A stretch of 64,000 bases of DNA. It comes from Sphingobacterium paucimobilis HER1398 (lineage in GTDB: Bacteria > Bacteroidota > Bacteroidia > Sphingobacteriales > Sphingobacteriaceae). The position numbers and the translations under genes are program-made. The number at the start of each line of letters is the position of its first letter. Positions within the stretch are counted from its first letter, which is position 1. Shown here piece after piece: positions 1-64,000 of the stretch. The notes beneath the pieces were generated by a model that worked only from the letters and a program-made list of their open reading frames with translations, was not told the DNA's origin and ran no database searches. The DNA lies in contig NZ_ATDL01000007.1 of NCBI RefSeq assembly GCF_000416985.1, positions 124,001 through 188,000 on the forward strand. The letters run 5' to 3'.

Positions 1-1
1 T

Positions 2-481
2 AATGCCGTCTCTGAATTACCAATAGTGGATCCGGAGATGTTGTATTATGCAGACGAAAGTCTGACCTGGGGGGTGTGGGATAAGCTTACAGAACTGATT
101 TCACAAAGACTTTTGGATGAAATTGATGGTTTTGAAGAATTAGGTAAGCCTTATGACGGCGGTGTCGCTTTCACAAAGATTAGAGATCAGTATTTTATTG
201 ATTATGACATAGAAAAGAGAAATAGAGATTGGCAAACTTTGGCGGATGAAGGTGGTTATCTGGATCATTATTCTTCATTTTCTTTTAAAGCAGAGTATAA
301 AGGATGGTTACAGCTGATTCTTACTGAATCATCAGAAAATATCAATGCTTGGTATTTAGATGGAAATCCTATGCGCAAAGCAAAGTATGAACTTTTTGTT
401 ACTTATTTTAAAGAGAAATACAACTGGGACATTCAGGCAGCAGGAAATAAATTTAGAGAAACTGCCGATAGCTTTCAATAA
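2..481 (+). CDS. C-terminal part of an unrecognised protein (5' end outside window)
   Basis: The reading frame is open from the first bases of the window. In-frame codons precede the GTG at position 26 and the first ATG at 38, so this is probably the tail of a longer gene rather than a complete small one. About 159 residues are visible. They are soluble and rich in Asp, Glu, Tyr and Trp, with no signal peptide, membrane segment or cysteine motif in the visible part. I do not recognise the family. The length and acidic/aromatic character would fit a small cytosolic or immunity-type domain, but that is only an impression. The gene ends in a perfect hairpin 6 bases after its stop codon, so it is probably transcribed separately from the thioredoxin genes downstream. 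Confidence 0.6.
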   Translation, partial: NAVSELPIVDPEMLYYADESLTWGVWDKLTELISQRLLDEIDGFEELGKPYDGGVAFTKIRDQYFIDYDIEKRNRDWQTLADEGGYLDHYSSFSFKAEYKGWLQLILTESSENINAWYLDGNPMRKAKYELFVTYFKEKYNWDIQAAGNKFRETADSFQ

Positions 482-486
482 ATGAT

Positions 487-518
487 AAGATCGGCAGGTA
501 CATTGACCTGCCGATCTT
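487..518 (+). terminator. Perfect 13-bp hairpin after the first gene
   Basis: A 13-bp perfect inverted repeat (487-499 with 506-518) encloses a 6-base loop. It lies between the stop codon at 481 and the thioredoxin start at 552. No strong T-run follows, so it could stabilise an mRNA end or act as a weak terminator. Confidence 0.6.
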
Positions 519-551
519 GATATATGCTAATACGTTAAAATTAATAGATAG

Positions 552-1685
552 ATGAGAGTTTTAAAAATGATGTTGTTGTTGGCACTACCAGGTGCAGCGA
601 TGGCACAAAAGTCAAGTTTCAGTATTGAAGGAAAAATACAGTCCCCTCAAAAAGAAGGTAAGGTATTTATGTCCATCCGTACGCCAAGCAGTGAAGTGTT
701 GGATTCAGTAGCGGTAGTAAAGGGTAAGTTTTCTTTTAAAGGGGAGGCTAATGGCCCTACGATGGTATACATGATCTACGATCAAGAAAATAAGGGTTGG
801 AACCGTGTGAGCTATAATACGGATATGGTAGGTTTCTATGTAGACAAGGGCAAGACTGTCATCCAAGCAAAAGATTCTTTGAAAACGGCTGTTATCAAAG
901 GTTCTGCATTGCAGACGGCTTATACAGCATATCAAAATATGCTGAAAGAGTCTGAGGATGGAATCAAGGATATCAATATGAAATACAGTAGCGCTACACC
1001 AGAGCAGCGCCAGGACGAATCATTTGCGACACCTCTTCGTGATCAGTACATGGTTTTTGCAAACAAGAAACGTGAATTGCAAGAAGATTATATCGCTAAA
1101 AACCCATCTTCTTATTTTAGCTTGATCGCTATACAAGATCAATTGCAGGCAGGAAAGACGGTGTTGGAAATGGAGCCGGCTTATAATGCTTTGGCAACAT
1201 CAATACGCGAATCAGAGGTTGGATTGGAGTTTGCAAAGCAGATTCATGCGGCAAAAACTACAGCAGTAGGTGTGATGGCACCTGATTTCACACAGAACGA
1301 TGTGAATGATAATCCTGTGAAATTATCCGATTTCCGAGGTAAATATGTGCTGTTGGATTTTTGGGCTTCATGGTGTGGACCTTGCCGTGCGGAGAACCCG
1401 AACGTGGTAGCTGCATTTGAAAAATTCAAAGACAAAAACTTCACAGTTCTAGGAGTTTCTTTAGATCAGCCGGGTAAGAAAGCAAATTGGTTGAAAGCTA
1501 TAGAAGACGATAAGTTGACTTGGACAAATGTGAGTGACTTGAAGTTTTGGAATAATGAGGTTGCTAAAATGTACGGTGTACGTGGTGTGCCACAGAACTA
1601 CTTGATCGACCCAACAGGGAAAATTGTTGCTAAAGATTTGAGAGGTGAGCAATTGCATGAGAAATTAGCAGAACTTTTAAACTAG
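552..1685 (+). CDS. Secreted TlpA-like thioredoxin with N-terminal DUF4369-like domain
   Basis: A 377-residue exported thiol-disulfide oxidoreductase. Residues 1-18 form a signal peptide ending in AMA before QKSS. Residues about 22-130 resemble the DUF4369 beta-domain common in Bacteroidota TlpA proteins. The C-terminal 140 residues are an AhpC/TSA-Redoxin fold with the active site WCGPC at 274-278 inside the typical context LLDFWASWCGPC. A cis-Pro loop (GVRGVPQNYLID) lies near the end. Such proteins act in the periplasm or at the outer membrane on exported disulfides, but the specific partner is unknown. The next gene is a second TlpA-like protein starting 6 bases after the stop, so the two form an operon. 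Confidence 0.9.
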   Translation: MRVLKMMLLLALPGAAMAQKSSFSIEGKIQSPQKEGKVFMSIRTPSSEVLDSVAVVKGKFSFKGEANGPTMVYMIYDQENKGWNRVSYNTDMVGFYVDKGKTVIQAKDSLKTAVIKGSALQTAYTAYQNMLKESEDGIKDINMKYSSATPEQRQDESFATPLRDQYMVFANKKRELQEDYIAKNPSSYFSLIAIQDQLQAGKTVLEMEPAYNALATSIRESEVGLEFAKQIHAAKTTAVGVMAPDFTQNDVNDNPVKLSDFRGKYVLLDFWASWCGPCRAENPNVVAAFEKFKDKNFTVLGVSLDQPGKKANWLKAIEDDKLTWTNVSDLKFWNNEVAKMYGVRGVPQNYLIDPTGKIVAKDLRGEQLHEKLAELLN

Positions 1686-1691
1686 TATACT

Positions 1692-2723
1692 ATGATAAAG
1701 TTAAGATCAATTGTAGGTGTATTCACCTTATCGGTACTTTCGTTTTTCAGTGTACAGGCACAGACTTCGGATAAAGTAGTCTTGGTTGGGAAAGTCGACC
1801 CAAAGTACAATAGTACGAAAGTGTATTTATACAATAATATCACAGGAGATAACGATACGACAGTTGTTGAAAATGGGGCTTGGCGTATCGAACTTCCATT
1901 TACCGTTCCAACCAGACATATGTTGGCGTCAGAGGCTGAATCTAAGAAACACGGTGGCTATGCGCCTTTTGGGGTTTTAGTGGATGAGCCTGGGACGGTT
2001 GTGGTAGAAGGTGATCTAGAGTCATTCTACACGTCGAAGGTGTCTGGCTCTAAATCGCATGATGTGTTGAATCAGTATTTTGCACAGACACAGGAACAAG
2101 GAGGGAACAATGCGGCTATTATAGCCGATATCGTATCTAAAAATGCAAATGTCTTCGGCTCAGCATTTTTGTTAGAGCGTTATGGTAAAGTGATGACACC
2201 AGAAGATGCGTTAAAATCGTATGAAGGGCTTTCGGCGGAAGTGAAACAAACCTATTTTGGAAAGTCAGCAGGCAACCAAATTAAAGGAGCCTTACTTTCT
2301 AAAGAAGGCGCTATCGTCAAGGATTTTGCGTTGGCAAATGAAAAAGGAGAGCAGTTGAACTTCGCTTCGTTACGCGGTAATTATGTATTGTTGGACTTTT
2401 GGGCATCATGGTGCGGCCCTTGTATTGAAGAATTCAAGACGTTGAAAGAAGTGTATGCTAAGTATAAAGGCAAAGCTCCTTTTGAGATTCTGAGTATTTC
2501 AACCGATAAAAGTGAAGCCGCTTGGAAGAATGCGTTAAAGAATCAGCAATTGCCTTGGTTACAGATGCACGACAAATCAGGTGAGGATGCGATTGCAGTA
2601 AGCCAATTTGCAGTAACTACGTTGCCAACGACATTTCTAATCGGACCTGATGGTAAGATTGTTGCGAAGAACTTGCGTGGCGAGGAACTCGTAGCTTATT
2701 TAGTAAAGCTTTTTGGAAATTAG
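1692..2723 (+). CDS. Second secreted TlpA-like thioredoxin
   Basis: A 343-residue exported redoxin. The signal peptide ends at VQAQ (about residue 23). A poorly conserved N-terminal beta-domain (about 25-200) follows, where the upstream paralogue has its DUF4369-like region. The thioredoxin domain carries WCGPC at 240-244 and a TTLPTTFLIGPDGKIV cis-Pro region. Spacing of 6 bases to the previous gene indicates co-transcription, and a good intrinsic terminator closes the pair. The pair differs most in the N-terminal half, suggesting the same redox chemistry on different partners. Oxidase, reductase or isomerase activity cannot be told from sequence alone. Confidence 0.88.
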   Translation: MIKLRSIVGVFTLSVLSFFSVQAQTSDKVVLVGKVDPKYNSTKVYLYNNITGDNDTTVVENGAWRIELPFTVPTRHMLASEAESKKHGGYAPFGVLVDEPGTVVVEGDLESFYTSKVSGSKSHDVLNQYFAQTQEQGGNNAAIIADIVSKNANVFGSAFLLERYGKVMTPEDALKSYEGLSAEVKQTYFGKSAGNQIKGALLSKEGAIVKDFALANEKGEQLNFASLRGNYVLLDFWASWCGPCIEEFKTLKEVYAKYKGKAPFEILSISTDKSEAAWKNALKNQQLPWLQMHDKSGEDAIAVSQFAVTTLPTTFLIGPDGKIVAKNLRGEELVAYLVKLFGN

Positions 2724-2756
2724 GCAATAGATTATTTTTAATAGTTAGTGTGTATA

Positions 2757-2791
2757 AGCCGTTGATGATTAATTTCATCAGCGGTTTTTTT
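2757..2791 (+). terminator. Intrinsic terminator after the TlpA pair
   Basis: A 10-bp stem (2759-2768 with 2775-2784, one G-T wobble) is followed directly by a run of T residues. This is a classic Rho-independent terminator closing the two-gene thioredoxin operon. Confidence 0.85.
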
Positions 2792-3348
2792 ATTGTAGGC
2801 TAGTCTGCTTAATGGAACAGCATATTTATGGTGCATACCTTATGAAAACAAAATTTATGAGGTATTCAAAAACGATCGGAGTACACTGTTACGCAAACGA
2901 TTGAATTTTTTTTAAAAAAAGTAGATGAAAAATTAGTTTAATGAAAAAAGATTTCTATCTTAGCCTTATATCCCACGGGAATTTAGTTAACCAATACGTT
3001 TAGATTTACTTTATTATGATTAATTTCCATGTCAAGCAAAAGTATGTAAGCTGTTCAGATAACAATGTTGTTTGTTCGTTTTTTTGCGCGCTTGGTCAGA
3101 TTAATACTGTCTGCTCAGTCGTTGCATAAATCTGATAGGAAAGTATTTTTAACTATTATTTCGGGTACGTTAACGATTTGCTTGGATTTGTCAAATCGAT
3201 GTTAGAATTGCTTAAAACAGTTGAGAGTTAATGTTGAATCGGGTACGTTAACGTTTTATGTTTGAAAATGTTTCCTAAGGCTTACATTATGATTGAAATC
3301 TTAGGTGTGCAATATGAAGATTTTTAATGAATGAAACTTTTATAAACA
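2792..3348 (+). promoter_or_regulatory. Leader/promoter region of the large polysaccharide locus, with repeated operator candidate
   Basis: This gene-free stretch precedes the tandem SusC genes. It holds a 15-bp direct repeat, TCGGGTACGTTAACG, at 3161-3175 and 3239-3253. Each copy contains the 8-bp palindrome CGTTAACG, and the second extends to ACGTTAACGT. The copies start 78 bp apart, about 7.4 helical turns. Further upstream, 2891-2906 starts ACGCAAACGATTG, with a CG-centred symmetry like LacI/GalR-family operators (its first nine bases equal those of the E. coli PurR box). TATCTTAG at 2956-2963 resembles the Bacteroidota -7 element, but no well-placed -33 TTG was found. No regulator gene is encoded next to this operon, so a trans-acting regulator would be needed. 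The operator assignment is inference. Confidence 0.45.
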
Positions 3349-6300
3349 ATGAATTCAATTTACAATTTAAGATTAAACTTGCATGCATTGATAACAATAT
3401 GTTTTATTGGACTCATTGTCAACAGTTCGTTTGCTGCTGGCGTGGTTCAACAATCTCATGTTGTAGGAAGAGTCTCTGATGTTAGGAAGGCACCGATTCA
3501 CGGTGTTCTTGTTGAAGATGTGGATGGAAGCAACAAAACCTATACGGATAAGAATGGTCAGTATAGTATTGAAGTAGCCTCTTCGACTTCCAAATTAAGA
3601 TTTTCACATGTTGCTTTTGATAGTAAAGAAGTCGGTGTGGGGTCCAAAACAATAATTAATCTGACACTTGCAGCAAAGAAGACCGCTTTGAATGAGGTTG
3701 TAAATCTCAACTACTACAATGTGGCAAAGCGTAATACCACAGGAGCCTTAGGTTACATGGATATGGAATCATTGAAATTGGCTCCGGTAACGCGATTTGA
3801 TGAAGCCTTGGCAGGAAGAGTAGCAGGACTACGTGTTATTGCGCCACAAGGTCAGCCAGGTGATCCTTTAGCCTATGTTGTCCGTGGTGAAAACTCTGTG
3901 CAACACACGCAACCATTGTTGGTTGTAGACGGGATACCTGTAGAAAATCACCATAATTTAGTGCTTAATACAGATGATATTGCTAACCTAACAGTATTAA
4001 AAGATGCATCACAGCTTGCTTTGTACGGATCTAGAGGCGGTAATGGAGTGATCTTGATAGAAACTAACAAAGGCTTTGCAGGCAAATCCAGTATAAAGTT
4101 CAACAGTTTTTTGGGCTTCCAAAATATTGCAAAACAAATGGATATGATGTCGCCCTATGAGTTTGTACGTTACCAGATAGAACTTGATCCAGAACATACA
4201 AAACCGATGTATACACCTGCTGACCTTATACCCGGGTCTGTGGGTTACGATTCCCAAGGAAGGGTTTTGATGAACTATAAAGATATCGACGGTATTGATT
4301 GGCAAGATGAAGTGTTCCGTAATGCACTTATACAACGCTATAGTTTGTCTTTGTCAGGGGGAGATGCCAATACTAAGTTTGTGAGTTCGACATCTTTTAG
4401 TGATCAAAAGGGTGTGCTGATGAATTCGGGAGCAAAGACTTACCAAGGACGTGTAAACCTGACCCAACGTATAGGCCGATTCATTAATTCGGGATTTGGA
4501 ATAAATTATGGTAAAAGGCCTAGAAATGGGCAATTACTGAATTTTGAGGAAGCTGTAGACTTATCAACCTACTCACTTTATAGAATGTGGGGAGCACGAC
4601 CTGTTTCAGGAGATAATAACATTGATATCCTGACACCTTTCTTAGACCCAGATTATAATAAAGCACCACAGATAAAATATAATCCGGTTGTTTCTTTAGA
4701 AAATGAACAGAAAAAGCGAGCGAATTCCAATTTGTTAAGTCATATCTATCTTGATTTCGACATTCTTCCTAATCTAAAAGCTAAGGCACAAGGATCCTTT
4801 CTTTCTGATATGGTTGATGGAACCGGTTTTTACAACACAAAAACACCGTCGGGCTCGGGAGCTAATGGTGTGAATGGTACTTCGTATTATAGCAAGACGC
4901 GTCAAAGTACATTAGACTTTATGCTGTCTTACAATGAAGTGTTTAAAAGGGACCATACACTTGATGTACAAGGAGGGTATTCATACAATAAAGGAGTAAC
5001 AGAAGCTTATGCATTTGATGTGACCCATTTGCCCAATGAGGGTATTGGAGAACATGGCTTTGATGAAGGACTTCCGGTATACACGCTATCCAAAAAATGG
5101 GATGATCGTTATTCTTCCTTTTATCTCAGAGGGGGATATAATTTTCGCTACAAATACTTTTTAAGTGGGGTGTTGCGAGGTGATGAAGTGATTGGCAATA
5201 AGTTTGTCTATTCGCCAGCTATTGCCCTGTCCTGGGATATGAAAAATGAAGATTTTCTGAGAAATTCAAAAACCATTTCTTCTTCCAAGCTAAGAGCCAG
5301 TTATGGTCGTTCGGGAATCCGTATGATGAATTCTTTGACTCCAGTTTTTGCAACGAATATCATAGCACCAGAGGGCACTCTTTGGGAAGCCGTAGATCAA
5401 TTAGATATAGGTTATGACCTGGGGCTTTGGGGCGATAGATTGATCGTAAATCTAGACTACTACGATAAGGTGAACAGTGCAGATTCTAGGTTCTATAGCG
5501 CTGCTCGAATAGAGAATAGGGGAATCGAAATAGGCTTAACTTCCGTAAATATAAATCGTCCGAATTTAAAATGGCGTAGTCATTTTAACATTAGTTTCAA
5601 TCGAAATAGAGTATTGTCCGTGCATGACCGATCTCCTACCATGAGCAGTATGTTCATTAGTGACTCACCACTTTATACTGTTGTTCCAGGAAAAGCTTTG
5701 GCTATGTTCTATGGTTATCAGTTTGATGGCGTATATCAGGTTGAAGATTTTGACGAAAATAATGGCGTTTACACACTCAAATCCGATATCAGTGGAAATG
5801 GGTCTTTTAGAGCGAATATACAGCCTGGAGATATCAGGTATGTTGACCAGAATAGTGACGGATTTATAGATGAAGAGGATCAGGTGACATTGGGAAGCAG
5901 TATGCCGAAGTATTTTGGAGGTTTTAATAATAGCGTAAATTACAAATCTTTCGATCTAAATATCTTTTTTCAATGGTCATACGGCAATAAAGTATTTAAT
6001 GGTAATCGTATGGCATTTGAAGGGAACTATTTACAGCAGACCGGTTTGAATCAGTATGCCAGTTACCAAGAGCGATGGACCCCGGAGAACAGGTCTCAAA
6101 CATTGTTTAGAACTGGAGGCCAGGGCGAGGCTGGAATGCTTTCCGATCGTACATTAGAAGATGGTTCATATCTGCGCTTGAAGACTGTTTCATTGGGGTA
6201 TACCCTACCTAAAAAATGGCTTAAAGTCAAGTCTGTAAAGGATTTGAGATTGTCTTGCAGTGCACAGAATCTATTGACTTTTACAAAGTATAAAGGGATG

Positions 6301-6405
6301 GATCCCGAAGTGTCTGTCGGTCATTCTATTTTGACGCAAGGATTTGATTATGGAGCATATCCACAATTTAGGACCGTTTCTTTCGGACTGAATGCAACTT
6401 TTTAA
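3349..6405 (+). CDS. SusC-like TonB-dependent transporter, first of a tandem pair, atypical TonB-box region
   Basis: A 1018-residue outer-membrane transporter of the SusC/RagA family. It has a signal peptide (to about residue 30, SSFAA), a carboxypeptidase-regulatory-like domain (about 36-112), a plug with FDEALAGRVAG and the usual LKDAS...YGSRGGNGVILIETNKG, then a 22-strand-type barrel ending in NATF. Its C-terminal region is very close to that of the next gene (shared MDPEVS, GFDY and RTVSFGLNAT), so the two arose by tandem duplication. Unlike its partner, the stretch at residues 115-126 reads NEVVNLNYYNVA, where SusC proteins normally carry EVVVxGYG with the TonB box. Binding or energy coupling may therefore differ. 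Only one SusD follows, so the two transporters may share it or one may be a redundant or regulatory copy. Confidence 0.9.
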   Translation: MNSIYNLRLNLHALITICFIGLIVNSSFAAGVVQQSHVVGRVSDVRKAPIHGVLVEDVDGSNKTYTDKNGQYSIEVASSTSKLRFSHVAFDSKEVGVGSKTIINLTLAAKKTALNEVVNLNYYNVAKRNTTGALGYMDMESLKLAPVTRFDEALAGRVAGLRVIAPQGQPGDPLAYVVRGENSVQHTQPLLVVDGIPVENHHNLVLNTDDIANLTVLKDASQLALYGSRGGNGVILIETNKGFAGKSSIKFNSFLGFQNIAKQMDMMSPYEFVRYQIELDPEHTKPMYTPADLIPGSVGYDSQGRVLMNYKDIDGIDWQDEVFRNALIQRYSLSLSGGDANTKFVSSTSFSDQKGVLMNSGAKTYQGRVNLTQRIGRFINSGFGINYGKRPRNGQLLNFEEAVDLSTYSLYRMWGARPVSGDNNIDILTPFLDPDYNKAPQIKYNPVVSLENEQKKRANSNLLSHIYLDFDILPNLKAKAQGSFLSDMVDGTGFYNTKTPSGSGANGVNGTSYYSKTRQSTLDFMLSYNEVFKRDHTLDVQGGYSYNKGVTEAYAFDVTHLPNEGIGEHGFDEGLPVYTLSKKWDDRYSSFYLRGGYNFRYKYFLSGVLRGDEVIGNKFVYSPAIALSWDMKNEDFLRNSKTISSSKLRASYGRSGIRMMNSLTPVFATNIIAPEGTLWEAVDQLDIGYDLGLWGDRLIVNLDYYDKVNSADSRFYSAARIENRGIEIGLTSVNINRPNLKWRSHFNISFNRNRVLSVHDRSPTMSSMFISDSPLYTVVPGKALAMFYGYQFDGVYQVEDFDENNGVYTLKSDISGNGSFRANIQPGDIRYVDQNSDGFIDEEDQVTLGSSMPKYFGGFNNSVNYKSFDLNIFFQWSYGNKVFNGNRMAFEGNYLQQTGLNQYASYQERWTPENRSQTLFRTGGQGEAGMLSDRTLEDGSYLRLKTVSLGYTLPKKWLKVKSVKDLRLSCSAQNLLTFTKYKGMDPEVSVGHSILTQGFDYGAYPQFRTVSFGLNATF

Positions 6406-6427
6406 AAGAAATTATAACCGAAAAAGT

Positions 6428-9400
6428 ATGAAAATGAAAAGTGTTTTGCAGACTCATAATATAAGTTGGTTAGAACCTGTTTTTTGGAAGGTCTTGATGG
6501 CATTATGTTGTTTGGTGCCAACGACGACGAATCTTTCTGCTCATGACATGTATGTCTATCAACAAACTGTGGTTGTCACTGGTAAGGTAGTGGATGATAA
6601 AGGAGGGCCTCTAGAGGGGGTCAGCATACAAGTAAAAGGACAAAATAAAAAAACAGCAACTGACGCTAAAGGAAACTATAAGCTCCAGGGAATTCCTGTA
6701 AATTCCATATTGGTATTCAGTCATATTGGTTCAGCTCCACAGGAACATAAAGTATCTGTCTCGGGAGTAAAGAACGTGACAATGGTATTAGCGGAACGAG
6801 CATTGGAAGATGTCGTTGTCATTGGGTATGGTACCGTGAAGAAAGATGATCTGACGGGATCAGTAAGTCAGGTTGATATGAAAGACCTTATGGAAGCACC
6901 AGTCGGATCCTTTGACGAGGCCTTAGCTGGAAGAGTTGCAGGTGTTCAGGTATCTTCCAGTGATGGACAGCCAGGAGCAGGAATGAATATTGTTATTCGT
7001 GGGGCTAACTCTCTGACTCAAAGTAATGCACCATTATATGTTATTGATGGATTTCCAATCGAAGACCCTGATAATGCTGCTGTTAACCCCGAAGAAATCG
7101 AATCATTGACAATATTAAAAGATGCTTCGGCTACGGCTATTTACGGGGCTAGGGGTGCGAATGGCGTTATTATTATACAGACAAAAAAGGGAAAGGTAGG
7201 AAAACCAATAATATCACTGAATTCTTCTTTGGGCTTTCAGCAAGTGGCCAAGACGATGAAAATGATGACACCTTGGGAATTTGTAAACCTACAGATGGAG
7301 ATATCGCCTAGCCGAGCGAAAGATATATATACAACTGCAGACCTGGATCCCTCCAATGAAAACTATGATCCTAATGGAAGAACCTTGGAAGATTATAGAA
7401 ATTTAAAAGGTATCGATTGGCAGAACCTACTTTTTAGAAAGTCACTAAATCAGAACCATACATTATCTCTCCGTGGAGGTACTAAGACGACGAGGTATTC
7501 CTTCTCGGGATCTATTTTTGATCAACAAGGTATTATTATCAATACAGGCTCCAACAGGTATCAGGCACGGTTGACACTTGATCATGAGTTTAATAAAAAA
7601 TTCAGAATAGGACTTAATGTCAACTATAGTGAAAACGAACGTACGGGGCAGATTGTGAATGCTGGAGGAGCTTCCAATTATACTGCTTTTGCGCTCTATA
7701 GAACTTGGGCATACCGTCCGGTCACCGGAAGGATTAATTATGACCTGATTGATGCCGGGTTTGATGACGAGTACGAAAATGAGTCCGATCTTCGTTTAAA
7801 TCCAATCATCACCGCAAAGAATGATTATACGCACAGATTGAATTACTACTTTACACCAAATGTCAATCTAGAGTACGATATCAATAATAAATTGAAGTGG
7901 AAGTCCGTATTTTCCCTAAACAGTGTACGATCAGAAAATCAGACGTTTTATAACTCGGAGACTCCACATGGCAGTCCAAGAAATAGATTCCTAGCACGTG
8001 GTGTGCATGGTATTATGGGGTATTCACAAAGCAATGTTTGGTCTAACGAAAATACATTGACTTATAAAAGAACATTTGCTAAGGCGCATAATCTAGAAGT
8101 GATGGGTGGCTTCTCTGTTCAAGAAGGGAGCAGTATAAATAAGGGGTTTGGTACGATGGGAATTACCGACGAAACTTTGATTATGCAAGGTTTAGAGCTT
8201 GGGATTCCGTACACGTCCTCTGCCAGTGCGGGAGAGTTTGGCATGGTATCGGGTTTTGGCCGCTTGAACTACGACTTCAAATCTCGCTATTTGCTAACGA
8301 TGACGTATCGGGCAGATGGTTCTTCCAAATTTGCTAAAGGCAATCGGTTCAGTTATTTTCCTTCATTTGCCGCAGCATGGAATATGAAGAGAGAAGAATT
8401 TTTAAAATACAGCGAGCTTATTTCCGAGGCTAAATTAAGGGTGAGTTATGGAGCTACTGGTAATAATAGAATAGGTAACTATGACACTTATGGAACGGTG
8501 AATACGGCTTTGTCAAATACATATTCATTTGGTAATAAGCTCCCTCCTGGAGGTGTCTACGTCTCCAAAATGGGGAATGATGAGTTAAGATGGGAGACTA
8601 CAGAGCAATTGAATATTGGGTATGATTTAAGCTTTTTGAACAAACGAGTGAGCCTAACCTTGGATTATTACCAAAAGACAACAAAGGATCTCTTGCTAAA
8701 TGCAGATATGCCGATATCGTCTGGGTTTGAGCGGGTGTTTAAAAACATTGGGTCCCTCCAAAATAACGGATTTGAGGTTACATTAAATACGACAAATATC
8801 AATAATGGCAAGTTCTCCTGGAGATCTAGTTTTAATATTGGATTCAACAACAATAAAATAATAAAACTGACTCGCAATCAACATAGTATGTTCAGTAATA
8901 TGGTTGTAGGTGGAAACACGTCGGCATTGTACGTGTCTAGGGTTGGTTATCCTGCAGGTATGTTCTATGGATATATATTTGATGGTATCTATCAAGTTGA
9001 AGACTTTAATATTTCGTCTACTGGTAAGTATACATTAAAGTCGGATCTGCCAGAGTATGGCGAAGGTAGTCGCTCAAGTATTCAACCGGGATATATACGA
9101 TTTAAGGATTTAAATGGTGATGGTAGAATTGACGATAAGGATATGTCCATTATTGGGCGTGGGCAGCCTATCCATGCAGGTGGATTTGCCAATAACTTTT
9201 CATATAAGGGATTTTATTTGCATGTTTTTCTGCAATGGTCTTACGGCAATGATGTTTTCAATGCAAACAGGATGATATTCGACGGTAACTATTCTGGGCT
9301 TTTCAATGTCAATCAGTACGCATCATACAATGATAGATGGACTCCTGAAAATAGGTCTAATACGTTATATAAACCATCAGGAGGAGGTCCTCCAGGATAT

Positions 9401-9667
9401 CTGTCGAACAGAACGTTGGAAGATGGCTCTTTTTTACGCCTGAAAACGGTATCCCTGAGCTATACTATCCCTGCTCAGTTTTCGAAGAAAGCTTATATTA
9501 ATAAGTTGAGTTTACGGATGGCTATACAGAATTTGTTGACATTCAGTAACTATTCGGGGATGGATCCCGAAGTGTCGACCCGCCATTCTGTGCTTACTCC
9601 AGGATTTGATTATTCACCTTATCCACAACCAAGAACGGTGACTTTTGGTTTAAATGCAACCTTGTAA
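6428..9667 (+). CDS. SusC-like TonB-dependent transporter, second of the tandem pair
   Basis: A SusC/RagA-family outer-membrane transporter. I chose the ATG at 6428 (1079 residues), 22 bases after the preceding gene. An in-frame ATG at 6392 exists but lies inside the last codons of the upstream gene. The protein has a signal peptide, a carboxypeptidase-regulatory-like domain, a canonical EDVVVIGYG TonB-box segment at residues 127-135, a plug with FDEALAGRVAGVQV and YGARGANGVIIIQTKKG, and a barrel ending in NATL. It is followed after 11 bases by SusD, so it is probably the main transporter of this locus. Large oligosaccharides are the expected cargo by family. The adjacent lyases suggest uronic-acid-containing products, which is inference. 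Confidence 0.92.
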   Translation: MKMKSVLQTHNISWLEPVFWKVLMALCCLVPTTTNLSAHDMYVYQQTVVVTGKVVDDKGGPLEGVSIQVKGQNKKTATDAKGNYKLQGIPVNSILVFSHIGSAPQEHKVSVSGVKNVTMVLAERALEDVVVIGYGTVKKDDLTGSVSQVDMKDLMEAPVGSFDEALAGRVAGVQVSSSDGQPGAGMNIVIRGANSLTQSNAPLYVIDGFPIEDPDNAAVNPEEIESLTILKDASATAIYGARGANGVIIIQTKKGKVGKPIISLNSSLGFQQVAKTMKMMTPWEFVNLQMEISPSRAKDIYTTADLDPSNENYDPNGRTLEDYRNLKGIDWQNLLFRKSLNQNHTLSLRGGTKTTRYSFSGSIFDQQGIIINTGSNRYQARLTLDHEFNKKFRIGLNVNYSENERTGQIVNAGGASNYTAFALYRTWAYRPVTGRINYDLIDAGFDDEYENESDLRLNPIITAKNDYTHRLNYYFTPNVNLEYDINNKLKWKSVFSLNSVRSENQTFYNSETPHGSPRNRFLARGVHGIMGYSQSNVWSNENTLTYKRTFAKAHNLEVMGGFSVQEGSSINKGFGTMGITDETLIMQGLELGIPYTSSASAGEFGMVSGFGRLNYDFKSRYLLTMTYRADGSSKFAKGNRFSYFPSFAAAWNMKREEFLKYSELISEAKLRVSYGATGNNRIGNYDTYGTVNTALSNTYSFGNKLPPGGVYVSKMGNDELRWETTEQLNIGYDLSFLNKRVSLTLDYYQKTTKDLLLNADMPISSGFERVFKNIGSLQNNGFEVTLNTTNINNGKFSWRSSFNIGFNNNKIIKLTRNQHSMFSNMVVGGNTSALYVSRVGYPAGMFYGYIFDGIYQVEDFNISSTGKYTLKSDLPEYGEGSRSSIQPGYIRFKDLNGDGRIDDKDMSIIGRGQPIHAGGFANNFSYKGFYLHVFLQWSYGNDVFNANRMIFDGNYSGLFNVNQYASYNDRWTPENRSNTLYKPSGGGPPGYLSNRTLEDGSFLRLKTVSLSYTIPAQFSKKAYINKLSLRMAIQNLLTFSNYSGMDPEVSTRHSVLTPGFDYSPYPQPRTVTFGLNATL

Positions 9668-9678
9668 ATAGCTATATT

Positions 9679-11589
9679 ATGAGAAAAATAGTTTATTATC
9701 TGATAGGCTTGGCCGCAATTTCGAGCTTTAGTGCTTGCGATAAAATATTAGACAAACAACCCAAGGATTTTTATCCTTCGGTGACGGATTATTATGATAC
9801 AGAAGAACATTTGGAAGGGAGTATAAGGGGGGTATATAATACGTTGAAAGCTTCTATGTTATACGGCGGACAGATGCATTATATGTTGGGGTTTGAAGCA
9901 GATGAAGGCTATTATTCCCGAGATGGTGTGGCCATTGGTCCACACGCTAACAACTTTACTTCGGGACATTCCAGTGTGTACAACTTTTGGAAAGAATTAT
10001 ATACGGGCATAGGCCGGGCAAATATTTTTCTAGCCAACGTAGATCATAATAAGGAAATCGAACAGGCATTTCGAGACAAGCTAAGAGGAGAAGCTCTTTT
10101 TTTAAGAGCTTACTATTACTTTATGTTAGTAAAAACCTACGGAGGAGTACCTCTGTCTCTAGAACCTATCAAAGATGTCGAAGACATAGACAAACCTAGA
10201 GCAACAGCCAAGGAGGTGTATGAGCAGATAATCCGAGATATGACAGAAGCAGAGGGATTAGTAGACGGCATCCAAAAAATAGGACACGGTGGCCGTGTTA
10301 GCAAGTCCGCAGTACGTGGTATATTGGCACGTGTCTGCCTGCATATGGCGGGATATCCAGTTCGGGATTTGACAAAGTACGCAGAAGCGAAAGCGTGGGC
10401 TTTGAAAGTCATGAATGACCCTGAGTTCAGGCATGAGTTAAACCCAGATTTCAAACAGATCTTTATCAATTATGCACAAGATATCTATGATCCAAAAGAG
10501 AGTATTTGGGAGGTGGAGTTCATGGGCAATGGCTCTGATGCTTATTCCGAAACAGGACAGGTTGGTTACATGTCAGGACCAATATCTACTTCGGATGTGA
10601 TTGGACAATGCTTTGGAGGGGTGCGGGTCACTTCCAAGCTGTATGACCTGTATACTACTCAGAGTATAAGAGGATCTCAGTCTAGTTCTACAGGTGATCT
10701 TAGAAGAGATTGGACTATTGCCAGTTTTACCTATGATGGCAGTAAGCATGATTTCTCTACTTCTTATTCTACATCTTTTACGGCAGTTTATCGGAATTAT
10801 AGACATGTGGGAAAATTTAGAAGAGAATACGAAACGTTGCTGCCTAAGCACCGAACCCGTACGCCACAAAATTTTCCTTTACTGCGTTATGCCGACGTCC
10901 TGCTGATGTACGCAGAGGCAGACTATGAAACCGTTTACCAAGGCAATGAGCTGTCTAATGGAGTACCTAGTGCAGAAGCTGTAGATGCTATTCGGAAGGT
11001 ACGTTTACGCTCGTACAACGTGGGTGGGATACGCAATTTTGGAATTAATAATCCAGGATCGGGTTATACGACACCACCGAAAATCGCTATGCCAGCAGGT
11101 ACAGGATCAGGTGCTGTTATTACCGCACGTATACATACAACAGGAGTAAATAAAGGTCAGTTGGCCGGTTTTGACTTGGGAAGAGATCCGGTTACAGGAT
11201 TTAAAATGGGGAAAGGCTATACAGCAGATAATAGTGGTAATATGCTCGTTATCACCCCTAGACAAGGGAGTGCCCGTGCAAATGCTCGTTTTTATGCAGC
11301 TTCAGATGTAGAATTACAAGCTTCAGAACTTGATGACTTTAGAAAAACAATACAAGACGAACGTATGCGCGAGCTGGCTTTTGAGACGATACGGAAGTGG
11401 GATCTTACACGATGGGGGATCTTCGAATTTGAAATGCGGCAGGTAAAGAATTTCTTAAACACAAGTGGGATGACGGATCGATATTTCTATAGCTATTTTG
11501 CAAATGCCAGAGACAAGCATAAGCTATGGCCTATCCCAGCACGGGAGTTGAATCTCAACAATGAATTGGTACAGAATCCAGGATGGTAA
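9679..11589 (+). CDS. SusD/RagB-like surface glycan-binding lipoprotein with an insert
   Basis: A 636-residue lipoprotein. The lipobox Cys is residue 20 (SSFSAC), so the mature protein should be lipid-anchored and sit over SusC at the outer surface. The helical TPR-like core of SusD is visible: RGEALFLRAYYYFMLVKTYGGVPL (about 135-160), YEQIIRDM, and near the C-terminus DERMRELAFE, KWDLTRWG and LWPIPARELNLN. The protein is about 100 residues longer than many SusD proteins. An insert around residues 455-545 has Gly/Thr-rich segments such as GSGYTTPPKIAM and breaks the RKVRLR...QASELDDFRKTI region. The insert could be an extra beta module for ligand binding. It is tightly linked to the SusC upstream and the DUF5017-type lipoprotein downstream. 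Confidence 0.92.
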   Translation: MRKIVYYLIGLAAISSFSACDKILDKQPKDFYPSVTDYYDTEEHLEGSIRGVYNTLKASMLYGGQMHYMLGFEADEGYYSRDGVAIGPHANNFTSGHSSVYNFWKELYTGIGRANIFLANVDHNKEIEQAFRDKLRGEALFLRAYYYFMLVKTYGGVPLSLEPIKDVEDIDKPRATAKEVYEQIIRDMTEAEGLVDGIQKIGHGGRVSKSAVRGILARVCLHMAGYPVRDLTKYAEAKAWALKVMNDPEFRHELNPDFKQIFINYAQDIYDPKESIWEVEFMGNGSDAYSETGQVGYMSGPISTSDVIGQCFGGVRVTSKLYDLYTTQSIRGSQSSSTGDLRRDWTIASFTYDGSKHDFSTSYSTSFTAVYRNYRHVGKFRREYETLLPKHRTRTPQNFPLLRYADVLLMYAEADYETVYQGNELSNGVPSAEAVDAIRKVRLRSYNVGGIRNFGINNPGSGYTTPPKIAMPAGTGSGAVITARIHTTGVNKGQLAGFDLGRDPVTGFKMGKGYTADNSGNMLVITPRQGSARANARFYAASDVELQASELDDFRKTIQDERMRELAFETIRKWDLTRWGIFEFEMRQVKNFLNTSGMTDRYFYSYFANARDKHKLWPIPARELNLNNELVQNPGW

Positions 11590-11601
11590 AAAAATAAAGT
11601 T

Positions 11602-12543
11602 ATGAATGCAAAGTTAATTCTATATGGGAGTCTGTTGTGCTTCTTGATTATTTCCTGCGATAAAAAGATAGAGCTTTCGCCAGGATTGGACAGTTTTGAC
11701 GTTACGACGGAGAAGGATGTTTACAAGGTCGATGAAGACGTTGTCTTTAATTTCAGTGGCGATCCCGATATGATTGCGTTTTATTCAGGCGAATTATATA
11801 GTGAATACGCCTATAAAGACGAACGTGTGGTCAATTTGGATAAGACCGTATTGAATTTTACAAGTATGCGACCTGAACTACAAAATGCACAGGTACCAGA
11901 CTTCCAGGTATTGGTTTCCACCGATTTTAATGATACTTATACCTATGAAAATATTACGAATGCTTCTTGGACCGATATCACTTCCGAATTTACATTGGGC
12001 GGAACGGCCTATTTGCCTTCGGGTGATTACGAAATATCCAAACTCTATGAAAAGGGGAAACCTTTGTATGTAGCATTTCGGTATAAAAATAAAGCGCAGG
12101 AAATAGCAGGAGTTGTAAGAAGGTTGCTGATCCAAAGTTTTCAAATGGTAGGGCAATCCAATTGGGGAAGCCATCTAATCGGTGATCCTGTGTCATCGGA
12201 TTTCAGAATAATTGAAAAAAATGCAGATTTCAAAACAGCCACATCTCTGACCAATACAACGATAACTTTAGCGGGGTATTCCAGAGAAAAGGGAAGTTCT
12301 GATCCAGACCCGGAAACGGATACTTGGACTGTGACCAAAGCGTTCGATTTAGATATATTAGACAATGGGCCAGATCGTCCGGTTGCGTTGAAAGGGAACC
12401 AGGATCCTAAAATGAAAAGTCATATCTACAATTTTAAAGAGCCAGGGGAGTACCTTGTGACTTTTATTGGTATCAATGCCAATATCAATGAAAATAAACA
12501 GGTGGTTAGACAGTTAAAGATAAAAGTAGAAAATCCTGATTAA
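11602..12543 (+). CDS. DUF5017-type outer-surface lipoprotein (SusE/F position)
   Basis: A 313-residue lipoprotein with lipobox Cys at residue 19 (IISC followed by DKK). After the anchor, residues 25-110 read FDVTTEKDVYKVDEDVVFNF and FYSGELYSEYAY, which matches my memory of DUF5017 proteins found after SusC/SusD pairs. The rest is beta-rich with no catalytic motif, so a glycan-binding role beside SusCD is more likely than an enzyme. It starts 12 bases after SusD and is followed 25 bases later by the first propeller gene, so all belong to one operon. The family label comes from recall, not a search. Confidence 0.72.
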   Translation: MNAKLILYGSLLCFLIISCDKKIELSPGLDSFDVTTEKDVYKVDEDVVFNFSGDPDMIAFYSGELYSEYAYKDERVVNLDKTVLNFTSMRPELQNAQVPDFQVLVSTDFNDTYTYENITNASWTDITSEFTLGGTAYLPSGDYEISKLYEKGKPLYVAFRYKNKAQEIAGVVRRLLIQSFQMVGQSNWGSHLIGDPVSSDFRIIEKNADFKTATSLTNTTITLAGYSREKGSSDPDPETDTWTVTKAFDLDILDNGPDRPVALKGNQDPKMKSHIYNFKEPGEYLVTFIGINANINENKQVVRQLKIKVENPD

Positions 12544-12568
12544 GTCGGATAAAAACACATATAAGCAG

Positions 12569-14575
12569 ATGAAGAAGATTTACTTTTACATAGGTATAGT
12601 ACTGCTCGTCCTTGTTGGGTGCTCGAGGGATATCGAATCTATTTTGGTCGAGGAGTCTGTAGTAGAGAGCGAAACAAAAGTGTTGGCGGATGGAACACAA
12701 CTGAGATTTAGTAATCTAGGACCGCAGATATTCAATACGGATATTAGTACCGCTGCCTTTTACGAAAACAATCAAGGCAATAAATATCTTTATGCCGTTG
12801 TGGCGGGAGAGCCAGCGCATTTGATCGGTTATGACTTGAGTGCAGGTGATAAGTTGATAACGGATATTGCGTTACCGCTAGGCAACACATCCAATTCCAT
12901 GGTGTTTTCTACGGATGGCATTCTGTACTTTACTGGTGGCGGACGATTATATGCGCATACAGTGGGGAGCAGTACTATAGACGATCTTGGAGTTGCACTG
13001 AACAAGCAGACCTCCCTTTACGATCTGAATAAAGGGAAAAATGGTATTATCTATGGAGGAACTTACCCCGATGGAAAGATATTTGAATATCACCCTCAGA
13101 CAGGCTTTAAGGATTTGGGAGCCATGGCAACAGGAAAGAACTATGTACGATCTATGGTATATCATGAAGCTTCCCATAAAATCTTTGCAGGAATGGGGAC
13201 TGGAGCTCAGCTCATTGAGTTCGACCTCGGTACGGGGACCAAGAATAATATTCTTCCTGCCAACTTTGAAGATCAAGAGTTTTTGTACCAAATGAGTCTT
13301 GTTGAAGGTGTTGCAGGAGAGGACAGGCTGTTTATGACACTGCAGAATAGTAATGTTACATTGGCCTATAATATCAGTACAGGCAAGTTTGAATTTGAAG
13401 GGCCTGCGATATGGGTACCCAGTATAGTAAAGGCCCCTTCGTCCGATATTGTTTACTTTACCAAAGGAGCAAACGTATATGCTTTTGATAACCTTGCTGC
13501 TGGTAATTATGACCAGCGCGTGGTAACTCCGGTATCGGGCAGTGGACGCTCTTCTGTATTTTTTGGTAAGGTGTTGCACATGTTCTCCAATACCGGACAG
13601 TTGTTGCGATACGATATCGACCGAAGTACTGCTAATCCTTCTAATCTGGAGATACCGGGGCAGCCTCGGCAATTGAACGATGTGCATATCGGCCCTGGTC
13701 ATACGATATGGACGTCTGGCTATCAATATGGAGATAATGCTGCATATAGTACTAAGACAAAGAAAACCACCCCATTTATAGGATTGCCACAGACGGAAAG
13801 TGCGGCAATGTATCTAGATAATATGTATTTTGGTACCTATACCAAAGCACGTATCTACAAGTACAATAGCCGGTTGCCTTGGAAAATGAACCAGAACCCC
13901 AAATTAGTTACGACTGTTTCTGGTCAAGACCGACCATTTGCTGGGACGGAAGTGTCTACGAAAGGTCGTGTGTTTTTCGGAACTGTACCAAACTATGGGG
14001 CCAACGGTGGAGTATTAGTTGAAATCGATGTCAAAAATAATGACCGGGTGACCAACCATAAACCTGTTCCTGATCAGTCCATCATATCTTTATTAGAGCA
14101 CGAAGGAACTCTTTTCGGTGGTACATCGATTTGGGGAGGATTGGGGAGCGATCCTGTGGCCACAGAGGCCAAGCTATTTGTGTGGGATATTGAGAAAGGA
14201 GTCAAGTTACATGAGGTAGTGCCGGTAAGTGGTGCGCGATTTATCTCCTGTCTGTTGAAAGGTAATGATGGTTATATCTGGGGTATAGCGCAAGGAAATC
14301 TTTTTAAGATTGACCCAAAAAGCTATGAAGTCGTCTCTACAGTGAAGATCTGGAGTGATAATAGAGCCTCACATGTTTGGCGACCTGATCAATTAATTTT
14401 ATCACCAAGAGATAATATGTACTACGGAGCTGTAGGAAGTAACTTGTTTCGGTTCAATCCAGAGACTACAGCGGTGGAAAGACTGAATCTGGTTGGAGGG
14501 CACTTAACATTGGGGGCTGACGGTGATTTTTATTTTATCCGTGCTTCCGATTTGTGGAAGATGGAAGTTAGATAG
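12569..14575 (+). CDS. Beta-propeller lipoprotein (first of two tandem paralogues)
   Basis: A 668-residue lipoprotein with lipobox Cys at residue 18 (LVGC). The body has repeated propeller-like blades such as YLYAVVAGEPAHLIGYDL, GIIYGGTYPDGKIFEYHP, FISCLLKGNDGYIWGIAQG and DNMYYGAVGSNLFRFNP, each with the pattern of an aromatic/Gly turn followed by a short strand. The repeats suggest a seven- or eight-bladed propeller of the YncE/NHL/virginiamycin-B-lyase type. I see no clear catalytic signature, so it could bind a sugar or be a lyase of a propeller family. The next gene is a paralogue of almost equal length. This copy is membrane-anchored and the other is soluble, a useful division of labour for surface and periplasmic stages. 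Confidence 0.7.
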   Translation: MKKIYFYIGIVLLVLVGCSRDIESILVEESVVESETKVLADGTQLRFSNLGPQIFNTDISTAAFYENNQGNKYLYAVVAGEPAHLIGYDLSAGDKLITDIALPLGNTSNSMVFSTDGILYFTGGGRLYAHTVGSSTIDDLGVALNKQTSLYDLNKGKNGIIYGGTYPDGKIFEYHPQTGFKDLGAMATGKNYVRSMVYHEASHKIFAGMGTGAQLIEFDLGTGTKNNILPANFEDQEFLYQMSLVEGVAGEDRLFMTLQNSNVTLAYNISTGKFEFEGPAIWVPSIVKAPSSDIVYFTKGANVYAFDNLAAGNYDQRVVTPVSGSGRSSVFFGKVLHMFSNTGQLLRYDIDRSTANPSNLEIPGQPRQLNDVHIGPGHTIWTSGYQYGDNAAYSTKTKKTTPFIGLPQTESAAMYLDNMYFGTYTKARIYKYNSRLPWKMNQNPKLVTTVSGQDRPFAGTEVSTKGRVFFGTVPNYGANGGVLVEIDVKNNDRVTNHKPVPDQSIISLLEHEGTLFGGTSIWGGLGSDPVATEAKLFVWDIEKGVKLHEVVPVSGARFISCLLKGNDGYIWGIAQGNLFKIDPKSYEVVSTVKIWSDNRASHVWRPDQLILSPRDNMYYGAVGSNLFRFNPETTAVERLNLVGGHLTLGADGDFYFIRASDLWKMEVR

Positions 14576-14589
14576 CATAGAAAGGCATA

Positions 14590-16602
14590 ATGAAAAATAA
14601 AATTGAAATAAGATTAGGGATAATATGGTTTCTGTTTTTGACAGGGTTTATAGCATTTGCCCAGCAAGCTGCCTATCCCAAATTTCAAGAGCAGACCTTA
14701 GCGGACGGAAGGAAGATAACCTATACCAATCTTGGTGCCCAACTGTTAGACAAAACGATTGAAGGATCAGCTTTTTATGAAGATACAAAAGGAAAGAAGT
14801 ACCTGTATACGGTCGTCCGTGGCCAACCAGCCCATTTATTGGGATACGAGTTGGAGAGTAATAATCTGATTGCCGATATCGCTATGCCTTCGAATAATGG
14901 GTCACCTTCACTTACCTTCTCTACGGATGGTACACTGTACATTAGCGGTCAGGGCGGTATACTGTATGCCCATACGCCAGGCAGCGACAGTGTTAGGCGT
15001 ATTGGACAATGCTTGCCAAAGCAGACTGTGATGTATGATTTGAGAGCTGGAGTAGATGGTGAAATATATGGAGGAACCTACCCCAATTGCCAGGTTTTTA
15101 GATATCATCCTAAAGATGGGTTTACGGATGTGGGTAAAGGAACCTTAGTGAAGGGAGAGAGTTACGTCAGATCGATGGTCTATCACCAAAAAACAAATAA
15201 AATATACGCGGGAGTCGGAGCAAGGGCTTCTTTAATAGAGCTTGATCTATCGACAGGAGCTAAACGAGATATTTTACCAGAGGAATTCCGTGGAGAACAG
15301 TTTGTATATACGATGGCCTTGGTGGAGGGAGTATCTGGAGGAGACAGGATTTTTATTACCCTACAGAATTCCAATAATATATTGATTTTTAATATCGCTT
15401 CTGGTCGTTTTGAGCATCAGGTTAAAGGTCCTTATATCAAAGGTGCCATCAAATCACCATTAAGCGATGAAGTTTATTTTACCCAGGGAGCGAACAGATT
15501 ATTACGTTATGATAACATCAATGCTTCGTCCCTTGATCCTGTTTTTGTGACGGATGTGTCTGCAAATGTCATTGTGTCGAAAGCTTACGGCAATCGTTTG
15601 TTTATGTTGACTGCCAAAGGACAGGTGATTATTTATGATACAGAAAAGAAAGAGGTGAACAAACAAGAATTGGCTATTGTCGGACAACCAAAGTTGCTCG
15701 GTATACTTCACGAAGGACCTGCTGAAAGTATTTGGACAGGTGGTTACTTGAATGGAGCCAATGCGTCTTACGATCCTAAAACAGGAAATAAGGTGGTATA
15801 CGAAGGGTTGAATCAGACTGAGAGTGCAGCAAGCTATGGTGATAAAATATATTTTGGTACCTATACCAAAGCTAAGTTTTATAGCTACGACAGTAAACAG
15901 CCTTGGCACATGGGTAAAAATCCTAAGCAGATTGGTGTGGTCCCAGAGCAAGATAGACCATTTGGAGCCTTAAGTATTCCAGATATGGGTAAGGTTTTCT
16001 TCGGGACAGTACCGGGCTATGGTATGAATGGAGGGGTGCTTGTAGAATTCGATGTGTCGAATAGTAATAAAATGTCCTATTATAAGGATGTCGTCAAGGA
16101 CCAATCGATCATCACTCTTCTGTATGATAATAAAAAGGTATTTGGAGGGTCTTCTATATGGGGTGGACTAGGGGGGCAGCCTCTTGCTGCTGAAGCGGTT
16201 CTTTTTGTGTGGGATATTGTTCAGAAAAAGAAAATACATGAAGTGGTACCAGTTAAAGGTGCAAAATCAATTACCTGTCTGATTCATGGTAACGATGGGT
16301 ATATATGGGGACTTGCGAATGGTTATCTTTTTAAAGTCGATCCAGTCAGTTTTTCCGTTGTATCTCGTGTTCAGATTCTTTCGGATGGCCGATCTAGTCA
16401 TGTCTGGCGACCGGATTACTTAGTTTTCTGTGGCGCTGATGGCATGTATTATGGTTCTATTGCTCATCAACTCTTTAGATTAAATCCAAAAACAATGGCG
16501 GTCGAAAAACTTAATCAGTCGATAAAAGGTCTCTTGGCCGGACCGGATAACGAAATGTATTTTTATCGAGAAGGGGATCTTTGGAGGATAGATGTAAAGT
16601 AG
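14590..16602 (+). CDS. Secreted beta-propeller protein (second tandem paralogue)
   Basis: A 670-residue protein close to its upstream neighbour, 14 bases away. Shared blocks include GGTYP, YVRSMVYH, FGTYTKA, SIWGGLG, FVWDI and HEVVPV. The N-terminus is an ordinary signal peptide ending at FAQ (about residue 25) and has no lipobox Cys, so it should be soluble in the periplasm or released. A beta-propeller fold is inferred from the same blade repeats. The gene is separated from the following secreted protein by 60 bases. Function is unknown. Participation in breakdown of the same polysaccharide is inferred only from the operon. Confidence 0.7.
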   Translation: MKNKIEIRLGIIWFLFLTGFIAFAQQAAYPKFQEQTLADGRKITYTNLGAQLLDKTIEGSAFYEDTKGKKYLYTVVRGQPAHLLGYELESNNLIADIAMPSNNGSPSLTFSTDGTLYISGQGGILYAHTPGSDSVRRIGQCLPKQTVMYDLRAGVDGEIYGGTYPNCQVFRYHPKDGFTDVGKGTLVKGESYVRSMVYHQKTNKIYAGVGARASLIELDLSTGAKRDILPEEFRGEQFVYTMALVEGVSGGDRIFITLQNSNNILIFNIASGRFEHQVKGPYIKGAIKSPLSDEVYFTQGANRLLRYDNINASSLDPVFVTDVSANVIVSKAYGNRLFMLTAKGQVIIYDTEKKEVNKQELAIVGQPKLLGILHEGPAESIWTGGYLNGANASYDPKTGNKVVYEGLNQTESAASYGDKIYFGTYTKAKFYSYDSKQPWHMGKNPKQIGVVPEQDRPFGALSIPDMGKVFFGTVPGYGMNGGVLVEFDVSNSNKMSYYKDVVKDQSIITLLYDNKKVFGGSSIWGGLGGQPLAAEAVLFVWDIVQKKKIHEVVPVKGAKSITCLIHGNDGYIWGLANGYLFKVDPVSFSVVSRVQILSDGRSSHVWRPDYLVFCGADGMYYGSIAHQLFRLNPKTMAVEKLNQSIKGLLAGPDNEMYFYREGDLWRIDVK

Positions 16603-16662
16603 GTAGGGGTTCCCAATATGAATTAGTAGATATTTAAAATGACAATAATAAATCGTGTAATT

Positions 16663-17580
16663 ATGAAAATCAAAGCAACATTATTTTTAGCAGCTCTATG
16701 TGCTGTATCTCTTAACTCTTATGCACAGCGGGGCGAGTGGACTGGTTCTAATACGGTATGGAGCTATGATATGACGAAAAAGACAGCAGGTCAGGATTCT
16801 GTTGGTGGAGATAACTTATCGTTAGTTTCGACAGGTGCTACGGAAGCATTTTTACCAAGTCCATCCTCTGGATCAGCTATAGTGACATCGACGAAGGGAA
16901 GTCCCTCCTTTATTCACCAATCGGGGTCTAATGCTTCAGTAAAGGTTAGGGCGGCAAATGAAGACGGATCTCCTGCCAAGTTCTCTCTGTTTGGTATCAA
17001 AGAAGCAACACCGGTGGCAGCAATTTCGTTTACTATTACTCCAAACCACCAGGCCAAAAAATCAGATTGGTATATCGTGTTAGGTAAAGAAGCCTTGTTC
17101 TTTAAAGATGGCAAGACAACGCTTCCAATCAATAAGACAGGATCATCGCCTAATGCTGCGGTTTTTGCTTCGTTTAGACTACAGTCTAGTGAAGGTTTTG
17201 GTGAAAAAGCAGCAGAAAAATATAGATTCCAAACACGTGAACAAGCGGAGTTGGAAGATGATATTACTTGGGCAAATAGTAACACTAACCTATTTACAAG
17301 AGGTAAGAAGCACGAAGTAGAGATCTACGCTAATAATACCATGGGAGAGCAGAGCTATACGCTTAACGGTACAACATATAAAGTTCCTAAAAGAAGTTAT
17401 CATTTATGGATCGATGGCAAGAAAATAGGTGCGGATTTCCAGGCGAATGCGGTAAGACGTAATCAGCCGTTGGACTCTTTCCTGATTATGTCTCGTGATG
17501 CTGTATCTGGCAGTGTTGGCAGTAAAAATGCTTCAACGATCGAGGTTCGTGACGTGAAAATTAAATATGCTGCACGCTAA
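16663..17580 (+). CDS. Secreted hypothetical protein, possibly jelly-roll/lectin-like
   Basis: The ATG at 16663 gives a 305-residue protein with a clean signal peptide (MKIKATLFLAALCAVSLNSYAQ). An upstream in-frame ATG at 16639 would add 8 residues before it and fits less well. The mature protein is beta-rich and contains two regions typical of concanavalin-like sandwich domains, AISFTITPN...DWYIVLG and HEVEIYANNT...YHLWIDGKKIG. It has no recognised catalytic motif. The final strands (STIEVRDVKIKY) would suit a carbohydrate-binding protein. It ends the first part of the operon and is followed by a 16-bp perfect hairpin. Confidence 0.6.
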   Translation: MKIKATLFLAALCAVSLNSYAQRGEWTGSNTVWSYDMTKKTAGQDSVGGDNLSLVSTGATEAFLPSPSSGSAIVTSTKGSPSFIHQSGSNASVKVRAANEDGSPAKFSLFGIKEATPVAAISFTITPNHQAKKSDWYIVLGKEALFFKDGKTTLPINKTGSSPNAAVFASFRLQSSEGFGEKAAEKYRFQTREQAELEDDITWANSNTNLFTRGKKHEVEIYANNTMGEQSYTLNGTTYKVPKRSYHLWIDGKKIGADFQANAVRRNQPLDSFLIMSRDAVSGSVGSKNASTIEVRDVKIKYAAR

Positions 17581-17605
17581 TTTGTTCGAAAAGTCAAAAT
17601 AGAAT

Positions 17606-17640
17606 AGATAGTCTTCATCCGTCACGGATGAAGACTATCT
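17606..17640 (+). terminator. 16-bp perfect hairpin closing the SusCD-propeller transcript
   Basis: Arms at 17606-17621 and 17625-17640 pair perfectly around a 3-base loop. The T-run is short, so it may be partly read through or serve as an mRNA 3'-end stabiliser before the esterase gene. Confidence 0.65.
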
Positions 17641-17672
17641 CTAACTGTTTGATCATCATTAATTGAATACAT

Positions 17673-17744
17673 ATGAAATATCCATGTAGCAGCTGCTGCA
17701 CAAACACGAATGAATATAGTTTGGATATACCATATGACAGATAA
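17673..17744 (+). CDS. Short Cys-rich upstream ORF (23 codons), candidate leader peptide
   Basis: ATG at 17673 opens a 23-residue reading frame with four Cys in its first nine residues (MKYPCSSCC) and stop at 17742-17744. Its start lies in ATACATATGAAAT (17667-17679). Exactly the same 13 bases surround the start of the esterase gene (17784-17796). The stop is 45 bases before that start. Clustered Cys codons could make translation sensitive to cysteine supply and so act as a leader. It may also be an accidental ORF. No other copy or conservation is known here. Confidence 0.3.
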   Translation: MKYPCSSCCTNTNEYSLDIPYDR

Positions 17745-17789
17745 AAGACAAACCGAGCTTGCGAGCTCATCGAAGATAATTATATACAT

Positions 17790-19103
17790 ATGAAATCTAG
17801 GCTTATACTTAAACCTATTGGAAAGGTAGGACTGTTATTAGCACTTTGCTTATTATCTCTTGTTGTTTACTCACAACGGAAACCACAAGCTTTAACTTTT
17901 GGACTTTCCTTGGACCATTCCGATTGGGTTTACAAAGTAGGCGAGCCAGTTAAAGTGACTGGAGTAGTAAAATACAACGGTAACGTACTTCGAAATATAA
18001 AAATCAATTACGAGGCGGGGCCTGAAATGTTGTCTCCATTACTAAAAGATAGTACGTCATTGACCGATGGTACTTTTGCCGTAGATATGGGTACAATGGA
18101 TCAGCCGGGATTTCTTCGGTTTGCTGTTAGCACTGAGTATGAGGGAACCAAGTACAGAGAGGTTATTACAGCGGGATTCGATCCTTACAGTATACAACCG
18201 ACAGTAGAAATGCCAGTGGACTTTATGCAATTTTGGAACAATGCTATAGAACAGAATAGAAAGTTGCCCCTGGAAACAACGATGACACTATTGCCAGAGC
18301 GATCTACAGAAGATGTCAACGTATATGAAGTTTCTTTCCAAAACTATAAAGAAGGAAGTAGGATTTATGGAATCCTTTGTGTCCCCAAAGCAGAAGGAAA
18401 ATATCCAGCGATATTCAACCCGCCAGGGGCAGGTATACACAAAATACAAGGTGATCTGAACACGGCGCAAAGTGGTTTCATCACCTTACAGATTGGAATT
18501 CATGGAATTCCACTAAATATGGATGCAGCAGAATATAAAAAGCTCGCTAATACTACATTCAAACGGTATCGGGTTGATGGTATGAACAATCGTGATACCT
18601 ATTATTTCAAACGTGTCTATTTAGGCTGTGTTAGAGCTATAGATTTTATATACACGTTGCCACAGTTTGACGGAGAAAATATTGCTGCTGTAGGAGGTAG
18701 TCAAGGCGGAGCATTGTCTTTGGTTACGACAGCTCTTGACAGCAGAATTAAATATATATCGGCCTATGCACCTGCATTAGCAGACCTTCCAGGTTATTTG
18801 CACAATAGAGCAGGTGGCTGGCCGCACTTGTTTAAGAGTCATGTTAATGATAGTAACAGAGAAAGAGCGACGAAGAGTTTGCAGTACTATGATGCCGTAA
18901 ACTTTGCCAAAAACATTAAAGTTCCTGGACTATACAGTTGGGGTTTTAATGACGAGACCACCCCTCCCACGACTATGTTTGCGGTTTACAATTCCATAAC
19001 GGCTCCTAAAGAGCTTTTTATAGCCAAGGAGACAGGGCATTGGTACAGTAATGAACAGACGGGCTTGAGAAAGAAGTGGTTAAAAAAGACAATGAAAAAA
19101 TAA
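17790..19103 (+). CDS. CE7/acetyl-xylan-esterase-like secreted alpha/beta hydrolase (copy 1)
   Basis: A 437-residue exported enzyme. A signal peptide (to about residue 29) is followed by an N-terminal beta domain (about 35-135) with a bacterial-Ig-like look. The alpha/beta-hydrolase part follows. The nucleophile elbow is GGSQGG with Ser304. The predicted acid is Asp388 in SWGFNDETTPPTT, and the predicted base is His417 in ETGHW. The DE-TPP sequence and the arrangement are typical of carbohydrate esterase family 7 deacetylases. The enzyme would remove acetyl or similar groups from sugars before lyase cleavage. A second copy sits at 30607-31956. The lyase gene starts 16 bases downstream. Confidence 0.82.
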   Translation: MKSRLILKPIGKVGLLLALCLLSLVVYSQRKPQALTFGLSLDHSDWVYKVGEPVKVTGVVKYNGNVLRNIKINYEAGPEMLSPLLKDSTSLTDGTFAVDMGTMDQPGFLRFAVSTEYEGTKYREVITAGFDPYSIQPTVEMPVDFMQFWNNAIEQNRKLPLETTMTLLPERSTEDVNVYEVSFQNYKEGSRIYGILCVPKAEGKYPAIFNPPGAGIHKIQGDLNTAQSGFITLQIGIHGIPLNMDAAEYKKLANTTFKRYRVDGMNNRDTYYFKRVYLGCVRAIDFIYTLPQFDGENIAAVGGSQGGALSLVTTALDSRIKYISAYAPALADLPGYLHNRAGGWPHLFKSHVNDSNRERATKSLQYYDAVNFAKNIKVPGLYSWGFNDETTPPTTMFAVYNSITAPKELFIAKETGHWYSNEQTGLRKKWLKKTMKK

Positions 19104-19119
19104 TAAAATAGGGATTAGG

Positions 19120-22100
19120 ATGAAAGAAATGAAATTGACAGTCTATTTGTTTTTATTGATAGGAATCTGCAGTAGCGGTATGGTTGTCCATGCGCAACAA
19201 TTGGACGAGTTTTTATATGATAAAGTCACTTATAATCTAAAGCGTACCCCTACAGCTCCTATTTCGGGAACGATGAAAGCCTATCACCCATCGGAATTTA
19301 TCTCGCTAGCCACCAAAGGGAAGGCTAGTAATGTGGTGATTGTAAAAGCTGATAAAGCTGAAAATAATCATTGGGGAGAATTGTTGCGTACTGCACTCTC
19401 CAAGGCCTGGAAAGTCGATGTACCTCTTGTTGATTGGGAAGAAGCTCGACTGGGTAACCGTCACCTTATTCTTTTCGGAAAGCCTAATTATAATATGCCG
19501 CTTCGTGAATTGGAGGCAAATACATTACTTGGTAAGAATGAACGAGGCTATGAATTGCGGACTATTCCCAATGCACTTTCTTGGCAAAAAGATGTTTTAT
19601 ATATCAATGGTATAGACGAAGCAGACTTCAAACAAGCGATTCAGATACTACTTGAAAAAACATCCAATCCAGATAAGATTAAGCATTTTATTGCTTGTAA
19701 AGGCTGGGCTGGTGAGAACGTAGAAAAAGATAGCAAAGATTTTCTAAAAGAACTCGAAGACCATTATGCAAAGGATGATTCTCGGAGAAATAACCTAGCA
19801 ATCCAAAATAATTTAGAAAAGGCCGTATATAAATATAAAATGACTGGTGATGAGCGCTATGCGGAGACTTTTTCCAAAATGATGAATTATATTTTGGACC
19901 GTTACGATGAATTTGTAGGACCTCAGAAAACTCCGCCTACTTTTGAGTTTCATGTATTCCCGGCCTATATGTATCACATGGAGAATACGAAAGCTTTTTC
20001 GGATGCTGACAGATTGAAAGCTATTGAATTCATGCGCCGGATTGGCGAGGAGGCCATGGATTATTGGGAGATGAAAGAACCCATGGAGTTTTATCAAGAT
20101 GGATTTCAAGGGTATATTACCAACCACTCTTGCTTTGCGTCCCGGACCGTATTTTCTATCTCAAGATATTTGTTGTCGAGATACAATTACGAACCAGTAC
20201 GCTATTGGAAGGAAGTTGCGGACAATGGGTTTGATGGAGTAGCACTTAATCCCTATTCGCCTGAGGATGCTGCTGGCTACCAATATTTGGTCTATCGAAT
20301 CTTTGTCGATTATGCATTGATGAGCGGACGTTATAAGATGGATTTTTTTAGAGCTCCTTTATTTCAAGGTTACTTACAATTTGCGAAGGCTCAATACAAC
20401 CATTTAGGCTATATGGCTGGTTATGGAGATGCTTTTGCCATCGGGCACTACAGTTCGCATCCATTCCTTTTGCAAGCTATTGAACTTTTTGATGATAACG
20501 AAGCCAAATATTTATTGGAACTTATCGAACGGAATAAAACAGGAAAGGGAATCGAGACCAAAATCAATCTTCCGCCACCAAGTCCAGAGACACATGGGAT
20601 GCATTATTTTGTGCTCAACGAGTTTAAGAAGGAACAGTATAAGATAAAGAATTATTTTAAGACACCACTGTTGGACAAAGCTATCTTCAGAAGTGGTTGG
20701 GATGATAAAGCAGACTTCCTTACGGTAACGGGAATCAATGGTGATGGTCGTAACCATGGCCACTTTGATGCCAATGGTATCAGTCAATACATTGTCGGTG
20801 ATAGACTATGGTTGTGGGAGGGGGATTATATCAAGAAATTTCCAGATGACCATAATTCGATGGTGGTGAATAGGGATGGTAAAAACTTTGATTTCAGCAG
20901 AAATTTTAAAGTGAGGAATAAATCTGCGGCTTCACAAGTAACAGCTGCATTGCAGAGTAAAGATAAATCACAGTCGTTGATGTCATTATTATTGGAAGAA
21001 TATAATGGCGTCAATTGGACGCGTAATATCAATTATCTCGCTAAAAAGGGATTATGGGTTATTGATGAAGTGGATGTTCTTTTACCAGGAGACTACGGTA
21101 TAGAGATTTATTGGAGGAGCGTTGGTAATATGCGTACAAAAGATCAGGGAGTACAGTTCACGCAACGTCCTTCTAGCGATGGAATACCGTATAACTTCTT
21201 TGTTGTTGAAGGAAGTGGAGCGAATGTGTTTACCAAGAGTTTCTTTGATTCAGGACATGGTAGAAAGGACGGGAATATCTCGGGCTACAAGAAAAACTTC
21301 GATGTCAATACCCGACAGGTCGTACAGCGTAGACAGGGACAGTATCAAAAGGGAGATAAACTCTACTATGTCAATTTTATGATGGCAGAAGCAGGTAAAA
21401 ACCCACAAGCACCTCAAGTACAGCAAATAGATAAAAATGTATTTGCAGCAGCAGCTCGAAAAGAATATCATGTAGCGGTAATGGGACAATACAAATCAGG
21501 AAATATAGAGATCGATGCCGATCGATGCTTTATGGGGCCTGCAGGTATAATAGCCGCAGGTGCAAAAACTATTCGTATGGGCAGCTATACATGGACCTCC
21601 GATACGCCAAAAGATTTTGTACTGGACTACAATGAAGGTTTGGGTGAGGAATATTTGGGGTTATTAAAGAGCACTTTTGAGAAAGGTAGCTCGGCCTCCC
21701 TAGCGAAGGTAGCAGCGGTAGACGTCCCAGAAGTAAAGGCAAAGAAAATTAAAACATTGAAAAGTCATGTGTCAGCAATGGCACAACAGGGTAAACTTGT
21801 TGGTATAGGTACAGCAGACGGTACGTTTATGGTATTGGATGAGTCGGGCAATACCATTGCTGAACATACCTTCCCCAAGCAGATTACGGCTATCACACCG
21901 ATTCGCACAGAAGCCGGAACGCGATGGGCAGTCGCTGTTTTCCCTGAAAGCCGATCTGCTGGTAAAGCTTCCTTGCATCTAATTGATGAAGAAGGAGCAA
22001 TAGCCTGGACAAACAGTATAAATTCTTGGCACAACCGATATGGTACTATCACGACGATGTTTACGGCTCAGCTTGATAAGACTGGTGTACCTGCTATCAT

Positions 22101-22788
22101 TGCGGGATCACAAGGCTGGCATTATTACGCTTTTGCACATCAAACCGGCAAACAAATCTTTAGGGCACCTATTACGCACGGAGCGACAGTAGGAGCAGCA
22201 GGCGATATGGATGGAGATGGTCTTGACGATATTGCGGCAGGAGCGGAATACTATTATCATCAGTTGACCAATCACAAGGGAGTGCCTTCGGAGCGGTTCT
22301 CCGCTTCACCGTGGAATTATTCCGTAGTCGTCAAAGATCTGGACGGCGATGGTATGAAAGAGGCTGTATTTGGCAGGGGCGATGGGTGGCTCTATGTCAA
22401 TGTACCTAAGGGTAATAAGTTTAAGACCTGGCGGGCGAATGTTGGGGGGCGGCCTATAGCTATCGTGGATCTGGAAGCTGGCGCTACGAAGCTGGCAACT
22501 GCTACGGAGATGGGGGATGTAGTCTACTTGGACGGCAGTGGCAAGGTCTTGAAGTATGTTAAACTGCCTGGGCAATTAACTGACCTGAAGGTCAGTAATG
22601 GTATATTATTAGCGAGTTGTATAGATGGTTGGGTATACACCTTGAATGCTGATGGACAAGTGTTGGGAAAATCCAGTTATGCACACGATCCGACTTCTAT
22701 TTATGCCACAAAAATTACTGTTGATTCGGATATGGCAGCTTTCTTTAATGGAAAGGATATTTATTACTTGACCGATTTTAAACGATAA
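19120..22788 (+). CDS. Heparinase II/III-superfamily lyase fused to a C-terminal FG-GAP propeller (copy 1)
   Basis: A 1222-residue exported protein. The signal peptide ends near residue 26. Residues about 60-175 resemble the N-terminal domain of GH20 and alpha-glucuronidase enzymes (VVIVKADKAENN, ILFGKPNYN, RTIPNAL, VLYINGIDEADF). An alpha/alpha barrel follows (about 205-480). The superfamily catalytic residues are likely Asn335-His336 (NHS), Tyr387 (AAGYQY) and His546/His548 (NHGHFD), compared with Asn, Tyr and His in PL12 heparinase III. The beta-sandwich runs to about 830. From about 868 the protein carries a propeller with calcium-loop FG-GAP motifs (DMDGDGLDD near 1030, DLDGDGMKE near 1074). 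A fused propeller is unusual among lyases of this fold. Substrate is probably a uronic-acid glycan. Confidence 0.8.
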   Translation: MKEMKLTVYLFLLIGICSSGMVVHAQQLDEFLYDKVTYNLKRTPTAPISGTMKAYHPSEFISLATKGKASNVVIVKADKAENNHWGELLRTALSKAWKVDVPLVDWEEARLGNRHLILFGKPNYNMPLRELEANTLLGKNERGYELRTIPNALSWQKDVLYINGIDEADFKQAIQILLEKTSNPDKIKHFIACKGWAGENVEKDSKDFLKELEDHYAKDDSRRNNLAIQNNLEKAVYKYKMTGDERYAETFSKMMNYILDRYDEFVGPQKTPPTFEFHVFPAYMYHMENTKAFSDADRLKAIEFMRRIGEEAMDYWEMKEPMEFYQDGFQGYITNHSCFASRTVFSISRYLLSRYNYEPVRYWKEVADNGFDGVALNPYSPEDAAGYQYLVYRIFVDYALMSGRYKMDFFRAPLFQGYLQFAKAQYNHLGYMAGYGDAFAIGHYSSHPFLLQAIELFDDNEAKYLLELIERNKTGKGIETKINLPPPSPETHGMHYFVLNEFKKEQYKIKNYFKTPLLDKAIFRSGWDDKADFLTVTGINGDGRNHGHFDANGISQYIVGDRLWLWEGDYIKKFPDDHNSMVVNRDGKNFDFSRNFKVRNKSAASQVTAALQSKDKSQSLMSLLLEEYNGVNWTRNINYLAKKGLWVIDEVDVLLPGDYGIEIYWRSVGNMRTKDQGVQFTQRPSSDGIPYNFFVVEGSGANVFTKSFFDSGHGRKDGNISGYKKNFDVNTRQVVQRRQGQYQKGDKLYYVNFMMAEAGKNPQAPQVQQIDKNVFAAAARKEYHVAVMGQYKSGNIEIDADRCFMGPAGIIAAGAKTIRMGSYTWTSDTPKDFVLDYNEGLGEEYLGLLKSTFEKGSSASLAKVAAVDVPEVKAKKIKTLKSHVSAMAQQGKLVGIGTADGTFMVLDESGNTIAEHTFPKQITAITPIRTEAGTRWAVAVFPESRSAGKASLHLIDEEGAIAWTNSINSWHNRYGTITTMFTAQLDKTGVPAIIAGSQGWHYYAFAHQTGKQIFRAPITHGATVGAAGDMDGDGLDDIAAGAEYYYHQLTNHKGVPSERFSASPWNYSVVVKDLDGDGMKEAVFGRGDGWLYVNVPKGNKFKTWRANVGGRPIAIVDLEAGATKLATATEMGDVVYLDGSGKVLKYVKLPGQLTDLKVSNGILLASCIDGWVYTLNADGQVLGKSSYAHDPTSIYATKITVDSDMAAFFNGKDIYYLTDFKR

Positions 22789-22844
22789 GAATTAAAGATG
22801 TGCGGAATGGCACAGACGATATTAACCATTTAACCTAAGTCGTT

Positions 22845-25800
22845 ATGATAAGATTTAATTCAATTCAACGTCTTCTAAAGACTGAATATACTAGCAGAGG
22901 CTTTGTTTTTAAACGAACGTCTCTACTGGTATATATCTGTGTTTCTATTCTTTCGTTGTCAATAGCGAAAGTTGGATATGCACAGGAACATACCTTTGAC
23001 TGGGCTGTATCTATGAATGTGAACGCTACTAGAGGGGATGCTGCGTTGTTTTCTACGGCGGTGGACGCGAGCGGAAACGTTTATGTCGTTGGGCAGTTTG
23101 AAGGTACGAATGTCGATTTTGACCCTGGATCAGGGGCCTATTTGATGAGTTCAACCGGTGGGCAAGATATTTTTGTTCAAAAACTAGATGCTAATGGTAA
23201 TTTTTTATGGGCAAGGAGATATGGTTCGGCTACCGATGATGTCGCTTATGGTATAGCCTTAGATAACATGGCAAATGTCTATTTGACAGGACGATTCACG
23301 CAAACGGTGGAATTTGATCCTTCTACCGTGCTTACCTCTAAAGGGGCAGCAGATGGGTTTGTACTGAAACTAAGTACAGAAGGAGATTTTATATGGGCCA
23401 AACAAATGGGAGGTACTGGCTTTGACATAGCTAATGGTATTGCAGTGGATGTTGACGGTGACGTGTATACCACAGGAAGTTTTGTGGGAACTGCAGATTT
23501 TGATCCAGGTTCTGGTGTTTATAATCTTGTCGGACAGGGGAGTACTACAGATATCTTTGTTCAAAAATTGGATCGTGATGGCAACTTTGTGTGGGCTATC
23601 GGCATGGGAGGGCCGACCAATGATGTGGGATATTCTTTAGGGGTTGATGCAGCGAAGAATGTATATGTTACTGGAAATTTTACAGGGATTGCTACTTTTG
23701 GGAATGTGACACTTAATGCTGGTACTACTGGTGCTAGAGATATTTTTGTAACTAAAATTAATGCCAATGGGACTGTTTCTTGGGCAAAAAGTATGGGACT
23801 TCCAGCTCCTCATGATGATAGCTTCGGTCTCGCAGTAGATCCGACCGGCAACGTATATGTGACAGGAGGGTTTCGCGGAAATAATGCGCCTTTCGGTCCA
23901 TCGATAAAACTGACTTCTATTAGTGCAGGTGTACATGATGTTTTTGTACAAAAGCTCAATACAAATGGAACAGTGTTATGGGCCAAAAATATTGGTGGAG
24001 CTGCTGCTGATTCCGGATACTCCATTGCTTTAGATGGGGAGGGGAATGTTTACACAACAGGATATTTTACCGCTGGGGCTGATATTGATTTTGATCCAGG
24101 GGAAGGTAATTTTCCGTTGGTGTCTAATGGTTTAACAGATGCGTTTGTATTGGTGCTCAATAATGACGGTAACTTTGTCTGGGCGAAGTCGATGGGAGGA
24201 GCAGGAAGTGACGCTGGCCATTCTGTTACAGTAGATAAGCTTGGCAATGTTTACACAGCGGGTAGGTTCACTGGAACTGTAGATTTTAATTCTAATGGTA
24301 ATGCGTTTCCTTTGACTGCGGGCAGTAGTACTACCTATGCGGCTTTCATACAGAAGTTAAAGCCTGTTATTAAAATCACAGCAACATGGAATGATGGTAC
24401 AAATGAGATTCCTGTTGAGGCAGGCGATCCATTGGAGCTAGTCTATGGAGATCAAGGAACGTTGACACTATCACACAACAATCTTGATGTACCAGCTCCG
24501 GTTTTTTCCTTTGTCCAAGATCCAGCAGTAGACCCTTTACTCGCTGTCACTACACCATCTGTAGGCAATACGTATACCATCAAAGGTGTCAGAGCCAATG
24601 CCTCAGGTGAAGAGGGAACACTGAAAGTAACGTTACCAGGGACATCCAATCTCGATGGTGCTGAATTAGAATTTACTGTTGTGGTGAAAAAAAGACCGAT
24701 AACTGTTTCATCAAATGTATTGACGAAATCATTTGGAACGGGAGAGCCGACTTTTAATTTTAGTGTTTCAGAAGGGACATTAAATACTGGGCATACGACA
24801 ACGGGAGCACTGACTCGTAATGCTGGGGAGACCATGGGGTATTATGATTTTCACTTGGGTTCCTTGGCCGTGATGAGTGGATCGGACAATGTGACCAGTA
24901 ATTATGTAGTCACAATAGATCCTGCACAGTTTCAGATTATTGGTATGCCGCTTACGATTACAGCCACAGGAGAGGTGAGCAAACTCTACGGGGCAAATGA
25001 TCCGGCATTTACATACATCGTCAGTCAAGGTAGTCTTCCTTCTGGCTATAGTTTGACCGGAACATTGGAACGTGGTGCAGGTGAAGATGTAGGGCATTAT
25101 CCTTTTATGACAGATGCGTTAGTAGTGAAGGATGGGAATGGACAAGATGTTACATCAAGTTATACGATTACTTCGGATCCTCAGGTATTATTTTCTATTA
25201 AGCCGGTAGCGTTAACGATATCTGCAGTAGCCAATACCAAAGTATATGGTCATGATGATCCTGTATTTGCATATACAGTGACAGGCTTAGTACATAATGA
25301 GGATCCCTTCAGCTTGTTTAGCGGTTCTTTAAAGCGTGAACCGGGTGAGGATGTTGGGGAATATCAGATCCAGCCTTATACACTTTCATTAAATAGTACG
25401 AATTATGAATGGAATCCCAATGATTTTATAGAAGCGATATTTAAGATTACAAAGGCATCACAGGTGATTACGCTATCAGTAGCGACACAGGTACAGTTGA
25501 ACGCGGGAACACTACCTGTGGTGGCCACATCTGACAGTCAATTGCCAGTTACGTTGACAGTGGATGACGAGAGGTTGGCCACGGCAGTGGGCGCTGAGCT
25601 GGTATTGTTAAAAGGAGGAACGCTTACCGTGAAGGCATCACAGGTGGGAAATCATAACTATGAAGCAGCAACTGATGTGACAGCACTGGTTCAGATTATA
25701 GATCCTAAAAGCAGTCCGCTCATCGTCGTTCAACAGGCGGTGTCTCCTAATGGGGATGGAGTAAACGATTTTCTGACTATCGAAAATATCGAAAGATATC

Positions 25801-25988
25801 CTGAGAATCATTTAACAATCATTGACCGTAGTGGCAATCTGATTAAAGAAATCACGGGATATGATAATGATCAACGTGTATTTACGGGAATGGATGTTCC
25901 CGACGGTACTTATTTCTATAAGTTGAAAATTAAGATCAGTGGCAATTGGCAGTATTATCAAGGATTTATTGTCGTGAAAAAGAACTAA
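22845..25988 (+). CDS. T9SS type B cargo: seven SBBP propeller repeats, MBG domains and CHU_C sorting domain
   Basis: A 1047-residue exported protein. A long signal sequence (to about residue 47, GYAQ) leads into seven SBBP-like repeats (about 50-500), each with a DxxxxxxxD...VYxxGxF pattern (VYVVGQF, VYLTGRF, VYTTGSF, VYVTGNF, VYVTGGF, VYTTGYF, VYTAGRF). Seven units would form one complete propeller. An Ig-like stretch and three MBG-type repeats (starting near 615, 700 and 787; KSFGTGEPTF, KLYGANDPAF, KVYGHDDPVF) follow. The last 90 residues are a CHU_C-type sorting domain with SPNGDGVND and VPDGTYFYKLKI. Family knowledge says such domains direct export by type IX secretion and surface attachment. 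The PorP/SprF gene 3 bases downstream supports this. Confidence 0.9.
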   Translation: MIRFNSIQRLLKTEYTSRGFVFKRTSLLVYICVSILSLSIAKVGYAQEHTFDWAVSMNVNATRGDAALFSTAVDASGNVYVVGQFEGTNVDFDPGSGAYLMSSTGGQDIFVQKLDANGNFLWARRYGSATDDVAYGIALDNMANVYLTGRFTQTVEFDPSTVLTSKGAADGFVLKLSTEGDFIWAKQMGGTGFDIANGIAVDVDGDVYTTGSFVGTADFDPGSGVYNLVGQGSTTDIFVQKLDRDGNFVWAIGMGGPTNDVGYSLGVDAAKNVYVTGNFTGIATFGNVTLNAGTTGARDIFVTKINANGTVSWAKSMGLPAPHDDSFGLAVDPTGNVYVTGGFRGNNAPFGPSIKLTSISAGVHDVFVQKLNTNGTVLWAKNIGGAAADSGYSIALDGEGNVYTTGYFTAGADIDFDPGEGNFPLVSNGLTDAFVLVLNNDGNFVWAKSMGGAGSDAGHSVTVDKLGNVYTAGRFTGTVDFNSNGNAFPLTAGSSTTYAAFIQKLKPVIKITATWNDGTNEIPVEAGDPLELVYGDQGTLTLSHNNLDVPAPVFSFVQDPAVDPLLAVTTPSVGNTYTIKGVRANASGEEGTLKVTLPGTSNLDGAELEFTVVVKKRPITVSSNVLTKSFGTGEPTFNFSVSEGTLNTGHTTTGALTRNAGETMGYYDFHLGSLAVMSGSDNVTSNYVVTIDPAQFQIIGMPLTITATGEVSKLYGANDPAFTYIVSQGSLPSGYSLTGTLERGAGEDVGHYPFMTDALVVKDGNGQDVTSSYTITSDPQVLFSIKPVALTISAVANTKVYGHDDPVFAYTVTGLVHNEDPFSLFSGSLKREPGEDVGEYQIQPYTLSLNSTNYEWNPNDFIEAIFKITKASQVITLSVATQVQLNAGTLPVVATSDSQLPVTLTVDDERLATAVGAELVLLKGGTLTVKASQVGNHNYEAATDVTALVQIIDPKSSPLIVVQQAVSPNGDGVNDFLTIENIERYPENHLTIIDRSGNLIKEITGYDNDQRVFTGMDVPDGTYFYKLKIKISGNWQYYQGFIVVKKN

Positions 25989-25991
25989 CAG

Positions 25992-26885
25992 ATGAAAAAA
26001 TACATTATTCTTTTACTATATGTAGTCTCTATGTCATGGATACCCTTGATGAGCTACGGACAGCATAGTCTCAGTTACAATCAATTTGGACAGTTGAGAA
26101 CTGCCTTTAATGGCTCGCTGAGTTTAATGGATCCAAACGGGGCCGCAACAATCCTCACCAGGCAGCAATGGGTTGGAATCGATGGTGCCCCCAAATCCTA
26201 TTGGGTAAGTGGCCATATGGGGATCAAACGTTTCGGGGCGACTGTAGGACTAGATATGAGACAGGTCAGCCTTGGTGTTGAAAAAGAACGTGAGTTAAGC
26301 GCTTATGTGGCTTCGGCCGTGCGTCTTTCAGAAAAGGAATACTTGGGACTATCTCTAGGAGGAGGGATATTGATGCATACGGGCGAATATTCCAAGTTGG
26401 CGCCTTCAGACCCTTTGTTTGCTCAAGATACTCGTACCAATCAAGGTGTTGTAAGTATTAGTACTTCTTATTTTAAGGAAGACACTTATTATGTTGGTGT
26501 ATCCATTCCACGTTTTGTCCTCAACAAGCGTCATCGTGACCAGGATTATCATTTTAGACAAGTATACTATGCCACAGGTGGGGCGCTATTGCGTATTGAT
26601 GATGGTTTTCATGTTCGTCCTTCCTTTATTGTGAGCCATATGGAGGGCTCAGGAGCACGATTTGATGTTAATGCCTTAGCCTTCTTTGCCCAAAAGTTTG
26701 GTATAGGCTTGGGAGTACAGAATAAAGGAGATCTGGCAGGTCTGTTACAGCTTAATATTGGAAATATAGGAGTGGGATACAGCTATCAGTTTAGCCCTGG
26801 CAATGCGGTCAATAGCCAACGGATCTCGAGTAACACCCATGAGGTCGGCTTGCGTTATAGAGTGGGCGGTATAAAGATGCTATAA
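25992..26885 (+). CDS. PorP/SprF-family type IX secretion outer-membrane protein
   Basis: A 297-residue protein with a signal peptide (to about residue 24, MSYGQ) and beta-barrel strands throughout. The N-terminus HSLSYNQFGQLRTAFNGSLSLMDPNGAATILTRQQWVG is typical of PorP/SprF proteins, where the substrate partner is usually encoded directly upstream. It starts 3 bases after the cargo gene, so the two are surely co-expressed. SprF-type proteins are needed for export or anchoring of their type B cargo. It ends just before the second lyase gene. Confidence 0.9.
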   Translation: MKKYIILLLYVVSMSWIPLMSYGQHSLSYNQFGQLRTAFNGSLSLMDPNGAATILTRQQWVGIDGAPKSYWVSGHMGIKRFGATVGLDMRQVSLGVEKERELSAYVASAVRLSEKEYLGLSLGGGILMHTGEYSKLAPSDPLFAQDTRTNQGVVSISTSYFKEDTYYVGVSIPRFVLNKRHRDQDYHFRQVYYATGGALLRIDDGFHVRPSFIVSHMEGSGARFDVNALAFFAQKFGIGLGVQNKGDLAGLLQLNIGNIGVGYSYQFSPGNAVNSQRISSNTHEVGLRYRVGGIKML

Positions 26886-26917
26886 TGTTTACAGGTATTA
26901 TTGAGAAAAATAAAAAC

Positions 26918-29900
26918 ATGCATAAAATTAAATTAACCTTTATCCTGCTCTGCATCTGGAGCTTTCAGGGCCTGGCCCAAAATATAGACAACTATCTCTA
27001 CTCGACCGTTACTTACGGTCTTCAGAGAGAAGTAACTACGGCAATTCCTGCAGGAACCCGAGCTTATAAAGGAAGAGTGAGTATAGCTATGGCAAAAAAG
27101 GGAGCTCAAGCAAATGCTGTGATTGTCAAGGCGGATAAGGATGCAAATAATCAAAAAGGATTGCTTTTGCAAAAGGAGCTGGAGAAAGCTTGGAAGGTAA
27201 AAGTTCCTTTAGTCGACTGGGATGAAGCGAGATCTGGAGATAAGAATATTATACTTTTTGGAGCCGCAAAATATAATATGCCCCTACGTGAGCTTGATGC
27301 CAATAACTTATTAGGGAATAATGACAGAGGCTATGAGGTACGGACTGTTCCCAATGCTTTGTCGTGGGGCAAAGACGTGCTATATATCAATGGCAATACG
27401 GACGCTGATTTTGACGAAGCGATCAAAATATTGGTCAAAAAATCATCTAAACCAGACAAGATCCCTTATTTTATAGCGTGTAAGGGGTGGGAGAATGAAG
27501 ATGCGACCAAGGATCACAAAGTTTTTATTGAAGAACTGTTGGAGCACTACGCTAAGGATGATTCGCGTAGAAATAATATAGCTTTGGAGACATTCTTGGC
27601 AAAGCCTGTGCAAAAGTACAAGATGACAGGTGATGATGCTTATGTAAAGACTTTTGCCGAGATGATGAATATGATATTGGAGCGCTATGACAAATATGAT
27701 GGTCCTAATAAGACACCGCCGACTTTTGAATTTCATATTTTTCCGACGTATATGTATACAGTCGAAAACTCGAAAGCTTTTTCGGATACGGATCGGTTGA
27801 AGGCCATTGAGTTTATGCGACGTATAGCCGAAGAGTCAATGAATTTTTGGGAGATGGTAGCGCCCATGAAGTTCTATGATGAAGGTACTAAAGGTTATAT
27901 TACCAATCACTCTTGTTTTGCTTCGAGGACTGTCGCTGCTTCTGCTCGATATCTGTTGACGAGATACGATTATCAACCTGCGCGCTATTGGAAGGAAGTC
28001 GCAGATAATGGGTTTGATGGCGTGGCGCCACATCCCTATTCGCCTGAAGATGCAGCAGGTTATCAATATCTGGTGTATCGTATATTTATAGACTATGCTA
28101 TTGTGAGCGGTCGGTATAAACTTGATTTTTTCAAATCACCATTGTTCCAGGGATATTTGCGCTTTGCAAAGGCTCAGTACAACCATCTTGGCTACTTGGC
28201 AGGATATGGCGATGCCAATGCGTTGGGACACTATAGTTCACATCCATTCCTCAAACAGGCTATCGATCTTTTTGATGATGAAGAAGCTAAGTATATCCTG
28301 AAGCTAATCAATAGAAACAATGCCGGTAAGGGGATTGAGACACCGATAGATATGGCTTCTCCGGGGGCAGATACGCATGGGCTGAGCTATTTCACTTTAG
28401 ATGAATTCAAACAGACCCAATACAAAATAAAAGGATTGTTCAATAGACCCTTATTGGATAAGGCTATATTCAGGAGTGGTTGGGATGATAAGGCTGATTT
28501 CCTAACAGTTACTGGGATTAATGGTGATGGGCGTAACCATGGTCACTTTGATGCAAATGGCCTTGCTCAATATATGGTGGGCGATAGGGTGTGGTTATGG
28601 GAGGGAGATTACATCCGTAAATTTCCAGAAGACCACAATTCCATGGTAGTGAATAGGGATGGAAAGCACTTTGATTTTAGTCGTAACTTTAAAGTAAGGA
28701 ATAAAGCCGCTGCCTCCCAGGTACGAGCCTCTTTAGAAAGCAGTAATAAGCAGCAATCTCTATTGTCGTTGCAGTTGGAACAGTATAATGGTGTCAATTG
28801 GACCCGAAATATTAATTACCTTGCTCGCAAGGGGCTTTGGATCATTGACGAAGTCGATGTGCTGACGCCTGGTAGTTATGGAATTGAGATTTCTTGGAAA
28901 AGTGTGGGAAACATGCAGGTCAAGGATCAAGCAGTGCAGTTGACACAGAAAAATTTGAATGATGGCATTCCTTATAACTTCTTTATTGTTGAAGGAAGTG
29001 GAGCGACGCGCTTTACAAAGACATTTTTTGAAAGTGGTGTGGGGCGTAAAGATGGTAACCTCATGGGGTACCAAAAGTCATTCGATCTGAACAGTCGACA
29101 AGTGGTGCAGCGCAAACAGGGGGCTTACAAGAAAGGAGATAAGTTGTATTATGTAAACTTTATGCATGCTGTAGAGGGAGAGAATCCGGTAGCTCCTCGT
29201 ATCCATCAATTGGCGGGCCATGTATATGCCGTACAATCTGGATCAGAATATCATCTCGCCATTATTGGAAAGTATGTGGATAAAGATGTGGAAATAGATG
29301 CTGATCGGTGTTTTATGGGGCCAGAAGGAATATTGGCCTCAGGGGCGCGTACCGTAAAAATTGGAGACTATATATGGACATCAGAAACAGCAAGAGATAT
29401 TGTTATCGATGCTAAAGAATTGCTTAGCGGGCCTTATTTAACAGTTCTCCGTACACAATTTTTAAAGGGTGTACAATTACAACCATCCAATCCTGTTCGT
29501 GTTGAAACAGCGGAAAGTAAGATTGCTACAATCAAAACACTGAATAGTAACATCTCCTATCTGGCAAAGCAGGGGAAAGAGATAGCGGTGGGTACTGGTA
29601 ATGGAACTTTTGTCCTTATGGATGAAAAAGGGAATACGCTTTTTGAACATCAATTTGCTAAGGAGATTACAGCGATAGCTCCTATACAAACCGGAAAAGG
29701 AACAAAATGGGCTATTGCTGTTTTTCCGGAAAATCTAGACGATGCCAAGGCAATGGTATATCTGGTCGATGAGAACAGGAAAATAGCCTGGTCCAAGCCT
29801 ATAGCTCCTTGGCATAGGCGATTTGGTACGGTGACTACGATGTTTCCTGCAAAATTGGATACCCAAGGGGATTTAGCTTTGATCGTGGGATCCCAAGGGT

Positions 29901-30562
29901 GGCACTATTATGCTTTTTCACCAACGACAGGCGAACTTATTTGGCGTTGTCCCATTACCCATGGAGCTACAGTAGGCGCTGCAGGAGATATGGATGGTGA
30001 CGGATTCGATGATATTGCCATAGGAGCCGAATACTATTACCATCAATTAGCTAATCATAAAGGACAACCCTCTAAAGCATTTTCTGCTTCACCATGGAAC
30101 TATTCGGTTGTTATTAAGGATTTGGATGGTGACGGGAAAAAAGAAGCTGTATTTGGAAGGGGTGACGGTTGGTTATATGTCAATGTTCCTGAAGGAAACA
30201 GCTTTAAGACTTGGCGGGCGAATGTTGGCGGACGCCCCATTGCTATTGTAGATGTGGAGGACGGTGAGACCAAGTTGGCTACTGCAACAGAGATGGGGGA
30301 TGTGGTCTACTTGGATGGCGCAGGTAAGGTCTTGAAATATGTAAAGCTACCTGCACAATTGACTGACTTGAAGATACAGGGGGATAAACTTTTTGCGACG
30401 TGTATCGATGGGTTTGGTTATGTATTAAATACGGCAGGACAGGTATTGGGTAAGTATCCTTATCAACAGGATGTCAATTCATTATATCAACCCAAGATTG
30501 CAGCGGATGGAGGAGTAGCTTCTTTCTTCTCTGGAAGGAATATTTACGCCATTGGTTTATAG
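26918..30562 (+). CDS. Heparinase II/III-superfamily lyase fused to a C-terminal FG-GAP propeller (copy 2)
   Basis: Paralogue of the lyase at 19120, with the same domain order. The ATG at 26918 gives 1214 residues with a good signal peptide (MHKIKLTFILLCIWSFQGLAQ). An in-frame ATG at 26885 adds 11 residues and touches the stop of the PorP/SprF gene, so it is less likely. Predicted catalytic residues are Asn330 (NHS), Tyr382 (AAGYQY) and His541/His543 (NHGHFD). The GH20-like N-terminal domain, FG-GAP calcium loops (DMDGDGFDD, DLDGDGKKE) and PQQ-like end are all kept. Differences from copy 1 are spread over the whole protein, so both are likely functional, perhaps with different linkage or substituent preference. 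Confidence 0.8.
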   Translation: MHKIKLTFILLCIWSFQGLAQNIDNYLYSTVTYGLQREVTTAIPAGTRAYKGRVSIAMAKKGAQANAVIVKADKDANNQKGLLLQKELEKAWKVKVPLVDWDEARSGDKNIILFGAAKYNMPLRELDANNLLGNNDRGYEVRTVPNALSWGKDVLYINGNTDADFDEAIKILVKKSSKPDKIPYFIACKGWENEDATKDHKVFIEELLEHYAKDDSRRNNIALETFLAKPVQKYKMTGDDAYVKTFAEMMNMILERYDKYDGPNKTPPTFEFHIFPTYMYTVENSKAFSDTDRLKAIEFMRRIAEESMNFWEMVAPMKFYDEGTKGYITNHSCFASRTVAASARYLLTRYDYQPARYWKEVADNGFDGVAPHPYSPEDAAGYQYLVYRIFIDYAIVSGRYKLDFFKSPLFQGYLRFAKAQYNHLGYLAGYGDANALGHYSSHPFLKQAIDLFDDEEAKYILKLINRNNAGKGIETPIDMASPGADTHGLSYFTLDEFKQTQYKIKGLFNRPLLDKAIFRSGWDDKADFLTVTGINGDGRNHGHFDANGLAQYMVGDRVWLWEGDYIRKFPEDHNSMVVNRDGKHFDFSRNFKVRNKAAASQVRASLESSNKQQSLLSLQLEQYNGVNWTRNINYLARKGLWIIDEVDVLTPGSYGIEISWKSVGNMQVKDQAVQLTQKNLNDGIPYNFFIVEGSGATRFTKTFFESGVGRKDGNLMGYQKSFDLNSRQVVQRKQGAYKKGDKLYYVNFMHAVEGENPVAPRIHQLAGHVYAVQSGSEYHLAIIGKYVDKDVEIDADRCFMGPEGILASGARTVKIGDYIWTSETARDIVIDAKELLSGPYLTVLRTQFLKGVQLQPSNPVRVETAESKIATIKTLNSNISYLAKQGKEIAVGTGNGTFVLMDEKGNTLFEHQFAKEITAIAPIQTGKGTKWAIAVFPENLDDAKAMVYLVDENRKIAWSKPIAPWHRRFGTVTTMFPAKLDTQGDLALIVGSQGWHYYAFSPTTGELIWRCPITHGATVGAAGDMDGDGFDDIAIGAEYYYHQLANHKGQPSKAFSASPWNYSVVIKDLDGDGKKEAVFGRGDGWLYVNVPEGNSFKTWRANVGGRPIAIVDVEDGETKLATATEMGDVVYLDGAGKVLKYVKLPAQLTDLKIQGDKLFATCIDGFGYVLNTAGQVLGKYPYQQDVNSLYQPKIAADGGVASFFSGRNIYAIGL

Positions 30563-30606
30563 TTGTGTAGATACTAAATTTGGAACGAATGATAATCAAT
30601 AAAAGA

Positions 30607-31956
30607 ATGAACTTAAAGACTGTATTAGTAGCAGTTGTGCTGGCGACAGGGCTATCTATCGCGTGGTCACCTTTGCAGGCACAACATAATCTCGCAGGTA
30701 TCGATGTAGAAGAGCCGAAGGTTGTAAAAACAGATGGAGTAGAATTTGCTGTTTTACCCGATAAGAAAGATTGGATCTATAAAATTGGCGAAAAGCCAAT
30801 GTTTAAAATAAAGCTGTTCGTTGACGGAGAGCCTGTTGCTAATGCAAATATGACGTATATGGTAGGAATGGAGAAAATGGAACCTATTTCTAAAGGGACG
30901 ATTTCCTTAGAGCAAGGTTATGCCGAGCTTCCCGGAGAAGTGGTCAGTACCGCTGGTTTTCTTCGTTGTGACGTACGTGTACGTGTAAAGGATAAGATTT
31001 ATAAGTCAGTAGCGACTGTAGCTTTTGAACCTGAAACCATTAAACCTACGGTAGTGATGCCTACCGATTTTAAAGCTTTTTGGGCAGAGGCAATTGCTAA
31101 GTCAAAGACGACTCCACTAAATACAAAGCTCACTCCAATATCGGATAGAAGCACGAGTGATGTAGATGTTTACCAGGTTGAATATCAGTTTTATAATGAT
31201 GGAGTAAAGAGCTTTTTTGGTGTGTTGTCGATTCCTAAGAAGGAAGGAAAGTATCCAGCTATTATTCGTTTTCCGGGAGCTGGGTGGGCGCCGCTTGGAG
31301 GGGATCCCGGTACAGCAGCAAAGGGATTTATAACACTGGATCTATATATTCATGGTAAACCTGTCATCCATGATAAAGCTTTCTATGCGGACCTACAGGT
31401 TAATGAGTTAAAGGATTACCAATATAAAGGTATTGCCAATAGAGACTCTTTTTATTACAAAAATGTGGTATTGGGTTGTGTGCGTTCGGTAGATTTAGTT
31501 TATTCCTTACCGCAATTCGACGGTAAGAATGTTGGCGGCTGGGGTTCCAGTCAGGGTGGAGCATTGTCCATTATTACCACCTCTCTGGAAAAACGGATCA
31601 ATTATATGGTCGCATTGTGTCCAGCTATGTGTGATTTCACAGGATATCTGAATAACAGAGCAGGAGGATGGCCTCATTTCTTTACCAAGCCAGAATTGTA
31701 TAAGGACAATCAAGAGACCGTAATGAAGAGTTTGTCTTATTTTGATGTGGTCAATTTCGCTAAAGACATTAGTGTCCCGGCCTATTTATCATGGGGATTC
31801 AACGATGTTACAACCCCACCGACGACCTGTTTTGCCGCTTATAATGCAATACAATCTCCAAAGCAGTTGTATATTATACCTGAGGGGGAACATAAAATAT
31901 ATCCAGCACAACGCACCAAAACCTACGCTTGGCTGACAAAAAATCTTGTGAAATAA
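30607..31956 (+). CDS. CE7/acetyl-xylan-esterase-like secreted alpha/beta hydrolase (copy 2)
   Basis: Paralogue of the esterase at 17790. The ATG at 30607 gives 449 residues and a standard signal peptide (MNLKTVLVAVVLATGL). Upstream in-frame starts are TTG 30580 and ATG 30589. The nucleophile is Ser315 in GSSQGG, the acid is the Asp of WGFNDVTTPPTT, and the base is the His of PEGEHKIY. A beta-rich N-terminal domain (about 40-135) matches that of copy 1. It follows the second lyase by 44 bases and closes the locus before an intrinsic terminator. Confidence 0.82.
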   Translation: MNLKTVLVAVVLATGLSIAWSPLQAQHNLAGIDVEEPKVVKTDGVEFAVLPDKKDWIYKIGEKPMFKIKLFVDGEPVANANMTYMVGMEKMEPISKGTISLEQGYAELPGEVVSTAGFLRCDVRVRVKDKIYKSVATVAFEPETIKPTVVMPTDFKAFWAEAIAKSKTTPLNTKLTPISDRSTSDVDVYQVEYQFYNDGVKSFFGVLSIPKKEGKYPAIIRFPGAGWAPLGGDPGTAAKGFITLDLYIHGKPVIHDKAFYADLQVNELKDYQYKGIANRDSFYYKNVVLGCVRSVDLVYSLPQFDGKNVGGWGSSQGGALSIITTSLEKRINYMVALCPAMCDFTGYLNNRAGGWPHFFTKPELYKDNQETVMKSLSYFDVVNFAKDISVPAYLSWGFNDVTTPPTTCFAAYNAIQSPKQLYIIPEGEHKIYPAQRTKTYAWLTKNLVK

Positions 31957-31975
31957 TAAATAATAAGTGAAGTTA

Positions 31976-32010
31976 GGCCCTTGGTAACTCGTTTTATCAG
32001 GGGCTTTTTT
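31976..32010 (+). terminator. Intrinsic terminator ending the polysaccharide locus
   Basis: GCCCTTG at 31977-31983 pairs with CAGGGGC at 31998-32004 (one wobble) and is followed by a T-run at 32005-32010. Confidence 0.75.
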
Positions 32011-32102
32011 ATTTATTTTTTTCTTTCACACTTGTTTTTTCTTATACTTGACATCTAAAATGTTACACTAACTAATCTGGACACGGATAAACTACTCATA
32101 TT

Positions 32103-32681
32103 TTGAATAGGGAAGATCTTGAAATGGTACAGGCGATCAATGATGCTGATCCCATAGCTTTTAAAAAGCTATTCGACAGCTATTGGAAAAAAGTGTACCG
32201 TATGGCTCTTCAGAAACTTCCCCGAGAAGAAGATGCTTCGGATATAACCCAAGACGTGTTTTATATTATATGGAAAAATAGAGGATATTGGCATGTGAAG
32301 ACTAATATACAGGGGTATCTATTATCTATGTTGAGGCATAAGATATATGATTTCTATGCACAGAGAGACAAGTTTCCGATTTTCGTTCCTCTTGATGAAC
32401 AGGAAGAATATTGGGATTATAGCTTCCGCGAAGGTGAGGAGGATGATTTTTCGGAAGAAAACCAATTGGTAAAGAAGGAAATAGATGCTATGCCTGATAA
32501 GATGCGGGAAGTGTTTCTATTGAGCCGTTTTGAAAATCTTTCTGCCCAACAGATCGCCGACAAACTGGGTATATCGGTACAAACAGTGAGAAACCAAATC
32601 TCATCTGCTTTGAAACGTTTAAAGCTGCGGTTTGGAGATAAAGTTACTTGGTTGCTGTTTTTGTTTTTCATTAAGTTTTAA
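32103..32681 (+). CDS. ECF-type RNA polymerase sigma factor
   Basis: A 192-residue sigma-70-family factor of the Bacteroidota FecI/SigW type. Region 2 includes AFKKLFDSYWKKVYRMA and DITQDVFYIIWKNR. Region 4 holds the helix-turn-helix AQQIADKLGISVQTVRNQIS. The C-terminal tail WLLFLFFIKF is hydrophobic, as in many such factors. The start I list is a TTG, because the N-terminal residues before the ATG at 32124 fit the family (LEMVQAIN). An in-frame stop at 32088 rules out a longer form. It should direct transcription of the STN-type SusC operon at 34219 under control of the FecR protein. Unlike the usual arrangement, the FecR gene is not adjacent but 469 bases away. Confidence 0.9.
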   Translation: MNREDLEMVQAINDADPIAFKKLFDSYWKKVYRMALQKLPREEDASDITQDVFYIIWKNRGYWHVKTNIQGYLLSMLRHKIYDFYAQRDKFPIFVPLDEQEEYWDYSFREGEEDDFSEENQLVKKEIDAMPDKMREVFLLSRFENLSAQQIADKLGISVQTVRNQISSALKRLKLRFGDKVTWLLFLFFIKF

Positions 32682-33150
32682 AAGGTGCGCCTCTCTGCCG
32701 GCGCGGGGCATGTTCGTTTCCTCTGGAGGTTGCTACGCAATTTTTCTTGATAAAAAGGAACAAGCGATCAATAATCAACACGTGAAAAGGCGACCTTGTA
32801 ACATATGGAGACTAAGGCCATAAAGCTATCACAGATTATCGTACATATTGCAGTAACCAAGGATTTCCAGTCTATGGGTGGGCAGTGTTGCGGCGACCTA
32901 GGAAACCGCACGTATAGCTTTATGTGCCGTGATGAACATAGGTTACACAGTCTTGACTCTTTGCTTCTTTCTCGTTCAAGGAGAAAGAAGAGCCCTGTCG
33001 CGGCTCGAGCGACAAGATGATGTTGATTTTAATCCTTCCTTAAGCACCATATACCTCACTTTTCTACAAAGAATAAAAAAATAAAAATATTTCATTCCTA
33101 CATAGTATGTTTTCAAAAAAAGACAGACTATACCTATAGAACTCAAAAAT
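32682..33150. repeat. Gene-free structured stretch between sigma and anti-sigma, possible interspersed element
   Basis: A 469-base region with base composition unlike its surroundings: a G/C-rich start (about 32684-32712) and end (about 32990-33014). It contains hairpins GCGCC/GGCGC (32687-32691, 32700-32704), CTTCTTTCTC/GAGAAAGAAG (32964-32973, 32981-32990) and TGTCGC/GCGACA (32996-33001, 33009-33014). The TTTTTCTTGATAAAAAGGAAC segment near 32742 recalls a sequence I have often seen in intergenic repeats of this phylum. Two ORFs of 63 and 71 codons occur here but have no recognisable family and overlap each other in different frames. I consider the stretch a probable interspersed repeat or degraded insertion, with recall as part of the basis. 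Confidence 0.4.
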
Positions 33151-34179
33151 ATGATGCTATCCAATAGGCCAAATAAGTATAAAAAGGAAGAACTGTGGAG
33201 AGGAATTGTTGCCAAAGCTCAGCAGGATGGAGATTACAGTCTCGATAGTATTGTCGATGCGAAGGTCGTTCCTTTTTATAGGAACCAATGGGCTGTAGCT
33301 GCTGCAGTAATGGTATTGTTTCTGTCCGTATCGGTATGGATGTATCGTAGTGCTACGAATCATCAGTATCTCGGCGAAAATCAGTTGAGAGAGGTTTTTG
33401 CGGATGCAGGCACGCTATCAAAGCTCGTGCTATCCAATGGAGACACCATTTTATTGGATGACCAAAATGGGTTAGATACTAATATTGCCTATTTGGCCAT
33501 TGCCGATCAAGTCTTGGATTTTCGGAAGCTACATCAAGAGGATTTACTTGATCAGGAACAAATTGTAGAGACTGCGCGAGGAAAGCAACTGCGGATTATA
33601 CTTTCTGATGGTACTGCAGTATGGCTTAACGCTTCTTCAAAGATTGTTTTTCCTGCTCGTTTTCAAGGTGACAGGCGGGAGGTAACGATTGATGGAGAAG
33701 CGTATTTTGAAGTTGCACATAATCGGAAGTCACCATTTATCGTAAAAACAGATGGGCAGCAAGTACGGGTGCTGGGTACTCATTTTAATATCAGGCAATA
33801 TAAAGAAGAAGGAACAAAGGCGGTCACTTTACTAGAGGGGGCAGTACAAGTGACCAGTGCTGATAAAAGTAGTAGACCTGTTGTATTAAAGCCTGCTGAG
33901 CAGTTTATTCAGTTGGATGGAAAGACAGGACCTATTGTACAGACGTTGAGTAATCCGGGAGCGGTGATAGCCTGGAAAGACGGAGATTTCTATTTTGATG
34001 ATGCTGATGCAGAGACTATTGTTAAGGAGTTGGAGCGATGGTATCCTGTGTCGATCGGTATAAAGCAGCAAGATACAACCAAGAAAATATCTGGACGTAT
34101 CAAACGAACGGATTCGATGAAAGAAGTCGTTGATATGCTTCGATTCTTTGATATCGAAATACAAGTCGAAAAAAACTAA
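33151..34179 (+). CDS. FecR-family anti-sigma/regulator
   Basis: A 342-residue inner-membrane regulator. About 46 cytoplasmic residues come first, then one transmembrane segment (about 47-66). The periplasmic FecR domain includes RGKQLRIILSDGTAVWLNASSKIVFPARF, REVTIDGEAYFEVAHN and VLGTHFNIRQY. A C-terminal DUF4974-like domain follows (about 270-342; YFDDADAETIVKELERWYPVSI). By family, it holds the ECF sigma factor inactive until the STN domain of the partner SusC signals that ligand is bound. The partner transporter starts 39 bases downstream. Confidence 0.92.
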   Translation: MMLSNRPNKYKKEELWRGIVAKAQQDGDYSLDSIVDAKVVPFYRNQWAVAAAVMVLFLSVSVWMYRSATNHQYLGENQLREVFADAGTLSKLVLSNGDTILLDDQNGLDTNIAYLAIADQVLDFRKLHQEDLLDQEQIVETARGKQLRIILSDGTAVWLNASSKIVFPARFQGDRREVTIDGEAYFEVAHNRKSPFIVKTDGQQVRVLGTHFNIRQYKEEGTKAVTLLEGAVQVTSADKSSRPVVLKPAEQFIQLDGKTGPIVQTLSNPGAVIAWKDGDFYFDDADAETIVKELERWYPVSIGIKQQDTTKKISGRIKRTDSMKEVVDMLRFFDIEIQVEKN

Positions 34180-34218
34180 CAATCAATTAATTATAATTTA
34201 TTTAACCTCAAAACCATT

Positions 34219-37200
34219 ATGAAGCATTTTTTCATGAAGTATAGGCACTGGAGAGCTTATCCAATACATTGGGTACTACTGTGTCTAGCTGTTTTTCACG
34301 TGGGGGTAGTGCTGGCTCAGATTAATATCTCCGTAAGGCAGAAGTCACTACCTGGTATTTTTAGCCAGATTGAAAAGCAAAGCAATTATGTCTTTCTGTA
34401 TGATAAGGCTGTTGCTGCTGTACCAGCGATTTCAATCGATTGTACCAATTGTTCTATTGAACGTTTAATCCAACTCTTAGAGAAGGAAACCAAGTTGGAA
34501 TTTAAGTTGTCCGGACAGCAAGTATTGGTGAAAAAGAAGACTGAAAAGTCCGCCGAAACTTCTACTCCTGCGGTAGCCATGCAAACTGATCAAAGAGATA
34601 CCATCAAAGGAAAGGTTGTTGATGAAAACGGCAAGCCAGTTGTAGGAGCGACTTTATTGATTAAAGGAACTAAGATTGGAACGTCTACTGACAAGAATGG
34701 TAATTTCAAAATGCAGCGAATCTCGCCTGCACAGACTATCATTACGAACAGTATAGGCTACCACCCAATGGAGGTGCTGGTAGGAGCACAAAAAACATTG
34801 ACGGTAGCTCTAAAAATCAAAGCACAGGAGATTGAAGATGTTGTTGTTTCCACAGGTTTGCAAAAACGTGAGAGAAGCAAGCTGGTAGGGAATGTTTCCT
34901 CGATCAAGGGAGAAGATTTGGAGGGGGCTGGAATTACGACTATCGATAAGGCACTACGTGGGAAAATGACAGGGGTGTATGTTCGGTCAAATTCTGGCCG
35001 TCCTGGAGAGACTGGTTCTATAGTGATTCGAGGTAGCAATACTATGACCGGTAATGCTGAACCATTAATTATTTTGGATGGAATGCCTTTACAGAATGGT
35101 GATGTGGCTGGCATGGATAAAACGAGTTCGAATATCAATAGCCTATTGACCAATGGTATTGGTAATATTCCGCCCGAAGATATCGCCACGATAGATATTC
35201 TCCGAGATGCTACTGCAGCCTCTATATATGGAGCACGTGCAGCCAATGGCGTTATTGTTATTACCACGAAACGTGGGGAGGTAGGTAAAGACTACATCAA
35301 TTATTCCACGAAACAAGGATTGACGATGCGTCCTGAGAATTCATTTAGTTTTATGAATTCGGCAGAGAAGATTGCGTTTGAAAGACAAATATATGACGAT
35401 TTTCATCCCGGATATGGTGGTCGCGTTAATCAGCTTTTGATGCAAGCAGATAATGGGACTATTACCCAAGACGAACTTGAAAGAAGGATAGGAGAATTAG
35501 GTGACATCAATACCGATTGGATGGGTGTCTTGTACAGTCCTGCTTATCAGCAAACGCATAATGTCTCCATGTCGGGGGGCAGTACTAAATTACAGTATAA
35601 TGTATCCCTGAATTATCAAGACGCAAATGGCACTTTGATGGAGAATAAGTTTAAACAAGGTGGTATGAGTGCGAAACTGACCAGGAATATTAATGATAAG
35701 TTGTTGGTCGATTTTAACCTTTATACCACAATCAAAAAGAACAAAGAAGGCCAGTCTAAGTTAGATCCGTTCCGGTATGCTATGTTTGCTAACCCATACG
35801 AAAAGCCATATAATTCTGACGGCACCTATGCTTGGGATAAAAGCTATAGAAGTGTAGATAATGACCTTAACTATTACTCTGATCTCAATTACAAGACCTT
35901 TAATATTCTTAGAGAACTTCGCGAAAATACGTTGAGTACAGATTATGGTAATGCTAGAGGTCAATTAGGAGTAGAATGGAAGTTTTTAGATGGTTTTCAA
36001 TACCGGGGGTCAGCTGTGTTGAATTATACGAATGTACAGTCTATGGATGAGTCTCGTGAGGGAACTTACCGTTCATGGGCAGATAACAGGCTTAATGGTG
36101 CAAAAACTACAGGAGCGGGTATATTGGAGAAATTCAACTATGGATTTTTGGAGGAAAATTCGGGGAAAACCATCGACTATACTGTGCGCAATACGATAGA
36201 GTATAATAAGACATTTGTGGAGAAGCACTATGTTCAAGGATTTTTTGCCAATGAGGTTTCCGAGCGTACAAATAATCGGTTTTCACACTTTAATCCGGTC
36301 TATCTGCAAGATTATCGGATGGCGGGATATCCATCTTGGGATGATATTCCTGCTTCTAACTATAAAAAAATGGATTTGAGTAGGTTGGGCGGTACATATT
36401 ACGAAAAAGATCGTTCGGTTTCGTTCATTAGTTCGATCGCTTATGCTTATGCTAACCGATATGTGCTGAATGCCAATTTTCGGTCAGATGGTGTGGACAT
36501 TATCGGATCAAAAAATCAATTTACACCCTTGTGGTCTGCCGGTGTTAAATGGAATGCGCATGAAGAAGCTTTTGTTCGGGAAAACCTTCCTTGGTTAAAT
36601 CGTTTTGTGTTGGCGTATGGTTATGGGTATACTGGCAGTATCAACCGTTCGGTTTATCCGTTTCATACTTATGAATTGGGGGCCGTAATCTATGATGATA
36701 TTGCTAAGGCAACTGCCTTTAATTATGGTAATCCTGTGTTGAAATGGGAAAGAAAGCGTGACATCAACTATGGGATTCATATGTCCGTATTGAATAGTCG
36801 TGTTAATATTGAAGCCAATTATTACGATAATAAAGTGACGGACCTATTGGATGATGTAGCTTTGCCAGCTTCAGTGGGGCGTACTTCTTCTATGATGAAT
36901 GCCGGCATTTTGTCTAACAAAGGCTGGGAGTTATCTGCTCGTGTCGACGTTGTAAAAAATAGAGACTGGTTGTGGGAGGTGGGTGCCAACCTGACAACTG
37001 TGAAGAACAATTTGGATAAAGTATATAATAAACGAACACCGAATGTGTCCTCACTCGATCCTAGAAATGTTGAAAACTATGCAATGCGGTCGTGGTTTGG
37101 ATATAAGTTTAGCCATATTGATCCGACTAATGGACATATGATGGTTAATGCACAGCGTATCGATGGGCAAGGGGCTGTCGTTGGTGATGAAGTCATTGAT

Positions 37201-37752
37201 CTGTCCACGATTTCTACAGCTGATCTGCAAGCCAAGTATACAACCTATTATTTAGGCCAGCAGGATCCGAAGATGTATGGTGGATTTAATACACGCATTC
37301 GTTACAAAAATATAACCTTGACGAGCAACTTCGTATTTGCAGATGGTAATATGATCAAAGGTTTTCAGGATCGCCGTGAAGGACCAAGTGGAGAGACCGA
37401 TGATGTGACGGCGAGTCGTACCAACCGTTTGAAAAATCAACAGTATCGCTGGAGGCAACACGGTGATGTGACGGATATTCCGTTTTATTCGCAAGGGACA
37501 TCTAATTACACACGATACTTGGTGGATAAGGATATTGAGTCAGGCGCGTATATCAAATGTACTGAACTCGGTCTGAACTGGCGTGCAAATCCAGCAATGT
37601 TCAAGAAGTTTGTGAAACAGCTTCAAATAGGTTTGCTTGCCAACAACTTATTTACGATAACGCCTTATTCGGGTACTGATCCGGAAACTCAGATGGCATT
37701 TGGCTATCCGACAACGCGTAGTTATACATTTTCCTTAAACATTGGATTTTAA
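34219..37752 (+). CDS. SusC-like transporter with N-terminal STN signalling domain
   Basis: A 1177-residue TonB-dependent transporter. A signal peptide (to about residue 34) is followed by an STN domain (about 35-108; INISVRQKSLPGIFSQIEKQ, YDKAVAAVPAISI), the periplasmic signalling module that contacts FecR. A carboxypeptidase-regulatory-like domain (about 125-205), an EDVVVSTG TonB-box segment starting at Glu206, a plug with ALRGKMTGVYVRSNSGRPG and YGARAANGVIVITTKRG, and a barrel ending in NIGF complete it. It lies behind ECF sigma and FecR genes, the classic trans-envelope signalling set. The substrate is unknown. The neighbours (a protease-like lipoprotein and thioredoxins) could hint at peptides rather than sugars. 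Confidence 0.93.
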   Translation: MKHFFMKYRHWRAYPIHWVLLCLAVFHVGVVLAQINISVRQKSLPGIFSQIEKQSNYVFLYDKAVAAVPAISIDCTNCSIERLIQLLEKETKLEFKLSGQQVLVKKKTEKSAETSTPAVAMQTDQRDTIKGKVVDENGKPVVGATLLIKGTKIGTSTDKNGNFKMQRISPAQTIITNSIGYHPMEVLVGAQKTLTVALKIKAQEIEDVVVSTGLQKRERSKLVGNVSSIKGEDLEGAGITTIDKALRGKMTGVYVRSNSGRPGETGSIVIRGSNTMTGNAEPLIILDGMPLQNGDVAGMDKTSSNINSLLTNGIGNIPPEDIATIDILRDATAASIYGARAANGVIVITTKRGEVGKDYINYSTKQGLTMRPENSFSFMNSAEKIAFERQIYDDFHPGYGGRVNQLLMQADNGTITQDELERRIGELGDINTDWMGVLYSPAYQQTHNVSMSGGSTKLQYNVSLNYQDANGTLMENKFKQGGMSAKLTRNINDKLLVDFNLYTTIKKNKEGQSKLDPFRYAMFANPYEKPYNSDGTYAWDKSYRSVDNDLNYYSDLNYKTFNILRELRENTLSTDYGNARGQLGVEWKFLDGFQYRGSAVLNYTNVQSMDESREGTYRSWADNRLNGAKTTGAGILEKFNYGFLEENSGKTIDYTVRNTIEYNKTFVEKHYVQGFFANEVSERTNNRFSHFNPVYLQDYRMAGYPSWDDIPASNYKKMDLSRLGGTYYEKDRSVSFISSIAYAYANRYVLNANFRSDGVDIIGSKNQFTPLWSAGVKWNAHEEAFVRENLPWLNRFVLAYGYGYTGSINRSVYPFHTYELGAVIYDDIAKATAFNYGNPVLKWERKRDINYGIHMSVLNSRVNIEANYYDNKVTDLLDDVALPASVGRTSSMMNAGILSNKGWELSARVDVVKNRDWLWEVGANLTTVKNNLDKVYNKRTPNVSSLDPRNVENYAMRSWFGYKFSHIDPTNGHMMVNAQRIDGQGAVVGDEVIDLSTISTADLQAKYTTYYLGQQDPKMYGGFNTRIRYKNITLTSNFVFADGNMIKGFQDRREGPSGETDDVTASRTNRLKNQQYRWRQHGDVTDIPFYSQGTSNYTRYLVDKDIESGAYIKCTELGLNWRANPAMFKKFVKQLQIGLLANNLFTITPYSGTDPETQMAFGYPTTRSYTFSLNIGF

Positions 37753-37757
37753 TTGAC

Positions 37758-39242
37758 ATGAAGAAGCTATTTTTATTTTATATATTGATTGGAGGGGTAT
37801 TGCTCCAGGGGTGTAAAGAATTTTTGGACCTACCTCCAAAAAATCAGCGGGCAGTCACGACCTTAAGTGATCTGAAGTCGGTACTTGCTGGGTACCTTGA
37901 TGCCTTTGCTAAGTCGAACACACAACCAATTGTAGGTCCATATCCTATTGTCACGGAAGATCAGAACATGATGTTTGAAGCTTATTCGGATAATTTCGAC
38001 TTCAAAGCTAATATGGGACAATATGTGAATCCGCAGAATAACAATAAAAACGAAAAGTTTTACGCGAATAATCTACTGTTTAACAATATAGAGACTGTAG
38101 ATGCTATTTGGAATAAGTATTATGAAACAATTGGTTTTCTCAATGCATTGATCGATCAGAGCGATGAATTGGTAATAGCGGATCCGAATGAGTTACTACG
38201 TGTGAAAGGAGAGATGTTGGTACACCGAGCATATTATGTTTTCAAGTTACAACAATATTTTGCTCCAATGGATGATGAAAGCATGGGTATCCCTCTGTAT
38301 CTGCATAGTGGCAAAGAGGTGATCGGTGTAGAGATGAAACGTAAGAAATCCTCTGAAGTATATACTGTGATTATTGAAGATTTGAAAAAATCGCTGGAAT
38401 ACTTTCATTCAGTTGGAGCCAAAGAAGGATACTCTCGGTTTTTCAATGAACGTTTTATCCAGAATCTATTGGCTCAGGTGTATTGGTTTAAGGCTGAAAC
38501 CGCTTCTAAAGCACCAGATGATTATCAAAGTGCTATTCAATATGCGAAAGGAGCTATTGCCGGGGTGGATGAACGGATTCCTAGCACCCTAGCAGCCTTT
38601 CAAAGTGTACAACAGAATTTGGATACACAATATCCAGCAATCTATATGCAAGGCCGTAATTATGGTGGTATTGCGGGCTTTTTTGGATCACCCTGGGATT
38701 ACATGGGGTTTGCGCCCGCTAACCTTATTGTAGCTTCAGATTTGTTGGCTTTATTTGATAATAATGATTTTCGTAAAGAGGCATATTTTGTTAATAATAC
38801 GTTGTCTTCAGCCTGGCCAGATGGAGCAGCATATGGAGCTAAGTACGTACGCGTACACTTATTTACACCGGAGGAAGCTTATTTGATTCTTGCGGAAGCC
38901 TACTTCAGGAATAATGAAGAAGGAGAGGCTTTAAATACACTGAATAAATTTAAAGGTTTTCGAGGAGCGACGGTTAAAAACAATTTGACCGGAGAGAATT
39001 TATTAAATGAAATTATTAACGAACGTCGTAAAGAATTTTTTACGGATACGGACAAACGATGGATAGATTTGAAACGTTACAAAATTGGAAATATCTCTAG
39101 AAATTTGAGGTTTTTTGATAAGAATTTTGACGTTAAGGTGTCAGCCAATGATTACCATTATGCCTTGCCAATTCCTTTAGCAGAGCTTCAGGAAAATCCA
39201 GATATCGTGCCTAATGAGGGCTGGAATCCAATCATTTTTTAA
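37758..39242 (+). CDS. SusD/RagB-like lipoprotein
   Basis: A 494-residue lipoprotein with lipobox Cys at residue 19 (LLQGC). SusD features include KGEMLVHRAYYVFKLQQYFAP (about 154-175), a TPR-like middle, AYLILAEAYFRN and the C-terminal NERRKEFFTDTDKRWIDLKRY...LPIPLAELQENPDI. It starts 5 bases after SusC, which fits an obligate SusCD complex. No insert like that of the SusD at 9679 is present. Confidence 0.92.
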   Translation: MKKLFLFYILIGGVLLQGCKEFLDLPPKNQRAVTTLSDLKSVLAGYLDAFAKSNTQPIVGPYPIVTEDQNMMFEAYSDNFDFKANMGQYVNPQNNNKNEKFYANNLLFNNIETVDAIWNKYYETIGFLNALIDQSDELVIADPNELLRVKGEMLVHRAYYVFKLQQYFAPMDDESMGIPLYLHSGKEVIGVEMKRKKSSEVYTVIIEDLKKSLEYFHSVGAKEGYSRFFNERFIQNLLAQVYWFKAETASKAPDDYQSAIQYAKGAIAGVDERIPSTLAAFQSVQQNLDTQYPAIYMQGRNYGGIAGFFGSPWDYMGFAPANLIVASDLLALFDNNDFRKEAYFVNNTLSSAWPDGAAYGAKYVRVHLFTPEEAYLILAEAYFRNNEEGEALNTLNKFKGFRGATVKNNLTGENLLNEIINERRKEFFTDTDKRWIDLKRYKIGNISRNLRFFDKNFDVKVSANDYHYALPIPLAELQENPDIVPNEGWNPIIF

Positions 39243-39260
39243 TCTAATCGAAATACGATA

Positions 39261-40505
39261 ATGAAAAAGTTTTTTTTGTTTTTTATTGGATTGATCCTTT
39301 TACAAGGATGTAATAAAGAGTCCTTTAATTATGAACTGTATTCTCCTACGGGATCGGATATTGATTCACTATATTTTTCAACAGGGAGTCCCACTTTAAT
39401 AGCCAACGGTCAAGCTAAATTACAGTTCGTGGTCGAGCTGTTTAGGAAGGTTAGGATTAAATCAGAGACTGGTGGAGAGAAAGATACTATGATGTTTGTG
39501 GATTATCGGAAGCTTCCGTCTGCTGCGTTGAAGATTTTTGTGAATGGTCAACTGGTAGACGGGATGGAATATGGGACTAAAGATATGAGTAATCCGAAGC
39601 TTGATATTTATGCTGAGTTAGGAGGATATAAATCTGAAGTGAAATCGGTGCAGCTTAAAGAGCCAACTCCTCTTCCGGTAAAGCGTTATGTTGATGTGGT
39701 TTTTCATGTCTTTGATCTCGCAACGACAGATGCCACGTACGATCCACTTACCTATCAGCTGATTCAACAGAAACATCTAGAGGGGGGAATAACTTATGCT
39801 AATGCGGTGTTTTCGAATGCAATGGGCAAGGATCCTAATGGCGGTAATGCACAAATTGAGTTTAGATTGGCTAAGTACTCCCCAAGTGGCGCGATACTGC
39901 CACGTCCTGGCTATAATAATATTGTGTATAATTCAACTTGGAGGGCTAGTTCTTTTTTTAGTCTGTCCGATTTCACCAATAGGATTAACACGACTTCTAG
40001 CTATCAATGGGACAAATCAAAGTATTTAAATATTTATGTTTTACCTATGACTGCTAATAGTTCTTTAGGGAATAACAGGGCAAATTATCAGATAGTCGGC
40101 GCTGGTGAGACTCCTTTGGGAGGTGTCGATAAAATAGTCGTTTCAGAATCCGAAGTGCCTCAGAACGATTTTTATACCACATATGGTTTAGGTGTCCACC
40201 GCAATGTTTTTATTCCAGGCATGGAAAAAGAGGTGGAATTAGCATCCTATCTAGGTACATATTATGGTGTCTTTAGAACTACTGTAGTCAATGATTTCGT
40301 ATATGACACCCGGAAGTATAATACCAGTGACAACTCATTTAAGACATTGTTGAAAGTTGGACTTGATGGAGATAAGTTTTTGGCAAACAATGCGATGGAT
40401 GATATTCGGTATCCTTCGTTGCGGAACTGCTTTACGCAAGGACAGGTGGATCGGATGCGTCTGGTGATGGATCGTTCTCCTGTACGTAAGGCTTGGAAAG
40501 AATAA
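39261..40505 (+). CDS. M43/pappalysin-like lipoprotein with a lost zinc site (pseudoenzyme)
   Basis: A 414-residue lipoprotein (lipobox Cys17). An N-terminal beta domain (about 25-135) precedes a metzincin-like half. The expected motif HExxHxxGxxH is present only as SYLGTYYGVFR (residues 329-339). The two glycines of the fold remain, but His, Glu, His and His are replaced by Ser, Tyr, Thr and Arg. The context DFVYDTRKYN after it and the Met-turn NNAMDDIRY (Met379) with FTQGQVDRM match M43 proteases that follow SusCD genes in this phylum. The reading frame is intact, so it is probably a functional binding protein rather than a protease. It likely captures peptides or protein for the SusCD upstream. 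Confidence 0.78.
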   Translation: MKKFFLFFIGLILLQGCNKESFNYELYSPTGSDIDSLYFSTGSPTLIANGQAKLQFVVELFRKVRIKSETGGEKDTMMFVDYRKLPSAALKIFVNGQLVDGMEYGTKDMSNPKLDIYAELGGYKSEVKSVQLKEPTPLPVKRYVDVVFHVFDLATTDATYDPLTYQLIQQKHLEGGITYANAVFSNAMGKDPNGGNAQIEFRLAKYSPSGAILPRPGYNNIVYNSTWRASSFFSLSDFTNRINTTSSYQWDKSKYLNIYVLPMTANSSLGNNRANYQIVGAGETPLGGVDKIVVSESEVPQNDFYTTYGLGVHRNVFIPGMEKEVELASYLGTYYGVFRTTVVNDFVYDTRKYNTSDNSFKTLLKVGLDGDKFLANNAMDDIRYPSLRNCFTQGQVDRMRLVMDRSPVRKAWKE

Positions 40506-40519
40506 TAACAAATAATTAT

Positions 40520-41641
40520 ATGATGAGAATAATTTATACAGCGGTAGGTCTATTGGCAGCACAATTGGCTTTTGGACAGGTCAAGATCAAAGTGATAGGC
40601 CATGTAACAGGAGATACTGAAGGGCACAATAAAGTGTACATAGCCAATCGGATGGCAACAGATTCGGCAGTGATTAAAGATGGCCGCTTTGAAGTGGAGT
40701 TTGAAGATCAAGGTGTTGGTTCTCGGTCAATTTCTATAGAATACGACCGGGCCAAAAGAAGAATGTACTCTCCTTTGGTTGTTTTTTATGATCAGTCTGG
40801 TACTGTCGAAGTTGAATTTGATGTGGTGAAAGGCTTATCATCGGGAAAAGTAAAAGGATTGGAATCGGCAGCAGCATATTATAACTACAACCAGGAAAAA
40901 TCAAAGATTTTTATGGCTGCTTTTAGTGCTGCTAAGGCAAAATATGGAGAAGATGCTCTAAAAAAAGAAAGCGCTCATTTTGACGAAGCTACGAGCTTTA
41001 AAGATGAGTTGATGGTGCGTCTTAATGATTCTCTATTAAATATTTTCGTCAAAGCAGACGCTATGGTATCACCTGTTTTTATCCTGTCTCAAGCTTCTAG
41101 TTTACCTGTCGATCGCTTAGAAGCATATTATAATCGATTGTCAGAACGTGTCAAAGCTGGTGATGATGCACAATCTTTGTATGCAAGGATACAAGGTCTT
41201 AGGAATGCCTACATAGGCGCTGTAGTTAAAGATTTTCAATTACCTGATCAGCATGGTAAGGCACAATCTTTTGAACAGTTCAAAGGTAAATACGTGCTGC
41301 TAGATTTCTGGGCGTCGTGGTGTTCGCCGTGTAGAGCTTCCTTTCCTCGTGTTCGAGAAGTGTATAGCAAGTTGCAAGGGAAGAGCTTTGAGATTGTGAA
41401 TGTTTCTATTGACCAAAATAAGCAGGCTTGGCTGAAGGCGGTAGGCGAAGAGTCGAATCCTTGGCCTCAGCTATACGACGACAGTAAGATTTCGAGTGCA
41501 CTATTTAACGTCAGTGCAGTTCCTACTTGCTATCTCATTGACCCGTCTGGCAAGATCATTATGAAAGAGATCGGTTTTGATCCCAAAGGGGGAGGAGAAA
41601 TGGAGAAGAAACTCGAAGAAATATTCAAGGTGAAATTTTAA
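40520..41641 (+). CDS. Secreted TlpA-like thioredoxin (WCSPC)
   Basis: The ATG at 40520 gives 373 residues with a signal peptide (MMRIIYTAVGLLAAQLAFGQ). The longer reading from 40493 overlaps the previous gene by 13 bases and would put charged residues in front. A DUF4369-like N-terminal domain (about 22-120) and a helical linker lead to a redoxin domain with active site WCSPC at 267-271. The cis-Pro region is VSAVPTCYLIDPSGKI. A Ser in the CxxC spacer, instead of the usual Gly, can shift redox behaviour. It belongs to the STN-SusCD operon. Confidence 0.87.
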   Translation: MMRIIYTAVGLLAAQLAFGQVKIKVIGHVTGDTEGHNKVYIANRMATDSAVIKDGRFEVEFEDQGVGSRSISIEYDRAKRRMYSPLVVFYDQSGTVEVEFDVVKGLSSGKVKGLESAAAYYNYNQEKSKIFMAAFSAAKAKYGEDALKKESAHFDEATSFKDELMVRLNDSLLNIFVKADAMVSPVFILSQASSLPVDRLEAYYNRLSERVKAGDDAQSLYARIQGLRNAYIGAVVKDFQLPDQHGKAQSFEQFKGKYVLLDFWASWCSPCRASFPRVREVYSKLQGKSFEIVNVSIDQNKQAWLKAVGEESNPWPQLYDDSKISSALFNVSAVPTCYLIDPSGKIIMKEIGFDPKGGGEMEKKLEEIFKVKF

Positions 41642-41660
41642 ATATTTATAATTATATAAG

Positions 41661-42827
41661 ATGAGAAGAATAATTTTAAGTGTAACAGCGGGTCTGTTGA
41701 TGGCAACAAGTTTATTTGCACAGACACGTGATTATATTACAGTAAAAGGTAAGGTCAATTTCCCTCCAGCTAAAGAACATCAGGAGAAGTATCCGTTTAC
41801 CTTGAAGGATAAACCGATGAAGGATGCAGAAGTATTCCAAACGATTCAATTGAAGGCAGATAGCACGTACGAGATTAAGGTCCCTGCTAAGACACCACGC
41901 TTGTACTCCTTGGATGTATTTGGTTGGGATCGTATTACATTTTGGGCGGGTAATGATGACCTAAAGATTGATTTTCGAGGAATGGATACAGCAAAAATTG
42001 TAATTAAAAATCCTCCCTATATTTTTATTGAATCCGAAGGTAAAGACAATCAACTGATCAACATGTTGAATTGGGAGACACACCAGAATTATCAAACTTC
42101 TATTGCTGCAGGTAAATCACAATATATGGCGATGCAGATTAAAGATACTGCGCTGACGAAAAATTTGCAGGATTTGGTCATGGATCAGTTTTCTAGAAAC
42201 AGTGCTACAGCTAAAGTATTTGTCAAGGCTTTCAAAAATGACCCCCAGGTGGTATATGCATTAGGCTACGTGAGTCCACGTAGAGATCAGGATTTCATTC
42301 TAGAGTATGTCAATCCATTGATAGAAAAATACCCTTGGTTAACAGAAGCTAAAGAAGTGAAAGAGAATATCGACAAAGCTATTGCTGCTGCAAAGAAAAC
42401 AGAAGACGGGGCTAAGTTTATTAATATCACACAGCCGGATCCTAATGGTAAAAACATTAACCTTTATGATTACCTAAAAGGCAAAAAATATGTATTGGTA
42501 GATTTTTGGGCATCGTGGTGTGGTCCATGTCGGGCAGAGAATCCTCATGTATTAAAAGTGTATGACAAATACAAAAACAAAGGATTTGATGTATTTGCAA
42601 TCTCTTTGGATGATAAGAAGGATAGGTGGATTCAGGCAGTTAAAGATGATAAAATGCCATGGGCTCAGGTTTCTGACTTGAAAGGATGGAAGAATGAAGC
42701 TGCGCAATATTATAATATTACTGCCATTCCGATGAATTATCTGTTGGATGCTAATGGAAAGATCGTTGCTAAGAATCTTCGTGGCGAGGCTTTGGAGAAA
42801 GAGGTTGCGAAGCTTTTAGACAAATAA
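41661..42827 (+). CDS. Secreted TlpA-like thioredoxin (WCGPC)
   Basis: A 388-residue exported redoxin. The signal peptide ends at LFAQ (about residue 20). A beta-rich N-terminal domain (about 22-115) is followed by a helical linker and the thioredoxin fold with WCGPC at 286-290 in LVDFWASWCGPCRAENPH, and a cis-Pro region ITAIPMNYLLDANGKI. Its redox domain is closer to the protein at 552-1685 (both have RAENP and end with a KDLRGE or KNLRGE motif) than to its direct neighbour. It follows the WCSPC thioredoxin by 19 bases. Confidence 0.88.
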   Translation: MRRIILSVTAGLLMATSLFAQTRDYITVKGKVNFPPAKEHQEKYPFTLKDKPMKDAEVFQTIQLKADSTYEIKVPAKTPRLYSLDVFGWDRITFWAGNDDLKIDFRGMDTAKIVIKNPPYIFIESEGKDNQLINMLNWETHQNYQTSIAAGKSQYMAMQIKDTALTKNLQDLVMDQFSRNSATAKVFVKAFKNDPQVVYALGYVSPRRDQDFILEYVNPLIEKYPWLTEAKEVKENIDKAIAAAKKTEDGAKFINITQPDPNGKNINLYDYLKGKKYVLVDFWASWCGPCRAENPHVLKVYDKYKNKGFDVFAISLDDKKDRWIQAVKDDKMPWAQVSDLKGWKNEAAQYYNITAIPMNYLLDANGKIVAKNLRGEALEKEVAKLLDK

Positions 42828-42831
42828 CATC

Positions 42832-43377
42832 ATGAAGAAGGTCTTATTATTATGCTGTGTCTTAGTAGGGATCGCTACTAAGTCTAGTTATGCCCAGATG
42901 GCGGCAGCACAGCAGGTACAGTGGGCGATTGATGAAAAAATGGAGGTCCCAGTAGAACGTGACGTCCTGTGGGCTGCAATGAAAGATTACAGCTTGGTAG
43001 AAAAGCTTTCCAATGGATTGGTACTATCCATCATCAACAAAGACGATATCATGCCTATTCTACGTGAGGTGACTTTCAAAGATGGTAGCAAGCGAGAAGA
43101 ATTACTGAGTCAGGTCGAGGACCAACATCGCTTTCTGGTATTCAAGCTGAAAGACAGCTCTTTGCCCAAGGGAATTAAGTCTGCTCAGTTTGCTTTATTT
43201 ACCAAGGAAAAGGGAGATGCAAGCTCGGAGCTCAATTGGCGTGTTCATATCGAAGGCTCCAAGGATGCTAAGGAATTGTTGATACAACAGTTCAAAACCG
43301 AGATCGAAGCATATAAGATTGGATATGCCAAATACTTGAGCAAGCCTAAGTCAGTTCCTGCTATGCGAATGAATTAG
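42832..43377 (+). CDS. Exported SRPBCC/Bet v1-like protein
   Basis: A 181-residue protein with a signal peptide ending at SYAQ (about residue 22). The body reads VPVERDVLWAAMKDYSLVEKLSNG, REVTFKDGSKREELL and ELNWRVHIEG, which suggests the helix-grip fold of SRPBCC proteins (hydrophobic ligand cavity). It starts 4 bases after the thioredoxin stop and ends the operon. Exported SRPBCC proteins of this size are seen in Bacteroidota but their role is not known. The fold call is from pattern, not a search. Confidence 0.6.
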   Translation: MKKVLLLCCVLVGIATKSSYAQMAAAQQVQWAIDEKMEVPVERDVLWAAMKDYSLVEKLSNGLVLSIINKDDIMPILREVTFKDGSKREELLSQVEDQHRFLVFKLKDSSLPKGIKSAQFALFTKEKGDASSELNWRVHIEGSKDAKELLIQQFKTEIEAYKIGYAKYLSKPKSVPAMRMN

Positions 43378-43901
43378 TACTGTTGCTAAAATGAGTTAAT
43401 ATGAAAGGTGTTCCTTGTGAGGAACACCTTTTTTTATACTAAAAAGGCTAATTGACAACATATCAGGATATATTTTGTTACAAAGTACATTGATTTGATG
43501 TGGTGTGCGGTATTGTGTCGGAATGCTTGTTTTTGCTGCTTTTTACAAGTTTAAAAACGTAATTCAACCGATTGATTGGTGTTGTTTGTGCGTTATATTG
43601 CAACTTTTATTTTATTTTGTTAAATAAAATGCAAGATTATAGAATATTAATCGCTATAATTGTTGTAACCAAATTATGATGATATGTGTGTCGGTAGTGC
43701 AAACATATTTGGCTGATTAATTTATACACCTAAAATCAATAAGTTTATGAAGGGATGATTAATTCCTGTTTAGATTATTTTCTAACCTAAATAAATATGT
43801 TTAGTAATAGCGAAGCATAAAGGAGTTCGTCTTTATTTCATAACGAGATTTGTAATAAAGCAAGTTATGATGTTTAACCATTTATTAAAAAGAAACCAAT
43901 C
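43378..43901 (+). promoter_or_regulatory. Terminator and long leader before a SusCD operon
   Basis: The stretch begins with the terminator at 43404-43435. The rest is A/T-rich. Two segments recur upstream of the NamZ operon: TTTTTGCTGCTTTTTACAA (about 43530-43548) and GTGCGTTATATTG (43588-43600), followed by a T/A run. They could be shared promoter or leader elements. TATTTTG at 43613-43619 resembles a Bacteroidota -7 element, but its spacing to the nearest TTG (43586-43588) is 24 bases, longer than usual. No ORF was supported. Confidence 0.35.
43404..43435 (+). terminator. Intrinsic terminator after the SRPBCC gene
   Basis: AAAGGTGTTCCT (43404-43415) pairs perfectly with 43420-43431 around a TGTG loop, and the T-run extends to 43435. 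About 50 bases around it recur, with changes, at 50523-50573. Confidence 0.85.
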
Positions 43902-46900
43902 ATGAGGAAATCGATGTTATTTTCTGTGGTAGGAGTGGCATTAGCTATTTCACCTCAATTTTCTTATGGAACGCCAAGCCGAATGATCGGAAAACCGTTA
44001 CTTCTTCTAGAGGGATCCAGTTTTACCAACACCGTTCTCCAACAAACGGTTAAGGGGCGCGTTTCAGGGCCAGCAGGTCCTATTGCAGGGGCCACAATTG
44101 CCATTGTTGGCGGAACGGTAGCAACAAAATCTGGGCCAGATGGGAGTTATTCTATTCAGGCACCTATAGGTTCTACGTTACGTTTTAGTTCTGTCGGATA
44201 TCAATCTAAGCAGGTGGTTGTGTCTTCCAGTTCTTTGTCCGTCAGGCTTGAGGAAGGATCCGGTGATATTGAAGAGGTAATGGTGACGGCAGAGTTTGGA
44301 ATGAAACGCGTTGGTCGTGCTATAGGTTCCTCTGTGCAACAGATTGACGGTGCGACAATAAGTGAGTCGGGAAGAGAAAATTTTATTTCTGCATTGGCCG
44401 GACGTGTACCAGGGCTTAATGTAACCTCAACAGGAGGTTCGCCTGGTTCTTCTTCAACTGTTATATTGAGGAATATTACCTCGATATCGGGCAATAACCA
44501 ACCGCTGTATGTTGTGGATGGCGTACCAATGAATAATTCTACGTTTGATCCTTTGAGTGGAATGGCGGGTGGTGGAGTAGACACCTACTCCGTCAATAAC
44601 CTGGACTTTGCGTCTCGAGGCAGTGACTTTAATCCAGAAGATATAGAGTCTATTACTGTTTTAAAAGGAGCGGCGGCAGCCGCTTTGTATGGATCTGATG
44701 CGTCTAACGGAGCAATTATTATCACTACAAAGAAAGGTAAAGCAGGGAAAGGAACGGTTACTTATGGAAACTATTTTAAATGGGATAAAGCGTATGGCTA
44801 TCCAGATATGCAGACCAAATATGCCAATGGTAATTATGGCACGACCAATTACTATAATACGGCACGGTTTGGTGGACTGTATCCAGACGGTATGAAACTG
44901 TATGACAATATCGGTTCGATACTGCAGACGGGTACACAGCAAAGGCACAATATTTCTGTTGATGCTGGTACAGAAAAGGCGACTATACGTGCTAGTTTTT
45001 CTCAGCTGAATCAGGATGGAGTGTTGAAAACTACTGGATATGATAGAACCAGTTTGAGTTTGGCTGGGCAGGCTGCTGTGACTCCTTGGCTTAAGTTTGA
45101 GGGATCTATGCAATATACCAAGATGGGGAACGATAAGGTTTTGAGGGGTACCGACGGTCCTCTGTATAGAGCGATGTTATGGCCTGTCGTTGATGATATG
45201 AGCAACTATCTAGCGGCCGACGGAAGCCATATGAGAAAGCCGGATTATTATGTCGACGAAGATCTTTTGAACCCACTTTTTGCGATGTACAGGAACAAGT
45301 TCTATGATAAGTCGGATCGGTTTTTGAGTAATATTGCTATGAATTTAACACCTATCCAGAATATGTTCCTTCGTGCACAGGTAGGTTGGGATGTGGGTAT
45401 GCAGACCTTTGAGACCTCTACACACCCCTATTACTATAATAAAAATCTAGGAACTGGCCAATATAATTTAGTACAATCCAATTTTTCAGACCCTACAATC
45501 AACATTCTTGCAGGATATAACAACAAGTTTTTGAACGAAAAACTTTCGTTCTCTGGGCAGGTAGGTTATCATCAGATGGAGAACGGGGTGACACGTTCGG
45601 CAATGAATGGTACAGATTTTACCGTGCCTGACTTTCAATCTATAAATAATACAAATCCGCTTACACAGACAGGGACACAGCGGAATACCAAACGGCGTAT
45701 ACAGGCGCTTTCTGCCCAGATGGAATTTGGATATGATAATATTGCCTTCATTACTCTCAGAGGTCGTAATGACTGGTCTTCTACCTTGCCAGTTCATAAT
45801 AATAGGTATTTTTATCCAGCAATTGAAGGCTCCTTTATTTTGTCAGATTTAGAATTTATGAAGGCTATCCCTGCGATTAACTACTTGAAGTTAAGAGGTT
45901 CTGTGGCGCGTGTAGGTAAAGATGCTGGTCCGTTAGAGATTGAGCCACAGCTTGAGAATAGCGAATTGTCTGGAGGAGGTTTTCTTTATGGATATACAGG
46001 GCCAAACCCTAATCTGAAACCCGAGATGACGACTGCCCACGAGGGAGGTATAGATTTAAGGATGTTCAATAATAGAGTGAATGCTAGTTTTACTTATTTC
46101 GGTACAAGAAATGCGGATCAGATCGTTAAGGGGTTTCGTCTGAGTTATGCAACAGGATTCGTATTGAATACAATGAATGTAGGGTCGTTTAAAACCTGGG
46201 GATGGGAAGGGCATATCGATGGAGATATTATTAAGAAACCAAATGGTTTGACGTGGAATTTAGGGGTCAATGCTTCACAAGGAAAGTCTAAGGTTCTTTA
46301 TCTTCCAGATAATGTCACAGAGTATTATAACCCTTATACATGGATTTCCGGGAATGTGCGAAATGGTATTATGGTTGGAGAGCCTATTACAACATTAACT
46401 GGCCGTGCTTATGAGAGAAATGATAAAGGAGATGTGCTGATCAGTCCGGGTACAGGTCTTCCAATTACAAAAGATACTTGGTCGGTTATTGGCGATCGAG
46501 AGCCGAAGGTACGGTTTGGCATTACGACATCGTTGACCTATAAAGATATTCGCCTCTCTGGTTTGTTTGCTGGTCGTTTTGGTGCTACAGTAATCAATGG
46601 TACGAAACGGACGATGATGACCAATGGTACAAGTTGGGAGTCTGTAAATCTCAGAGAAAGTGGTTCTTACGTTTTTAATGGTGTTTTGAGGGATGGAAAT
46701 GAGAATACAGAGAATCCTACGCGTAATAATATTGCTGCTGATTTCAATACCTATGGTGCTACTATTTTCTTGGGGGGTGATGAAGACTGGTTAGAGAAAA
46801 ATGTGAATTATGTCCGTATGCAAGAGTTACGCCTTTCTTATCGAATACCTAAGAAGGTTTTGAGCAAAAGCAGAATTATCTCAGCGATGGATGTTTATTT

Positions 46901-47063
46901 TGTTGGTAATGATTTGTTTACCTGGACAAATTATTCGGGTATTGATGCTGTTGGTAATACGGTATCAGCAGCAGCAGGGGGAACTGGTGGAGAAGGCTAT
47001 GATCTTTGGTCTATACCTAATCCTCGGGGATTTTCAGTGGGATTGAGTTTAACCTTAAACTAA
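43902..47063 (+). CDS. SusC-like TonB-dependent transporter
   Basis: A 1053-residue outer-membrane transporter. Signal peptide to about residue 23, a carboxypeptidase-regulatory-like domain (about 48-122), the TonB-box region EEVMVTAEFG near residue 124, a plug with ALAGRVPGLNVTSTGGSPGSS and LYGSDASNGAIIITTKKG, and a barrel finishing in SLTLN. It belongs to the group whose SusD partners are of the SusD-like 2 type, as seen in the next gene. There are no linked enzymes that would tell its substrate. Confidence 0.92.
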   Translation: MRKSMLFSVVGVALAISPQFSYGTPSRMIGKPLLLLEGSSFTNTVLQQTVKGRVSGPAGPIAGATIAIVGGTVATKSGPDGSYSIQAPIGSTLRFSSVGYQSKQVVVSSSSLSVRLEEGSGDIEEVMVTAEFGMKRVGRAIGSSVQQIDGATISESGRENFISALAGRVPGLNVTSTGGSPGSSSTVILRNITSISGNNQPLYVVDGVPMNNSTFDPLSGMAGGGVDTYSVNNLDFASRGSDFNPEDIESITVLKGAAAAALYGSDASNGAIIITTKKGKAGKGTVTYGNYFKWDKAYGYPDMQTKYANGNYGTTNYYNTARFGGLYPDGMKLYDNIGSILQTGTQQRHNISVDAGTEKATIRASFSQLNQDGVLKTTGYDRTSLSLAGQAAVTPWLKFEGSMQYTKMGNDKVLRGTDGPLYRAMLWPVVDDMSNYLAADGSHMRKPDYYVDEDLLNPLFAMYRNKFYDKSDRFLSNIAMNLTPIQNMFLRAQVGWDVGMQTFETSTHPYYYNKNLGTGQYNLVQSNFSDPTINILAGYNNKFLNEKLSFSGQVGYHQMENGVTRSAMNGTDFTVPDFQSINNTNPLTQTGTQRNTKRRIQALSAQMEFGYDNIAFITLRGRNDWSSTLPVHNNRYFYPAIEGSFILSDLEFMKAIPAINYLKLRGSVARVGKDAGPLEIEPQLENSELSGGGFLYGYTGPNPNLKPEMTTAHEGGIDLRMFNNRVNASFTYFGTRNADQIVKGFRLSYATGFVLNTMNVGSFKTWGWEGHIDGDIIKKPNGLTWNLGVNASQGKSKVLYLPDNVTEYYNPYTWISGNVRNGIMVGEPITTLTGRAYERNDKGDVLISPGTGLPITKDTWSVIGDREPKVRFGITTSLTYKDIRLSGLFAGRFGATVINGTKRTMMTNGTSWESVNLRESGSYVFNGVLRDGNENTENPTRNNIAADFNTYGATIFLGGDEDWLEKNVNYVRMQELRLSYRIPKKVLSKSRIISAMDVYFVGNDLFTWTNYSGIDAVGNTVSAAAGGTGGEGYDLWSIPNPRGFSVGLSLTLN

Positions 47064-47079
47064 AGTAAATTAGGCAAAC

Positions 47080-48823
47080 ATGAAAAAGGGATTTATTTAT
47101 ATGCTCATGCCGTTTTTTTTGATGACGGGGAGCTGCAAAAAATATTTAGACGTTAATAAGAATATCGATGCGCCAGATTATGCAGATGGATATTTATATT
47201 TAGCTAATATTACACAACAGTATCAGGGAATATACTGGGATTATCGGGCAGTTGCACCTATGACACAGATGATGGGTACAACAGTAACTTTATATACAAA
47301 TTTTGCGAATCACTCTTATGCATTGGGAAATGATGCCGGAGGAGAGGTTTGGAGATCGGTATACTGGACCCAAGGAATGAATTTGGAGAATCTGATTAAT
47401 CAATCTGTGGAAGCCGAGGACTGGACATTAGCTGGTATCGGCTACGCAATAAAGGCCTTTAGCTGGGATGCTTTGACCAAATTGCATGGAGAGTTGCCAT
47501 TGAAAGACGCCTTTGTTCCGAATATGTTGACGCATAGCTATGATTACCAAGATGAGGTATATGATCAAGTAAGGGCTTGGGCTCGCACAGCAATTGAACT
47601 GTTGGAACGGGAGGATAATCATAATTATGGAAATAAGATTAGTAAAAATGATTATATCTACGCTGGGGATAAGTCTAAATGGATTAAATTTGCTAATGCG
47701 GTAATCGTCCGGAATCTGGCTTCACTGAGTAATAAGAAAGATTTTAAAGATAAGTATGCACAGGAGTTGATTGATGCTGCAGCTAAGTCCTTTCAAAGTC
47801 CTGATGATGATGCTACGGTGAAGATTGACGCTGGCTCTCAGAGCGCGCCTTATTCTGGCTATAATAATTTCTGGGGTACGTCCCGTGGAAATCTAACCTA
47901 TAATTATTTTCAGCATGAATACGCTGTTCAGGTACTAACAGGTACAGTTCCGGAGTACGGTCAAGTTGGGAACAACGAGTAACCCTACGTATAATAATCT
48001 CAATAATGAGGATAGTATTAAAGCATATAAATACTATGGAGGTACTGGTACAGGAAAAGTAGGTCCTATAGGACAAGCTCCGTCTTACTATGGACGTAAC
48101 ATTGCATCGGCTTATAGCGGCACAGAGCATGATGGTATTGGTCGTTGGATATATCGGGATGATGTACCGTACATTCTGACAACTTATGCGGAGGTTCAAT
48201 TTTGTCTTGCTGAGGCATATTGGAAAGTAGGACGCAAGACAGATGCTTTCGAAGCTTTTAAAAAAGGTGTGGATGCGGATTTGAAAACAACAGCTCGTTA
48301 TATCTATCCCGGTAAAGAAGGAAGTCCTACAGGGGGGGATAAAATCACCAAAGAGCTGTTCAATACACTGGGAGTTCAATATGTAAACGGACCCTTTGTC
48401 GGTGGCCTGTCGGAGCTTACGTTGTCTCATATTATGATGCAAAAGTGGGTTGCATTATATCCTTGGGGTGCAGCCGAGGCGTGGGTAGATATGCGTAAAT
48501 ACCATTACGATATTGACTATACAGGTGAGTATCCAAGTAATGGGAATGGCTGGATCCAAGCTTTATTGGAGCAAAAATGGGATACTGATCCTAATAAAGT
48601 GTATAAAGGTCTTTATTTGTCTCCTGCTCAGGTAGAAAATAGGAAGGGACGCTATGATATCCGAAATGACGGTTCGCCAAGTTATAGACTGAGGCCGCGA
48701 TATAATTCGGAGTATATGTGGAATCTTCCTGCATTAGAAAGTCTCAAGCCTATCGCGGGCACAGCAGACAATTATCATACGTCCATTCCATGGTTTGCTT
48801 ACCCTGGTGATATGCCTAAGTAA
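47080..48823 (+). pseudogene. SusD-like lipoprotein gene split by a frameshift near 47960
   Basis: Two reading frames together make one SusD-like 2 protein. The first, 47080-47982 (300 residues), has lipobox Cys19 and the normal N-terminal half (SCKKYLDVNKN, WIKFANAVIVRNLASLSNK). It ends after PEYGQVGNNE at a premature stop. The second frame, open from about 47939 to 48823, continues with NPTYNNLNNEDSIKAYKYYGG and the C-terminal SusD segments VQFCLAEAYWKVG, LSHIMMQKWVALYPWGAAEAWVDMRK and YPGDMPK. The shift lies in 47939-47982. A DPR-type segment usual just before this point is not seen, so a few codons may also be missing. A sequencing error or a recent mutation would give the same picture. 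The start in the second frame (TTG 47966) is not a plausible gene start. Confidence 0.8.
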
Positions 48824-48868
48824 GAACTCTTGTATGACAAAAGATGTTTTATTTAAAACTATTGAGCA

Positions 48869-49735
48869 ATGAAAAATCTAAATATACTATTAATAACTTT
48901 GGTCTTTTCCCTCTTTGTGACGAGTTGTGAAAAACATGTTGTCGAATATGATACTGTGAAAGTTGATGAGGAGACCACAGCACAATTTCAACTTTTTTAT
49001 ATGGTTCCGGTGACTACTGGTACTGCAAATAACATCAATAAAGTTGAATTGAATAATGAGCTTTTGACAAATGAAACTACGCCATTGTCAGCTTATAATT
49101 TCATACCCAGTGGGGCCGTTGGTAAGTTTTTTGTAGCCAAACCGGGTAAAGTAAATTTAAAGCTACATAGAGGGGCTATCACCAATTTAACATTGGCCTA
49201 TGACCAAGATTTTGAACTGCCGGCAGGTAAATATGTTGTCGTGATCCATGATTTTACAAAGCCTCCGGTGTTTATCAAGAATGAAACTCCTTATCCTTCG
49301 GTGACGACCGAGTTTACAGGAAGTACAGCCTGGGTAAAGTTTTCTAATTTTCTTTATGAGAAGGCCGGAGAGCCTACTACCTTGAAGTTGCAATATCAGT
49401 TTCAATACACTGTAGACAATGCCACAGGACAGAAGAGTGATTGGGCGAATGTAGGTAAACCGGTAGCTTTTGGTGAAGCCACTGGATGGGAGCCCCTCCC
49501 TGTAAACAAAACGGTTGAGATTTCTGCTGGAACAGCACGGATCGATTATCGTATCCGGTTGATCGGGGCTGATGGTTCGGATCAGGGAAGCCTGAAGGTA
49601 AGAAATGCTGCCGGCAATACGGTAGATTATTCGGACTGGTGGAATGCCACTATTGGCCGTATTAATCATCATATGTTGGCGGGTTATCGTGCTGCGACTC
49701 CAGTAGCATCGATGAAGCAGTTAGGGGTTTTATAA
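48869..49735 (+). CDS. Surface lipoprotein in SusE position, DUF4397-like features
   Basis: A 288-residue lipoprotein with lipobox Cys at residue 20 (FVTSC). The middle shows repeated beta segments similar to DUF4397-type proteins: ELNNELLTNETTPLSAYNFIPSG, GKVNLKLHRG and DFELPAGKYVVVIHDF. No catalytic motif is present. It follows the broken SusD by 45 bases and ends in a strong bidirectional hairpin. A role in ligand capture next to SusCD is the simplest inference, and its fate may depend on whether the SusD is functional. Confidence 0.6.
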   Translation: MKNLNILLITLVFSLFVTSCEKHVVEYDTVKVDEETTAQFQLFYMVPVTTGTANNINKVELNNELLTNETTPLSAYNFIPSGAVGKFFVAKPGKVNLKLHRGAITNLTLAYDQDFELPAGKYVVVIHDFTKPPVFIKNETPYPSVTTEFTGSTAWVKFSNFLYEKAGEPTTLKLQYQFQYTVDNATGQKSDWANVGKPVAFGEATGWEPLPVNKTVEISAGTARIDYRIRLIGADGSDQGSLKVRNAAGNTVDYSDWWNATIGRINHHMLAGYRAATPVASMKQLGVL

Positions 49736-49746
49736 ATTTATTCAAT

Positions 49747-49776
49747 AAGAAAGGAGGTGCTAGCACCTCCTTTCTT
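49747..49776. terminator. Near-palindromic 30-base hairpin between convergent genes
   Basis: A 14-bp perfect stem (49747-49760 with 49763-49776) around TA carries A residues on one side and T residues on the other. It can terminate in both directions, between the + lipoprotein and the - membrane-protein gene. Confidence 0.75.
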
Positions 49777-49843
49777 AAACAAGTGATCACTGGTTGCTAA
49801 AAAGAGAATGGTTATTCTGGGGTAGCGATGGATTGTGATCATC

Positions 49844-49869
49844 ATTTTGCTCTGTGTGAAGAGCAAAAT
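49844..49869. terminator. Second hairpin between convergent genes
   Basis: ATTTTGCTCT (49844-49853) pairs perfectly with 49860-49869 around a 6-base loop. It lies just past the stop of the minus-strand membrane protein gene, which it most probably serves. Confidence 0.6.
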
Positions 49870-49886
49870 TTTAATAAATTGCTTTA

Positions 49887-50405
49887 CTAATCTTTGTTCG
49901 TCTGGTAAAAATAAGTGCTGATCTGGCTAGAAAAGTAAATCATGGCATAGGCCAAGATAATCTTTAAGGCACTGGTCTCCACATTTGTAAGGTCGAAGCT
50001 TTTGCTTGGATCGTTGGCCTGCACTAATCTTATGTACTTGACGGTATTGATAATGAAATCTGGAAGATGGAGAACAATTACGGTGATGCCTATGATTACT
50101 AAAGCGGATCTTAACATATCTTTCTGCGTGTAGGGCGGGGAGAATTCTTGTGTATGATCATCTCTGTTTTTGATTAGTAGATTGGTTATTGAATCAGATT
50201 TGAACATTAATAGGGCAGCTAAGATCCACTGGATGATTATCGTGAATAATAGGACTCCTATAAAGGAAACGCACTCATCCACTGCGATACTATTGATTGG
50301 AAGAGCAAAATAGAATAATAGTTCCTTGATGGAATTGATACTGTACAAGAAAAGTATAATGCCGATTATTCGGATTGCAAGGTTTAATAAATCAGTTTTC
50401 TTCAT
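49887..50405 (-). CDS. Hypothetical membrane protein, about four transmembrane segments
   Basis: A 172-residue protein with hydrophobic stretches at about 8-35, 45-70, 97-120 and 145-165, separated by short polar loops. Residues 75-95 (KNRDDHTQEFSPPYTQKD) form a charged loop. There is no signal sequence or known motif, and I do not recognise the family. It reads opposite to the SusCD operons. The long gene-free region upstream (50406-51400) holds the 21-bp array. Confidence 0.6.
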   Translation of the reverse strand: MKKTDLLNLAIRIIGIILFLYSINSIKELLFYFALPINSIAVDECVSFIGVLLFTIIIQWILAALLMFKSDSITNLLIKNRDDHTQEFSPPYTQKDMLRSALVIIGITVIVLHLPDFIINTVKYIRLVQANDPSKSFDLTNVETSALKIILAYAMIYFSSQISTYFYQTNKD

Positions 50406-50597
50406 GTTGGATCTTAAGATTTATGGCTGGTTCTGATAAAGATATTGATTTTCGGTGTTACTTTTCGATGCTTGTGGTTTTTGAATGTCCTTTTGGTCTG
50501 TATACTTGTAGAGGATGAACTCTTGCTAAAATGAGTTGATCTGAAAGGTGTTCCTTCTGAGGAATACTTTTTTGTGAACCTAAATTATACCTGGAAG
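50406..50597. other. Gene-free stretch between the membrane protein and the 21-bp array
   Basis: No ORF is supported here. The region 50523-50573 is a diverged copy of the terminator segment at 43383-43435, described as its own feature. The bases from 50556 to 50597 show weak 21-bp periodicity and could be worn outer units of the array. Confidence 0.4.
50544..50573 (+). terminator. Orphan, diverged copy of the 43404 terminator
   Basis: The sequence from TTGCTAAAATGAGTT (50523) through a hairpin (50544-50555 with 50560-50571, wobble pairs) to a T-run closely matches 43383-43435. No + strand gene lies upstream for it to terminate. Confidence 0.5.
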
Positions 50598-51059
50598 GGA
50601 ACGGTTTGTCTCTATAAGGAGCACCTTCTAGCGGTTTGGTGACTCCAAGTTAGCCATCTGTGACACCTTTTTGCAAAGTAGTCATCCCTTTTTGAAAACA
50701 AGATGTTGGTAGTTCACAAAAAGGGATTGCCTTTTAAGAATGAGTAGTCACTTTGCACAAATAAGGAATCGTTTTTTTCGAAAAATGGTTCCATTATTTT
50801 TAAAAAGGTCTACCTAGTTTGGTAGAAGGGGGACCTTTTTAATGAAAAGCATTTCCTTTTTTCAAACAATTGATTACTACTTGCCAAAAAGTAGTTCCTT
50901 GTTTAGAACAACCGATAACTTTGTAGAAAAAAGGGGACGGTTGTTTCAATATAGATGTTCCATTTTAGTAAAAAGGAGTCCCTTTTTACAGATAAGTGAT
51001 TACAAGTTCACAACAAGTGACACCTTTTTCTGAAAAAGGTGTCACTTGTTTTCCAAAAG
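50598..51059. repeat. Degenerate tandem array with an exact 21-bp period (about 22 units)
   Basis: Cut into 21-base rows from 50598, the region keeps its phase for 22 rows with no gap. Column preferences: T at 4, C at 6-7, T at 8-9, T at 11-12 (about 20 of 22 rows), A-rich 16-20, and G at 21 (about 19 of 22). Typical cores are CACCTTTTT and TCCCTTTTT, then AAAAAG at the row end. Rows differ a lot from each other, so the period is old or kept by selection. The pattern yields several hairpins of the form CCTTTTT...AAAAAGG. In one frame it reads as 7-residue repeats (KSISFFQ, KSSSLFR, KRSPFLQ), but stop codons interrupt most of the array, so coding is unlikely. No spacers as in CRISPR. Confidence 0.8.
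51012..51050. other. 19-bp perfect inverted repeat inside the 21-bp array
   Basis: Arms 51012-51030 and 51032-51050 pair perfectly around one central base. The left arm reads AACAAGTGACACCTTTTTC. It would form a very stable hairpin or cruciform, or act as a terminator in both directions. Confidence 0.8.
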
Positions 51060-51400
51060 GGGATGGTTGTCTTGATGTTTTTACAGCAGTATCCCACGAA
51101 GTGTGTAAGCAAACTCGCTTTGCTTGGTAGAGACCTTCTGGTTTTCTATAGATGATGTTAAATGCGGGGGCCAGTACCATAGTTATACTATAGATAGTAT
51201 TAAGAACCTATTAAGAAGGCAACTGCGTGCGAACTGTGCCTTAGGTGCTACAGCCCTGTGTCTAAGGTAGACTCGCTCTCAACACGGAGAGGACTCGGAC
51301 TCAGCACGGATGCAAGGTGCTTTATGTAAGAGTCTAGTGTGTGTTAACTGTAGGGTCCTATCGAAGATGGGGAGTGTAGTTGAGATTATAAATAAGAACT
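51060..51400. other. Gene-free stretch downstream of the 21-bp array
   Basis: Two weak extra 21-base rows may extend to 51101. After that I see only a small inverted repeat ATACTA/TAGTAT near 51190 and no supported ORF, promoter or repeat. Local composition is more G/C-rich than the array. Confidence 0.4.
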
Positions 51401-51736
51401 TTATTTGTTTGCTTGGAGTGATTCAATCAGCGCTGCTTGGCTTTGGATCAATCGCTCTTTATCAAAAATGGAGTTTTCAAGAGTCTTGATTTTTTGAAGG
51501 AGGTCTTGGACCTGAGCGCTAACCACGGGAGCTACTGTTTCCATATTTTTGTAGTAATTGTAGTAGATATCTTCGTTTAGCAATACCGATAATAAAGCGA
51601 CTCTGGACGTTGGGATTTCTTTGGCTGAATAGATATTGGGAACTGATCTTGCCGAAATATGTAAAGCCTCTGCAACAGCTTTATCTGTAATCCCCTTTAA
51701 GCGCACTCTCTCTTGTATAAATTTACCTAACGTCAT
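51401..51736 (-). CDS. Small XRE-like helix-turn-helix protein with C-terminal coiled coil
   Basis: A 111-residue protein. Residues 1-60 resemble a lambda-repressor-type HTH: LGKFIQERVRLKGITDKAVAEALHISARSVPNIYSAKEIPTSRVALLSVLLN, with a recognition helix around SARSVPNIY. Residues 75-110 (VQDLLQKIKTLENSIFDKERLIQSQAALIESLQ) form a heptad-rich coiled coil that should make a dimer or higher oligomer. No ligand domain is present. Immediately upstream (49-98 bases before its start) lies a set of RCGT motifs at 11-bp spacing that would suit an oligomeric regulator, so autoregulation is a natural guess. Confidence 0.75.
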   Translation of the reverse strand: MTLGKFIQERVRLKGITDKAVAEALHISARSVPNIYSAKEIPTSRVALLSVLLNEDIYYNYYKNMETVAPVVSAQVQDLLQKIKTLENSIFDKERLIQSQAALIESLQANK

Positions 51737-52079
51737 TCTTCGGCTTTAATGTAAAACAAAATTCACAAACTTTTCTTATAATAAGCGTGAAGTATATGCG
51801 TTATGTTGACGTGTTTTATACGTTTAATTTGCGTATTACAATTGTATTTTTTATATTAGTGTGTCCGTAGGGATAGGGGCGCGGTGCTCTCTGTAGAAAA
51901 CGATGACCAATTAGAATTAACATGTAATCACTTAAAATATTATCACTAACTGTAAAAATAACCTGTGTTGTTTAGTATGGCCTGAGGCGGTCTCTCTTAT
52001 TGTGGAGACCGCTGGCGGCCTAACTGCGCATAAGGAACATTAGAGGCCTTGTTGGGGGCGCCTTATAAATACACAAAAT
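51737..52079. promoter_or_regulatory. Upstream region of the HTH gene with phased RCGT motifs and a GC-rich hairpin
   Basis: RCGT occurs at 51785, 51798, 51809, 51820 and 51831, that is with start-to-start spacing of 13, 11, 11 and 11 bases. The last four copies are separated by exactly 7 bases each. A second element is a hairpin, GCGGTCTC (51987-51994) with GAGACCGC (52005-52012), extended outward by GGCC blocks at 51979-51982 and 52017-52020. It lies before the small ORF at 52080. Nothing else was supported in this stretch. Confidence 0.5.
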
Positions 52080-52178
52080 ATGGATCTGCTGGACTATCAA
52101 TTCGTACTGATCGCTGTATTGGTTGTCATCTTGACGGCCTGTGGGATTTTCCTGCTCAAGAAGTCCGGAAAAGGATGA
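52080..52178 (+). CDS. Possible 32-residue single-span membrane microprotein
   Basis: ATG at 52080 opens 32 codons ending in TGA at 52176-52178. The peptide starts MDLLDYQF, continues with a strongly hydrophobic run of about 18 residues (VLIAVLVVILTACGIFLL) and ends with a basic KKSGKG tail, an arrangement seen in many small inner-membrane proteins. It runs toward the minus-strand lipoprotein gene, whose stop is 8 bases away. No family is known to me and chance cannot be excluded. Confidence 0.4.
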   Translation: MDLLDYQFVLIAVLVVILTACGIFLLKKSGKG

Positions 52179-52186
52179 CCTTGTTG

Positions 52187-52816
52187 TTAATCCTTTTCAA
52201 AGGATTGTAGATTGCCTTGTTCATCAAAGGATAGGGAATAGCTGCCCCTGGGTGTTCGCAGTGATCGTGGTGACCAATTGATCTTGTCGTTGTAGAAGGA
52301 AAAATAGACGGTAGGGTCACGTTCTTCGCTTTTGATTTCTTTTATTTTCTGTTTCAATGTCGTGTAGACTTTGTTGGCCGTAGCAAAGGAAACTCGGTCT
52401 AAGGGGAACAGCTGCTGATCCAATCGGTCGGCTTTGGTGATACGCACAGGCGTCGGGGTTTGCCACTTGCCTCGTTGGTATACATACCGGTCGATATTTT
52501 GAGGGGTGTCGGGGTTTTGTATGTTGAGTACAATACGGCCATCTCCGAAGAAATGTGCGGACTGTTGTACCATGATGGGTTTTCCGCTGAATTGTGGCAG
52601 CTGGCGTAGGGTCTCTTCCGCGGCTTGTAGGGCAGCGGTACTGGATACTGTTTTAATGACCCGCAGTGGAAAGCTGTTGCTCTCGTTCTGTTCCTTATGG
52701 GCAAGGTCTTGCTGTACTTCTTCTTCAGACTTCAAAGTGTCTCTGATGGATTGTGTAAATGGCTTACAGGACGACAGCAATATAACGGCTATGGGTATGT
52801 ATAATCTGTTTTTCAT
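52187..52816 (-). CDS. Hypothetical lipoprotein
   Basis: A 209-residue lipoprotein with lipobox Cys at residue 17 (LLSSC). Residues 25-55 are charged and probably flexible. From residue 60 on, the body shows alternating strand-like segments such as GDGRIVLNIQNPD, DRYVYQRGKWQ and YFSFYNDKINWS, and ends GSYSLSFDEQGNLQSFEKD, similar in feel to PepSY-like or BamE-like small beta domains. I do not recognise the family. It follows the membrane protein gene at 52836-53819 by 19 bases on the same strand, so the two are co-transcribed and may form one envelope system. Confidence 0.6.
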   Translation of the reverse strand: MKNRLYIPIAVILLSSCKPFTQSIRDTLKSEEEVQQDLAHKEQNESNSFPLRVIKTVSSTAALQAAEETLRQLPQFSGKPIMVQQSAHFFGDGRIVLNIQNPDTPQNIDRYVYQRGKWQTPTPVRITKADRLDQQLFPLDRVSFATANKVYTTLKQKIKEIKSEERDPTVYFSFYNDKINWSPRSLRTPRGSYSLSFDEQGNLQSFEKD

Positions 52817-52835
52817 CGTGATTAAATCTGTTTGT

Positions 52836-53819
52836 TTATAAATCTTCTTCCAGGACTATGGCTTGAGGATTGTCAGCTAGGTAGAGAATTTGCTTGCTTT
52901 TGGTGAGCTGTACTGCAGGGAGGTCCAGAAGAGATACGATTTTTTTGATAGCGACCTGATGACTGATGTTGTCGCTGTCGATAAAATTCATGTTAAATCT
53001 GATCTGGGGCTGTTCATTGATATATGTTCCAGTCTGTTGTACACTTATGATTTCTGCTGTCGCTCTTTTCCCCCATAATAAAAGCTGGGCCATGTCTTTA
53101 TCTCCGCTGCCTTTACTGAGATTAGGTGATATCAGTTTGGCAAAGAATACATAAAAGATAGCTAAAAGGCTGTATAGAATAACGGGGGACAGGATGAGGG
53201 GATGGGTCAAAGAGAGGAATCGCCAGCCATAGCCTTGGCTTTGACTCGTGTAGGCGTAATAGAAATACGCGGCTATTGCGAGTATCGAGACTATCCAGAT
53301 GCTGGTATAAAGAATCATTGTTTTTGAGTTTATATGGGTTTCTATGCCGTCGGGGACGACATAGGGGCGGTATTTCAGGTGGGGATCTGCTCGGAGGGCT
53401 ATTTGCTGTCCGGTGTTATAGCGCTGTTGATGCGGTTTGCTGTCTGTCCATGTTAGCGGATAGTGAATTCGCGTATTGCTGAAATTATCAAATGATACTA
53501 GAATTTCCTTTTTCACAAAACCATTGGGAAGTTTTTTTTCTGATTTTACCTGGTCAATGGTAGCCTGTATCAGCCTGCCTTCTTGGCTTAAACGTTTGAT
53601 GTCTCTTTGAAGCCCGTAGGTGTTTTTGTAGATCAGTCGTGCGAAAAGAATGAATGTGACAGACCAGAGAAATAGCGCTAATACAAGATAGATAAGGGCT
53701 GTGTAAGAATTTTGTGTAGAGGGATCAGGTGCTAAGTCACTGCTGTAATAGATGAGGGCTGGGTGTATGAAGACAAAATATAAGATGAATAGTCCCCAGA
53801 ATAAATTAAAAAACTTCAT
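52836..53819 (-). CDS. Integral membrane protein with DUF3592-like soluble parts
   Basis: A 327-residue protein with hydrophobic segments at about 5-25, 42-65, 168-190 and 205-232. Two soluble stretches lie between and after them (80-150 and 245-327). Both contain a pattern RxIxATIDQVKSEK or RATAEIISVQQTGTYINEQPQIRFNMNF that resembles DUF3592-type beta domains. Function is unknown. It is the first gene of a two-gene minus-strand operon and diverges from the SusCD operon at 54266. Confidence 0.6.
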   Translation of the reverse strand: MKFFNLFWGLFILYFVFIHPALIYYSSDLAPDPSTQNSYTALIYLVLALFLWSVTFILFARLIYKNTYGLQRDIKRLSQEGRLIQATIDQVKSEKKLPNGFVKKEILVSFDNFSNTRIHYPLTWTDSKPHQQRYNTGQQIALRADPHLKYRPYVVPDGIETHINSKTMILYTSIWIVSILAIAAYFYYAYTSQSQGYGWRFLSLTHPLILSPVILYSLLAIFYVFFAKLISPNLSKGSGDKDMAQLLLWGKRATAEIISVQQTGTYINEQPQIRFNMNFIDSDNISHQVAIKKIVSLLDLPAVQLTKSKQILYLADNPQAIVLEEDL

Positions 53820-54265
53820 TTTAACTCCTTCTTTTAGTTAGGGTTAAAACAAAAAGCTTACCATTTATGTTGTTTTAACAAAAGGTTAATATTGGAAGCT
53901 GCTATCTGATCAGTGAAACGTTACACAAGGGAATGTAGATTGTTAAAGTAAGGGATGCTTGAGTTGTTGGGTCAAAGTTTGCGTTTTTTGCGGTTTTACA
54001 AAGGTTGTATAGACAAGTGTTGATGATCAGGTGTTTATGGTTTTTTGATGTTTAATCTGTCTTTTGTTTTGGTTTAGAGGTCTTTGTTCGAATTTTATTC
54101 AAGATTTTGGGTGAGTGCTGGAATTTTTATTTGTGAATTTTAAAAAAATAGTTTCGCAAAAAAACGCATAAGCACTTTTTTTTTCGTAGACTTGCCTAAC
54201 TAAATTACTGGTGTACAAATCTATATTTTAGAAAATAAACACAATTTTAACAAACTATCAAACAC
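53820..54265. promoter_or_regulatory. Divergent promoter region before the SusCD operon
   Basis: This A/T-rich region lies between the minus-strand membrane protein and the SusC gene. TTTTTTGCGGTTTTACAA (about 53985-54002) resembles segments before the SusC at 43902 and before the NamZ gene. CGCATAAGCAC near 54165 is followed by a T-run and TAGACTTG (54187-54194), which is close to the Bacteroidota -7 consensus TAnnTTTG. No -33 TTG at ordinary spacing was found. No ORF was supported. Confidence 0.35.
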
Positions 54266-57200
54266 ATGAAAAAGAGATTTTTACTTGCTTTTTTCGGGGT
54301 GTGCCTTTATGCATCCTGTTTGATGGCACAGCAAAAAGCAGTTTCGGGTAAGGTAACGTCTTCAGATGGAGATGGCCTGAGCAACGTAACTGTCATTGTA
54401 AAAGGTACTACACGCTCGGTGCAGACGAATGCAGATGGGTCCTTTTCTATTCAAGCTGCGCCAGGCGAAACATTGATCTTTAGAGCTATCGGTTCTGGAG
54501 AGACTTCACAGTTGGTGGGTTCAGGCAATGTCTACAACATCAAATTGAGCGGCTCGGAAGAGGCAATCGATGAGGTGGTCGTAACGGCATTGGGGATTAA
54601 GAAGGAAAAGAAAGCTTTGGGATATGCTGTACAGGATATCAAAGCTGATGAATTGATGAAGAATAAAAACCCCAACGTAATCAATTCTTTGAATGGTAAG
54701 ATTGCGGGGGTTAATGTTACGAACTCAGGTGGTGCGCCAGGAGCTTCGGCAAGTATCATAATCCGTGGAGGTACATCGTTAGAACGGGACAATCAACCTC
54801 TTTTTGTAATCGATGGTATTCCAATGGATAACTCTACTGGACAAGGAGATAATTCTGCATTCGATGGTAACGTGAATACGTCTACTACGAACGGTAACCG
54901 TGCCTTAGATATTAACCCGGAAGATATCGAGTCGATGTCTGTATTGAAAGGCCCAGCAGCAGCAGCGTTGTATGGACTGCGCGCAGCAGCGGGAGCTATT
55001 GTAATCACGACAAAGAAAGGTGCGGAAGGACGTACCCAAGTAGGTATCACTTCGAGAGTCGGGGTTAACTGGGTGAACAAATTGCCTGAGCAGCAGACAA
55101 AATACAAACAAGGATCTTACTATAACAATAAGTATGTAGCGCAAACTTTTGAATCTTGGGGTGACCCATTCAAAGATGGAGATCTGCGTTATGATAATAT
55201 GAAGGATTTTTACGAGACAGCAAGTATGTACGATAACTCCTTTAATATCTCCGGAGGTTCGGCTACTGGAAATTTCTTTCTTTCAGGATCGAACATCTAC
55301 CAAACAGGTGTAGTGCCTACGACAGACTTTAATCGCTCGACGGTACGTTTTAACGGTGAGCAGAAGTATGGTAAGTTTACATTTGGTGCCAATGCGTCCT
55401 ATTCGACCAGCGATACACGTAAGACGTTGACAGGTTCTGGACTTTGGGGTTCCTCCGGTAATGGGTATATGGAATCCGTATTGATATGGCCAGGAAACCA
55501 TAATATGAAAGATTACCTTACGCCAGATGGCAGAAACAATCTGTTGTTGCCGCAGGTCGCTTTGGAAAACAATACCGACAATCCGTATTGGTTAATCCAT
55601 AAGAATCCACAATCTGACAAAACTGATCGCATATTGGGAACGGTCTATACAAATGTGAATGTGACTGATTGGTTTGATATTACCTACCGTCTAGGTGTGG
55701 ATAATTATACTTCGCAGTTCAATACATTAGTGGCTCCTGGATCTAGTGTGAAAGAAGCATGGCAGAATGGTATGATGTCCAATACCGATAAAAAATATCA
55801 GTATTTGAACAGCAACTTGATGTTAAATTTCAAGAAGCAGATAGAGGATTGGGATTTTAACTTGTTAGTCGGACATAATGCGGAAGATACGCGTGTTAAA
55901 TCGTCTTCTTTGCGTGGTGAAAGCTTTGAGTTGAAAGGGGTCGAGAATATGGAGAACTTTAAGCAGGATAATAAGTATTATTCACAGATCTTTAATAATC
56001 GTAGGATTGTAGGTGTATACGGTGATTTACGTGTGGGATACAAAGGTATTGCTTACCTGAATGCTACAGGACGTAATGACTGGTCTTCTACATTGCCGGT
56101 GCAGAATCGTTCATTCTTTTATCCTTCAATTTCCGGATCTTTGATTTTTACAGAGTTGTTTGAAAAGAACGATATCTTGACGTATGGTAAGTTGCGGTCT
56201 TCGTGGGCATCAGTGGGTAAAGATGCACCAGCCTATGTGACGACTACAGGGTTATTTGGTCCAGAATTGACTATTGGAGGTGGATTTAGAAATCATTGGA
56301 CAAGAGGTAACGATCAGTTGAAACCGGAAAGAACGAATTCGTTTGAGATTGGTACAGATTTACGTTTCTTGAAAAATGCTTTAGGACTAGAATTCACGTA
56401 CTATAAGACGAGCTCTGTTGACCAAATCCTGCAACCTCGGGTTTCTAATGCCACAGGTTATATTATGACTTACTACAATATAGGTGAGTTGAATAATGAG
56501 GGGTTTGAAGTGTCGTTGAATGCTACTCCGGTAAAAAGAGGTGATTTTGCGTGGAATACAAGTCTGAATTTCTCTCATAATAAAGGTAAGGTTGCTAAGT
56601 TGGTTGGGGGCTTGGATATCCTTTATGTTACGGATGTACAGGTGGGTACCGGTAAGGCTGCTTCCTATAACAATGGTGACTTTATGGGGATAAGTGGCTC
56701 CGTATGGCAAAAAGATGCTCAAGGTAACTTGTTGTTGGACTGGAAAACTGGAAGGCCACTGACTTCGTCATCAACTACGACTTATGTTGGTAATCGTGAG
56801 CCCGATTTTATAGGAGGATGGAATAACTCATTCACTTATAAAAATTGGGATTTGTCCTTTCTGTTCGATTTTAGAAAAGGAGGAGATGTGTATAACGCTT
56901 CTGAGTATTTGATGACTACGTATGGTATGAGTAAAAATACAGAAAACAGAGGTGAGATGCTCCAATTTACAGGGATGTCGCTTAATCCGACTACTAAAGA
57001 GTACGAAATGGTGACAAGAGAGGTTGAAGCTAATGAAGCTTATTATAAAGATGTGTATTCTAAACATACACCTAACTTTATTGAGAAAGTGAATTGGTTC
57101 AGACTTCGCGCTGTCAATTTGAGCTATTCTTTGCCTAAAGATCTTTTGGCAAAATCGAAATTTATTAAAGGAGCTACCTTTAATGCCATGGGGACCAATC

Positions 57201-57346
57201 TTTGGTTGTTGACAAATTATTCTGGTGTGGATCCAGAAACATCGGCTGCAGGAGCAGGCGTCGTGGGCTCTGGGGCCGTTGGGATAGACTATGCAGGTGT
57301 ACCAGCAACAGCAGGCTTCACGTTTGGTGTTAATTTAAAATTCTAA
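54266..57346 (+). CDS. SusC-like TonB-dependent transporter
   Basis: A 1026-residue outer-membrane transporter. A signal peptide (to about residue 21, SCLMAQ) is followed by a carboxypeptidase-regulatory-like domain (about 24-98), TonB-box segment DEVVVTALG from residue 102, a plug with SLNGKIAGVNVTNSGGAPG and LYGLRAAAGAIVITTKKG, and a barrel ending in NLKF. The MSVLKGPAAAALYG and NDWSSTLPV segments also appear in the SusC at 43902, so both belong to the same subgroup, whose partners are SusD-like 2 lipoproteins. No enzyme is linked, so the substrate is open. Confidence 0.93.
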   Translation: MKKRFLLAFFGVCLYASCLMAQQKAVSGKVTSSDGDGLSNVTVIVKGTTRSVQTNADGSFSIQAAPGETLIFRAIGSGETSQLVGSGNVYNIKLSGSEEAIDEVVVTALGIKKEKKALGYAVQDIKADELMKNKNPNVINSLNGKIAGVNVTNSGGAPGASASIIIRGGTSLERDNQPLFVIDGIPMDNSTGQGDNSAFDGNVNTSTTNGNRALDINPEDIESMSVLKGPAAAALYGLRAAAGAIVITTKKGAEGRTQVGITSRVGVNWVNKLPEQQTKYKQGSYYNNKYVAQTFESWGDPFKDGDLRYDNMKDFYETASMYDNSFNISGGSATGNFFLSGSNIYQTGVVPTTDFNRSTVRFNGEQKYGKFTFGANASYSTSDTRKTLTGSGLWGSSGNGYMESVLIWPGNHNMKDYLTPDGRNNLLLPQVALENNTDNPYWLIHKNPQSDKTDRILGTVYTNVNVTDWFDITYRLGVDNYTSQFNTLVAPGSSVKEAWQNGMMSNTDKKYQYLNSNLMLNFKKQIEDWDFNLLVGHNAEDTRVKSSSLRGESFELKGVENMENFKQDNKYYSQIFNNRRIVGVYGDLRVGYKGIAYLNATGRNDWSSTLPVQNRSFFYPSISGSLIFTELFEKNDILTYGKLRSSWASVGKDAPAYVTTTGLFGPELTIGGGFRNHWTRGNDQLKPERTNSFEIGTDLRFLKNALGLEFTYYKTSSVDQILQPRVSNATGYIMTYYNIGELNNEGFEVSLNATPVKRGDFAWNTSLNFSHNKGKVAKLVGGLDILYVTDVQVGTGKAASYNNGDFMGISGSVWQKDAQGNLLLDWKTGRPLTSSSTTTYVGNREPDFIGGWNNSFTYKNWDLSFLFDFRKGGDVYNASEYLMTTYGMSKNTENRGEMLQFTGMSLNPTTKEYEMVTREVEANEAYYKDVYSKHTPNFIEKVNWFRLRAVNLSYSLPKDLLAKSKFIKGATFNAMGTNLWLLTNYSGVDPETSAAGAGVVGSGAVGIDYAGVPATAGFTFGVNLKF

Positions 57347-57350
57347 TCGA

Positions 57351-58991
57351 ATGAAAAAGATAATATATTTATTGGCGGCGACAGCTACTTTATCCTTGTC
57401 CTCCTGTGATAAGTGGCTTGATGTGAATGATAATCCCAATAGTGGTACTGCTGTTCAGCCCAATGCGGAACAGCGATTACCTTCTATATTAGCGCAGTTT
57501 GCAGATGCTTATGAAAGTGGCGGTACCAGATCGGCCCATATAACGCATCAGTTAGCGAATGTGTATGCTGCTAGCGCGAGAAATTATATGTTGACCCGTT
57601 GGTATTCTGATGCAGCTGCTGCGAATTGGCCATGGCAGGCATGGTATGTAAATACCGCTGTGAATATCCAGCCAATGATAGACGCAGCGAAAAAGGTCGA
57701 TGCTCACCACTATGTAGGTGTAGGTCTGGTCATGAAAGCATGGGGTTTTGGGTACATGGCCGATTATTATGGCGTGGCTCCTTATACAGAGTTTGATAAC
57801 AAGGATATTTTGACACCTAAGTTTGAGGATGCATCAGAGATCTATGTGGAGGTCTTTAAACTTTTGGATGAAGCCATCATTGAATTAGGAAAGACACAAG
57901 GACAGTATGCTGCTAACCTTTCAGTGGGTGATATTTACAATAAAGGAAACGTAGATAGTTGGATTAAGTTGGCCTATGGGTTAAAAGCAAGATTTTTATC
58001 GCATTTGAATAAGAAGTCGACTTATGATACAGATGCAATCTTAGCAGCATTGGATAAGGCGCCAAAAACGGTTGCGGAGTCTACTATAATGCACTATGTG
58101 GATCAGAGTGACAAAACAACGTCTACAGCGCAATCGGCATTACAGTATACGAATACCTCAGCATCGACTCGCGTGTCTAAGCTCTACATGGATTATATCT
58201 TGAATAATTACACTGGAGCACCTACAGGAAACAACGATATGCAGGACCCTCGATACGAGCTTTTGGTGCCTAGATCTCAAGAGGGAGATGGCTCTATGCG
58301 TACAACGCTAGGAGTGGATTTTGCATCAGATGAGGTGTTGACTGGACCTGAAGCGTATCTGTATGATTCGAAAAAAAATCAATTCGACAAAGCTGACTCG
58401 GTATTTGTTCAGTTGCGTGAGGCGAAGGGAGCAGGCGGTCGTATTCTTTCTACAGGTACTTGGTATAATAAGAAAGACTCAAAAGGATTATTCTTGACAG
58501 CATCAGAGATGAAATTTATAGAGGCAGAGGTTCGCTTGAGAAGAAATGAGCCTGGTCTAGCTCTGACAGCATACAAAGATGGGATAAGGAACCATATGGA
58601 GATTATGGGTATAAATGCCAGTGATATCAATGATTTCTTGGCCAGTACCTCTGTGGTGCAAAATGCTGGAGACTTGACAATGAGCCATATCATGATTCAG
58701 AAGTATATCGCTTTGTCTTATTCTCCAGAACAGTGGGTGGACATGCGTAGGATGGACTATTGTACGGACGGTAGCGGAAACTATAATGAAGCAACTGGTG
58801 TGTATAAAGGATACAAGCGTCCAAATCACGTGTATGCACAGTCTTATCCTGGGGCGACAGATTGGCCAAGAAGATTTGCGATGGCATCTTATGAGTTGAA
58901 TTTTAATAGTGCTCAACTTAGATTGGTAGCTCCAAATTACGACAAGCCTACTTACATTAATGAACCGATATGGTGGGATAAAAAAGATTAA
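57351..58991 (+). CDS. SusD-like 2 nutrient-binding lipoprotein
   Basis: A 546-residue lipoprotein, lipobox Cys19 (SLSSC). SusD-like 2 features include the N-terminal DKWLDVNDNPNSGTAVQPN, VMKAWGFGYMADYYGVAPYTEF, SWIKLAYGLKARFLSHLNKKS, DPRYELLVPR, FIEAEVRLRRNEPG, MSHIMIQKYIALSYSPEQWVDMRRMDY and a final RLVAPNYDKPTYINEPIWW. It begins 4 bases after the SusC stop and shows what the broken SusD at 47080 should look like when whole. A strong terminator follows. Confidence 0.92.
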   Translation: MKKIIYLLAATATLSLSSCDKWLDVNDNPNSGTAVQPNAEQRLPSILAQFADAYESGGTRSAHITHQLANVYAASARNYMLTRWYSDAAAANWPWQAWYVNTAVNIQPMIDAAKKVDAHHYVGVGLVMKAWGFGYMADYYGVAPYTEFDNKDILTPKFEDASEIYVEVFKLLDEAIIELGKTQGQYAANLSVGDIYNKGNVDSWIKLAYGLKARFLSHLNKKSTYDTDAILAALDKAPKTVAESTIMHYVDQSDKTTSTAQSALQYTNTSASTRVSKLYMDYILNNYTGAPTGNNDMQDPRYELLVPRSQEGDGSMRTTLGVDFASDEVLTGPEAYLYDSKKNQFDKADSVFVQLREAKGAGGRILSTGTWYNKKDSKGLFLTASEMKFIEAEVRLRRNEPGLALTAYKDGIRNHMEIMGINASDINDFLASTSVVQNAGDLTMSHIMIQKYIALSYSPEQWVDMRRMDYCTDGSGNYNEATGVYKGYKRPNHVYAQSYPGATDWPRRFAMASYELNFNSAQLRLVAPNYDKPTYINEPIWWDKKD

Positions 58992-59016
58992 TCTTATTTT
59001 TCTAAGTTTAGTATCT

Positions 59017-59048
59017 AGCCCCTTGCAGTTTTCTGCAAGGGGCTTTTT
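59017..59048 (+). terminator. Intrinsic terminator after the SusCD operon
   Basis: AGCCCCTTGCAG (59017-59028) pairs perfectly with 59033-59044 around a TTTT loop and is followed by a T-run. Confidence 0.9.
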
Positions 59049-59363
59049 GGTGTTGATCTGAAAAGTTACAAATGTAACACTATTGTTGCTTTATAGTGTA
59101 TATTTAACACTATGCACTTGTTCTGATGAACTTCGTAAAGTGGGTTTAACATTTATTTAACGTATAAATCTATACTTTTTTGTATGATTTTCTCTTTTTT
59201 TTGAATTCGTTTTTGTGCGGTTTTTGTAACTAAAATTGTCTTACATCTGCTTTTGTTTTGCTGTTTATGCGGTATTATGCGTTTTATTGTGTTATTTTTA
59301 GCCATCTAAGCTGTAATGTTGATAAATAACGCATAATAGACACTAACAAAACAAGCTGTATAT
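59049..59363 (+). promoter_or_regulatory. Leader of the NamZ-SusC operon
   Basis: An A/T-rich region without ORFs. CGTTTTTGTGCGGTTTTTG (about 59208-59226) and ATGCGTTTTATTGTG (59278-59292) match the pattern before the SusC gene at 43902. TATTTTTAG (59293-59301) resembles a -7 element. AACGCATAA near 59330 is a further copy of the GCAT/ATGC core in reverse orientation. Confidence 0.35.
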
Positions 59364-60596
59364 ATGAAGTTTTTACCTTTAGTAGCATCTAGTCTGATAG
59401 GCTCGATGTTTTTCTTCTGTGGATTGAAAACCCAAGCAAGGGATATCGCTAATCCACCCCTAAAATCAGATTTTATAGTAAACGATGAAATTAAGACTGG
59501 AGCCGACCAGTTGGAAGCTTATTTGCCGCTTTTGAAAGGAAAGAAGGTAGGTCTTATGGGCAATCAGACATCGATTGTTGGAGCGAGAAAGGAACATCTT
59601 GTCGATGTACTGCTCCGTGAAAAGGTCGATTTGAGATTTGGTTTTGCTCCAGAGCATGGTTTTCGTGGGGATATCGAACGTGGCGAAAAAGTCAGTAATG
59701 ACAAGGATGCAAGAACAGGTCTTCCGCTGTACACGTTGTATGGTAAAAACGATAAGCAAGATTCAATCATACAATCGATAGATGTAATGATCTTTGATCT
59801 GCAGGATGTAGGTGCGCGTTTTTATACCTATATAGCTTCGATGCATCGGGTAATGGAATTGTGTGCAAAGCACAATAAAGAACTCATTGTATTGGATCGT
59901 CCTAATCCTTGCGGAGATCAGATCGATGGTCCCGTACGTAAAGACGATAAATTTAAATCTAACGTATCTCTTCATAAAATCGCGATGATACACGGATTGA
60001 CCGTTGGTGAATTGGCACATATGATCAATGGGGAGGAATGGTTGGAGAATGGACGCCAGTGTCAAGTAACGGTGATACCCGTGAGAAACTGGGACCATTC
60101 GAAAATGTACGAGCTCCCTGTGATTCCATCACCATCGTTGCCAAATCATTTGTCGGTTCGTCTATATGGTGCATTGTGCCTGTTTGAAGGAACAGATATA
60201 TCGGTAGGACGGGGAACGGACTGGCCTTTCCAGGTGGTGGGGTATGATAATCCTGTTTATGGTGATTTCAAATACACACCCGGTGAAAAAGCAGGAATGG
60301 TAAAGCATGTAGAAGGAAAGGGACAGACAATGTATGGGCAAGATCTACGTGGGCTAGATGCCGATCAACAAAAATTCACATTGAAGTATGTGCTGGATTT
60401 TTACAACAAAATGCCAGATAAATCAAAATTCTTCGCAAGGCCAGAGTTCTTCGATAAGCTGGCGGGTACAGATGAATTGAGAAAGCAGATTATTGCAGGC
60501 AAAACAGAAGATGAGATCAAAGCATCTTGGCAAAAAGAGCTGTCGGAGTATAAGCAGATGCGTAAGAAATATCTGTTGTATAATGACTTTGAATAA
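59364..60596 (+). CDS. namZ: NamZ-like exo-beta-N-acetylmuramidase (DUF1343, GH171)
   Basis: A 410-residue exported protein with a signal peptide (to about residue 25, TQARD). The family hallmarks are LLKGKKVGLMGNQTS, FAPEHGFRGD (Glu97, the probable catalytic acid by comparison with characterised NamZ), DRPNPCGDQIDGP, VRNWDHSKMYELP, PSPSLPNHLSVRLY and EGTDISVGRGTDWPFQVVG. Family members remove terminal N-acetylmuramic acid from cell-wall disaccharides and oligosaccharides. It sits 43 bases before a SusC gene, so it probably works on peptidoglycan fragments taken up by that system. The product would feed a MurNAc salvage pathway, relevant for auxotrophic relatives such as Tannerella. Confidence 0.9.
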   Translation: MKFLPLVASSLIGSMFFFCGLKTQARDIANPPLKSDFIVNDEIKTGADQLEAYLPLLKGKKVGLMGNQTSIVGARKEHLVDVLLREKVDLRFGFAPEHGFRGDIERGEKVSNDKDARTGLPLYTLYGKNDKQDSIIQSIDVMIFDLQDVGARFYTYIASMHRVMELCAKHNKELIVLDRPNPCGDQIDGPVRKDDKFKSNVSLHKIAMIHGLTVGELAHMINGEEWLENGRQCQVTVIPVRNWDHSKMYELPVIPSPSLPNHLSVRLYGALCLFEGTDISVGRGTDWPFQVVGYDNPVYGDFKYTPGEKAGMVKHVEGKGQTMYGQDLRGLDADQQKFTLKYVLDFYNKMPDKSKFFARPEFFDKLAGTDELRKQIIAGKTEDEIKASWQKELSEYKQMRKKYLLYNDFE

Positions 60597-60607
60597 GATT
60601 ATGGGTT

Positions 60608-60630
60608 AGGTCTGCTTTTTAAGTAGACCT
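60608..60630 (+). terminator. Weak hairpin between NamZ and SusC genes
   Basis: AGGTCT (60608-60613) and AGACCT (60625-60630) can pair around 11 bases. It may be an attenuator that sets the NamZ to SusC ratio, but the stem is short. Confidence 0.3.
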
Positions 60631-60639
60631 TTCTAGGTT

Positions 60640-63600
60640 ATGATTACAAGTAAAACAAGTTTATTAAATATGCTAAATATGAGAAATACTTTACTATTCT
60701 CTCTCGCATTGGGGTTGGCAATGACGACAGCAGAAGCGAAGGTTTCGAAAGTCTCGAATCCATCCAATCTTGCTGCGGCAACAGCCTATTCATCAAATAG
60801 GTTAGTTCAGAATACAGTAGCGGGTACTGTATCGGACGAAAATGGTCCTTTAGCAGGTGTTACGGTATCGGTGGTTGGGGTTCCTGGGGCTACAACAACA
60901 GATGCCAACGGCAGCTTTAAAATTTCAGCCACAGTAGGTTCAACACTGCGTTTTTCCAGTATCGGTTATATTTCGCAAGATGTAAAGGTTGGTGACAATA
61001 CAATCAATGTCGTATTGGTTTCTGAAGACAATGCTTTGGAAGAAGTCGTTGTAGTCGGTTACGGTACACAAAAGAGAACAAATGTGACTGGAGCAGTATC
61101 AACTGTCGATACGAAAAAAACTTTTGAAACACGTCCTGTGACGGATGTCGGACGAGCATTGCAAGGTGCTGTATCAGGACTTTCAGTCTCGACAGCTAGT
61201 GGAGATTTAGGTGGGGATCCCAAGATTCGTCTACGTGGTGTGAGCGGATCGCTGAAAACAGAAGGTGGTGCTTCTCCGTTGATTTTGGTAGATGGCGTGG
61301 AGGTACCTAGTCTTTCGATGATAAATCCTACGGACATTGAGAGTATGTCTGTTATTAAAGATGCTTCGGCAGCAATCTATGGTGCAAGAGCAGCTTGGGG
61401 GGTAGTTTTGATCAAAACAAAGTCAGGAAAGAGGAATACAAAAACAGCGATAAATTATTCTAATAATTTTGCGTTGCAAACCTTGACTACAACTCCAGTG
61501 ATCGCAGGTGGAGCAGCAGGTGCTAGAGCTGGTTTATTGGCAGCCATGCGCGAAGATCCAGGAAAACCGTATTATGATAATCTAGGGATACAATATGATG
61601 AGTATGCTATCCAAAAGATGGAAGAGTGGGAGCAATTGTATGGAGGACAGGATCTGGGTTTGGAAATGGTTAAAGGCCGTGATTACGAAGTAAAGGATGG
61701 TAAACTGTATTTCCACAGGCAGTGGGATGCGGAAAGTATGTTCATGAAGAAGCATACTCCACAGCAGAATCATAATTTGAGTATTTCTGGAGGATCGGAT
61801 AAGATTAATTATAATGCCGGATTTGGCTTGATATCACAAACCGGTGTTTTGAAGGATAATACTGATAAATTTAACCGTTATAATTTTAACTTAGGTATCA
61901 ATGCGGATATTACAGATTGGTTGACTGGGTATGCTAAGGTGTTGTATACGGCATCTGATGTAAGTAAGCCTTTTTCATTTGGTGGTGATATTTATGAACC
62001 GCTATTTTATCTGTATCGTTGGCCTAGAAACTTTCCGTATGGTACGATTGATGGGTTGCCTATGCGAAATGCAATTACTGATGTGCAGCAAGCGAATATG
62101 AATTCCAGAAATTCAAATATGGCGCGTTTTACATTCGGCGGGCAGGCTAAGATTATGCCCGGGCTAACGCTAGATGCGGATTATACCTATTCACAATATC
62201 TCCAAAAATATAATGAAAATGGAGGAACAGCTGAAGGATGGGATTTCTGGGGGAAAACGGATTTTACGTATATGACCTATACAGGGGCTGCTGCAAATCG
62301 TGCTCGTAAAGAACGTGCGGTTACAGATAGACATGTGGCCAATATGTATGCGACCTATGATAAGAGTTTCGAAGATCATAATTTTAAATTTATGGCTGGT
62401 GCAAATGCGGAGCTATTTAAGACAGATAAATTATGGGGACAGCGATTAGGACTTCTAGATCAAGGTTATCCAGAGTTGGGGTTGGCTACTGGCGATATGA
62501 CAACGAGTTCGGAAGCTTCACACTGGTCTACGCTTGGTTTTTTCGGCCGGGTCAACTATGATTACAAAAGTAAGTATATCGTAGAGGTATTGGCGAGATA
62601 TGATGGTTCCTCCCGTTTCAACAGGGATAATGTATGGGGGTTCTTCCCAGCAATGTCTGCGGGGTATGTAATCTCTCAAGAGGAGTTTATGGATTGGTCC
62701 AAGCCTTATATGGATTTCCTGAAAATACGTGGATCTTGGGGAAGTGTGGGTAATCAAACAGTGCCTAGTGGTCTTTATTTGTCAACCTTGAGCCAAGCGC
62801 CATCAGATTGGTTGGTAGGTGGTATTAATCAGAATACGATGACTACCCCTTCTATTGTGTCGCAAAATTTGACTTGGGAGACTGTTACTACAAAAGAAAT
62901 AGGTGTAGATGCAGCATTTTTTAACAATAAGTTGAATGTAACATTCAATCGTTATAGAAGAACGGTTTCCGATCTGATTACGGGCGGAGAAGTGCTCACT
63001 TCTAATTACGGAGCACCTTCACCATTGCGTAATCATGGGAAGATGCAGACTAATGGCTGGGAGTTGGAGTTGGCCTATAACCATAGTTTTAATAATGGGC
63101 TTAATATGCGTTTGTCTGGTCAATTGTCTGATTACAAAGAGACAATCAGTAAATTTGACGGAATCGGTCAGATCAATGCTAATGGAACAAGTACAGACTA
63201 TAAAGGTAAGATGATCGGGGAGATCTGGGGGTATGAGACGGACCGTCTCTTCCAGGTCGATGATTTTAACCAAAATGCAGATGGTTCGTATACATTGAAG
63301 CAAGGGATTCCTTCACAATCGTACTATGAGACTGGTAAGTTTAAATATGGTCCAGGGGATGTTAAGTACAAAGACCTGAATGGTGATGGAGTGATTGGTG
63401 TTGGAGATGGAACTGTTGTGGATCCGGGAGACCGTAGAATTATTGGTAATTCCAATCCAAGGTATCAATATGGGTTCCGTGCGGACTTTGAATACAAAGG
63501 TTTCGATTTAGGATTCTTCTTGCAAGGTGTTGGAAGCCGTAGTGCTTGGGTAGGTGGAGATTTTGCAGTACCTGGATGGAGACCTGCGGAAGCATGGTAC

Positions 63601-63969
63601 GATCATCAGATGGATTACTGGACGCCTGAAAACACAGGGGCTTTCTATTATAGACCGACCAATCAAAATCAAAGCAACACCTCTATGAACCATATGCCGC
63701 AGACGAGATATCTATTGGATATGTCTTATTTAAGATTGAAAAATCTTACGGTTGGTTATGCATTGCCAAGTTCGGTGTTGGAAAAAGCAAAAATCGATAA
63801 GTTCAGAGTTTTCTTCTCCGGAGAGAATCTGTTTGAGTTCGATAGTTTGAATATTCCAATTGACCCAGAGACAGATTATACAGAAAACGGTATTAAAGAC
63901 CCGAATTCATTTGGGAGGTCGTATCCTTATCGTAGAACATTCTCATTAGGACTTCAATTAACTTTTTAG
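60640..63969 (+). CDS. SusC-like TonB-dependent transporter
   Basis: A 1109-residue outer-membrane transporter if the ATG at 60640 is used. Starts at 60670 or 60679 would give a shorter signal region (MRNTLLFSLALGLAMTTAEA) that looks more standard. A carboxypeptidase-regulatory-like domain (about 65-132), an EEVVVVGYG TonB box from residue 134, a plug with ALQGAVSGLSVSTASGDLGGDP and YGARAAWGVVLIKTKSG, and a barrel ending in LGLQLTF are visible. Coupled to NamZ upstream and a SusD start downstream, it should import cell-wall-derived glycans. The substrate is inferred from the neighbour only. Confidence 0.9.
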   Translation: MITSKTSLLNMLNMRNTLLFSLALGLAMTTAEAKVSKVSNPSNLAAATAYSSNRLVQNTVAGTVSDENGPLAGVTVSVVGVPGATTTDANGSFKISATVGSTLRFSSIGYISQDVKVGDNTINVVLVSEDNALEEVVVVGYGTQKRTNVTGAVSTVDTKKTFETRPVTDVGRALQGAVSGLSVSTASGDLGGDPKIRLRGVSGSLKTEGGASPLILVDGVEVPSLSMINPTDIESMSVIKDASAAIYGARAAWGVVLIKTKSGKRNTKTAINYSNNFALQTLTTTPVIAGGAAGARAGLLAAMREDPGKPYYDNLGIQYDEYAIQKMEEWEQLYGGQDLGLEMVKGRDYEVKDGKLYFHRQWDAESMFMKKHTPQQNHNLSISGGSDKINYNAGFGLISQTGVLKDNTDKFNRYNFNLGINADITDWLTGYAKVLYTASDVSKPFSFGGDIYEPLFYLYRWPRNFPYGTIDGLPMRNAITDVQQANMNSRNSNMARFTFGGQAKIMPGLTLDADYTYSQYLQKYNENGGTAEGWDFWGKTDFTYMTYTGAAANRARKERAVTDRHVANMYATYDKSFEDHNFKFMAGANAELFKTDKLWGQRLGLLDQGYPELGLATGDMTTSSEASHWSTLGFFGRVNYDYKSKYIVEVLARYDGSSRFNRDNVWGFFPAMSAGYVISQEEFMDWSKPYMDFLKIRGSWGSVGNQTVPSGLYLSTLSQAPSDWLVGGINQNTMTTPSIVSQNLTWETVTTKEIGVDAAFFNNKLNVTFNRYRRTVSDLITGGEVLTSNYGAPSPLRNHGKMQTNGWELELAYNHSFNNGLNMRLSGQLSDYKETISKFDGIGQINANGTSTDYKGKMIGEIWGYETDRLFQVDDFNQNADGSYTLKQGIPSQSYYETGKFKYGPGDVKYKDLNGDGVIGVGDGTVVDPGDRRIIGNSNPRYQYGFRADFEYKGFDLGFFLQGVGSRSAWVGGDFAVPGWRPAEAWYDHQMDYWTPENTGAFYYRPTNQNQSNTSMNHMPQTRYLLDMSYLRLKNLTVGYALPSSVLEKAKIDKFRVFFSGENLFEFDSLNIPIDPETDYTENGIKDPNSFGRSYPYRRTFSLGLQLTF

Positions 63970-63971
63970 AC

Positions 63972-64000
63972 ATGAAACTATTTAAATATATAGCTTTAGC
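63972..64000 (+). CDS. Start of a probable SusD-like lipoprotein gene (cut by window end)
   Basis: ATG at 63972, 2 bases after the SusC stop, begins MKLFKYIALA, a basic-hydrophobic start that fits a lipoprotein signal sequence. A SusD gene is expected at this place after SusC. Only 29 bases are visible, so family is assumed from position. Confidence 0.5.

Follow-up and report, generated by a model that had tools for sequence, protein, structure and literature searches.

Bioinformatic analysis of a 64,000-nucleotide stretch of Sphingobacterium paucimobilis HER1398 (the window; contig NZ_ATDL01000007.1, positions 124,001 to 188,000) showed that an array of 23 loosely similar units of exactly 21 bp, at window positions 50584-51066, belongs to a family of such arrays. 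Many of them sit right after a gene for a small winged-helix (wHTH) DNA-binding protein, which is inferred from sequence alone to bind the units and coat the array. We designate genomes by G numbers (G000 is the genome under study), contigs by C numbers and extracted regions by L numbers.

The 21-bp array and its unit

The original prediction described rows of 21 bases cut from 50598 that stay in register for 22 units, and this observation was confirmed. The identities at lags of 21, 42, 63 and 84 were 0.485, 0.502, 0.489 and 0.503, compared to about 0.27 in 500 dinucleotide shuffles (z of 9.3 to 10.9), and the column information at period 21 had a z of 29 against 200 shuffles. The predicted columns (C at 6-7, T at 8-9 and 11-12, A at 16-20, G at 21) were as described, although column 18 is only loosely A. 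A gap-penalised unit search extended the array to 23 units (50584-51066) with no spacing other than 21, and an EM fit placed it at 50587-51069. The units are only about 49% alike, and Tandem Repeats Finder did not list the array. In addition, the unit is a degenerate palindrome, AAAAAGGGATNCCTTTTT, which had not been mentioned in the prediction; the correlation of the profile with its own reverse complement was 0.89, and the palindromic consensus of the array is TTtTTnnnAAaAAGggaTncC. Two neighbouring units at 51012-51050 form a 19-bp perfect inverted repeat with a 1-nt centre. A second copy in the assembly, on contig C20, looks like redundancy, since it was 100% identical over the 12001 bp compared and lengths and offsets place contig C7 wholly inside C20.

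The array does not have the form of a CRISPR, as there is no constant repeat separated by unique spacers, and the one CRISPR match in an Rfam scan (E 0.88, far below the gathering score) lies outside the array at 51474-51499. The Rfam scan of 49700-52200 gave two sub-gathering hits only, one of which overlaps the array end (SSRC34_2, E 0.59). A search of plasmid records returned two 35-bp matches, which we judged to be chance.

A family of arrays with conserved spacing

A DNA search of 93 genomes of the genus Sphingobacterium (own genome included; S. faecium DSM 11690, G024, and S. detergens CECT 7938, G020, are among them) found matches in 7, including a full-length ortholog of the array in the related genome G022 with 93% identity. 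A 63-bp sequence model, which misses other array types, matched 47 of 93 genomes at E 0.01 or better and 16 of 93 with 10 or more matches, and many of the rest were single weak matches. Exact degenerate patterns were also tried and were dropped, since the best matched only 19 of 38 arrays. Of 56 extracted regions, 52 scored as arrays, whereas four (L086, L096, L106 and L108) fell below the threshold of 90; the best score in reversed sequence was 84. The arrays contain 14 to 35 units, most often 28, and of 1262 steps only 26 were not 21 bp, with 39 of the 52 arrays having none. Some arrays are near-identical tandem repeats (G040 and G008), but most have units about 50% alike. Old arrays still keep the same conserved columns, which, we infer, neutral decay of a tandem repeat would not give.

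Between the window array and its G022 ortholog, 38 substitutions and no gaps were found in 483 aligned bases, whereas the flanks had 92 substitutions and 21 gaps in 534 aligned bases. Between the orthologs L037 and L069, the in-array gaps were 21, 42 (13+29), 21 and 21, plus one of 1 nt. L078/L093 has two 1-nt gaps beside a 21 (17+4), indicating that single-base slips occur, and L034/L100 has in-array gaps of 15+6 and 18+2 and a 1-nt gap near the end. L079/L090/L095 have no gaps in array or flanks and so do not discriminate. Alignments of distant orthologous arrays (for example L034/L083, L085/L101 and L080/L088) hold many small gaps; we took them as unalignable and did not use them.

The array consensus follows the genome more than the locus. 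Array profiles correlated within genomes (r = 0.57, homogeneous genomes left out, L100 and L038 kept) but not between them (-0.06), a result reached by 0 of 2000 label shuffles. Several arrays at the same locus in distant species do not resemble each other, though those of close species do. Copying contributes to this similarity: at one locus G022 carries a copy of another of its arrays (L034/L035, 73% identity over 750 aligned positions), and near-copies exist within G035, G071 and G090. Beside the G022 ortholog of the window array, about 80 bp away, lies a second 21-bp array of another type, TTGATTAATCAA, with 18 units (L033:7542-7919).

A cassette with a winged-helix gene

Arrays in six species start at or near the stop codon of a small, very diverse winged-helix (HTH_17-like) gene, a context that was not visible to the original prediction. 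A search by that gene gave a strong match (E below 1e-15) in 12 of 93 genomes, and arrays were found in all 12; 6 of 9 loci not known before carry an array directly 3' of the gene. In two further genera, 4 of 10 loci do, with L189 (a weak match with a stop) left out of the tally. Nine wHTH loci have no array. Furthermore, several array-bearing genomes (G008, G014, G030, G035, G040 and G084) have no match to the first wHTH profile at E 1e-5, though G008 and G014 hold divergent cassettes. In G110, three wHTH paralogs have three clearly different palindromes, TGACGTCCGTCA-like, CATG-like and CATTGAA-like, all at 21 bp (array similarity of 0.27 to 0.48).

Against HTH_17 (PF12728; gathering score of 27 bits), two of eight wHTH domains scored above the cut-off (27.7 and 29.3 bits), five matched below it and one (L151, own genome) had no match; in another scan of three, two scored 25.3 and 25.7 bits and one had none. 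PHROGs, NCBIfam and PADLOC gave no match that names the wHTHs scanned, and a LuxU hit (E 0.042) and an RT_UG31 hit (E 0.0066) were judged to be chance. A class-wide wHTH search of 395 genomes at E 1e-10 found the own genome only, a family-wide search of 399 genomes found 14 in 3 of 25 genera, and viral contigs held no wHTH relative. A PDB search gave nothing meaningful for the wHTH, and its AF2 model was useless (pLDDT of 38).

Downstream lies a recurring gene set: a 210-aa protein with an fn3-like C-terminus (PHROG minor-tail match, E 3e-6 and 5e-8; PDB matches to fn3 domains) and often a small membrane protein, a CHAP or DUF5675 protein and a lipoprotein (membrane and lipoprotein by eye). 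Three fn3-like hits to the 210-aa family were found in viral contigs. A search by the 210-aa gene matched 40 of 93 genus genomes. Of 30 loci taken from that search, 19 have an array value above the highest of 37 control stretches (0.397); 9 of these were cassettes already known, and thus 10 are new among 18 new loci. We counted only values above 0.397, because our initial threshold of 0.38 was exceeded by 3 of 18 general HTH_17 control loci (0.387, 0.387 and 0.397). At 6 of the 10 new loci an HTH-like ORF of another type abuts the array, whereas L231 is ambiguous and L218, L219 and L221 show none; none was recognised at L247 either. In the class-wide sample, 7 of 395 genomes match, own genome included. 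The other six gave 7 loci from other families, 6 with a clear 21-bp array, two of these lying after the 210-aa gene rather than before it; no wHTH was recognised there, and palindromy is weaker (0.29 to 0.68). The own genome has six 210-aa genes, three with an array just upstream (C19, C14 and C20).

Covariation of arrays and winged-helix proteins

We compared 27 cassettes, in which the array starts -16 to +50 bp from the wHTH stop codon. They were chosen for having an array and an HTH-like ORF, and some are close relatives (L034/L036, L070/L156 and L215/L245), so that the following proportions are conditional. Period 21 ranked first among periods 12 to 40 at 27 of 27 cassettes, and 13 of 650 steps were not 21. 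Palindromy exceeded the 95% quantile of column-order shuffles at 27 of 27 (r of 0.46 to 0.92), including the two weakest, L215 and L245 (0.46 and 0.52). Array sequence differs between cassettes, whereas the 21-bp period and the dyad symmetry do not. The similarity of the wHTH proteins tracked that of the arrays (Mantel r = 0.39, reached by 1 of 5000 shuffles; 0.37 without close pairs), without a phylogenetic correction.

Of 44 dispersed arrays, 13 matched an own-genome cassette best (13 of the 28 for which one was included), compared to a shuffled mean of 2.3 and maximum of 9; for the other 15 of the 28, the own cassette ranked 2 to 26. The composite L038 and L100, which overlaps the locus of L036, count among the 52 arrays but were left out of this comparison and of the dyad, coding and folding analyses below. 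The window array is an exception: it matches the cassettes of G022 and G090 (0.91 and 0.90) better than that of its own genome (0.71), and no wHTH match lies beside it. Its cognate protein may therefore have been lost or replaced in this genome, which is an inference. We also considered that the window array carries the end of a wHTH gene (GATGGCTAA), but this was rejected, since the orientation is wrong and a local alignment found only unit-level similarity.

Folding and coding potential

At positions symmetric about the dyads of the unit, complementarity in 41 degenerate arrays was below within-array shuffles (z of -3.6 and -3.8), which does not fit selection for local hairpins, but in 9 homogeneous arrays it was above them (2.3 and 4.8). 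The window array folds far better than dinucleotide shuffles (z of -6.9 and -5.8), and better than column shuffles (-3.3 and -4.4) and unit-order shuffles (-3.4), as do several relatives of its type and arrays of G020, G063 and G071. Over 28 arrays (L084, L104, homogeneous arrays and arrays with any non-21 step left out), the mean z was -1.9 on the + strand and -1.3 on the - strand; on the + strand, 10 of 28 reached about -3 or lower and 8 of 28 were at -0.3 or above. Pairing of neighbouring cores had a z of only 1.9. We read the folding results as inverted copying between neighbouring units in some lineages, although hairpins or a structured RNA remain possible for this copy.

The window array has 4 to 13 stops in every one of the six frames, although a 63-aa ORF overlaps it. 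Of the same 28 arrays, 23 have no open frame and 5 have one. Some arrays hold long open frames, and stops are mildly depleted (132 versus 171 expected in one frame; mean of the best frame 2.8 versus 4.4).

A proposed model of a phased nucleoprotein ladder

Our preferred explanation, in which we have moderate confidence, is that the window array is a dispersed (satellite) copy of a DNA element whose founder form is a cassette: the wHTH gene, then directly after its stop codon 15 to 36 palindromic units spaced almost always exactly 21 bp, then the 210-aa fn3-like gene and often the membrane/CHAP/lipoprotein set. The geometry, the dyad symmetry, the gene pairing, the diversification of the array with the wHTH and the rarity of small indels are evident from the sequences. 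Binding, in contrast, is inferred: a dimer of the cognate wHTH protein would bind each unit, and the two-turn spacing would put all dimers on one face of the DNA, so that they would polymerise cooperatively into a filament of roughly 0.5 kb. The wHTH family, the dyad symmetry, the two-turn spacing and the matched diversification fit such cooperative binding, and BldC and RdfS show that such proteins form filaments, but on different DNA. Regulation is a guess from gene position and the most speculative part, namely that the filament silences or gates the downstream wall-hydrolase-like genes and titrates its own protein, giving a sharp switch, and that satellites are array copies carried elsewhere by copying or transposition. 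The interpretation in the original prediction was partly supported. Phased protein binding with selection on spacing is its best-supported part, decayed heptad coding is not supported, and terminator hairpins are not a general property of the arrays; the chromosome-organising site that it also proposed remains a doubtful possibility.

Among the alternatives, a selfish or neutral satellite spread by a transposon end and recombination, without host function and possibly including the wHTH, seems unlikely but is the strongest. The near-homogeneous arrays in G040 and G008, the end motif described below, the copying between L034 and L035, and C-terminal wHTH fragments beside L074 and L107 are consistent with it, and these fragments suggest that some satellites derive from cassettes. 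However, old arrays keep position-specific columns and register although their units are about 50% alike, gaps in close orthologs are absent or mostly whole units, and arrays accompany the same 210-aa gene in other families. Function as a transcript or cruciform, with units pairing with neighbours into a chain of hairpins, for example as bidirectional terminators or a structured RNA, is likewise unlikely; the folding of the window array, the homogeneous arrays and the 19-bp inverted repeat speak for it, whereas the low dyad complementarity of degenerate arrays, the weak core pairing, the 8 arrays at a z of -0.3 or above on the + strand and the occurrence of arrays in convergent, divergent and tandem gene contexts speak against it.

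A centromere-like or chromosome-organising array, as in ParR/parC or TubR/tubC, is more doubtful still. Helical phasing, about 25 sites, a single DNA-binding gene alongside founder copies and arrays at several or more places round complete chromosomes are compatible with this reading. However, no actin- or tubulin-like gene was recognised by eye at ten cassettes, nor by Pfam among ten proteins scanned, without a dedicated ParM or TubZ profile; the distribution is patchy (16 of 93 genomes with 10 or more matches to the 63-bp model), several different types occur in one genome, and the few positions known do not cluster at dnaA. Real or decayed heptad-repeat coding (21 bp being 7 codons) is very unlikely, as the stops speak strongly against it at this locus.

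The closest systems differ in several respects. BldC, a small MerR-like wHTH protein, multimerises on repeated DNA of variable length (PMC5859096), but it binds head-to-tail on direct repeats, whereas the units here are palindromic, number 15 to 36 at 21 bp, lie downstream of the gene and differ in sequence per cassette. RdfS, an excisionase-type wHTH protein, also oligomerises on DNA (PMC11963761), but its sites have no apparent consensus motif and serve ICE excision, and no recombinase gene was recognised by eye in the ten cassettes inspected. The ParR/parC, TubR/tubC, pSK1 Par and R388 StbA partition systems (PMC3098194) likewise pair a DNA-binding protein with an adjacent array of phased sites, whereas the present arrays are apparently chromosomal, have many more units and several types per genome, and show no recognised motor gene. 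REP/BIME elements with RAYT (PMC3733652) are dispersed extragenic palindromes with a companion gene, but lack the strict long tandem register of 21 bp and the wHTH gene beside the founder copy. Literature searches aimed at such arrays listed no paper that describes them, subscription papers and preprints not being covered.

It is about as likely as not that Bacteroidia carry an undescribed modular system in which a hyper-diverse winged-helix protein is encoded directly upstream of its own ladder of 15 to 36 cognate sites. In this view, site sequence and protein co-diversify freely while the 21-bp geometry is invariant, so that the filament rather than the motif is selected, and orphan ladders spread through the chromosome under the same trans-factor. 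If so, it would be a natural set of matched protein/DNA pairs with fixed geometry and varying specificity, making the helical phasing of nucleoprotein filaments and the co-evolution of a wHTH protein with its sites directly testable. It could also explain 21-bp arrays whose open frames may be annotated as hypothetical proteins, and it points to an uncharacterised, often multi-copy fn3/CHAP cassette in Bacteroidia.

End motif, flanking features and other repeats

A motif, TATCCCACGAAGTGTGTAA, lies at 51090-51108 (+ strand), 23 bp right of the window array, is also found beside arrays in related genomes and resembles a transposon end. The motif TATCCCNCGAAGTGTGTAA, with one mismatch allowed, was sought in six genomes and found in four, at 11 places apart from the redundant contig: 10 beside clear 21-bp arrays and one (G051, L236) beside a short repeat that we judged an array by eye (per-21 value of 0.38, below our threshold). 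Within 4 mismatches it lies near 13 of 52 arrays. The motif is present at one array end, a partial inverted copy was seen by eye at L240, and an IS256-like ORF lies beside L110, whereas none was recognised near the window array.

The window array is flanked on the left by an ORF of 172 aa (49887-50405, - strand) with no Pfam match, and on the right by an ORF of 111 aa (51401-51736, - strand), which is HTH-like by eye with only sub-threshold profile matches, is conserved beside the orthologous array in G022 and is not of the cassette wHTH type. A perfect 32-bp self-complementary stretch at 49746-49777, after the ORF ending at 49735, is a likely terminator. A repeat of about 55 bp, 89% identical, occurs beside the array (50519-50573) and at 43379-43433, upstream of a gene at 43902 that is SusC-like by eye. 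A dispersed repeat at 51173-51330, with no Rfam match on it, has partial copies (67 to 79%) in G000 at C13:137974, C1:107000, C15:198387, C21:522075 and C14:562990.

Another 21-bp-periodic array, ACTcGTtACtcGTtAcTgGTc, with a near 7-bp substructure, is present in the own genome (L246:98-328, contig C4), far from the 210-aa gene there. In G008, a near-perfect 21-bp tandem array of 27 units, TAGTCAAGAACCCTTTACGGC (L257:4881-5447), lies after a 210-aa gene rather than before it. At L209 (G051, near C1:5044600), a 23-bp tandem periodicity of 0.67 was observed near a 210-aa gene that lacks a clear 21-bp array.
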